Source: Oscillospiraceae bacterium (GTDB lineage Bacteria; Bacillota; Clostridia; Oscillospirales; Oscillospiraceae). Taken from it: 34,033 bases of DNA. Positions 1 through 34,033 of the stretch are shown here, piece by piece (within the stretch, counting starts at the first letter, position 1; every line of letters starts with the position of its first letter). Below the pieces are notes generated by a model that saw only the letters and a program-made list of their open reading frames with translations, was not told the origin of the DNA and did no database searches. A program made the position numbers and the translations under genes. Location of the stretch: positions 1-34,033 of the forward strand of contig JAFUMG010000011.1 in NCBI GenBank assembly GCA_017473225.1, in the 5' to 3' direction.

Positions 1-3
1 AAA

Positions 4-37
4 GGCCTTTTTGCTAACCGCAGTTAGCAAAAAGGCC
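4..37. terminator. Bidirectional hairpin at left edge
   Basis: A perfect 15-bp inverted repeat (4-18 with 23-37) surrounds a 4-base loop. T-rich sequence lies inside both arms. It probably ends a transcript entering from the left of the window, or backs up the clpB terminator; the gene it serves is outside the window. Confidence 0.6.
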
Positions 38-82
38 GCATATTTTACCTCGTTTGTCAAGTGATATTTTGAAAATAGTTAC

Positions 83-116
83 AAAAAACTGGGCCCCGCA
101 TTTCTGCGAGACCCAG
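83..116 (-). terminator. Rho-independent terminator of clpB
   Basis: Read on the minus strand, a 12-bp stem with two G-U pairs (116-105 with 100-89) and a 4-base loop is followed by six T residues (complement of 88-83). It lies about 50 bases past the clpB stop codon and is a textbook intrinsic terminator. Confidence 0.85.
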
Positions 117-164
117 CCTTTCTTAACTTAGTGACATTGCTCTTTCGAGGTGCCCTTTCCATAT

Positions 165-2756
165 TTATCTCATGACCAGCTCCCCATTCACCGCGTCCAC
201 GGTGATGGTCTGGCCGGGGGTCACATCGCCCCGCAGGAGCTTCTTGGAGAGCATGGTCTCCACCGTATGCTGTACATACCGGCGCAGGGGCCGGGCGCCA
301 TACTGGGGATCGTAGGCCGCGTCGATGATGGCGGTCTTGGCGGCGTCGGTCAGTTGGCAGCGGATCTGCTGCTCCGCCAAACGCTGGTTCAGTCCCGCGA
401 TCTGCAGATCGATGATGCCGGTGATATTGTCCTTCGTCAGGGGCTTATAGAACACGATCTCGTCCAGACGGTTCAGGAACTCCGGCCGGAAGGACCGCCG
501 CAGCAGCGCTTCCACCTGGGCCTTGGCACCTTCATCGATGGTGCCGTCGGCGGTGATGCCGCCCAGCAGGTACTCAGAGCCCAGATTGGAGGTCAGGATG
601 ATGATGGTGTTCTTGAAATCCACGGTGCGGCCCTGAGAATCGGTGATCCGGCCGTCATCCAGGACCTGGAGCAAAACATTGAACACATCGGGATGGGCCT
701 TCTCCACCTCGTCAAAGAGGACGACGCTGTAGGGCTTTCTGCGGACCGCTTCCGTCAGCTGACCGCCCTCCTCATAGCCCACATAGCCGGGAGGCGCGCC
801 GATCAGGCGGGAGACGGAGTATTTCTCCATGTACTCAGACATGTCGATCCGCACCAGATTGTTCTCGTCGTCGAACAGCGCCTGGGCCAGGGTCTTGGCC
901 AGCTCCGTCTTACCGACGCCCGTGGGACCCAGGAACAGGAAAGAACCGATGGGCCGGTTGGGATCCTGGATGCCGGCGCGGCTGCGCTGGATGGCTTCCG
1001 TGACCGCCTGGACCGCCTCGTCCTGGCCGATGACCCGCTTGTGGAGGGTCTCATCCAGACGCAGCAGCTTCTCCCGCTCGCCCTGGACCAGCCGGGACAC
1101 AGGGATGCCGGTCCAGCGCTCCACGATCCGGGCGATCTCATCCTCCGTGACCCGGTCCCGGAGGATGTTGCTCTCCTTGGCGGCATTGGCCTTCTGCTCC
1201 TCCTCGGCCAGGGCCCGCTGGGCCTCCGGCAGGCGGCCATATTTCAACTCCGCCGCCTTTTCCAGATCATATCTCTGCTCCGCCGCTTCGATCTGGCGGT
1301 TCAGGTCCTCGATCTTTTCCCGCAGCTGCTGGACCCGGCCGATGGCGTTCTTCTCATTCTCCCACTGGGCCTTCATGGCGTTGAACTTATCCCGTTCCTC
1401 CGCCAGCTCCTTCTGGAGCTCCGCCAGACGGCCCCTGGACAGCTCGTCCTCCTCCTTCTTCAGGGCCGCTTCCTCGATCTCCATCTGGATGATCTTCCGG
1501 GAGACGCCGTCCAGCTCTGTGGGCATGGAGTCCATCTCGGTGCGGATCTGGGCGCAGGCCTCATCCACCAGGTCGATGGCCTTATCCGGCAGGAACCGGT
1601 CGGTGATATAGCGGTGGGACAGCGTGGCCGCGGAGATCAGAGCGGAGTCCGCGATCTTGACGCCGTGGAACACCTCATAGCGCTCCTTCAGCCCTCTCAG
1701 GATGGCGATGGTGTCCTCCACCGTGGGCTCCTGGACCAGCACCGGCTGGAACCGGCGCTCCAGGGCCGCGTCCTTCTCGATATACTGGCGGTACTCGTCC
1801 AGGGTGGTAGCGCCGATGCAGTGGAGCTCGCCCCGGGCCAGCATGGGCTTCAGCAGATTGCCCGCGTCCATGCTGCCCTCGGTCTTGCCCGCGCCCACGA
1901 TGGTGTGCAGCTCGTCGATAAACAGGATGATCCTGCCCTCGGACTGCTTCACCTCATTCAGAACGGCCTTCAGCCGCTCCTCGAATTCACCCCGGTACTT
2001 GGCGCCGGCGATCAGCGCGCCCATGTCCAGGGAGAAAATGGTCTTGTCCTGCAAGCTCTTGGGCACATCCTTCTTCACGATCCGCTGGGCCAGGCCCTCG
2101 GCGATGGCAGTCTTGCCGACGCCGGGCTCACCGATCAGGACGGGATTATTCTTGGTCTTTCTGGACAGGATGCGGATCACGTTTCGGATCTCCTCGTCAC
2201 GGCCGATGACCGGGTCCTGCTTCTGCTCTCTCGCCCGCTTTACCAGATCCGTGCCGTACTTTTCCAGGGCGTCGTAGGTGCCCTCGGGATTGTCGGAGGT
2301 GACCCGCTGGTTGCCCCGGACGCTCTGCAGCGCCTTCAGGCAGTCCTCCTTGCGAATGTTATAGGTCCGCAGCAGCTCCGCCACGGCGCCCTGAGCCGTC
2401 TCCACCAGGGCCAGGAACAGATGCTCCACAGAGACGAACTCGTCCTTCATGGCCTTGGCCTGCTCCTCCGCGGCGGTAAAGGTGGCGTCCACATCGGCGG
2501 TGATGTAGAATTTATCCGCCTCCCGGGAGCCGGAAACGCCGGGGATCTTCCGCAGCTCCTGCCTGGCCGCGGCTTCCAGACTTTCGACTGTAACGCCCAT
2601 CTTCCGCAGCAGCTGGGGAATCAGGCCTCCCTCCTGCTGCAGCAGGGCCAGCAGCAGGTGCACCTGCTCCATCTGCTGGTGGGAATTGCTTCTGGCAATG
2701 TTCTGTGCGGCCTGAACCGCTTCCAGAGACTTCTGGGTATAGTTATTGAAATTCAT
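165..2756 (-). CDS. clpB: ATP-dependent disaggregase ClpB
   Basis: ClpB is a hexameric AAA+ chaperone that, with DnaK, pulls polypeptides out of aggregates in the cytosol after stress. The 863-residue product has the usual family length (about 860). Domains in order: Clp N-domain (about 1-145), first AAA+ module with Walker A GEPGVGKT at 209-216 and Walker B LFIDE, a long coiled-coil middle domain (about 400-530, with repeated E/K/R-rich heptads) that separates ClpB from ClpA/ClpC, then a second AAA+ module with GPTGVGKTE and [10 protein letters not shown] chose the ATG at 2754-2756 because AAGGAG lies 8 bases upstream; the longer reading frame would start inside the CIRCE operator. The gene stands alone between its own promoter and terminator, under HrcA control. 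Confidence 0.97.
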
Positions 2757-2776
2757 ACCAACACACTCCTTTGTTT

Positions 2777-2803
2777 TTAGCACTCTACTCGCTAGAGTGC
2801 TAA
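2777..2803 (-). promoter_or_regulatory. CIRCE operator (HrcA binding site)
   Basis: A perfect TTAGCACTC-N9-GAGTGCTAA inverted repeat lies between the clpB promoter and its start codon. This is the consensus CIRCE element bound by the heat-shock repressor HrcA. It sits in the first bases of the transcript, so bound HrcA should block initiation. In this organism clpB is therefore probably a class I heat-shock gene, not a CtsR target. Confidence 0.96.
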
Positions 2804-2816
2804 TTCATTTAACATC

Positions 2817-2844
2817 ACTATACTCCATTTTTCCAAAAAGTCAA
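2817..2844 (-). promoter_or_regulatory. clpB sigma-A promoter
   Basis: On the minus strand TTGACT (2844-2839) and TATAGT (2822-2817) are separated by 16 bases. The predicted start of transcription is a few bases upstream of CIRCE, the expected geometry for HrcA repression. Confidence 0.8.
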
Positions 2845-3063
2845 GGGCCCCATCCCCACTACATAAAAAGTTCACAATTCTCCCTGCCTATATTCAGCAG
2901 TTTTTATGCAACTTAATAATTACTTAACAATTACCCACTTTTTTATTTAACACTCCCCGGTTATAATAAAGGTACAAAACAGGTGAGAACCATAAAGGTT
3001 CCCATTCTTCATTTGATTCATTCCTTTCTTTTTCATTTTCTTACCTCTCTTTTCTCATGAAAG

Positions 3064-3102
3064 ATCCCCGATGCGGTCCGGTCAACCACATCGGGGATTT
3101 TT
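3064..3102. terminator. Terminator-like hairpin downstream of the O-acetylation genes
   Basis: Ten-base arms ATCCCCGATG (3064-3073) and CATCGGGGAT (3089-3098) form a stem. On the plus strand it is followed by five Ts; on the minus strand the T-tract is short (TTTC). A second GC-rich hairpin with arms 3112-3118 and 3130-3136 lies beside the stop codon of the DHHW gene. Together they probably end the minus-strand MBOAT-DHHW transcript. The remaining sequence from 2845 to 3060 is AT-rich and shows no gene. Confidence 0.55.
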
Positions 3103-3143
3103 CATATTTTTACCCCGCCGGCTTCGCCAGCGGGGTTTGCGGG

Positions 3144-4475
3144 TTACTGCGTCAGCTTGTTCATCAGGCTGATATAATTCTCGGAATTCAGCATCATGGG
3201 ATAATTGATCACCAGACACTGGTCCACGCCCTGGGCCTGGGCGAAGGCCGCCAGGTCGATGTCGCTGTTGGAGCTGAAATACTCCCGGGGGTCGATCAGA
3301 ATGATCTTGCTGTAGTGATTGGTCAGCCAGGAGATCAGGGCGTTGCCGTAGGACTCCTTGATGACCAGGATGCAGGGACCCTGGGTATCGGTCTCCACGA
3401 TGGCCACCGGGTGGTCGCCGCCCATGAAGGTCAGATACTTGTTGTCCACATCCTCATTGACCTTGCAGATGGTGCCCATGGCATAGCCGCCGGTCAGGTC
3501 CGTGCTCTTGTAGCACATGGTGGTGCAGTTGGCGCTGGGCTTCCAGTAATAGACCGTGTCGGGATTATTCTTCAGCACCTGAGCGGAAGGATAGTTGGCA
3601 GCGTAAGTATACAGGGAGCCCACGAAGCCGTCCCACTGGCCCATGTCGAATTGGTCGGTAGTCACAGGCGTCATGCCCAGAGTCTTGCACAGTGCCGTAT
3701 AGGCGTAATAGGCACCCAGATGGGTCCAGTGGTGGTCTGTGCGGAAATAGATGTACTCGCTGGTATGCTTGGCCAGCTCCGTATAGGCGTCCACATAGGT
3801 CACATTGGTGCCCAGATTGTCCCGGACCTTCTCCACCATGGCCTGCTGGGAATGGGCGCCGGTGTGGTATTCATTCTTGGTGTAGAATTCCGCGGAATTG
3901 GGCACCGGCATACTGAGGGTCTGGACCTCGCTGCCCAGGGCGTTGGCAATATTGGTCACCGCCTGGGCATAGCTGACGATCAGCTCTCCGTCTGCATTGG
4001 GCACGTCGAAGGCGCTGTCACCGATCAGGACGATGTTGCCCAGCTGCTCCGCGGCGCCTGCCGGCTCCGTCTGCTCCGGGATGGTCTCCTCCTGCGAAAC
4101 TGTGGTCTCACCGGTGGCTTCCGTGGTGTCAGGGTTCTGCAGTGCTTCGCCGTGCTGGGCCGCGTTGGAGGTGAAGTCCAGCACCAGAGTAGCGTCGTCC
4201 TCGGAACCCAGGCCGCCGAAATAGTAGAAGCCGTTCAGCGTCACATTCTTGTCCATCAGGCTCTCCCGGCCGGGGAAGGTATCGGCATAGTAATCCCAGT
4301 AGTCGGAATTATAGCTGCCGTCCAGCAGGCCGGAGATCGTGAGCTTGGGTTTGGTCTTCAGGGCGCGCTTTTCGTCCTCGGAAAAGGTGGCGTCCTTATC
4401 AAAGGTGGAGATCAGGCCCACCAGCAGCATCACAGCCAGCACGACGCTGCACAAAATCATATAGATTCGCTTCAT
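3144..4475 (-). CDS. DHHW/AlgX-like SGNH-fold protein, polysaccharide O-acetylation partner
   Basis: The 443-residue protein starts with one membrane helix (about 4-22) and is otherwise predicted outside the membrane. It carries the DHHW motif at 247-250 in the context FRTDHHWTHLG, a YYADTFPGRE segment near 62-71, and VIKESYGN near 371-378. These mark the DHHW family, related to alginate acetylation proteins AlgJ/AlgX with an SGNH-hydrolase-like fold. A T/E-rich low-complexity linker lies at about 115-140. The ATG at 4475 has AAAGGAG 8 bases upstream; a longer frame reaching 4592 overlaps the upstream gene and lacks such a site. It lies 16 bases after the MBOAT gene. Such partners are thought to take acetyl groups passed by the MBOAT protein and place them on an exported polymer. 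The polymer is unknown. Confidence 0.85.
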   Translation of the reverse strand: MKRIYMILCSVVLAVMLLVGLISTFDKDATFSEDEKRALKTKPKLTISGLLDGSYNSDYWDYYADTFPGRESLMDKNVTLNGFYYFGGLGSEDDATLVLDFTSNAAQHGEALQNPDTTEATGETTVSQEETIPEQTEPAGAAEQLGNIVLIGDSAFDVPNADGELIVSYAQAVTNIANALGSEVQTLSMPVPNSAEFYTKNEYHTGAHSQQAMVEKVRDNLGTNVTYVDAYTELAKHTSEYIYFRTDHHWTHLGAYYAYTALCKTLGMTPVTTDQFDMGQWDGFVGSLYTYAANYPSAQVLKNNPDTVYYWKPSANCTTMCYKSTDLTGGYAMGTICKVNEDVDNKYLTFMGGDHPVAIVETDTQGPCILVIKESYGNALISWLTNHYSKIILIDPREYFSSNSDIDLAAFAQAQGVDQCLVINYPMMLNSENYISLMNKLTQ

Positions 4476-4491
4476 TGGGGATCTCCTTTCA

Positions 4492-5970
4492 TCAGAAGTT
4501 GGAATACAGGCTGGGAGCGCTGGTGTTGCCCACCAGAGAAATGGTGCACAGCCACAGCAGCAGGCACATGAAGACGAAGCAGGAGGCCACATACAGGACC
4601 TTCATCCCATCGACGGTGTTGCTCTTGCGCCGCTTGCCCACCATGCCGCAGACGCCGGCCCAGATCTGGGCCGCCTTCCGGGGCAGGCTGCTGCAGCCCA
4701 GCCAGCAGGTAAGGATCAGGGGCAGGCAGTTGAGCACTCTCGTCCAGATGCCGGCGGTGGTGAAGCCACCGAAGCCGAACATGGCGCCCAGGGCGCTGCC
4801 CAGCGCGCCGAAGTCCTCATGGGAGAACAGCACCCAGCCGAAGAGGATCAGCAGCATGGTCAGGAAATTGCGCAGCAGCTTCGGCAGGTCCTGGATATAG
4901 GGCATCAGCTGCTTCTCAGCCGCCAGCAGCACGAAGAAGTAAACGCCCCAGAGCACATAGTTCCAGCTGGCGCCGTGCCACAGGCCCGTCAGGGACCAGA
5001 CCACGAACAGATTGATGATCTGACGGACCTTGCCCCGGCGGTTGCCGCCCAGGGGGATGTACACATAATCCCGGAAGAAGCTGCCGAGACTCATATGCCA
5101 GCGGCGCCAGAACTCCGTGATGGAGGTGGAGGTATAGGGCAGGTCGAAGTTCTCACAGTACTTGAAGCCGAAGATCTTACCAAGGCCGATGGCCATGTCG
5201 GAATAGCCGGCAAAATCGAAGTAGATCTGGAACATGAACATGATGGCGGAGAGCCAGGCACCGATCAGGGCCTGGTCCGCGCCGCCGGACAGCTCCGAGA
5301 CCACCTTGCCGCAGTAATCCGCCAGCAGGACCTTCTTGGCAAGGCCCACGGAAAACCGCAGGGCGCCCTCGAAGATCAGGCGGAAATTGGTCCTGCGCTC
5401 CCGCAGCTGCCGCTTCATCTGCTCATAGCGGACGATGGGGCCCTGGAGCATCTTGGGGAACATGGACACATACAGCAGGAAATACACGAAATTCTTCTCC
5501 GCCTTCACCTTGCCGGTGTAGATATCCGCCAGGTAGGAGATCACAGAGAAGGTGAAGAAGGAGATGCCGATGGGCAGGACGGTGGTGGGCTCGTCAAAGG
5601 AGAAGCCAATGGAATTCAGGCCGTTCACCAGCCCCTTCAGCATCCCCAGCAGCAGGCCGTTCTCCGGTGCGATGCCGAAGATGCCCAGGAAAAAGTCCAA
5701 ATACTTGAACAGTCCCAGCAGGCCGATATTCACTGCCAGCGGCAGGAGCAGCGATTTCCGGTCCTTCGGCCGGATCTTCAGCGCCAGCTTATAGTTGGCG
5801 TAGGAAAGCCCCACCAGCAGCACCAGATAAACCGGCTGACACATGGCATAAAACAGCAGGCTGAAGGCCAGCAGCACCAGATTCTTCCGCCAAACGTCGG
5901 GCATCAGAAAATAGACCAGCAGCGTCAGGGGCAGGAGGATATACAAAAAGTACAGATTCGCAAATTCCAC
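4492..5970 (-). CDS. MBOAT family membrane O-acyltransferase (AlgI/DltB-like)
   Basis: This polytopic membrane protein of 492 residues has the MBOAT family signatures FPKMLQGPIVRY (171-182), WHMSLGSFFRDYVYIPLGGN (291-310) and LTGLWHGASWN (327-337). His332 in WHGASWN is the expected catalytic residue. Family members move acyl groups, usually acetyl, across or onto the outer face of the membrane, for example in alginate acetylation or teichoic-acid D-alanylation. I chose the GTG at 5970 because GGAGAG lies 9 bases upstream and the N-terminus then matches the family; another GTG at 5979 directly touches the ribosome site. The adjacent DHHW gene supports polysaccharide O-acetylation over D-alanylation, since dltA, dltC and dltD are absent here. 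Confidence 0.9.
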   Translation of the reverse strand: MEFANLYFLYILLPLTLLVYFLMPDVWRKNLVLLAFSLLFYAMCQPVYLVLLVGLSYANYKLALKIRPKDRKSLLLPLAVNIGLLGLFKYLDFFLGIFGIAPENGLLLGMLKGLVNGLNSIGFSFDEPTTVLPIGISFFTFSVISYLADIYTGKVKAEKNFVYFLLYVSMFPKMLQGPIVRYEQMKRQLRERRTNFRLIFEGALRFSVGLAKKVLLADYCGKVVSELSGGADQALIGAWLSAIMFMFQIYFDFAGYSDMAIGLGKIFGFKYCENFDLPYTSTSITEFWRRWHMSLGSFFRDYVYIPLGGNRRGKVRQIINLFVVWSLTGLWHGASWNYVLWGVYFFVLLAAEKQLMPYIQDLPKLLRNFLTMLLILFGWVLFSHEDFGALGSALGAMFGFGGFTTAGIWTRVLNCLPLILTCWLGCSSLPRKAAQIWAGVCGMVGKRRKSNTVDGMKVLYVASCFVFMCLLLWLCTISLVGNTSAPSLYSNF

Positions 5971-6020
5971 GCGTTTCACCTCTCCATATCAGGGGATACT
6001 CACCCAATTTAACTTCCACC

Positions 6021-6049
6021 AATATACCAGAGAATGTGACTTTTTTCAA
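6021..6049 (-). promoter_or_regulatory. Promoter of the MBOAT-DHHW operon
   Basis: On the minus strand TTGAAA (6049-6044) and TATATT (6026-6021) are separated by 17 bases. It lies about 50 bases before the GTG start at 5970. Confidence 0.75.
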
Positions 6050-6086
6050 CTTTAATTTTCCATTAAGCACCCGGTTCCACGGATTT

Positions 6087-6277
6087 CAAATTGTAGTTTG
6101 GCGTTCCGTTACGCAACGCAGCTGTCATCCCGAGCGGAATGAAATGGAGTCGAGGGATCTACGCATTTCGTTGAGATTCGCAGCAAAATCGGTGCCAAGA
6201 TCCCTCGACTCGCTGTCGCTCGCTCGGGATGACAGCGTTGTTGGTAATTTGCAGACTGTACGATAAACTACAATTTG
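6087..6277. repeat. Modular palindromic repeat, copy 1
   Basis: The outer ends are a 13-bp inverted pair (CAAATTGTAGTTT at 6087-6099, complement at 6265-6277). Inside, a separate 112-base palindromic core (6123-6234) begins TGTCATCCCGAGCG and ends CGCTCGGGATGACA. It lies between the opp operon terminator and the MBOAT promoter. No transposase is present. The core is also found, reversed, at 17307-17417. Confidence 0.85.
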
Positions 6278-6282
6278 CCCCC

Positions 6283-6319
6283 AAAAAACAACAAAAGACC
6301 GCAGCTTGCGCTGCGGTCT
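6283..6319 (-). terminator. Terminator of the opp operon
   Basis: Perfect 10-bp arms AGACCGCAGC (6296-6305) and GCTGCGGTCT (6310-6319) enclose a 4-base loop. On the minus strand the stem is followed by TTTTGTTGTTTTTT. It lies 12 bases past the last gene of the operon. Confidence 0.9.
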
Positions 6320-6330
6320 TTTTCAGCATA

Positions 6331-6636
6331 TTATCGGAAGAAGAACAGCCACACCAGCAGGCAGATAATGCCCACCGCTAGTACACAGACAGGAAAAATG
6401 GTCAGAAACGCCGCGCCGATCATGGCGGGCAGATCGCCCTTTTCCAGCTGGAGCTTCTTCTCTTCCTCGATCAGCTCCTCCATAGTGGGGAGCTCATCCT
6501 TTTCCTTCCACTTGCCTTTGCCCCGATCCCGGACCTCGGCCTCCAGGGCCTCCCGCTCCGGGTCACGGCCCTCGGTACGCATTTTCCGCTCCCGGGACCA
6601 TTTCATCGCCCGGTTGATCTTTCGCTGCAGCAGCAT
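6331..6636 (-). CDS. Small single-helix membrane protein at the end of the opp operon
   Basis: The 101-residue product is not one I recognise. Residues 1-70 are strongly charged (many K, R and E, likely helical). Residues about 71-99 form one hydrophobic helix ending in LFFFR. It looks like a tail-anchored protein with its charged part in the cytosol. Translation is probably coupled to oppF: only three bases separate the oppF stop from this ATG, and the ribosome site AAGGAT lies in the last oppF codons. The operon terminator follows directly. Its position suggests a role with the transporter, but nothing in the sequence proves a function. Confidence 0.75.
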   Translation of the reverse strand: MLLQRKINRAMKWSRERKMRTEGRDPEREALEAEVRDRGKGKWKEKDELPTMEELIEEEKKLQLEKGDLPAMIGAAFLTIFPVCVLAVGIICLLVWLFFFR

Positions 6637-6639
6637 GGC

Positions 6640-8184
6640 TTAATCCTTGTTCTGCTCCAGAATGTGGTGGCAGGCGACAAAGTGATTGGGCCGGACCTCC
6701 TGCATCTGGGGCACCACCTGGGTGCAGACCTCGGTGCAGTACTTGCAGCGGGTGTGGAACTTGCAGCCCTTGGGAGGATTGACGGGGCTGGGGATGTCGC
6801 CCTCCAGGATCTCCAGCTCGCTGGACTGGTTCTCATCCGTGGTGGGGATGGCGTTCAGCAGGGCTTCGGTGTAGGGATGCAGAGGATGGGCGAAGATGTC
6901 GTCGGAAGGCGCCGTCTCCACCATGTTGCCCAGGTACATGACGCCGATCCGGTCAGAGATATACTTGACGACGGACAGGTCATGGGTGATGAACAGGTAG
7001 GTCAGGTTCTGCTTTTCCTTCAGGTCCTGCAGCAAATTGATGATCTGGGCCTGGATAGAAACGTCCAGGGCGGAGACCGCCTCGTCGCAGACCACGAATT
7101 TGGGATTCAGTGCCAGGGACCGGGCGATGCCGATACGCTGGCGCTGGCCGCCGGAGAACTGATGGGGATAGCGGTGCAGGAAGTAGGGCGCCAGGCCGCA
7201 CTCCTCCATGACCCGGATGATCTCGTCCTTCATCCGGTCGTCGTTGCGCCGGAAGAACTTGTGGGCGATCATGCCCTCGCCGATGATCTGGCCGACGGTC
7301 ATGCGGGAGTTCAGGGAGGAATAGGGGTCCTGGAAGATCAGCTGCAGGTCGCTGCGCAGGCCCCGCATCTCGGAATAGGTCAGACGGGCCAGGTCGATGC
7401 CGTTGCTGTGGTAGGCTTCAAACTCGGCGTAGCCGGGCTCGCTGCAGCAGTTCTTCCGCATTTCGGCGATCTCATTGTGGATCACATCGATGCGCTCGTT
7501 GATGGAAGCGATGTTCTTCAGGCAGGCATCCAGCTTTTCCTGAGCCTTGTCCAGCTTCTTCCGGGCAGCGGCGGTATCCTTACCGGCTTCCTCCGCCTTC
7601 TTCAGGGCGTAGGCCGCGTCATCCACATCCAGCTGGATGTCCATACGCTGGTCCTGAGCCTTGCGCAGCTCTCTGGAGACGCCGTATTCCTTCAGGAATA
7701 TCTCCTCCACGGGCTTCAGGTCGGGGGCGGCGAAAAGACCGCCGATCAGCGTCGCCACGTCCAGCATGGCGTCGTTGGCTTCCTTGCGCAGATGGGTCAG
7801 CTCGCCGTGCAGGGCGTACTGCTCCTGCTCGGTCTTCTTGTCATACTCCGCCTGGAATGCCTCGTACTTGGCCTTCTTCTCCTCCAGCTCCTTGCGGCGC
7901 CGGGTCAGGCTGCGGAAGGTATCATAGGCATAGCGGGGGGCCACCTCGTCGATGGAGCGGCCGAAATACATGGTCCGTCCGTCGGTCTGCTTATACAGCT
8001 GCAGGATGGAGCGGCCCAGGGTGGACTTGCCGCAGCCGGACTCACCGACCAGGCCGAAGGTCTCGCCTTCGTAGATGTCGATGGAAATACCGTCGTTGGC
8101 CTTGACGAAGGAACCCTTGCCCACAGGGAAATACTGCTTCAGATTGCTGATCTGCAGCAGCAGCTTTTTCTCTTTATTTTCCAT
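6640..8184 (-). CDS. oppF: Oligopeptide ABC transporter ATPase OppF with a large helical insertion
   Basis: This is one of the two nucleotide-binding subunits that power the importer at the inner membrane face. Family motifs are intact: Walker A GESGCGKST (47-55), Q-loop FQDPYSS (284-290), signature FSGGQRQR (343-350), Walker B VVCDEAVSALD (364-374) and switch His401. The C-terminal oligopeptide-transporter segment has Cys474, Cys480, Cys483 and Cys487, a pattern that can hold an iron-sulphur cluster in relatives. At 514 residues it is about 190 longer than typical OppF (about 320). The excess is one block, about 85-270, between Walker A and the Q-loop, rich in K/E heptads. The ATG at 8184 has GAAGGAGG just upstream and overlaps the oppD end by 11 bases. 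Confidence 0.93.
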   Translation of the reverse strand: MENKEKKLLLQISNLKQYFPVGKGSFVKANDGISIDIYEGETFGLVGESGCGKSTLGRSILQLYKQTDGRTMYFGRSIDEVAPRYAYDTFRSLTRRRKELEEKKAKYEAFQAEYDKKTEQEQYALHGELTHLRKEANDAMLDVATLIGGLFAAPDLKPVEEIFLKEYGVSRELRKAQDQRMDIQLDVDDAAYALKKAEEAGKDTAAARKKLDKAQEKLDACLKNIASINERIDVIHNEIAEMRKNCCSEPGYAEFEAYHSNGIDLARLTYSEMRGLRSDLQLIFQDPYSSLNSRMTVGQIIGEGMIAHKFFRRNDDRMKDEIIRVMEECGLAPYFLHRYPHQFSGGQRQRIGIARSLALNPKFVVCDEAVSALDVSIQAQIINLLQDLKEKQNLTYLFITHDLSVVKYISDRIGVMYLGNMVETAPSDDIFAHPLHPYTEALLNAIPTTDENQSSELEILEGDIPSPVNPPKGCKFHTRCKYCTEVCTQVVPQMQEVRPNHFVACHHILEQNKD

Positions 8185-9163
8185 TGCGGACCTCCTTCTC
8201 CGGATAGAAGCACCGGATCTCATGGCCCTCGCCGACCTTTACCAGCTCCGGCTCCTGCTCCATGCACTTTTCGGTGCAGTACTTGCACCGGGGGCCGAAC
8301 TTGCAGCCCTTGGGCAGGTCCAGGGGATGGGGCACCGCGCCAGGGATGGCGTCCAGCCGGGCGGCGTCGGTATCCAGACGGGGCACGGAGGCAAGCAAGC
8401 CCTCCGTGTAGGGGTGGGAGAACTTCGTATTGCTGCCGAAGAGGGTCTTGGCAGGCACATGCTCCACCACCTGGCCGCAGTACATGACGGCCACATCGTC
8501 GGCCATCTGGTTGATGACGCCCAGGTCATGAGTGATGAACATGATGGCGGTGCCGTGCTCCTTCTTCAGGTTGTTCATCAGGCGCAGGATCTGAGCCTGA
8601 ATGGTCACGTCCAGCGCGGTGGTAGGCTCATCCGCGATCAGCAGCTTGGGCTCACAGGCCAGAGCCATGGCGATCATGACTCTCTGGCGCATACCGCCGG
8701 ACAGCTGGTGGGGGTACTGCTTGACCACCACCTCGGGGTTGGGGATCTTCACGTCAGCCAGCATCTTGACGGCGGCCTTGGCGGCTTCCTTCTTGTTCAT
8801 GCCACGATGGATGATGAAGGGCTCGCTGAGCTGGCGCTCGATGGAGAAGACGGGGTTCAGGGCCGTCATGGGCTCCTGGAAGATGACGGAGATCTTGTTG
8901 CCGCGGATGTGGTACATCTCGTTCACGGAGACCTTCGTCAGATCCTGACCCTCGAACAGGATCTCGCCGGAATCCACATAGCCGTTGCCGTCCAGCAGCT
9001 TCAGGATGCTCATGGCGGAGACGGACTTGCCGGAGCCGGACTCACCGACGATGCCCAGGGTCTTGCCGGCGTCGATGGAATAGGACACACCGTTGACCGC
9101 CTTGACGGTACCACGGCGGGTCTTAAAATAAGTGTGCAGATCTTTTGTTTCAAGTAATGCCAT
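8174..9163 (-). CDS. oppD: Oligopeptide ABC transporter ATPase OppD
   Basis: This is the second ATPase of the importer, and a normal-length one (329 residues). Walker A is GESGSGKS (40-47), the Q-loop FQEPMTALNP follows at about 95-104, the signature is LSGGMRQR (154-161), Walker B is LLIADEP (174-180), and the switch His lies in FITHD. The C-terminal oligopeptide-transporter region has Cys287, Cys293, Cys296 and Cys300 in the same spacing as in OppF. AAGGAGG lies about 8 bases before the ATG. The stop codon overlaps the start of oppF, so the two ATPases should be made together. OppD has no insertion, so the OppF block is specific to its partner. Confidence 0.95.
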   Translation of the reverse strand: MALLETKDLHTYFKTRRGTVKAVNGVSYSIDAGKTLGIVGESGSGKSVSAMSILKLLDGNGYVDSGEILFEGQDLTKVSVNEMYHIRGNKISVIFQEPMTALNPVFSIERQLSEPFIIHRGMNKKEAAKAAVKMLADVKIPNPEVVVKQYPHQLSGGMRQRVMIAMALACEPKLLIADEPTTALDVTIQAQILRLMNNLKKEHGTAIMFITHDLGVINQMADDVAVMYCGQVVEHVPAKTLFGSNTKFSHPYTEGLLASVPRLDTDAARLDAIPGAVPHPLDLPKGCKFGPRCKYCTEKCMEQEPELVKVGEGHEIRCFYPEKEVRNGK

Positions 9164-9175
9164 TATGCTACCTCC

Positions 9176-11080
9176 TTAGCGTCCGTTGCTCTTGGGGTCC
9201 ATGGCATCACGCAGGCCGTCACCAATCAGGTTGATGCAGACGGTGCACAGACCGAAGATCGCCGCGGGGAATACCCAGCGCCACCAGTACTGCTGGATGA
9301 CGATGGAGTCGTTGCAGGTATTGAGCATATTACCCCAGGTGGGGGTGGGCGCGGTGATGCCGAAGCCCAGATAGGACAGGGTGGACTCAGTCAGCATGCA
9401 GGTGGCGAAGTCCAGGGTGATGGAGACCAGCAGCACGCTCATGACGTTGGGGATGATATGCTTGCGCAGGATGGTGCCCTCCTTGACGCCCAGAGCCTTA
9501 GCGGCAGTGACGTACTCCTGCTCACGCTGGCTGAAGATCTGGGCACGGACCAGACGGAAGGTGCCGACCCAGCTCAGGACGCCCAGCACCACCATGATGA
9601 TATACACGCGCTGAATGTTGCTGACGTCCTTGGGGATGACCGCAGACAGGATCAGCGCGAAGGGCAGGAAGGGCATACCGCCCACCACCTCGGCCACACG
9701 GCTGATGGTCATATCCAGCTTGCCGCCGAAGTAGCCCGCCAGGCCGCCCAGCAGCACGCCGATCAGCGTGGCGATGATCACGGCGATGGCGCCGACGGTC
9801 ATGGTGGTCTTACCGCCGTTGACGATACGGGCCAGCACGTCACGGCCCTGCTCATCAGTGCCGCACAGGAAGCCCTTCAGGCCCCAGGTCTCGATATCGC
9901 CGTCAGCGGTGATGGCGTAGTTCTGATAGCCGCCGCAGAACAGATCCACGATCTGCTCATCCTGCACGGAACCGGGGACGGAAGCCTGTCCGTACATATC
10001 GTCGCCCCAGGAGATCACATCGCCGTTTTCCAGCAGGGCGGTGAAATGATAGCGGCCGCCATAGAGCTTCACGGGATGGGACTCCATCACGGGAACCTCC
10101 TTTTCGCCCTTGGTGCTGACGCCCCAGACCCAGACCTTACCGGTCTCGTCCACCGCGGCGACGCACTGGGAGGAAGCGGCAATATCCACCACCTTCACGG
10201 AGCCGTTCTTCAGCTCCTCAGGCAGGTTCACATTCAGGGGAGAATCCTTCTGGTAGCCGGTATAGGCCACGGTGCCGTCCTTCAGCAGGCAGACATAGGC
10301 ATTGCTGGTGACAGCCACCTTTTCGATGTTGCCCTGGTATTTCCGGGGCTCGTAGCTCATGCCTTCCTCTTCCCGCTCCGCCTGACGGCAGTCCAGGTCC
10401 ACATTGGAGGCATTGCCCCACAGGTAGACGTTGCCGTCGGTATCCAGGATCACGGAGAACTGGTTGCCGGCTTCCAACTGCTTGATCTCCAGCTTGTTCA
10501 TCAGCAGGGCCCGGTTCAGCTCGGCATTGGACTGGTACTTATCCTGGTTCAGACGGTTGTTGCCCCAGAAATAGAAATTGTTGTCTTCATCGATAGCCAC
10601 CGCGTGGTCCAGGCCCGCTGCCATATAGACTACATTGACCTCACCGGTGGTCAGCTCCACGGGAACATCCTTCAGATCGATGGTATTGGAAACTCTGGTA
10701 TAGCCCCAGGTGTAGATCTTGCCCGCCTCGGACAGGCCCACACCATAAGTCTGTCCCGCGACGATATCGGCGATCCCCTCTTTGATCATTTCGTCGGGCA
10801 CGTCCATCATATTGTAGCCCGGCGCGATATTGGCCAGGTTGGAGTCGGAATGACCCAGGTCGATGGGCATGAAGTAGGGTCCGATCATGACCAGCGCGAA
10901 GATCAGCACGAACACGATCAGGCCGAAAACCGCGGTGGGACGGCGGAAAAAGTTCCGGGCAGTGACTCTGCCGGGACTCTGGAGGGCTTCCTCCTCCTGG
11001 AAATTCAATTCTTTCTTCTTAATACCGAACATCCGGCCCAGGACAGCGCCGAAGGTGGATTTTTTCTTTTCTTTCGCCAT
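9176..11080 (-). CDS. oppC: Oligopeptide ABC permease OppC with an inserted seven-repeat RCC1-like beta-propeller
   Basis: This permease subunit has 634 residues; normal OppC has about 300. Residues 1-48 are a charged cytosolic tail and 49-70 the first membrane helix. Residues about 85-403 do not belong to the permease fold: they contain seven repeats (about 103-129, 148-176, 199-225, 252-278, 295-323, 337-362, 377-403), most reading V/I-x-AG-x3-x-A-x-L-x-E-x-G-x-V/I-Y-x-WG. That is the blade pattern of RCC1/BLIP-II-type propellers. The permease then resumes exactly at GTDEQGRDVLAR (407-418), followed by further helices and the EAA loop (about 522-545). By topology the propeller faces outwards, where the binding protein docks. 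The ATG at 11080 has AAGGAGG 8 bases upstream; a GTG three codons earlier overlaps that site. Both ends are in frame with no break. Confidence 0.93.
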   Translation of the reverse strand: MAKEKKKSTFGAVLGRMFGIKKKELNFQEEEALQSPGRVTARNFFRRPTAVFGLIVFVLIFALVMIGPYFMPIDLGHSDSNLANIAPGYNMMDVPDEMIKEGIADIVAGQTYGVGLSEAGKIYTWGYTRVSNTIDLKDVPVELTTGEVNVVYMAAGLDHAVAIDEDNNFYFWGNNRLNQDKYQSNAELNRALLMNKLEIKQLEAGNQFSVILDTDGNVYLWGNASNVDLDCRQAEREEEGMSYEPRKYQGNIEKVAVTSNAYVCLLKDGTVAYTGYQKDSPLNVNLPEELKNGSVKVVDIAASSQCVAAVDETGKVWVWGVSTKGEKEVPVMESHPVKLYGGRYHFTALLENGDVISWGDDMYGQASVPGSVQDEQIVDLFCGGYQNYAITADGDIETWGLKGFLCGTDEQGRDVLARIVNGGKTTMTVGAIAVIIATLIGVLLGGLAGYFGGKLDMTISRVAEVVGGMPFLPFALILSAVIPKDVSNIQRVYIIMVVLGVLSWVGTFRLVRAQIFSQREQEYVTAAKALGVKEGTILRKHIIPNVMSVLLVSITLDFATCMLTESTLSYLGFGITAPTPTWGNMLNTCNDSIVIQQYWWRWVFPAAIFGLCTVCINLIGDGLRDAMDPKSNGR

Positions 11081-11093
11081 ATTCGGCACCTCC

Positions 11094-12113
11094 TTACTTA
11101 TTCACGCGGATTCTGGGATCCACGAAACCGTATGCCAGATCCGTGATCAGATTGCCCAGCAGCGCCACCACGGTATAGAACATCTGGATGGCCAGGCACA
11201 GCTCCGCGTCACTGCCGTTCAGCGCCTTGATATACAGCGCGCCCATACCGTTCAGGCCGAAGACGTTCTCCAGGACCAGAGAGCCGGAGAACACGCTCAG
11301 GAACCAGCCGATGATGGAGGTCACAACAGGCAGCAGGGCGTTGCGCCAGGCGTGGGAGTAAATGACCACCCGCTCCTTGACGCCCTTGGCCCGGGCGGTG
11401 CGGATGCAGTCCATGCTCAGCGCGTCGATCATGGAAGCACGGACGTAACGGCTCATGCCGCCCAGGGCGCCGAAGAGGCTGACCAGGATGGGCAGGGACA
11501 TGTAATACAGCCGGTCCAGCAGCTCCCGCAGGCCGGTGTAGGTGCTGCCGGGGGTCGCGGCGCCGTTGACGGGGAACCACTTGAGCAGCACCGCAAAGAC
11601 AAAGATAAAGATCAGCGCGATGATATACTGGGGCAGAGAGTAGCCCAGAATGGTGAAGGCCTGAACGCCCTGGTCCAGCTTGCTGCCCTTATGGACAGCG
11701 CACCAGATGCCCAGCGGGATGGTCACCGCCAGCGTCAGGATGGTTGTAAAGATATTGAACAGGATCGTATTGGCCATGGGCGTCTTGATGACGTCCACGC
11801 AGTCCTTCTGCCGCAGCAGAGAATAACCGAAATTACCCTGCAGCAGGCCATCAAATTCACCGCTCTGCTTGTCCGGCATAAAGCCGATCCAGCGGGCATA
11901 GCGGATCACGATGGGATCATCCAAACCCATTTTGTCCCGCAGCTCCTCATACATCTGCTGGTAAGCCTCGGGCTTCATGGACTTCTTCACACCCTCCAGC
12001 TGGTTTCTGGCGGGGTCAGAGGGGATCAGGCTGAACAGGCAGTACATCAGGAAGGACGTGATGAAGAACACGACCACGATGTATACCAAACGTTTCATAA
12101 TGTATTTTGGCAA
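11094..12113 (-). CDS. oppB: Oligopeptide ABC permease OppB
   Basis: OppB is the first membrane subunit of the importer and pairs with OppC to form the channel. It begins with the family-typical KYIMKRLVYIVVVFF segment, then an outside region of about 70 residues, then five further helices. The EAA loop that contacts the ATPase reads ARAKGVKERVVIYSHAWRNA. I favour the TTG at 12113 (MPKYIMKRL) because a long ribosome site, GGAAGGTGATC, is spaced correctly; a GTG at 12122 lies inside that site and an ATG at 12098 would cut the conserved N-terminus. About 339 residues, usual for the family. It ends 13 bases before oppC. Confidence 0.92.
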   Translation of the reverse strand: MPKYIMKRLVYIVVVFFITSFLMYCLFSLIPSDPARNQLEGVKKSMKPEAYQQMYEELRDKMGLDDPIVIRYARWIGFMPDKQSGEFDGLLQGNFGYSLLRQKDCVDVIKTPMANTILFNIFTTILTLAVTIPLGIWCAVHKGSKLDQGVQAFTILGYSLPQYIIALIFIFVFAVLLKWFPVNGAATPGSTYTGLRELLDRLYYMSLPILVSLFGALGGMSRYVRASMIDALSMDCIRTARAKGVKERVVIYSHAWRNALLPVVTSIIGWFLSVFSGSLVLENVFGLNGMGALYIKALNGSDAELCLAIQMFYTVVALLGNLITDLAYGFVDPRIRVNK

Positions 12114-12204
12114 AATGATCACCTTCCGTTAATTAGTAGGATTCGGCCCAAACCCAAAAAGCGGTCTGGACCGGATGCAGGGATGTTTCGTCGAATGGGT
12201 TCTT

Positions 12205-12286
12205 CCCATTTTCATACCGCAGCTGCCAGCGGCAGCCGCCGAAACACCTGCGGTACGAAAATGGGGACGGACAAATGCCCGTCCCC
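12205..12286 (-). promoter_or_regulatory. Structured oppA-oppB spacer with overlapping hairpins
   Basis: An 18-base inverted repeat with one mismatch (12205-12222 with 12248-12265) and a second hairpin GGGGACGG/CCGTCCCC (12263-12270 with 12279-12286) share bases 12263-12265, so they compete at their junction. No T-tract follows on the minus strand. Inference: a 3' stabiliser or partial stop that keeps the binding-protein mRNA more abundant than that of the membrane subunits. Confidence 0.6.
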
Positions 12287-12329
12287 ATCCGGGTTTCAGC
12301 AGGGTTCAGTGGTTCAGAGGGTCTCTGAA

Positions 12330-14321
12330 TTACTGAGCGCTGGGAATGGAAGCGTAAACGATGGCGTCAGCGAAATCCCAGAAGGAGTTCTGCTCATAAC
12401 CTTCGACCCAAGAGGGAACGGCGGTGTAGTAGATGTTGCAGTACAGGGGGATTTCGGGGAGCAGCTCGTTCCAGCGAACGATGTACTGCTGCCACAGATC
12501 CAGGTAAGCCTCGTAATCACCGGGCTCAACCGCGTAGACCATGTCCATGGACAGCTGGTCCAGGCCGCCCTCGCCCATGTCGAACAGGTAGTTGGAGTTG
12601 TAACCCATAGCGACATAGTCGGGATCGTCGGTCCAGTTGAAGGAGTAGTCGTACAGAGCGGAGGTGAAGCCGGTAGCCAGGTTCAGCATGCCGTACTCGG
12701 GAGCGACCTTGTTGCCGTCAGCGTCCTCGTGGTAGATGGCGCCCAGCAGGCCGTTCCAGTCGCCGACGGTCAGGACGATCTCCATACCGGACTGAGCGAC
12801 AGCGTCGGAGTTGGCCAGCATGATGGCCAGCAGGTCGGAAACGGGGTTGCCCTCAGTGGAGTACCACTGGATCTGCAGGGGCATCAGAGTCTTGCCGCCA
12901 ACCTCGATGCAGCCATCGGTGTTGACATCCAGACCAGTGACATCCTTGTGGCGCAGGCCATCCTCGGAGGAGGTCCACTCATTGCCCTCGGCGGTCAGAG
13001 TCCAGCCGCCCTCGGCCAGCTCGGCGTTGGCAGCGTCAACGTCGTAAGCGTAGGACTTCAGGTTATCAGCCAGGAAATCCTTGGAGTCCATGTACATCTG
13101 CAGGCAGGTAGCGTAAGGAGCGTCGACAGTGGTGCCGAAGCCCTGGCAGAAGGTGTTGACGAACTCGTCACGGTTCAGAAGCTGAGCGACAGCGTGACGG
13201 ACTTCCACGAACTGGGTGGGGCCCACGTCGCACAGGAACTGGATCTTGCCGTAGCCGGCGCGGTCGTAGGCGATCGCCCGCAGCTCGGCGCCCTCGTCGA
13301 TCATATCCAGCAGGGTGTTGATGTCATCACCGTCGGTGATGCCGGCATAGATATCCATGCCGCCGGTCTTCAGCTGGTCAGCCCAGGTGGCGTCCTCAGC
13401 ACGGACCACAACGATGGTCTGGATGGAGGGCTTCACGCCTTCGAAGTTACCGGCATAGTTGGGGTTGATGTCCAGGGTGCACTGGGAGGTAGCGGGATCA
13501 TACTTGGTGATGCTGTAAGGACCGGCGGAGACATAGCCGTCGGTAGCGGACATGGCAGCGCGGAAGTTGGCCTCAGCGTCGCCGCCGCCTTCCAGAACGA
13601 TGGCCTCACCGTTCAGGGTGATGTAGCAGCCCTCGCCGTCATCGGCGATGCCGTAGCCCTCACCCAGCCAGAACTCTTCGTTCCAGGGGGAGACAGCGGC
13701 ATAGGTGTCAGCGTAGTAGTAGTTGGCGTAGTCGGCCACGATGGTCAGGCTCAGGGTGTACTCGTCGATCAGGTGCAGACCGGAGACGTAGTTCACCTCA
13801 CCGGCGTAAGCGGCAGCGCCGCCCACGATCATGTCCTTGGTGCCGGAAGTGAAGCTCAGCGCGGAAGCGAAGGGAGTGCAGCTCTTCATGACGGAGAAAG
13901 CGTAGTCCTTCGCAGTGATGGGCTCGCCGTTGTTGTACACCAGGCCCTCATTGATGGTGATGGTGTAGGTGGCGGTGCCATCCTCATTGTCGGTACGGCT
14001 CCACTCCTTCATGACAGTGGGGTTCTCGACATAGTTGCCGCCCTGGTTGGCGACCATGGTGCCATAGTCATTGACCAGGTCGTAGATCATCATGTCGGAC
14101 GCGCCGTTGGTGACCAGACCGCCGGTGAAATCACCGGTCAGCTCGGTGATGTCGCCCAGGATGACCTTGTTCTCGCGGACCTCTGCAGCATCGGTTGCAG
14201 GAGCCTCGGTGACGTCAGCGGCATCGGTGGGAGCCGCGGTGGCGTCGGTGTTGTTGCCGCCGCATGCAGCCATAGAGATGACCATCATGACAGCCAGCAG
14301 CAGTGCCAGAAACTTTTTCAT
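12330..14321 (-). CDS. oppA: Oligopeptide-binding lipoprotein OppA (SBP family 5)
   Basis: This is the substrate-binding subunit, a lipoprotein held on the outer face of the membrane. It has a K-K-rich start, a hydrophobic signal (4-19) and a lipobox ending at Cys20 (SMAAC), then a T/A/D-rich linker to about residue 45. The body matches family 5 binding proteins, with ITAKDYAFSVM near the domain start and an aromatic-rich C-terminal half. At 663 residues it is longer than enterobacterial OppA (about 540). AAAGGAGG lies 9 bases before the ATG. It is the first gene of the operon, with its own strong promoter and long leader. The peptide preference cannot be read from sequence. Confidence 0.93.
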   Translation of the reverse strand: MKKFLALLLAVMMVISMAACGGNNTDATAAPTDAADVTEAPATDAAEVRENKVILGDITELTGDFTGGLVTNGASDMMIYDLVNDYGTMVANQGGNYVENPTVMKEWSRTDNEDGTATYTITINEGLVYNNGEPITAKDYAFSVMKSCTPFASALSFTSGTKDMIVGGAAAYAGEVNYVSGLHLIDEYTLSLTIVADYANYYYADTYAAVSPWNEEFWLGEGYGIADDGEGCYITLNGEAIVLEGGGDAEANFRAAMSATDGYVSAGPYSITKYDPATSQCTLDINPNYAGNFEGVKPSIQTIVVVRAEDATWADQLKTGGMDIYAGITDGDDINTLLDMIDEGAELRAIAYDRAGYGKIQFLCDVGPTQFVEVRHAVAQLLNRDEFVNTFCQGFGTTVDAPYATCLQMYMDSKDFLADNLKSYAYDVDAANAELAEGGWTLTAEGNEWTSSEDGLRHKDVTGLDVNTDGCIEVGGKTLMPLQIQWYSTEGNPVSDLLAIMLANSDAVAQSGMEIVLTVGDWNGLLGAIYHEDADGNKVAPEYGMLNLATGFTSALYDYSFNWTDDPDYVAMGYNSNYLFDMGEGGLDQLSMDMVYAVEPGDYEAYLDLWQQYIVRWNELLPEIPLYCNIYYTAVPSWVEGYEQNSFWDFADAIVYASIPSAQ

Positions 14322-14436
14322 TTTCTTTTCCTCCTTTTAAGATTTTCAGATAGAAAAATTGATTTACTCATGCGCTCTACGATATATCAGCGGCATCCGG
14401 GCCGGGCGGACTGAAGGTATCCGTACAGCTTCCGAT

Positions 14437-14514
14437 CATGCTGCGCTGCGCGCAGCATGAAGCGGGACGTCCCGCTTGTGGCCCGCTCCCGCCGCCTTTC
14501 GGCGCCCGGAGCGG
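14437..14514 (-). promoter_or_regulatory. Structured oppA 5' leader with three tandem hairpins
   Basis: The predicted leader is about 220 bases long. It contains, in transcript order, a GGAGCGG-type hairpin read as CCGCTCC/GGAGCGG (14514-14508 with 14489-14483), a perfect 16-base palindrome AGCGGGACGTCCCGCT (14476-14461), and a 10-bp hairpin CATGCTGCGC/GCGCAGCATG (14459-14450 with 14446-14437). None matches a riboswitch class I know. It may be a stability element or an unknown control leader. Confidence 0.55.
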
Positions 14515-14547
14515 AGAATATGATAGGTTCACGAATAATCATTAGAT

Positions 14548-14576
14548 ATTTTACTCTGTCCACAGTGGAATGTCAA
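14548..14576 (-). promoter_or_regulatory. Promoter of the opp operon
   Basis: On the minus strand TTGACA (14576-14571) and TAAAAT (14553-14548) are separated by 17 bases. Transcription should start near 14541, giving a leader of about 220 bases before oppA. Confidence 0.85.
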
Positions 14577-14640
14577 ATGTTATTCCGTTTTTCATTAAAT
14601 TTTATAAAAACCCAATATTATCCGATACCATTTTGTAAAC

Positions 14641-14689
14641 AAAGACGGAAACCGCCAAAAAAGTCAATTTTCCGGCAGCTTCCGTCTTT
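14641..14689 (-). terminator. Terminator of the PlsC-like gene
   Basis: Ten-base arms (14641-14650 and 14680-14689) form a stem that on the minus strand is followed by TTTGTTTAC. The 29-base loop contains a further T-run. It lies about 35 bases past the stop of the acyltransferase gene. Confidence 0.65.
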
Positions 14690-14722
14690 CTGATCAGGCA
14701 GATATTCTATTATTAATATGTA

Positions 14723-16039
14723 TCAGACTTCCGCGGCGGCCTCGGGCTCCGCCTTCAGCTTCCGGGTCTTGTAGAGCTTGTACATCTCCTCCACCGCCAG
14801 CCGGGTCTTGGCCACCACGTCGCCGCAGCCCTGGGGGAAGCAGTAGAAAAGCTTGTCATTGTCGCCGATGCAGATCACATCGGCGATCTCGTACCAGTAG
14901 TAGTCGGCATAGAGTCCGTAGCAGGCCTGGGGCTTCTGGGTATAATGGAGCCTTCCATCGCAGCCGGTCAGCACGAAGCCGTTCCGGTCGTGGGTCAGAT
15001 GGCCCTCGCCCACCATGTAGATGTTCTTATAATCCACCAGCATGGCAATTTTGACATTGGCATCCAGCTTGTAGCTGCCCTCCAGGATCTCCTGCCGGAC
15101 CTGGTCCCGCTCCCAGGCGTACCAGTCGGGGATGTGGGTGAATTCCGTCTCCCCTTCCGCCGCCCGCAGCTCGCCCAGGGGCGTCAGCTCATAGCGCTTG
15201 CCGCAGCAGCCGCAGGTCAGGCCGGTGCCCCGGCCCTCCATCTGCCCCTCGGCGCCGCAGTGGGCGCACTTGTAGAGGATCCGGCTCAGGCCGTCGGCCC
15301 GGAAGCTGTCGTTGATCTCCAGCTTCTGCTCCTTCTGCCATTTGAAATGGTCGAAGCCGAAAGCTTCATCCAGGCCACCGCTCAGCTCCTGGACGGACAG
15401 CTTCTGGATCTCCTCCCGGGTGTACAGGCAGCGGACCTTGGCGGAGACGGGGACGCTCTTGCGGACCTGGAGCTCATTGTACAGCGGGTTCCGGGAGAAG
15501 GCGCCGAAGGTCTCGATCATCACCACCGGCACATCGAATTTCTTCAGCAGCACGCCCATCTTCCGGGGCAGGGGCGTTGCGGTGCCGTCGAAGGAATAGC
15601 TGGCCTCGGGATACAGCAGCACGCTGTTTTTCAGGGTCTTCAGGGCATAGGTCATATCCTGCACCAGCCGCAGGTCCGTCACGAATTTCCGGGTGGGGAT
15701 GCAGCCGATCTGGCGCATCAGCCAGCCCATCAGGCCGCCGAAGCCCACAAAGCTGTCGGAAGTGGCGACGATATTGAAGGGTCTGGGATAGAAGGCCCGG
15801 TAGGCGATCTGCATATCCAGGAAGCAGGAGTGGTTCATCAGGATCAGGCAGGGCTCATCCTTACCGATCAGCTCCATCCGCTCCTTTTCAATTTGAAATC
15901 CGGTGCCTGCCATGCCGACGATGGTCAGCAGCCGGATCAGGGTCCTCCAGAACATATTGGGCCGCTTGGGAAGCTGATGCGCCGGTCTCGGCAGTGCCGC
16001 CACACGGTCATAATCCAGCTCTTTGACGCTGATTTTCAC
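14723..16039 (-). CDS. PlsC-like acyltransferase with zinc ribbon and extra C-terminal domain
   Basis: Residues about 25-230 resemble 1-acylglycerol-3-phosphate acyltransferases: the HX4D motif is NHSCFLD (His70, Asp75), and YPEAS at 143-147 corresponds to the FPEGTRS block. A zinc ribbon follows with CAHC at 258-261 and CGCC at 276-279. The last 140 residues form an extra domain rich in Tyr and Trp that I do not recognise. Total 438 residues; plain PlsC is about 240. The start is decided by the promoter: a perfect TTGACA-17-TATAAT lies inside the longer reading frame, so upstream ATGs (16144, 16117, 16078) would precede or coincide with the transcript start. The GTG at 16039 has GAGAGG about 11 bases upstream. 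Probable role in membrane-lipid synthesis, but the acceptor is uncertain. Confidence 0.82.
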   Translation of the reverse strand: MKISVKELDYDRVAALPRPAHQLPKRPNMFWRTLIRLLTIVGMAGTGFQIEKERMELIGKDEPCLILMNHSCFLDMQIAYRAFYPRPFNIVATSDSFVGFGGLMGWLMRQIGCIPTRKFVTDLRLVQDMTYALKTLKNSVLLYPEASYSFDGTATPLPRKMGVLLKKFDVPVVMIETFGAFSRNPLYNELQVRKSVPVSAKVRCLYTREEIQKLSVQELSGGLDEAFGFDHFKWQKEQKLEINDSFRADGLSRILYKCAHCGAEGQMEGRGTGLTCGCCGKRYELTPLGELRAAEGETEFTHIPDWYAWERDQVRQEILEGSYKLDANVKIAMLVDYKNIYMVGEGHLTHDRNGFVLTGCDGRLHYTQKPQACYGLYADYYWYEIADVICIGDNDKLFYCFPQGCGDVVAKTRLAVEEMYKLYKTRKLKAEPEAAAEV

Positions 16040-16076
16040 AGGACGCACATCCTCTCTCTTTTTTCCATACGGAGTC

Positions 16077-16105
16077 ATTATATAGAACCGCCTATCTTTT
16101 GTCAA
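16077..16105 (-). promoter_or_regulatory. Consensus promoter of the PlsC-like gene
   Basis: On the minus strand TTGACA (16105-16100) and TATAAT (16082-16077) are separated by exactly 17 bases, a perfect sigma-A consensus. It makes the downstream GTG the likely start codon. Confidence 0.85.
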
Positions 16106-16278
16106 TAATTTGTTCATATTTCCAGTTTTCTGGGAATCCTCCATTCATCCGGTTATGCACGCGGGCATTTCGTATATTTCTCATGAATAATTGAATATTA
16201 TCGCAATTTTCCACCCATTTTGTATTTTATGTACTGGCAAAAGTTCGGGAATTTCTGATTAATTGTTAAGGAACACCA

Positions 16279-16307
16279 TTGACTTTGTATAATATCCACG
16301 GTATAAT
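16279..16307 (+). promoter_or_regulatory. Promoter of the amino-acid ABC operon
   Basis: TTGACT (16279-16284) and TATAAT (16302-16307) are separated by 17 bases. Transcription should start near 16314, about 35 bases before the ATG. Confidence 0.88.
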
Positions 16308-16347
16308 TCATACATCCTCACCTGAGCACTGAAAGGAGAACACAAAC

Positions 16348-17247
16348 ATGAAAAAGATCATTGCATTTGTCCTGGCGCTGACCATGCTGGGCTGCATGTT
16401 CGCCGGCTGCGGCTCCAGCAGCGCTTCCGACGACACCGATTATTCCACCATGACCATCGAGGAGCTGAAGCCCCTGCTGAAGACCATTACCAGCGGCAAG
16501 CTGACCATGGTCACCTCCCCCGACTTCGCCCCCTATGAGTTCTACGCCCTGGATGCCGACGGCAACCCCACCATGGCCGGCTTTGACGTGGCCCTGGGCC
16601 AGTACATCGCCGATTACCTGGGTCTGGAGCTGGAGATCATCCCCATGGACTTCGACGGCACCATCTCCGAGCTGGGCGCCGGCAAGGCCGACATCGGCAT
16701 GGCCGGTTACTCCCCCGATCCCGACCGTGAGAACGCCATGAGCTTCTCCGAGATCTACTACACCGGCGGCCAGTCCTTCGTCTGCCACGCCGACAACGCT
16801 GCCAACTTCGCTTCTCTGGCTGACGCCAACAAGGCTGAGTACCAGATCGGCGCTCAGATCGGCTCCATCCAGGCTGACCTGGCCAAGGAGAACACCCCCG
16901 ATGCGGACATCGTGGAGCTGGGTAAGGTCACCGACATCATCGCCGAGGTCATCGGCGGCAAGCTGGACGGCGCTTTCATCGAGACCGTCGTAGCTCAGAC
17001 CTACGCCAAGAACTATCCCGAGCTGTGCGTCGTTCTGGATGTTCCCTATGATCAGGAAGGCTCCGTCGTGGGCGTCAACAAGAACAATCCCGCGCTGCTG
17101 GCCGCTGTGAACCTGGCCATCCAGGCCGCTCTGGAAGACGGCTCCATGTCCCAGTTCGTGGCTGAGGCCAACGAGCTGTCCACCGGCGACAAGTACGAGG
17201 GCCTGCTGACCGACGAGGGCGAGGTCCCCACCGAAGCAGCCGAATAA
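16348..17247 (+). CDS. Amino-acid-binding lipoprotein (SBP family 3)
   Basis: This is the substrate-binding subunit of a polar amino-acid ABC importer. A signal peptide is followed by a lipobox ending at Cys21 (MFAGC; Cys16 in MLGC is an alternative) and a Ser-rich linker. The family 3 core includes LTMVTSPDFAPYEF, a GFDVALGQYIADYLGLEL segment, and an ADIGMAGYSPDPDRE segment. Length 299 residues, normal with a linker. AAAGGAGAA lies before the ATG. It heads an operon whose permease gene begins 535 bases later across a block of palindromes, unlike the other, tightly packed genes. The amino acid cannot be told from sequence. Confidence 0.92.
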   Translation: MKKIIAFVLALTMLGCMFAGCGSSSASDDTDYSTMTIEELKPLLKTITSGKLTMVTSPDFAPYEFYALDADGNPTMAGFDVALGQYIADYLGLELEIIPMDFDGTISELGAGKADIGMAGYSPDPDRENAMSFSEIYYTGGQSFVCHADNAANFASLADANKAEYQIGAQIGSIQADLAKENTPDADIVELGKVTDIIAEVIGGKLDGAFIETVVAQTYAKNYPELCVVLDVPYDQEGSVVGVNKNNPALLAAVNLAIQAALEDGSMSQFVAEANELSTGDKYEGLLTDEGEVPTEAAE

Positions 17248-17252
17248 ATCAC

Positions 17253-17473
17253 ATTGTGGTTATCGGCTTTAAAAAGTACGCACAGCGGAAAACCAGCAAA
17301 AGCAGTTGTCATCCTGAGCGAGCGGAGCGAGTCGAAGGATCTTGGCACCGATTTGAGTGCAAATGTTATCTTAATGCGTAGATTCCTCGACTCCGTTTCA
17401 CTCCGCTCGGAATGACATGTCGTCACGTTGTTCGTTTTGACAGTTTTGCTGACGAAAACCGATAGTCACAAAT
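17253..17473. repeat. Modular palindromic repeat, copy 5 (diverged ends)
   Basis: The core (17307-17417, 111 bases) begins TGTCATCCTGAGCGAGCG and ends GGAATGACA; it matches the reverse complement of the core at 6123-6234, including an internal GATCTTGGCACCGATTT segment. The outer ends are an imperfect inverted pair, ATTGTGGTTATCGG (17253-17266) and CCGATAGTCACAAAT (17459-17473), which looks like a decayed form of the ends of the other copies. Confidence 0.7.
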
Positions 17474-17486
17474 CACGTTTATCCGC

Positions 17487-17520
17487 CAACTCCCCGGAAG
17501 TCTGACTTCCGGGGCAGTTG
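17487..17520 (+). terminator. GC-rich hairpin after the binding-protein gene
   Basis: Arms CCCCGGAAGTC (17492-17502) and GACTTCCGGGG (17504-17514) are flanked by CAACT/AGTTG. No T-tract follows, so this may stabilise the 3' end of the binding-protein message instead of terminating it. Confidence 0.5.
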
Positions 17521-17530
17521 TGTTGATAAG

Positions 17531-17584
17531 GGAACACCTTCTAAAAATGGCCATTGTAAAAACGGCTATTTTTAAAAGGTGTTC
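17531..17584. repeat. Inverted repeat in the binding-protein/permease spacer
   Basis: GAACACCTT with TAAAAAT-GGCC on the left (17532-17552) pairs with GGCTATTTTTA-AAGGTGTTC on the right (17564-17584), with small interruptions. It directly precedes the larger palindromic element. Confidence 0.65.
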
Positions 17585-17592
17585 AGATACCA

Positions 17593-17754
17593 GGCAACCT
17601 CTAAAAACTGCTTTTTGGTGATTTGGGCAGAAGATTTTGGCTCAGAAAAAGTTTTGGAAACGACGGAATACTTTGTGTATTGCGGCGTTTTCAAAACGCA
17701 TTTGTGGGGCAAAAGATTCGCCCAAAGCCCAAAAGGGGAGTTTTTAGCGGTGCC
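17593..17754. mobile_element. MITE-like long palindrome (about 160 bases)
   Basis: The two halves are near complements over their whole length: CTCTAAAAACTGC near the left end matches GGGGAGTTTTTAG near the right; TTTGGGCAGAAGATTTTGG matches CAAAAGATTCGCCCAAA; the centre is near 17672 (AATAC-TTTGT-GTATT). It carries no gene. This size, symmetry and lack of coding capacity suggest a non-autonomous element. Its right end adds false coding sequence before the permease start. Confidence 0.65.
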
Positions 17755-17782
17755 CACCCAAAACAGAAAGGAGCAATCACCC

Positions 17783-18544
17783 TTGTTATCCGCAAAAGGC
17801 TTTGAAGCCGCAATCAGCTACATCCAGCTCTTCCTGGAGGGTCTGGTCACCACCGTTACGCTGTCCGCCCTGACCGTTATCTGCGGTTTTGTGCTGGCGC
17901 TGGTGCTGGCGCTGATGCGCATGTCCAATCTCCGTCCCCTGCGCTTTCTGGATAAGCCCGGCGCAGGCCGCTTCGCCAGAGTCCTGAGTAAGTTCAATCC
18001 CATCAGTCTCGTCGCCAACGTCTACGTCGAGGTCTTCCGGGCCACCCCCCTGCTGGTCCAGCTGTTCATCGTCTATTACATCATCCTGGCCGGCGTTTCC
18101 CTGCCCGCCTTCAAGCTCTTCGGCATCATCCGCTTCGAGCGCATGATCCCCGGTGTCATCGCCCTGAGCCTGAACTCCGGCGCGTACCTGTCCGAGATCA
18201 TCCGCTCCGGCATCCAGTCCATCGACGGCGGCCAGACCGAAGCCGCCCGGAGCCTTGGCATGACCCAGTACCAGAACATGCGCTACATCATCCTGCCCCA
18301 GGCCATCAAGAACATCCTGCCCGCCATCGCCAACGAATTCGTGACGATCATCAAGGAGTCCTCCATCTGCTGGACCATCGGCGTGCAGGAGATCATGTTC
18401 GCGGTCAACTCCGTCAAGGCCGCCACCTATTTCATCGGCGAGCCCCTGATCATCGCGGCGTGTGTCTATTTCTGCCTGACCTTCCCCACCTCCAAGATCA
18501 TCGCGTATTTCGAAAGGAGAATGAGCCGTGGCGACAAACGATAA
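17783..18544 (+). CDS. Polar amino-acid ABC permease (HisM/GlnP type)
   Basis: This membrane subunit pairs with itself or a partner to form the channel of the amino-acid importer. The 253 residues contain the typical [19 protein letters not shown] start, several hydrophobic helices, and the EAA loop [20 protein letters not shown], which contacts the ATPase. The reading frame is open as far upstream as 17579, but that part is the palindromic element. AAAGGAG lies 9 bases before TTG at 17783, giving a family-like N-terminus. I see no promoter of its own, so it may depend on read-through from the binding-protein gene. It overlaps the ATPase gene by 17 bases. Confidence 0.9.
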
Positions 18545-19304
18545 GCTGATCCAGGTCAAGAACCTGAAAAAATACTACAACCGGGGCGCGCTCCACGCTC
18601 TGGACGATGTCTCCGTGGACATCAACAAGGGCGATGTCATGGTGGTCATCGGTCCCTCCGGCTCCGGCAAGTCCACCCTGCTTCGCAGCCTGAACCTGCT
18701 GGAAGAGCCGACCAGCGGCGAGATCATCTTCCACGGCATCGACATCACCAAGAAGAAGTTTACCAATAAGGACGGCAAGACCGAGAAGGTCAACATCAAC
18801 CTCCACCGCCAGAAGATGGGCATGGTGTTCCAGCACTTCAACCTCTTCCCCCACAAGACCATCCTGGACAACATGACCCTGGCCCCCGTGAAGGTGCTGG
18901 GCATGGACCAGAAGGCCGCGGAAGAGAAGGCCCTGGGCCTGCTGGACCGTGTCGGCCTGAAGGACCGGGCCGGTGCCTACCCCATCCAGCTCTCCGGCGG
19001 TCAGAAGCAACGTGTGGCCATCGTCCGGGCCCTGATGATGGAGCCCGAGGTCATGCTCTTCGACGAGCCCACCTCCGCCCTCGACCCCGAGATGGTCGGC
19101 GAGGTTCTGGAGGTCATGAAGGAGCTGGCCCGGGACGGCATGACCATGGTGGTGGTCACCCACGAGATGGGCTTCGCCCGCGAGGTGGGCAACCGGGTGC
19201 TGTTCATGGCCGACGGCCAGCTGCTGGAGCAGGGCTCCCCCGAGGAGATCTTCAGCGCTCCGAAGCATCCCCGGCTCCAGGATTTCCTTTCCAAGGTGCT
19301 GTAA
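18528..19304 (+). CDS. Polar amino-acid ABC ATPase (GlnQ/HisP type)
   Basis: This is the energising subunit of the amino-acid importer. It has Walker [10 protein letters not shown] (42-50), Q-loop FQHFNLFPH (101-109), signature LSGGQKQR (155-162), Walker [13 protein letters not shown] (175-186) and switch His in VVTHEMGFA. At 258 residues it is slightly longer than typical (about 242) because of a lysine-rich loop at about 75-90 ([12 protein letters not shown]). The GTG start has AAAGGAGA 8-9 bases upstream within the permease gene. Its stop codon TAA shares a base with the start of the M20 gene (TAATG), so translation is likely coupled. Confidence 0.94.
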
Positions 19305-20737
19305 TGATGGACAAGCAGAATATCTACCGCTATATCGACAAGAAGCAGCATACTCTCTGGGAACTCAGCGACAAGATCTGGGACTATTCCGAGCTCTCCA
19401 TGCTGGAGTTCAAATCCGCCGCGGAGTATATCCGGGTGCTGGAAGCGGAGGGCTTCACCGTTCAGAAAAATCTGTGCGGGATTTCCACCGCCTTCTCCGG
19501 CTCCTTCGGCTCCGGGCGGCCCATCATCGGCATTCTGGGCGAGTATGACGCTCTGTCGGGCCTTTCCCAGAAGGCCGGCTCCGTGGAGCACAAGCCCCTG
19601 GTAGAGGGCGGCTGCGGCCAGGGCTGCGGCCACAATCTGCTGGGCGCCGGCTCCCTGGGCGCCGCCATGGCCATCAAGCATGAGATCGAGGCCGGGAATC
19701 TGAAGGGCACCGTGATCTTCTACGGCTGCCCCGGTGAGGAAGGCTGCGCCGGCAAGACCTTCATGGCCCGGGAGGGCGTGTTCCGCAAGCTGGACGCGGC
19801 CCTGGCCTGGCATCCCGGCGACACCAACGAGATCACCACCGGCTCCAACGCGGCCTCCATGCAGGTGGAGTACAGCTTCCACGGAATCGCCGCCCACGCC
19901 GCCGACGATCCCTACAACGGCCGCTCCGCCCTGGATGCCGCCGAGCTGATGAACGTGGGCGTTCAGTTCCTGCGGGAGCATATGCGGCCCAAGGAATCCA
20001 TCCACTATTCCTTCGCCGACGCCGGCGGCCTGTCCCCCAATGTGGTCCAGCCCACGGCGAAGCTGATCTACATGGTCCGGGGCGAGACGGTCCAGAAGGC
20101 CAAGGCCCTCCTGAAACGGGTGGACAACATCGCCCGGGGCGCTGCCCTGATGACGGACACCACCGTCACCAGCCGCCAGATCGACGGCACCGCCTCCACC
20201 GTCTCCAACCATGTGCTGGAGGAGGTGCTCTATCAGAACCTCTGCGCCGCCCCCCTGCCGGAATACACCGAGGACGAGGTAGCCTTCGCCGCCGCGCTGA
20301 AGAGCACCTACCACACCTCCGACCTGCCCGGCAAGCGCACCGCCGAGGACTGGAAAATCCGGACCTTCGTCATGGAGAAAACCCAGGGCGGCTCCGTCCC
20401 CCTGAACAATTTCGTGATGCCCTACTCCCCTTCCAACACCTTCAGCCCCGGCTCCTCCGATGTGGGCGACGTCAGCTGGCTGACCCCCACGGCCCAGTTC
20501 ACCGCCGTGACCTGGACCTCCGGCTCCCCCGGCCATTCCTGGCAGAATGTCTCCATCGGCAAGACCCCCATCGCCTACAAGGGCATCGCCCTGGCGGCCA
20601 AGGTCCTGGCCGGCGCCGCCGCGGACCTGATGGAGGACCCCGCGCTGCTGGAACGGGCCCGGGAGGAATTCGAAGCCGCCACCAGCGAAGGCTACGACTG
20701 CCCCATCGGCCGGGAAGTCAAGCCCACCGCCGGATGA
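19304..20737 (+). CDS. M20 family amidohydrolase (AbgB-like)
   Basis: This is a zinc-dependent peptidase/amidohydrolase, M20D branch, that would cut amide bonds in the cytosol. The 477 residues match the length of AbgB, a p-aminobenzoyl-glutamate hydrolase subunit. Visible motifs are LGEYDALSGLSQ (78-89), the metal ligand in GCGHNLLG (His110), the catalytic PGEEG (about 143-147), AWHPGD (His170) and AAHAA in the dimerisation domain. There is no signal peptide. It is the last gene of the amino-acid transporter operon and overlaps the ATPase stop. This suggests that the imported compound is an acylated or amide-linked amino acid, split after uptake; that is inference. The exact substrate is unknown. 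Confidence 0.9.
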   Translation: MMDKQNIYRYIDKKQHTLWELSDKIWDYSELSMLEFKSAAEYIRVLEAEGFTVQKNLCGISTAFSGSFGSGRPIIGILGEYDALSGLSQKAGSVEHKPLVEGGCGQGCGHNLLGAGSLGAAMAIKHEIEAGNLKGTVIFYGCPGEEGCAGKTFMAREGVFRKLDAALAWHPGDTNEITTGSNAASMQVEYSFHGIAAHAADDPYNGRSALDAAELMNVGVQFLREHMRPKESIHYSFADAGGLSPNVVQPTAKLIYMVRGETVQKAKALLKRVDNIARGAALMTDTTVTSRQIDGTASTVSNHVLEEVLYQNLCAAPLPEYTEDEVAFAAALKSTYHTSDLPGKRTAEDWKIRTFVMEKTQGGSVPLNNFVMPYSPSNTFSPGSSDVGDVSWLTPTAQFTAVTWTSGSPGHSWQNVSIGKTPIAYKGIALAAKVLAGAAADLMEDPALLERAREEFEAATSEGYDCPIGREVKPTAG

Positions 20738-20781
20738 GCCAAACGCGATACCGTTTTAAAGCGTAATTTTGGAGGACTTCT

Positions 20782-21792
20782 ATGGGTTTCAGGTACAGAA
20801 AAAGCATCAACCTCGGCGGCGGTTTTCGGGTTAATCTAAACACCAAAGGAATTGGATACAGTTGGGGCACCAAGGGATACCGTGTCACAAAAGCAGCCGA
20901 TGGCCGCACCAGACAGACTGTAACCATCCCCGGTACGGGTATCAGCTATGTTGACGAACATAACGCAAAACGACAGCAAAGCAATGATTCTCAGCATCAG
21001 TTCGCAGATATCAACGCTGGCTATTCCGAAATCACCGCAGTTAAGTCCGCCAATATCGCCAAACTGCGGTCCTCGGAATATGACGAGCTGTTCCGCCAAA
21101 TCAAAACCGCAAAGGTTCTCCGCATTACCGCAGTGGTTGTTACTCTGCTGAGTACAAGCTGGGTACCCAGTCTCTTTCCGTTTTTTGTCGCATTTACCGC
21201 TTTTCTCTTTTTCAAAAGCCGCAGTTATATCGAGTACGAATTCGATCATGCTCAACTGGCAAAATGGGAAGTGCTGTCCGCCGCATGGCAGGCAGTCGCA
21301 TCCAGCCAATCCTTGCAGGAAATTACCACAACCGCAAAATCTAAAAACGTAAGGGTGACTGCCGGTATTGAGAACGCCGTTGACACGGTCAAAATGACCG
21401 CCAACAGCAAGCTTCCCTGGTACCTTCGGACAAATATCACCCCTATTGTCTTCAATTTTCAGAACTATCGACTGGCTATTATGCCCGACCGGCTCCTGGT
21501 AATTGGTAAGAAAAGGCTTGGCGCTTTGGCATACAGTGATATCCGATTTGATATCACCGCAGTCGGTTTTCTTGAAACCGGAGCTTTGCCCAATGATGCG
21601 GAAATGGTCAAGCAGGTCTGGGCATACGCAAACAAGGACGGCAGTGCAGACAAGCGTTACTCCAGCAATACGCAATTCCCCATTATGAAATATGGTCAAA
21701 TCTGTATTTCCTCTGACAGCGAATTGAACATCCAGTTTTTATGTTCCAATGAAAGTGCGGCTGACGCACTGAACCGTATCATCAACGGTTGA
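20782..21792 (+). CDS. DUF4236 domain protein with membrane segment
   Basis: Residues 1-55 match the DUF4236 pattern: MGFRYRKSINLGGGFRVNLN, then KGIGYSWGTKGYRVT and TVTIPGTGISY. A hydrophobic hairpin (about 113-150) suggests membrane attachment, and the last 185 residues form a domain I do not recognise. The function of the family is unknown. GGAGG lies 6 bases before the ATG. Base and codon use differ from neighbours: AT-ending codons (AAA, ATT, GGA, TTT) are common, against the strongly C/G-ending codons of the M20 and phosphoglucomutase genes. This suggests later acquisition. A clear terminator follows; no promoter of its own is evident. Confidence 0.8.
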   Translation: MGFRYRKSINLGGGFRVNLNTKGIGYSWGTKGYRVTKAADGRTRQTVTIPGTGISYVDEHNAKRQQSNDSQHQFADINAGYSEITAVKSANIAKLRSSEYDELFRQIKTAKVLRITAVVVTLLSTSWVPSLFPFFVAFTAFLFFKSRSYIEYEFDHAQLAKWEVLSAAWQAVASSQSLQEITTTAKSKNVRVTAGIENAVDTVKMTANSKLPWYLRTNITPIVFNFQNYRLAIMPDRLLVIGKKRLGALAYSDIRFDITAVGFLETGALPNDAEMVKQVWAYANKDGSADKRYSSNTQFPIMKYGQICISSDSELNIQFLCSNESAADALNRIING

Positions 21793-21808
21793 TAAATCAA
21801 TTCTTCCC

Positions 21809-21841
21809 GCTGCTGTGCGATGCCGCACAGCAGCATTTTTT
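21809..21841 (+). terminator. Terminator after the DUF4236 gene
   Basis: Perfect 11-bp arms GCTGCTGTGCG (21809-21819) and CGCACAGCAGC (21824-21834) with a 4-base loop are followed by ATTTTTTT. Confidence 0.92.
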
Positions 21842-21872
21842 TGTCTCCCTTACAGCGGGCGGTAATACAAGA

Positions 21873-21901
21873 TTGACAATTGAAATGAAATAGATTATAT
21901 T
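21873..21901 (+). promoter_or_regulatory. Promoter of the phosphoglucomutase gene
   Basis: TTGACA (21873-21878) and TATATT (21896-21901) are separated by 17 bases. The predicted transcript start lies before the chosen ATG and excludes the longer frame from 21906. Confidence 0.85.
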
Positions 21902-21959
21902 ATATTTGGTTGAATTGCGTAAAACTCTTACAAATTACATAAAGGATAAGGTGATAACA

Positions 21960-23642
21960 ATGTACATGGATGATTACAAGCGCTGGCTGGAAGCTTCCCT
22001 GGAAGACCCCGCTCTGACCGAAGAGCTGAAAAGCATCGAAGGCCAGGACGAGGAGATCAAGGACCGCTTCGCCGTTGCCCTGAAGTTCGGCACCGCCGGT
22101 CTGCGGGGCGTGCTGGGCGCAGGCTCCAACCGGATGAACATTTATGTCGTCCGTCAGGCTACCCAGGGCCTGGCTAACTGGGTCAAGACCCAGGGCGGCA
22201 ATCAGCTGGTGGCCGTTTCCTACGACAGCCGCATCAACTCCGACGTCTTCGCCAAGGAGACCGCCCGGGTCCTGGCTGCCAACGGCATCAAGGTCCGCAT
22301 CTATGACGCCCTGATGCCTGTCCCCGCCCTGAGCTTCGCCACCCGTTACTACAAGGCAAACGCCGGCGTCATGGTCACCGCTTCCCATAACCCCGCCAAG
22401 TACAACGGCTACAAGGCCTACGGCCCCGACGGCTGCCAGATGACCGACGATGCCGCCGCCGTTGTCTACGCCGAGATCCAGAATACCGATATCCTGAACG
22501 GCGCCAAGCTGATCTCCTTCGAGGAAGGCATCGCCCAGGGCCTGATCGAGTACGTCGGCGACGACTGCAAGGAAGCCCTGTATGATAACATCAAGGCCTG
22601 CTCCGTCCGTCCCGGCGTCTGCAAGACCGCCGGCCTGAAGCTGGTCTACTCCCCCCTGAACGGCTCCGGCCTGGTGCCCGTCATGCGGATCCTGAACGAC
22701 ATCGGCATCGACGACATCACCATCGTCCCCGAGCAGAAGTACCCCGACGGCAACTTCCCCACCTGCCCCTACCCCAACCCCGAGATCTTCGAGGCTCTGA
22801 AGCTGGGCCTGGAGCTGGCTGAGAAGTCCGGCGCCGACCTGATGCTGGCCACCGACCCCGACGCTGACCGTGTGGGCATCGCCATGAAGTGTCCCGACGG
22901 CTCCTATGAGCTGGTCTCCGGCAACGAAGTGGGCGTCCTGCTGCTGGACTACATCTGCGAGGGCCGCATCGAGAAGGGCACCATGCCCAAGAACGCTGTC
23001 GCCGTGAAATCCCTGGTCTCCACCCCTCTGGCCGACGCTGTCGCCGCCAACTACGGTGTCGAGATGCGCAACGTCCTGACCGGCTTCAAGTGGATCGGCG
23101 ATCAGATCGCCCAGCTGGAAGCCGCCGGCGAGGTCGAGCGGTTCATCCTGGGCTTCGAGGAGTCCTACGGCTATCTGGCCGGTCCCTATGTCCGGGACAA
23201 GGACGCCATCATCGGTTCCATGCTGATCTGCGAAATGGCCGCCTACTACCGCTCCATCGGCTCCTCCATCAAGGAGCGACTGGAAGCCATCTACGCCAAG
23301 TACGGCCGCTACCTGAACAAGGTGGACTCCTTCGAGTTCCCCGGCCTTTCCGGCATGGACAAGATGGCTGGCATCATGGCCGGCCTGCGGGAGAATCCCC
23401 CTGCCGAGATCGGCGGTTACAAGGTCGTGAAGGTCACAGACTACAAGAAGACCGAAGAGACCGGCCTGCCCAGCGCCAACGTGCTGGTCTACGGCCTGGA
23501 AGGCGGCGCCACCGTCATCGTCCGTCCCTCCGGCACCGAGCCCAAGATCAAGACCTACTTCACCACCCTGGGCAAGGACCTGGCCGAAGCCCAGGCCCAG
23601 AAGGACACCCTGGCCGCGGCCCTGAAGCCCATCCTGGCTTGA
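21960..23642 (+). CDS. pgcA: Phosphoglucomutase/phosphomannomutase family enzyme (PgcA-like)
   Basis: The enzyme interconverts hexose 1- and 6-phosphates in the cytosol, feeding UDP-glucose and polysaccharide synthesis. It has 560 residues, close to the PgcA branch (about 580). Four active-site blocks are intact: phosphoserine loop TASHNP (140-145, Ser142), metal loop DPDADRVG (299-306), sugar loop GFEESYG (398-404) and phosphate loop RPSGTEPK (about 522-529). The ATG at 21960 follows AAGGTGAT with good spacing. The gene has its own promoter. Codon use is very biased towards C/G-ending codons, a sign of high expression. Phosphomannomutase or phosphopentomutase activity cannot be excluded. Confidence 0.93.
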   Translation: MYMDDYKRWLEASLEDPALTEELKSIEGQDEEIKDRFAVALKFGTAGLRGVLGAGSNRMNIYVVRQATQGLANWVKTQGGNQLVAVSYDSRINSDVFAKETARVLAANGIKVRIYDALMPVPALSFATRYYKANAGVMVTASHNPAKYNGYKAYGPDGCQMTDDAAAVVYAEIQNTDILNGAKLISFEEGIAQGLIEYVGDDCKEALYDNIKACSVRPGVCKTAGLKLVYSPLNGSGLVPVMRILNDIGIDDITIVPEQKYPDGNFPTCPYPNPEIFEALKLGLELAEKSGADLMLATDPDADRVGIAMKCPDGSYELVSGNEVGVLLLDYICEGRIEKGTMPKNAVAVKSLVSTPLADAVAANYGVEMRNVLTGFKWIGDQIAQLEAAGEVERFILGFEESYGYLAGPYVRDKDAIIGSMLICEMAAYYRSIGSSIKERLEAIYAKYGRYLNKVDSFEFPGLSGMDKMAGIMAGLRENPPAEIGGYKVVKVTDYKKTEETGLPSANVLVYGLEGGATVIVRPSGTEPKIKTYFTTLGKDLAEAQAQKDTLAAALKPILA

Positions 23643-23693
23643 TCCCCGCACACTGCTTCTCCCCCCCTCCGCGAATAAGAAAGGATCATACAG

Positions 23694-24302
23694 TTGGATA
23701 TTCTGCTTGAGCTATTGGGTTATGTCGGTACGGTTCTGACTCTGATGTCCATGATGATGACCTCTGTTGTGAAGCTGCGCACCTGGAGCGCCATTGGTTC
23801 CTTCATCAGCATGGTTTACGCCATCATCTGCGGCGCATGGCCTGTGGTTTTCCTGAATGTCGGATTGGTTATCATCAATCTGTACCATCTGATTCGTATG
23901 CGCCATAATAAAGTTCTGTTTGAGTGCGTGCGATTCGAACCCGACGAGCGCGGTTTGATGTATTTTCTGAATCATCATATGCGCCACATCCAGTACTGCT
24001 TCCCCGGCTATGAGTACCATCCCAAAAAGGATACTGACGCTTTCATGGTCTTTGCTGACGGTGAAGCTGTGGGACTTTTGATCGGTACGCGGGAGGGTTC
24101 TGTTCTGAACGTAGAGCTGGACTATGCGGCGCCCAAATTCCGCGACTGCTCCGTAGCCGAGCACCTGTTCGTCTACCTAAAGGAGCAGGACGTCACCGCC
24201 CTAGTGGCCGAGCGAAAGCCCACCGACCACAATCAGTACAAGCAGTACCTGACCAAGATGGGCTTCGAAAACCGCGAAGGCAAACAGGTCAAGATATTGT
24301 AA
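23694..24302 (+). CDS. YgjV family membrane protein with GNAT-like C-terminal domain
   Basis: The 202-residue protein starts with three membrane helices (about 4-22, 31-49, 50-69), resembling YgjV-type proteins. Residues 70-202 are soluble. They include FADGEAVGLLIG, VELDYAAPKFRDCSVAEHL and YLTKMGFE, an order that resembles the strands and C-terminal part of GNAT acetyltransferases, without the classic acetyl-CoA loop. The start is TTG with AAAGGATC upstream. It lies 51 bases after the phosphoglucomutase gene and is followed by a good terminator, so the two may share a transcript. Function unknown. Confidence 0.72.
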   Translation: MDILLELLGYVGTVLTLMSMMMTSVVKLRTWSAIGSFISMVYAIICGAWPVVFLNVGLVIINLYHLIRMRHNKVLFECVRFEPDERGLMYFLNHHMRHIQYCFPGYEYHPKKDTDAFMVFADGEAVGLLIGTREGSVLNVELDYAAPKFRDCSVAEHLFVYLKEQDVTALVAERKPTDHNQYKQYLTKMGFENREGKQVKIL

Positions 24303-24320
24303 CTCCGCCCTTAATCAACG

Positions 24321-24359
24321 ATCCCCCTGGTGCGCTTTGAATGCACCAGGGGGATTTTA
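24321..24359 (+). terminator. Terminator after the YgjV-like gene
   Basis: Perfect 13-bp arms ATCCCCCTGGTGC (24321-24333) and GCACCAGGGGGAT (24343-24355) are followed by TTTTAT. Confidence 0.88.
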
Positions 24360-24389
24360 TGCGGCTGTCAGGAAAGCAGTTTTGATTTT

Positions 24390-24615
24390 AAATTGTAGTT
24401 TAGCGTACTGTTTACAAACCCGCTTGGCTCTCCCTCTGGGAGAGCTGGCACGCCGAAGGCGTGACTCTGCGCCCGCAGGCGTGTTTCGGAGCGAACCGCC
24501 CGAAGGGCGGCTCTTAGCGCGGAGATGAGAGGGCCCTCTCCGCCCCTTCGGGGCACCTCTCCCAAAGGGAGAGGCAAGTTTGGCGCTCCCGCGCCAGCGA
24601 GATAAACTACAATTT
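24390..24615. repeat. Modular palindromic repeat, copy 2
   Basis: Outer ends AAATTGTAGTTT (24390-24401) and AAACTACAATTT (24604-24615) are perfect complements. The core differs from the other copies: it has CTCTCCCTCTGGGAGAG on the left, CTCTCCCAAAGGGAGAG on the right, and GC-rich hairpins such as CGCCCGAAGGGCG between. It lies between convergent genes. Confidence 0.85.
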
Positions 24616-24633
24616 GAATAATAGACACATTAA

Positions 24634-24663
24634 AATGAGCCTGCCGATAGCGGCAGGCTCATT
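24634..24663 (-). terminator. Terminator of the ArsR-family gene
   Basis: A 13-bp stem (24634-24646 with 24651-24663) with loop ATAG is followed on the minus strand by TTTAATG. It lies just past the stop codon. Confidence 0.85.
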
Positions 24664-24668
24664 AATCT

Positions 24669-24962
24669 TCATTCGAGCACATGCTCCAGACCCATCTGCA
24701 AAATGGTCTTCACATGATCATCCGCCAGGGAGTAGAGGATGTTCTTACCCTCCCGGCGGTATTTGATCAGGTGCATCTGCTTAAGGATCCGCAGCTGGTG
24801 GGAAATGGCGCTCTGGCTCAGCTCCACCGCGTCGGCAATGTCCGTGACGCAGAGCTCCCGCTGCTGCAGCAGCGACAGGATATGCACCCGGGTGGGATCG
24901 CCGAAGCCCTTGAAAAGGTCCGCGATCTGCTCCATGGTCTCTTTTGCGGGAATACCGCTCAT
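24669..24962 (-). CDS. ArsR/SmtB family metal-responsive repressor, zinc type
   Basis: This small winged-helix repressor (97 residues) has the recognition helix in VELSQSAISHQLRIL (46-60). Its C-terminal helix carries Asp81, His83, His94 and Glu97 with exactly the spacing of the alpha-5 zinc site of SmtB (Asp, His, His, Glu). The ArsR-type ELCVC site is replaced by ELCVT, so arsenic sensing is unlikely. Family members bind DNA as dimers and let go when zinc binds. AAAGGAGGG lies before the ATG. The gene has its own promoter and terminator and stands alone; no zinc exporter lies in the window. Its targets must be elsewhere or it controls itself. Confidence 0.88.
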   Translation of the reverse strand: MSGIPAKETMEQIADLFKGFGDPTRVHILSLLQQRELCVTDIADAVELSQSAISHQLRILKQMHLIKYRREGKNILYSLADDHVKTILQMGLEHVLE

Positions 24963-24990
24963 CGGCGCTCCCTCCTTTCCGTTTTTCTAT

Positions 24991-25019
24991 ATTTTAGCCT
25001 AATTTTCCGAAAGTTGCAA
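24991..25019 (-). promoter_or_regulatory. Promoter of the ArsR-family gene
   Basis: On the minus strand TTGCAA (25019-25014) and TAAAAT (24996-24991) are separated by 17 bases. I see no clear 12-2-12 operator palindrome nearby. Confidence 0.65.
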
Positions 25020-25024
25020 CCTTT

Positions 25025-26725
25025 TTATTTCAGGGCTTCCCGCAGCGCCCTTGCAATGGGCAGCATCTCCTCCGGGCGCAGCTTTTCGACCTTGCGGTCG
25101 TAGGTCCGCAGGCCGTTGGTCTCGTCCTCCACGTCGGAGACCTGGGTATACACCGCGGCGCAGAGTCCCTCCCGGACGCAGGGCACCACCTGCTCCATGT
25201 ACAGCTTCGTCACAGTTTCCACAAAGGGCTCCCGCTCCGTGAATTTGCCGTAGCCGTAGGTCTCGTCAGGATTGAAGGAATGGCCCGCCACCTTGCAGGA
25301 ATAGCCGCCGAATTCCGACAGCACCAGGGGCTTGTCCGTCCCTTTCAGATGGATCTTCCGGAAATACACATGGCGGCTGTCCACATCCGTCTTCTTCTGC
25401 CGGAACCAGCCGGAGGTGGAATCGATCCAGCGGGTGTCGTCCAGCCTTCTCAGCTCCTCATAGACGCTGTCGCTGTCGAACTGGCCCCAGCCCTCGTTGA
25501 AGATGGTCCAGCAGCAGATGCAGGGGTGGTTTTTCAGTTGCTTTACCGTGGCTTCCATGCCCAGCAGGAACATCTCCCGGGTCAGCTCGTCCCTGTGGAG
25601 CTTCCTGTCCGGCAGGGTGTGGGAGCCGGGAAAGAGCGTGGGGATGACCGTATCATGGACATAGGAATATTTGCCGTTATTGACCATGTCCTGGAAGACC
25701 ACCATGCCCAGCCTGTCGCACTGGTAGTAAAATTCCTCCGGCTCCACCTTGATGTGCTTGCGGAGCATGTTGAAGCCCAAGTGCTTCATGGCCAGAATAT
25801 CGTCGGCATAGCACTCCGGGCTGGCGGGGGTGAACAGGCCGTCGGGCCAGTAGCCCTGGTCCAGCAGGCCGTGGAAGAAATAGGGCTCGCCGTTGAGGCA
25901 CAGCCGCCGGTAATTGCCGACCTTTTTGATCTCCAGCGTGCGGATGGCGAAGTAGGATCCGACCCGGTCCTCCCCCGCTTCCACCGTGAAATCATAGAGA
26001 TAGGGGTCCTCCGGGCTCCAGAAACGGGGATTTTCCGGGGAGATCGTCACCTTTCCCCCTTCCAGCGCGTATTGCCCCAGCCCCGCCACTGTGACGGTGC
26101 CATCCAGGGCAGGCTCGGTGGAGATCAGGACCGACGCGCCCCGGTTTTCGATATGGAGCTTCTCAATGTAGGACTCCGGCACGCTTTCCAGCCACACCGT
26201 CTGCCAGATGCCGGACACGGGCGTGTACCACATGCCGCCCCGCTTTAGGGTCTGCTTTCCGTAGGGCATATCCGTTTTTCTCAGGTCGTCACGGACCTGA
26301 ATGACAATTTCATTTTCCGCCTTCAGGGCATCGGTAATATCATAAGTACTGGCCTGATAGCCGCCCACGCAGCCGCCCAGACATTCCCCGTTGACATAGA
26401 CCATCGAGATCTGATCCGCCGCGCCGACGTGCAGCAGGACCCGGCCCCGGTGAAACCCCTCCGGGAGCGTCACGAACCGGCGATAAGTCAGGCCGCTGTC
26501 CTCGGGAAAATGCGCTCCGATGCCGGAGAGCCGGCTCTCGGTGCAGAATGGCACCTGAATGGTCCGGTCATACGCTTCCGGCAACGTCTCCCAGGGGCAT
26601 ACCGCAAAATCCCATTCCCCGTTGAGATTGAGATACGAATCCCGCTTCATCTGGGGCCGGGGATAGCAGGTCCAGGGGGTACCCTCCAGCTTCTCCCCCG
26701 CCGCCGTCATCAAATCAACCAGCAT
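25025..26725 (-). CDS. Glycoside hydrolase family 2 (beta-galactosidase/beta-glucuronidase type)
   Basis: This retaining glycosidase of 566 residues has the GH2 layout: sugar-binding jelly roll (about 28-180), immunoglobulin-like domain (about 185-265), then a TIM barrel. The acid/base glutamate is Glu411 in IFNEGWG and the nucleophile is Glu471 in VLSEFGGY. The barrel also shows GFNMLRKHIKVEPE. There is no signal peptide, so it acts inside the cell on imported or small glycosides. The ATG at 26725 has GGGAGGAG about 7 bases upstream; the frame extends to 26806 but that part spans the promoter. GH2 enzymes include beta-galactosidases, glucuronidases and mannosidases; sequence alone does not decide. 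Confidence 0.9.
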   Translation of the reverse strand: MLVDLMTAAGEKLEGTPWTCYPRPQMKRDSYLNLNGEWDFAVCPWETLPEAYDRTIQVPFCTESRLSGIGAHFPEDSGLTYRRFVTLPEGFHRGRVLLHVGAADQISMVYVNGECLGGCVGGYQASTYDITDALKAENEIVIQVRDDLRKTDMPYGKQTLKRGGMWYTPVSGIWQTVWLESVPESYIEKLHIENRGASVLISTEPALDGTVTVAGLGQYALEGGKVTISPENPRFWSPEDPYLYDFTVEAGEDRVGSYFAIRTLEIKKVGNYRRLCLNGEPYFFHGLLDQGYWPDGLFTPASPECYADDILAMKHLGFNMLRKHIKVEPEEFYYQCDRLGMVVFQDMVNNGKYSYVHDTVIPTLFPGSHTLPDRKLHRDELTREMFLLGMEATVKQLKNHPCICCWTIFNEGWGQFDSDSVYEELRRLDDTRWIDSTSGWFRQKKTDVDSRHVYFRKIHLKGTDKPLVLSEFGGYSCKVAGHSFNPDETYGYGKFTEREPFVETVTKLYMEQVVPCVREGLCAAVYTQVSDVEDETNGLRTYDRKVEKLRPEEMLPIARALREALK

Positions 26726-26756
26726 CGCTTTTCTCCTCCCGCTCTGTATTATCATG

Positions 26757-26785
26757 ATTTTACCATCCCCCGTCAGGACTGTCAA
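26757..26785 (-). promoter_or_regulatory. Promoter of the GH2 gene
   Basis: On the minus strand TTGACA (26785-26780) and TAAAAT (26762-26757) are separated by 17 bases, about 30 bases before the chosen start. Confidence 0.82.
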
Positions 26786-26844
26786 GGAAGGCGGGTTTTC
26801 TTTCATAAACCATACTTCGTTTCATTAAGAATTCAGAAACACTC

Positions 26845-26873
26845 TTTTCAAAACGCTTCAAATGTGTTATAGT
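26845..26873 (+). promoter_or_regulatory. Probable promoter of the GT2-GtrA gene
   Basis: TTTTCA (26845-26850) and TATAGT (26868-26873) are separated by 17 bases; the -35 is weak. It is divergent from the GH2 promoter. Confidence 0.5.
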
Positions 26874-26922
26874 ATATTGAGTCTTTATGTGATCGAATAT
26901 AGAAAGAAGATGAGACAATCTG

Positions 26923-28041
26923 ATGAACGATCTTTCCAAAATTTCGGTAGTCCTGCCTTCTCTGGACCCCGATGAGAAGCTGACCGCCGTCATCGACGGT
27001 CTGCTGGAATACGGCTTTACCGATATCATTCTGGTCAACGACGGCAGTAAGCAGGAAAACCTGCATTACTTCACGGACGCCGCCGCGGCCCACCCCGAGA
27101 TCCATCTGCTGCACCATGAGGTCAACCGCGGCAAGGGTGCGGCTCTGAAAACCGCCTTCACCTGGTTCCTCCAAAACCGTCCCGAGGGTCTCGGCGTCGT
27201 CACGGTGGACGGCGACAACCAGCATCACCCCGCCGATACCCGGGCCTGCTGCGAGCACATGCTGGAGACCGGCAATGTGGTCCTGGGCTGCCGGGATTTC
27301 AACCAGGATGACGTCCCTCCCCGGAGCCGCTTCGGCAACAAGACCACCTCCGCCGTGTTCAAGATCTTCGTGGGCATGACCATTTCCGACACCCAGACCG
27401 GCCTGCGGGCCATCCCCCGGGAGGCTCTGGAGGTATTCAACACCGTCAAGGGCGACCGGTTTGAGTACGAGACCAATATGCTGCTGGCCATGAAGGACAA
27501 CGCCATCGATTTCGACGAGGTCAAGATCCGCACCGTGTACATCGAGGAAAACGCCAGCTCCCATTTCCATCCCATCCGGGACTCCTGGCGGATCTACAAG
27601 CTGATCCTGGCCCATTTCTTCCGCTATACCGCCGTGTCCATCTGCAGCGCCATCATCGACAACGGTCTTTACGCCTTGCTGGATCTCCTGCTCCACAGCA
27701 CCCTGGCAGGCTTGGCTCTGACCACCGTCTGCACCGCCGGCGCCCGGGTGGTCTCCTCCCTGTTCAATTTCTTCATGAACAAGAAGGTGGTCTTCAAGAC
27801 CAACGCTTCCACCGGCAAGGCCATGCTGCGCTACTATGCCCTGGCTATCCCCCAGCTGGCCGCCCAAGCGCTGCTGACCCAGGGCGTCTACTGGCTGCTG
27901 CGTATTCCTGAGGGCGCCACCGGCTGGCGGACCCTGATCTACGCGGTGGTGATGACCGTGCTGTACATCGTCAGCTTCATGATCCAGCAGCGCTGGGTCT
28001 TCGCCCCCCAGAAGAAAGAAAAACAGGAGGTCAAGAAATGA
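26923..28041 (+). CDS. Glycosyltransferase family 2 fused to a GtrA membrane domain
   Basis: Residues 1-225 form a DPM1-like GT-A transferase: VNDGS (38-42), NRGKGAAL (68-75) and the metal-binding DGDNQH (96-101). Residues about 231-365 form a GtrA domain with four membrane helices, starting FFRYTAVSICSAIIDNGLYA and ending QQRWVFAP. DPM1-like enzymes move a sugar from a nucleotide to polyprenyl phosphate; GtrA proteins are thought to help flip the product. The fusion thus could both make and flip a lipid-linked sugar for wall decoration. The ribosome site is weak (AAGAAGATGAG). The stop overlaps the next gene (ATGA), which supports a shared lipid-carrier role. Confidence 0.92.
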   Translation: MNDLSKISVVLPSLDPDEKLTAVIDGLLEYGFTDIILVNDGSKQENLHYFTDAAAAHPEIHLLHHEVNRGKGAALKTAFTWFLQNRPEGLGVVTVDGDNQHHPADTRACCEHMLETGNVVLGCRDFNQDDVPPRSRFGNKTTSAVFKIFVGMTISDTQTGLRAIPREALEVFNTVKGDRFEYETNMLLAMKDNAIDFDEVKIRTVYIEENASSHFHPIRDSWRIYKLILAHFFRYTAVSICSAIIDNGLYALLDLLLHSTLAGLALTTVCTAGARVVSSLFNFFMNKKVVFKTNASTGKAMLRYYALAIPQLAAQALLTQGVYWLLRIPEGATGWRTLIYAVVMTVLYIVSFMIQQRWVFAPQKKEKQEVKK

Positions 28042-28631
28042 TTTTGAACCTACTGAACGCCCTGGCCGTGAGCTTTGACCTTCCCATTCTGGACTGGATC
28101 CAGGCCCATCTCCAGTGCGGCCTTCTGGATATCCTGATGCCCATCATCACCCTCTTCGGTGAGGACGGCATTTTCTGGATCGCCTGCGCGGTGCTGCTGC
28201 TGATCCTCAAAAAGCACCGCAAGACCGGCCTTGCCATGGCCTTTGCCCTGATCATGGGCCTTGTGGTATGCAATATGACCCTCAAGCCGCTGATTGGCCG
28301 CATTCGGCCCTACGATTTCCAGGCCCAGAATTACGGCATCACCATCAAGCTGCTGGTGGACGGGCTCCACGATTACTCCTTCCCCTCCGGCCACACCATC
28401 GCTTCCTTCGAAGCGGCTACGGTGCTCCTGCTGAACAATAAAAAGCTGGGCATCCCCGCCATGATCCTGGCCTGCCTGATCGCCTTCTCCCGGCTGTACC
28501 TCTACGTCCATTATCCCACCGACGTGCTGGTTTCCATCGTGCTGGGCATCGGCATCGCCTTCCTGGCCAACTGGCTCGCGGGCCTGTGCTTCCGGAAATT
28601 CAAAAAAGGGAAATTCGAGAAAAAAGCATAA
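28038..28631 (+). CDS. PAP2-family membrane phosphatase
   Basis: This 197-residue polytopic protein has the three PAP2 active-site blocks: K-x6-RP (Lys83 to Pro91), PSGH (116-119) and SR-x5-H-x3-D (Ser151, Arg152, His158, Asp162). The family removes phosphates from lipid phosphates, including undecaprenyl pyrophosphate, at the outer membrane face. Its start overlaps the GT2-GtrA stop by four bases, and GGAGG lies upstream. Together the pair fits a lipid-linked sugar pathway with recycling of the carrier. Another lipid phosphate substrate remains possible. Confidence 0.92.
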   Translation: MILNLLNALAVSFDLPILDWIQAHLQCGLLDILMPIITLFGEDGIFWIACAVLLLILKKHRKTGLAMAFALIMGLVVCNMTLKPLIGRIRPYDFQAQNYGITIKLLVDGLHDYSFPSGHTIASFEAATVLLLNNKKLGIPAMILACLIAFSRLYLYVHYPTDVLVSIVLGIGIAFLANWLAGLCFRKFKKGKFEKKA

Positions 28632-28636
28632 CGACC

Positions 28637-28668
28637 AACGAGCCCGGCACCAGCCGGGCTCGTTTTCA
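28637..28668 (+). terminator. Terminator of the GT2-GtrA/PAP2 operon
   Basis: Perfect 12-bp arms (28637-28648 with 28653-28664) and a 4-base loop are followed by a short T-run (TTTTC). Confidence 0.85.
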
Positions 28669-28676
28669 TACTGTTG

Positions 28677-28973
28677 AATTGTAGTTTATCGCACTGGCGC
28701 GGGAGCGCCCATGGCTTCCCCCGGGGGGAAGCTGTCAAAAATCTCTGATTTTTGACTGATGAGGAATGCGGGCGAAAATCTTAGGTTTTTGCATCTATAT
28801 CAGGCCTGCTCCGAACTTTCAACATAGAATAAGCCTTCACGCTGTCTGAAACTATTAGATGATCGCCCGAATTCCTCATCCGACCCGGCTTGCGCCGGGC
28901 CACCTTCCCCCCGGGGGAAGGCATGGCGGCTGCGCCGCCGAACGGAACGCTAAACTACAATTTAATAATCACC
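28677..28973. repeat. Modular palindromic repeat, copy 3
   Basis: Outer ends AATTGTAGTTTATCG (28677 on) and CGCTAAACTACAATTT (to 28973) are complements. The core is unlike the other copies: palindrome CTTCCCCCGGGGGGAAG on the left, CTTCCCCCCGGGGGAAG on the right, with TGATGAGGAAT and ATTCCTCAT as a further pair inside. It lies between convergent genes. Confidence 0.82.
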
Positions 28974-28980
28974 AACACAC

Positions 28981-29012
28981 AGAAAAAGAGTCCGGTTTGT
29001 ACCGGACTCTTT
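28981..29012 (-). terminator. Terminator of the DUF1292 gene
   Basis: Perfect 12-bp arms (28985-28996 with 29001-29012) with a 4-base loop; on the minus strand the T-run continues from the stem (TTTTTCT). The plus-strand side is T-rich as well, so it may work both ways. Confidence 0.85.
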
Positions 29013-29015
29013 ATT

Positions 29016-29363
29016 TTATTCCTCAGTCTTTTCGGCTTCGGCGGCTTCCTGCTGGGCCTGGTGGGCTTCCATCAGCTTCTTGCGCATCTCGTTCATGGCG
29101 TCCTCCTGGAGGCCGTTCATGATATCCCGGACCATCATCCATTCCTGCTCGCTCTCAATGGGCGCCAGGGAAATGTCCTCCGCGTCGGGATCGTAGGTGG
29201 CGTAGAAAACGCTGGGATTGCCCTCCCGGTCCTTGGAATGGTCGGTAAAGGCCATGTAGTGCTTGCCGGTCTCCTGGCTCTGGAACTTGAAGAGAATGTC
29301 ACAGACGATCTCATGACCGCCGGCCATCACGGAAAACTTGTTGTTTGCAAACTTGTCGCTCAT
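29016..29363 (-). CDS. DUF1292 family protein
   Basis: The 115-residue protein matches the DUF1292 pattern: an N-terminal beta-rich part with HEIVCDILFKFQSQETGKHYMAFTD and FYATYDPD, then an acidic, helical tail rich in E, A and Q. The function of the family is unknown. In many Firmicutes the gene sits by ruvX and alaS; here it is alone. The ATG at 29363 has GGAGG about 9 bases upstream; an ATG five codons earlier overlaps that site. It has its own promoter and terminator. Confidence 0.85.
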   Translation of the reverse strand: MSDKFANNKFSVMAGGHEIVCDILFKFQSQETGKHYMAFTDHSKDREGNPSVFYATYDPDAEDISLAPIESEQEWMMVRDIMNGLQEDAMNEMRKKLMEAHQAQQEAAEAEKTEE

Positions 29364-29395
29364 TGGGGTAACCTCCATGTATGTTCATTAGGGAT

Positions 29396-29424
29396 AGTAT
29401 ACCTTTTTTCGGCGAAAACTGCAA
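29396..29424 (-). promoter_or_regulatory. Promoter of the DUF1292 gene
   Basis: On the minus strand TTGCAG (29424-29419) and TATACT (29401-29396) are separated by 17 bases, next to the stop of the MFS gene. Confidence 0.75.
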
Positions 29425-29429
29425 GCATT

Positions 29430-30596
29430 TTATGCGTGGACCGGCTTTTTATTGAGCCGCTCACACATCACGATCATCAGCACGCCGATGGCCGCCAGAT
29501 ACGCGGGCAGCAGCGCGGGCGTGATGTGGTTGGCAATCAGGCCAAAGAGCGGCGGCATCGCCAGCGTACCGATGTAGGCGCTGGCCATCTGGACGCCGAT
29601 CAGCGCCTGGGAATTCTCCGCGCCGAAATGTACGGGCGTGGCATGGATCACACAGGGATAGATCGGGGCGCAGCCCAGACCCACCAGGATCAGGCCCGTC
29701 ATCGCGGCCAATTCTCCCAGGGGGAGCACCATGACGATGACGCCCACCAGGATGATCCCCTGGCCCAAGCGGATCATATTCACGTCACTGAGCTTATAGG
29801 TCAAAAAGCCGCTGGCCGCCCGGCCCACGGTAATGCCGATGAAGAACAGGCTCGCCAGGCTGGCCGCAGTCTCCTCATCCATGCCCACATGGCGCACCAG
29901 ATAGGTGCTTGCCCAAAGGCCTGCGGTCTGCTCCAGGGCGCAGTAGCAGAAGAAAGCCACCAGGATCTCCTTGGCGCCGGGGATCGCAATGATCTCCTTC
30001 AGGCTCAGAGCGCGGCTCTGGGCCCCGTTCTCCCCGCTCCCGCTGCTCATTCTTTTCTTCCACAGCGGCAGGCTCAGGAACAGCACCGCCGTCAGGAGGA
30101 TCTGAATGATGGAGATATAGCGGTAACCCATATTCCAGGTCCCGCCGCCGCTGAGGGCATAGCCCAGAATATAGGGCCCCACCGAAGCACCCACGCCCCA
30201 CATGCAGTGCAGCCAGCTCATGTGGCGGCTGGCATAGTGCAGGGCCACATAGTTGTTCAGGCTGGCATCCACACTGCCGGCGCCCAGACCCAGCGGAATG
30301 GCCCACAGGAGCAGCATCCAGTAATCGCTGCTGACGGAAAAGCCGAACAGCGCCACCGCCGTCATGCCGACGCTGATGGCGGTGATCTTTCCGGTGCCCA
30401 GGCTCCGGGTCATCCGGTCGTTCAGAAGGCTGGAAATAATGGTCCCCGCCGAGACGATGATGGAAATCGCGCCGGCATAAGAAACCGGCACATCAAACTG
30501 GACGCACATGGTCGGCCACGCGCCGCCCAGCAGCGCGTCCGGCAGGCCCAGGCTGATAAAGGACAGATAAATGATCACAAGAAGCAAATGTACCAT
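29430..30596 (-). CDS. MFS transporter (sugar/fucose-permease-like)
   Basis: The 388-residue protein has about twelve hydrophobic helices with a charged mid-loop (about 180-200), the standard MFS shape. The loop between helices 2 and 3 reads SLLNDRMTRSLGTGK, near the family motif. The segment GSVDASLNNYVALHYASRHMS resembles the fucose/glucose permease branch, so a sugar or sugar-like substrate is a guess. AAGGAGG lies 8 bases before the ATG. It is divergent from the AraC-type regulator across a 105-base gap, which suggests that the regulator controls it in response to the substrate. Confidence 0.88.
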   Translation of the reverse strand: MVHLLLVIIYLSFISLGLPDALLGGAWPTMCVQFDVPVSYAGAISIIVSAGTIISSLLNDRMTRSLGTGKITAISVGMTAVALFGFSVSSDYWMLLLWAIPLGLGAGSVDASLNNYVALHYASRHMSWLHCMWGVGASVGPYILGYALSGGGTWNMGYRYISIIQILLTAVLFLSLPLWKKRMSSGSGENGAQSRALSLKEIIAIPGAKEILVAFFCYCALEQTAGLWASTYLVRHVGMDEETAASLASLFFIGITVGRAASGFLTYKLSDVNMIRLGQGIILVGVIVMVLPLGELAAMTGLILVGLGCAPIYPCVIHATPVHFGAENSQALIGVQMASAYIGTLAMPPLFGLIANHITPALLPAYLAAIGVLMIVMCERLNKKPVHA

Positions 30597-30624
30597 ATTG
30601 CGTTCCTCCTTACTTTCTGCTATG

Positions 30625-30667
30625 ATTATATCAGCAAAGGAAAGAAAGTGTTAGGCGGATACCGCCT
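30625..30667. promoter_or_regulatory. MFS/AraC intergenic control region
   Basis: On the minus strand TATAAT (30630-30625) is a probable -10 for the MFS gene, with no good -35, as is common for activator-dependent promoters. A 6-bp inverted repeat AGGCGG-ATA-CCGCCT (30653-30667) lies about 25 bases further upstream and is a candidate operator. Confidence 0.5.
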
Positions 30668-30701
30668 GTTTTCTAGGACAAAACCGCCAAAGGAGGAGCA
30701 T

Positions 30702-31592
30702 ATGGCAATCGGAGAATGCAACACCACCGTAGACAGCCGGGGCCGGGAGCTGCTGCAGCACGGCACCGTAGCCTTCCCCATCGCCTGCTATCACGACGAC
30801 TTCCGCAAAATGAACGTTCCCTGGCACTGGCACGAGGAGCTGGAAGCCGTGGTCATCAGCGAGGGCAGCTGCACCGTCGCCGCGGGCAGCGAAAAAATCG
30901 TCCTTCACGCGGGCGAGGGCTTTTTCATCAACTCCGGCGTTCTCCATGGGGCCTGGGACAACGCCGCCACCGGCTGCCGGTTCCATTCCCTGGTATTCCA
31001 CCCACGGCTGGTGGGCGGCAGCCTGGACAGCGTCTATTACCAGAGCTACCTCCAGCCCCTGCTGGCGGATCCCTCCCTGGAGATCATTCCCCTCCGCCCT
31101 GAGATCCCCTGGCAGAAGGGGGCGCTGGAGGCCATTGAGAGCGCCTGGCAGCAGTGCCTGCGGGAAGCCGACGGCTACGAATTCCAGGCCAGAAACGCCC
31201 TGTCGGAACTGATCTGGCTGCTGCACCGCAATCTGAACGCGCCCCGCCGCCATACCAGCGAAAAATCCCTCCGGGACGCGGAACGGATCAAGACCATGCT
31301 GAGCTTCATCCACGGGAATTTCGCATCGGAGCTGACCACCCGGGCCATCGCGTCCAGCGCCATGATCAGCGAAAGCGAAGCCCTCCGCTGCTTCCGCGCC
31401 ACCATCGGCACCACCCCGATCCAGTATGTGAAGCAGTACCGCATCCAGCAGGCAGCCCAGCTGCTGGATACTCCGGAAAAGATATCCGACATCGCCGCCC
31501 GCTGCGGCTTTCAGGACATGAGCTATTTCACCAGGACCTTCCGGGAGCTCAAGGGCTGCACACCCACGGAATACCGGCAGGGCAAAGCATAA
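30702..31592 (+). CDS. AraC family transcriptional regulator
   Basis: This 296-residue regulator has an N-terminal cupin-like sensing domain (WHWHEELEAVVISEGSCTV at about 43-61) and a C-terminal pair of helix-turn-helix motifs (about 195-296, including LTTRAIASSAMISESEALRCF and ISDIAARCGFQDMSYFTRTF). AAAGGAGGAG lies directly before the ATG; the frame is open far upstream across other genes, but that part is not coding. It is divergent from the MFS gene, the usual place for a local regulator. It most likely activates the transporter when the substrate binds the cupin. Confidence 0.93.
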   Translation: MAIGECNTTVDSRGRELLQHGTVAFPIACYHDDFRKMNVPWHWHEELEAVVISEGSCTVAAGSEKIVLHAGEGFFINSGVLHGAWDNAATGCRFHSLVFHPRLVGGSLDSVYYQSYLQPLLADPSLEIIPLRPEIPWQKGALEAIESAWQQCLREADGYEFQARNALSELIWLLHRNLNAPRRHTSEKSLRDAERIKTMLSFIHGNFASELTTRAIASSAMISESEALRCFRATIGTTPIQYVKQYRIQQAAQLLDTPEKISDIAARCGFQDMSYFTRTFRELKGCTPTEYRQGKA

Positions 31593-31597
31593 GGAAT

Positions 31598-31626
31598 AAC
31601 GCCGGAGGGGATACCCCTCCGGCGTT
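31598..31626 (+). terminator. Terminator of the AraC-type gene
   Basis: Perfect 13-bp arms (31598-31610 with 31614-31626) around loop ATA, starting 6 bases past the stop codon. The T-run after it is short (TTAATC). Confidence 0.75.
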
Positions 31627-31647
31627 AATCAATCATAGGTGGATTTC

Positions 31648-31907
31648 AAATTGTAGTTTATCGCTCCGTTGAACAGTGGTTGCGGCATCTAAAAAATACA
31701 CTGTCATTGCGAGCCAGTCCGCAGACTGGCGTGGCAATCTCCCATGGTGACGCACCTGTGCTGGATGTCCAAAAGTCTTGATACTTCCGGGAAAAACTGT
31801 AGTCCCCATCCTTGTAAGTTCACGGAAGAACGGGGGGATTGCCACGCCAGCGTGCGCGCTGGCTCGCAATGACATACTTCTTTTTAACTGCCCGCTAAAC
31901 TACAATT
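31648..31907. repeat. Modular palindromic repeat, copy 4
   Basis: Outer ends AAATTGTAGTTTATCG (31648 on) and CGCTAAACTACAATT (to 31907) are complements; the left flank GGATTTC is shared with copy 1. The core (31702-31874) begins TGTCATTGCGAGCCAG and ends CTGGCTCGCAATGACA, with GTGGCAATCTCC and GGGATTGCCAC as an inner pair. It lies between convergent genes. Confidence 0.85.
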
Positions 31908-31939
31908 CGATTTTCTGAACTATTTTCCCGACTCTCGAT

Positions 31940-33217
31940 TTACACATCCCTCTGCTGTCCGTCCTCCGGCTCGCGGAGGTGCTTACGGACCAGGCGGGCT
32001 TTGGAGAACTGGATGATCTGGCTGGCGTAGAGTCCCCAGTTGCCGGAGATCACGAAGGCGATGACGCAGACAAAGGCAAAGAGGTACAGATTCGCGCTGC
32101 CGAACATCTCCACACTCAGGATCAGGGCGGTAATAGGGCTGTTGGTGACGCAGCAGAACAGGCCCACCAGGCCCAGCGCTGCGGCGATCCCCGGGTCAAG
32201 GCCCAGAAGGCCGCCCAGGGCGCAGCCGAAGGTCGCCCCGATGCAGAAGGTGGGCACAATTTCGCCGCCTTTAAAGCCCGTGGAGAGGGTCACAGCGGTA
32301 AACAGCAGCTTCAGCAGAAAGTCATACCACTTGGCATTGCCCTCCACCGCCGCCAGCGCCATATCCATGCCCGCGCCGTTGTAGCGGTGGTCCCCCACCA
32401 TCAGGGTCAGCGCCATCACCACCACCGCGCCTGCCAGAATGCGGACCCAGGGATTAGGGAAGCATTTTGCCATCAGGTGCTCCGCCTTGTGGAAGAGGAA
32501 GCACATGGCGATGCCCAGCACGCCGATCATCAGCGCCAGGATCAGGACCCGCCAATTGGTGGAAGCAGTGAAGACCACCGTCTCTTCCAGCATAAACGTC
32601 TCGGCGTGAACGCCCAGACCAGCGGAGACGCTTCCCGCGGTAAAGGCCGCCAGGTAGCAGGGCAGCAGCGCCGGGGAGAAAATGGTGCCCACCGACGCGA
32701 ATTCCATGGTAAAGAGCGTGGCCGTCAGGGACGTGCCGAAGAGGCCGGCGAAGACGGCGCTCATGCCGCTCATAATGAACACGGTCTGCTCCTCTTCCTT
32801 CAGTCGCAGGAGCTTGCCCAGCTTCGAAGCCACACTGCCGCCCAGCTGCAGCGCGGCGCCCTCCCGGCCGGCGGAGCCGCCGAACAGGTGGGTAATGGCG
32901 GTGGCAATGAAGATCACCGGCGCCACCAGGGGATTCACCGGCTCGTGATTCAAAATGGCATCGATGATCTCGTTGGTGCCCCGGTTATTCCGCATCCCGA
33001 AGACCCGGTACAGTCCCACCGTCAGCAGACCGCCCAGGGGCAGCAGGAAGATCAGCCAGGTGTGCTCCCCCCGCAGCTCCGTGACAAAATGCAGGGTATG
33101 ATGAAAAAACGCCCCCAGCAGGCCGCCGAGAACACCCATCAGCAATCCTAACAGACCCCATTTGAAAAAGATCCTGAAATATTTCTCAGGATGGTGCAGT
33201 TCCTCCAGTATTTTCAT
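31940..33217 (-). CDS. CLC family anion transporter, probable fluoride type
   Basis: This 425-residue membrane protein of about ten or more helices has the CLC core. The gating-glutamate loop is GGSAGREGAALQLG (113-126, Glu119). In place of the chloride-type GxFxP loop it has GFKGGEIVP (314-322), which resembles the fluoride-exporting CLC-F branch. That assignment is from memory of the family and needs a tree. CLC-F proteins swap fluoride for protons and protect the cell from fluoride. The ATG at 33217 has GAAGAGG just upstream. I looked for a fluoride riboswitch in the short leader and saw none. It could instead be a chloride/proton exchanger. Confidence 0.88.
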   Translation of the reverse strand: MKILEELHHPEKYFRIFFKWGLLGLLMGVLGGLLGAFFHHTLHFVTELRGEHTWLIFLLPLGGLLTVGLYRVFGMRNNRGTNEIIDAILNHEPVNPLVAPVIFIATAITHLFGGSAGREGAALQLGGSVASKLGKLLRLKEEEQTVFIMSGMSAVFAGLFGTSLTATLFTMEFASVGTIFSPALLPCYLAAFTAGSVSAGLGVHAETFMLEETVVFTASTNWRVLILALMIGVLGIAMCFLFHKAEHLMAKCFPNPWVRILAGAVVVMALTLMVGDHRYNGAGMDMALAAVEGNAKWYDFLLKLLFTAVTLSTGFKGGEIVPTFCIGATFGCALGGLLGLDPGIAAALGLVGLFCCVTNSPITALILSVEMFGSANLYLFAFVCVIAFVISGNWGLYASQIIQFSKARLVRKHLREPEDGQQRDV

Positions 33218-33233
33218 AGATACCTCTTCTTTC

Positions 33234-33278
33234 CTAGAATTTCCGGGGATATTCTAGCACGAAATAAAAAATAGTCAA
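33234..33278 (-). promoter_or_regulatory. CLC promoter with overlapping inverted repeat
   Basis: On the minus strand TTGACT (33278-33273) and TAGAAT (33256-33251) are separated by 16 bases. A perfect inverted repeat CTAGAAT-N10-ATTCTAG (33234-33240 with 33251-33257) includes the whole -10 box, so it may be a repressor site. Confidence 0.7.
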
Positions 33279-33330
33279 GGGTCTTGCCGGGTTCTTTGGG
33301 GCTGCCGTTTCTCTTTTGTAAACATAAGAA

Positions 33331-33416
33331 AACAGAGTGCCATGATTGGCACCCTGTTCTTTGACATAGCAATACCGCATCCTTTACATCTTGAAAATTT
33401 TCAGAAAGGATGCGGT
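33331..33416 (-). terminator. Two further hairpins between tRNA-Thr and the CLC gene
   Basis: The first (33374-33385 with 33405-33416) has perfect 12-bp arms ACCGCATCCTTT/AAAGGATGCGGT, with the palindrome TGAAAATTTTCA inside. The second (33331-33342 with 33347-33358) pairs fully only as minus-strand RNA, through a G-U pair, and is followed by TTTTCTTAT. They may be back-up terminators for the tRNA transcript. The 70 bases between 33417 and 33487 hold a weak CTGTTCA/TGAACAG pair and no gene. Confidence 0.55.
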
Positions 33417-33483
33417 CTGTCTTTCTTCAAATGGCGACTGTTCAGCAAACCCAAAATCGCTATTTCCTGAACAGAAGAACAAA

Positions 33484-33518
33484 GAAAAACTCCTGATTTC
33501 AAGCAGAAATCAGGAGTT
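33484..33518 (-). terminator. Terminator of the tRNA-Thr operon
   Basis: Perfect 13-bp arms (33488-33500 with 33506-33518) with a 5-base loop are followed on the minus strand by TTTCTTTG. The stem starts one base after the CCA end of the tRNA. Confidence 0.85.
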
Positions 33519-33519
33519 T

Positions 33520-33595
<76 letters not shown>

Positions 33596-33622
33596 AGATG
33601 ATATAATTAGCTTGAGAAAAAG

Positions 33623-33698
<76 letters not shown>

Positions 33699-33734
33699 AT
33701 TTCCATTTCTTCGTGTCACTCACGCGACTTGTAT

Positions 33735-33763
33735 ATTCTATAACATATTCCCCGATTTGTCAA
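33735..33763 (-). promoter_or_regulatory. Promoter of the tRNA-Thr pair
   Basis: On the minus strand TTGACA (33763-33758) and TAGAAT (33740-33735) are separated by 17 bases, about 37 bases before the first tRNA. Confidence 0.85.
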
Positions 33764-33815
33764 GACATTTTTCAGGAAAACAGAAATTATTTTTGTCTCT
33801 TCGACAGACTTGCGC

Positions 33816-33847
33816 AAAAAAGGGCGCGCCGGATGCGGCACGCCCTT
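33816..33847 (-). terminator. Terminator of the rplQ operon
   Basis: A 12-bp stem (33820-33831 with 33836-33847, one mismatch) with a 4-base loop is followed on the minus strand by TTTTGCGC. It ends the ribosomal protein operon 20 bases past the rplQ stop. Confidence 0.88.
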
Positions 33848-33867
33848 AAATTGCGTTGGGAACCGGA

Positions 33868-34033
33868 TTACACCAGCTCGATGACAGCCATTTCAGCTGC
33901 ATCGCCGCGGCGGGCGCCGGTACGGGTCACTCTGGTGTAGCCGCCGTTACGGTCAGCGTACTTGGGAGCGATCTCCTTGAACAGCTTCTGGACCACGTCT
34001 TCCTTGGTCACGAAAGCCATGGCTCTGCGGTAA
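33868..34033 (-). CDS. rplQ: 50S ribosomal protein L17, C-terminal part
   Basis: The last 54 codons of rplQ lie in the window; the start is beyond the right edge. The translated end includes [15 protein letters not shown] and [14 protein letters not shown], the conserved L17 C-terminus. L17 is a large-subunit protein near the exit tunnel. In most Firmicutes rplQ ends the operon after rpoA, which fits the terminator that follows here. A minus-strand rpoA should lie just to the right of the window. Confidence 0.96.

Follow-up and report, generated by a model that had tools for sequence, protein, structure and literature searches.

An OppC permease with an RCC1-type repeat head in a complete opp operon: a proposed docking platform for the peptide-binding protein

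The opp locus

The window, by which we mean the whole stretch of 34,033 nucleotides that was analysed, holds genes for OppA, OppB, OppD and OppF beside that for OppC, and thus a complete oppA-B-C-D-F operon. The genes and their features are listed below by position in the window, with the basis of each assignment in brackets where one was recorded.

6331..6636, minus strand: single-helix membrane protein of 101 aa, directly after oppF (one hydrophobic stretch)
6640..8223, minus strand: oppF, ATPase, 527 aa as listed
7381..7956, minus strand: stretch of oppF with a coiled-coil-like insert of ~190 residues, Walker A to Q-loop
8174..9163, minus strand: oppD, ATPase, 329 aa, with ordinary Walker A-signature spacing (115)
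9176..11080, minus strand: oppC with an RCC1-type head, 634 aa (frame and Pfam)
9179..9874, minus strand: OppC permease core, residues 403-634, including the GTDEQGRD junction (BPD_transp_1 at 441-630 and OppC/DppC chains)
9875..10819, minus strand: seven-repeat RCC1/BLIP-II-type head, residues ~88-402 (Pfam, matches to solved chains, repeat self-similarity)
10820..11080, minus strand: OppC residues 1-87, with the predicted cytoplasmic N-terminus, TM1 (hydrophobic 44-76) and a short outside linker (Pfam OppC_N at 35-87 and hydropathy)
11094..12122, minus strand: oppB, 342 aa, without a large extra domain (Pfam)
12330..14321, minus strand: oppA, 663 aa, SBP_bac_5 binding protein, lipoprotein-like by eye (Pfam)

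The true start of oppF may be the ATG 13 codons into the listed frame. Judged from its sequence, the system would be a type I Opp peptide importer whose permease bears an extracytoplasmic domain. The operon is conserved among the loci that carry an OppC with this head: oppA lies directly upstream of oppB in all 55 testable headed loci, and oppF downstream of oppD in 59 of 59. Three features of this report were absent from the earlier note on this DNA: the OppF insert, the small membrane protein, and the other inserts at the same point of OppC.

A second importer cluster is found on the plus strand of the window (16348-20737), where genes for an SBP_bac_3 protein, a BPD_transp_1 permease and an ABC ATPase are followed by that of an M20-type peptidase (19304-20737).

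The permease core and the repeat head of OppC

The oppC gene reads from an ATG at 11080 to a stop ending at 9176, and the single open frame of 634 residues described in the earlier note is real; its strand, which that note did not give, is minus. The two Pfam families of the permease, OppC_N (residues 35-87) and BPD_transp_1 (441-630), are both above their cut-offs, and the region from about residue 399 to 632 is a sequence match to solved OppC/DppC chains. By this layout the head sits between TM1 and GTDEQGRD, in agreement with the proposal that the permease is interrupted after helix 1 and resumes at that motif.

The profile search that had been suggested for the inserted segment found RCC1_2 above cut-off in six stretches (E 4.6e-29), while the RCC1-like domain PF25390 (E 1e-41) reached 143.9 bits, just below its curated cut-off of 150. 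Chains of BLIP-II, HERC2, RCC1 and UVR8 are also sequence matches of the head. The seven blade cores end at residues 126, 173, 222, 275, 320, 359 and 400, at a spacing of 39-53 residues; six of them end in WG, and blade 4 ends in TG. The earlier count of seven repeats, most with the WG-ending RCC1/BLIP-II pattern, is therefore borne out, and the spacing of 40-53 given with it is accurate to a single residue. The cores resemble each other far beyond chance, their mean pairwise BLOSUM62 score being 28.4, whereas 2000 shuffles gave no value above -4.9. We infer from these matches and repeats that the head folds as a seven-blade propeller of the RCC1/BLIP-II type.

OppC homologues have their N-terminus inside the cell. 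In the window OppC, the first 46 residues are rich in Lys and Arg (11 K/R, 5 D/E), a single hydrophobic segment (44-76) lies ahead of the head, and no segment inside the head exceeds a hydropathy of 1.6, the maximum being 0.97; over 70 relatives the highest in-head value is 1.59, which is near the 1.6 threshold. On the basis of hydropathy, charge and homology, the head would lie on the outer face of the membrane, between TM1 and TM2, and the earlier placement of the segment in the first outside loop of a genuine OppC is thus supported.

Conservation and spread of the headed OppC

Including that of the window, 84 closed full-length headed OppCs were collected. A scan of genome contigs gave 126 confirmed stretches among 133 candidates, of which 80 were kept; 73 of these (L008-L080) span part or all of the head, and the other 7 (L081-L087) cover the permease only. 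Three loci were dropped as copies (L001, L088, L089), and eight frames cut at contig ends (L054, L067, L068, L069, L072, L074, L105, L107) stand outside the 84, which were reduced to 70 at 92% identity for alignment (A1). Headed OppCs come from records labelled Clostridia, Oscillospiraceae, Lachnospiraceae, Erysipelotrichaceae, Christensenella and others, mostly draft metagenome assemblies, and also from a named strain, Hungatella effluvii DSM 24995 (L053). In a phylum sample they were found in at least 14 of 398 genomes, the window's own included (E <= 1e-120), a lower bound because a maximum of three candidates was scored per genome; in a genus sample they were found in at least 24 of 121 (E <= 1e-90), likewise a lower bound, as some genomes had more candidates than were scored.

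A quick tree was made from 57 OppC cores, comprising 34 picked by hand from the 84, L138, and 22 other OppCs which, out of 30 loci considered, passed a pattern. The RCC1 type occupies one side of a branch with an SH-aLRT of 99. One row, L082, is a long stop-to-stop frame only, so that its label as a headed OppC is an artefact, and its removal lowers the number of head changes on the tree from three to two.

On the quick tree, the headed OppCs of the window's own genus form two separate lineages, L093-L106 and the window, a pattern that suggests transfer from one lineage to another. Locus L042, labelled Petrimonas (Bacteroidota), has a headed operon with sizes and scores nearly those of L041 (Clostridiaceae); its label is probably a binning or naming error.

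Relatives share 30-79% identity with the window in the head and 56-90% in the core. The head is under purifying selection: between the window and L008, L009 and L010, its dN/dS is 0.18, 0.24 and 0.35, compared with 0.10, 0.14 and 0.27 for the core. The junctions are nearly fixed in length, at 21 residues on the C-side in 62 of the 70 aligned sequences and 22 in the remaining 8, and at 31 on the N-side in 65 of 70, and their sequence (WGLKG...GTD..GRD) is conserved. Such constancy points to a rigid mounting more than to a loose tether. The earlier note had set a misassembly absent from close relatives against its own reading; the insertion is present in many relatives, and a misassembly or chance fusion is ruled out by the 84 closed full-length versions, the single clade of cores, the fixed junctions and the purifying selection.

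Conservation within the head is uneven. Residue H345, along with D158, H159, R176, Q179, Q386 and N387, is invariant or nearly so; the 3-4 loops are far more variable than the blade cores, with a mean majority frequency of 0.27 versus 0.56-0.71. Variable loops of this kind are what one might expect if the head anchored the importer to some other partner outside the cell, such as a cell-surface peptidase or a wall or host protein, and propellers of the RCC1/BLIP-II type do include known protein binders, as stated in the available text of PMC9218822. The genes around the headed operons speak on both sides of this suggestion. Seven neighbour clusters were annotated through their representatives. 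The three largest of all the clusters are the small membrane protein, an M3 peptidase, and a set without a Pfam match, of which one tested member lies antisense to an M3 peptidase. Members of the M3 cluster (3 of 3 representatives) lie close to the operon at 19 of 73 loci, and those of an M42 aminopeptidase cluster (one representative) at 5; examples are the genes at L051:279-2108, L064:1009-2802, L013:2-2149 and L049:10741-11829. However, these peptidase genes lie on either strand, none of the neighbour clusters exceeds 19 of the 73 loci, and M3 and M42 peptidases of this kind are usually cytoplasmic. We regard an anchoring role as rather improbable. The nearby peptidases are consistent with peptide import, but they do not name the substrate.

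Other inserts at the same loop

The RCC1-type head is not the only large insertion at this point of OppC. Other OppCs of the genus and order have frames of 460-717 residues with the surplus length before the GTD segment; among the loci are L003, L110, L111, L114, L117-L120 and L122-L128, where the inserts measure about 120-380 residues. At E 1e-3, BLAST sorts these 15 inserts into four groups, and none of them matches the window head at the same threshold. Seven inserts were scanned with Pfam (L110, L003, L142, which is the same gene as L003, and L144, L145, L146, L147): no family was above cut-off in any of them, and each lies between OppC_N and BPD_transp_1. On the core tree, with the L082 artefact excluded, differently headed OppCs stand at two places at least, apart from the RCC1 clade. 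At a guess, the ~120-residue head of L003/L127 may be parvulin-like.

One might conclude from this variety that the loop is merely permissive, and that the head is a tolerated, mostly structural insertion with no specific partner. The recurrence of large inserts at one point, in four BLAST groups and at two or more places on the tree, fits such a reading. It sits poorly with the conserved junctions, the (nearly) invariant residues of the head, the purifying selection and the long retention of the head in one clade, and we consider it very unlikely. Because this one loop of OppC bears a propeller-type domain in one clade and large domains of different appearance in other OppCs, it is a candidate for a specificity module.

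The OppF insert and the small membrane protein

The distance from Walker A to the signature in the window OppF is 297 residues, as compared with 107-109 in six of seven non-headed Opp operons and 199 in the seventh, L145. The insert is coiled-coil-like by eye, and two glycines near its middle are invariant over 54 sequences. Of 97 F ORFs in the first locus set, it is present in 69 and absent from nine, the remaining 19 (two of them copies) being too short to judge; the nine without it belong to six Pseudomonas loci that have no head, to the second operon in L060, and to L092 and L105, where they stand beside a headed OppC. L145 has a further oddity, an OppD frame of 721 aa (L145:5947-8109, minus strand) beside a differently headed OppC, with a Walker A-signature gap of 487 residues.

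Head and insert are strongly associated in their occurrence. The insert model matches 14 of the 398 genomes of the phylum sample, and 13 of these also have the head; one genome has the head alone and one the insert alone. In the head-only genome (G494) the contig edge comes just after oppC. In the insert-only genome (G332, locus L171), an oppDF pair with the insert has no adjoining oppC, the OppC matches cover the permease only, and the neighbours of oppDF resemble, by eye, threonine dehydrogenase and glycine C-acetyltransferase genes. The genus sample of 121 genomes contains 20 with both parts, four with the head only (G020, G058, G544, G568) and one with the insert only (G003), whose contig ends before oppC. 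An ordinary OppF was seen beside the head in three of the four (L105, L092, L179). The head can thus persist without the insert: in G058 and G568 it occurs together with an ordinary OppF and the small membrane protein.

The small membrane protein at 6331-6636 has no Pfam match. A hydrophobic small ORF is found within 300 bases after 64 of 67 closed insert-bearing oppF ORFs, the exceptions being L010, L042 and L067, and the 64, when aligned, have in common an MLFQKKxxRA-like stretch at the N-terminus and the motif EKGDxxAMI...P; in a further set of headed operons (L149-L156) such an ORF is present in 8 of 8. Seven non-headed operons were examined for comparison. In four of them (L143, L144, L146, L148) the gene after oppF encodes a small membrane protein of another kind, with a DDDGRxIADM-like motif; L145 has a larger hydrophobic ORF at that place, and L142 and L147 show no small membrane ORF there. 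Partners of this sort may therefore be more widespread among Opp operons.

These associations bear on the possibility that the head is a sensor of an outside peptide, glycan, or host or microbial protein that acts through OppC on the ATPases, the insert of OppF and the small protein serving as a relay. The co-occurrence of head and insert (13 genomes in the phylum sample, 20 in the genus sample) and the regular presence of the small ORF would both suit a sensor. So would the covariation of evolutionary distances, in which the best partner of the head is the OppF insert (partial r 0.30; 0 of 999 permutations), although fast-evolving parts of one operon can share such a signal. Against it stand the four genus genomes with a head and no insert match, three with an ordinary OppF in view, and the different small membrane protein of the four operons without an RCC1 head; the co-occurrence itself may be plain co-inheritance of one operon. 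A sensor is, in our judgement, unlikely. Even less probable is a two-sided arrangement in which propeller, insert and small protein would form a transmembrane signalling axis, so that the running of the importer would depend on an outside ligand of the propeller and not on loaded OppA alone.

A proposed role in OppA docking

The reading we prefer, with a probability of about one in two, is that the head serves as a rigid docking platform for OppA. The propeller, held close at both ends, would form a rigid platform on OppC; OppA, loaded and tethered to the membrane, would be received by it and oriented over the OppB/OppC pore. The coiled-coil-like OppF insert and the small membrane protein would belong to this machine too, probably with a part in its assembly or regulation. 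Docking is argued from the position of the head, the near-rigid junctions, the dedicated OppA and the precedents in other importers; on position and on analogy with MalF-P2 and the pneumococcal AmiC, it is the mechanism with the best support. The purifying selection on the head, the protein binders known among RCC1/BLIP-II propellers, and the similar pace at which head and OppA change also speak for it.

A mirror-tree comparison fails as proof of OppA docking, since OppA does not stand out in it as partner of the head. The mean distances of head and OppA are alike (0.74 and 0.69 over 57 loci). Once the contributions of B, D, C core and F core are taken out as background, their partial r is 0.10, which is not significant, 131 of 999 permutations being as high. 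The value for OppA and OppB is 0.54 (background D, F core and C core), and that for OppA and the OppF insert is 0.14 (22 of 999 permutations). There is no simple charge match either, since head and OppA are both acidic, with median net charges per 100 residues of -4.4 and -9.4 over the 57 loci.

As major gates for nutrients, peptide importers raise the question, in our judgement an open one, of how each binding protein comes to its own permease among many. To this textbook machine, the insert in OppF and the small protein encoded after it add two parts that can be tested.

Comparison with known systems

The earlier note knew of no described oligopeptide importer of this design. Among the literature matches listed, with most subscription papers and all preprints outside the scope, there was no importer with a propeller head on its permease, nor one with such an OppF insert; the one listed paper with both "RCC1" and "ABC transporter permease" is, by its listing, a regulon study (PMC5359404). 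This is weak evidence that the design is undescribed, and an importer of the same general plan was already known from MalF-P2 and AmiC, according to PMC3150292 and PMC11192437.

The core of the window OppC matches the OppC families, Opp4C and related permeases among them. It differs from these in its additional head and in its score for the NCBIfam Opp4C model (NF045476), where 286.4 bits falls short of the equivalog cut-off of 350.

MalF-P2 belongs to a different loop and has a different fold from the OppC head. The likeness is that of a large outside loop domain on the permease of a type I importer which touches the binding protein: in the maltose importer, as described in the available part of PMC3150292, MalF-P2 contacts MalE. 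It is also smaller (MalF residues 91-271 in the same text) and serves a sugar importer.

The other precedent is the pneumococcal Ami importer, against which the window differs in that its OppB is ordinary and its OppC bears the head. AmiD is the counterpart of OppC, and AmiC that of OppB. Like the window system, Ami is an Opp-type peptide importer from a Gram-positive bacterium, and one of its permeases has a large part outside the cell: two extracellular domains of AmiC, ECD1 and ECD2, are predicted to clamp the binding proteins. In the Ami model, the stretch of AmiD between TM1 and TM2 makes contact with lobe 2 of the binding protein (PMC11192437). In that same text the large part is on AmiC residues 31-278 and is not termed a propeller, while AmiD has a short coil at 64-99.

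The head resembles the BLIP-II/RCC1 propellers in its repeat pattern and matches them significantly in sequence. Of these, BLIP-II is a secreted binder and RCC1 a eukaryotic nuclear protein, as given in the available text of PMC9218822, whereas the repeats of the window are built into a permease.
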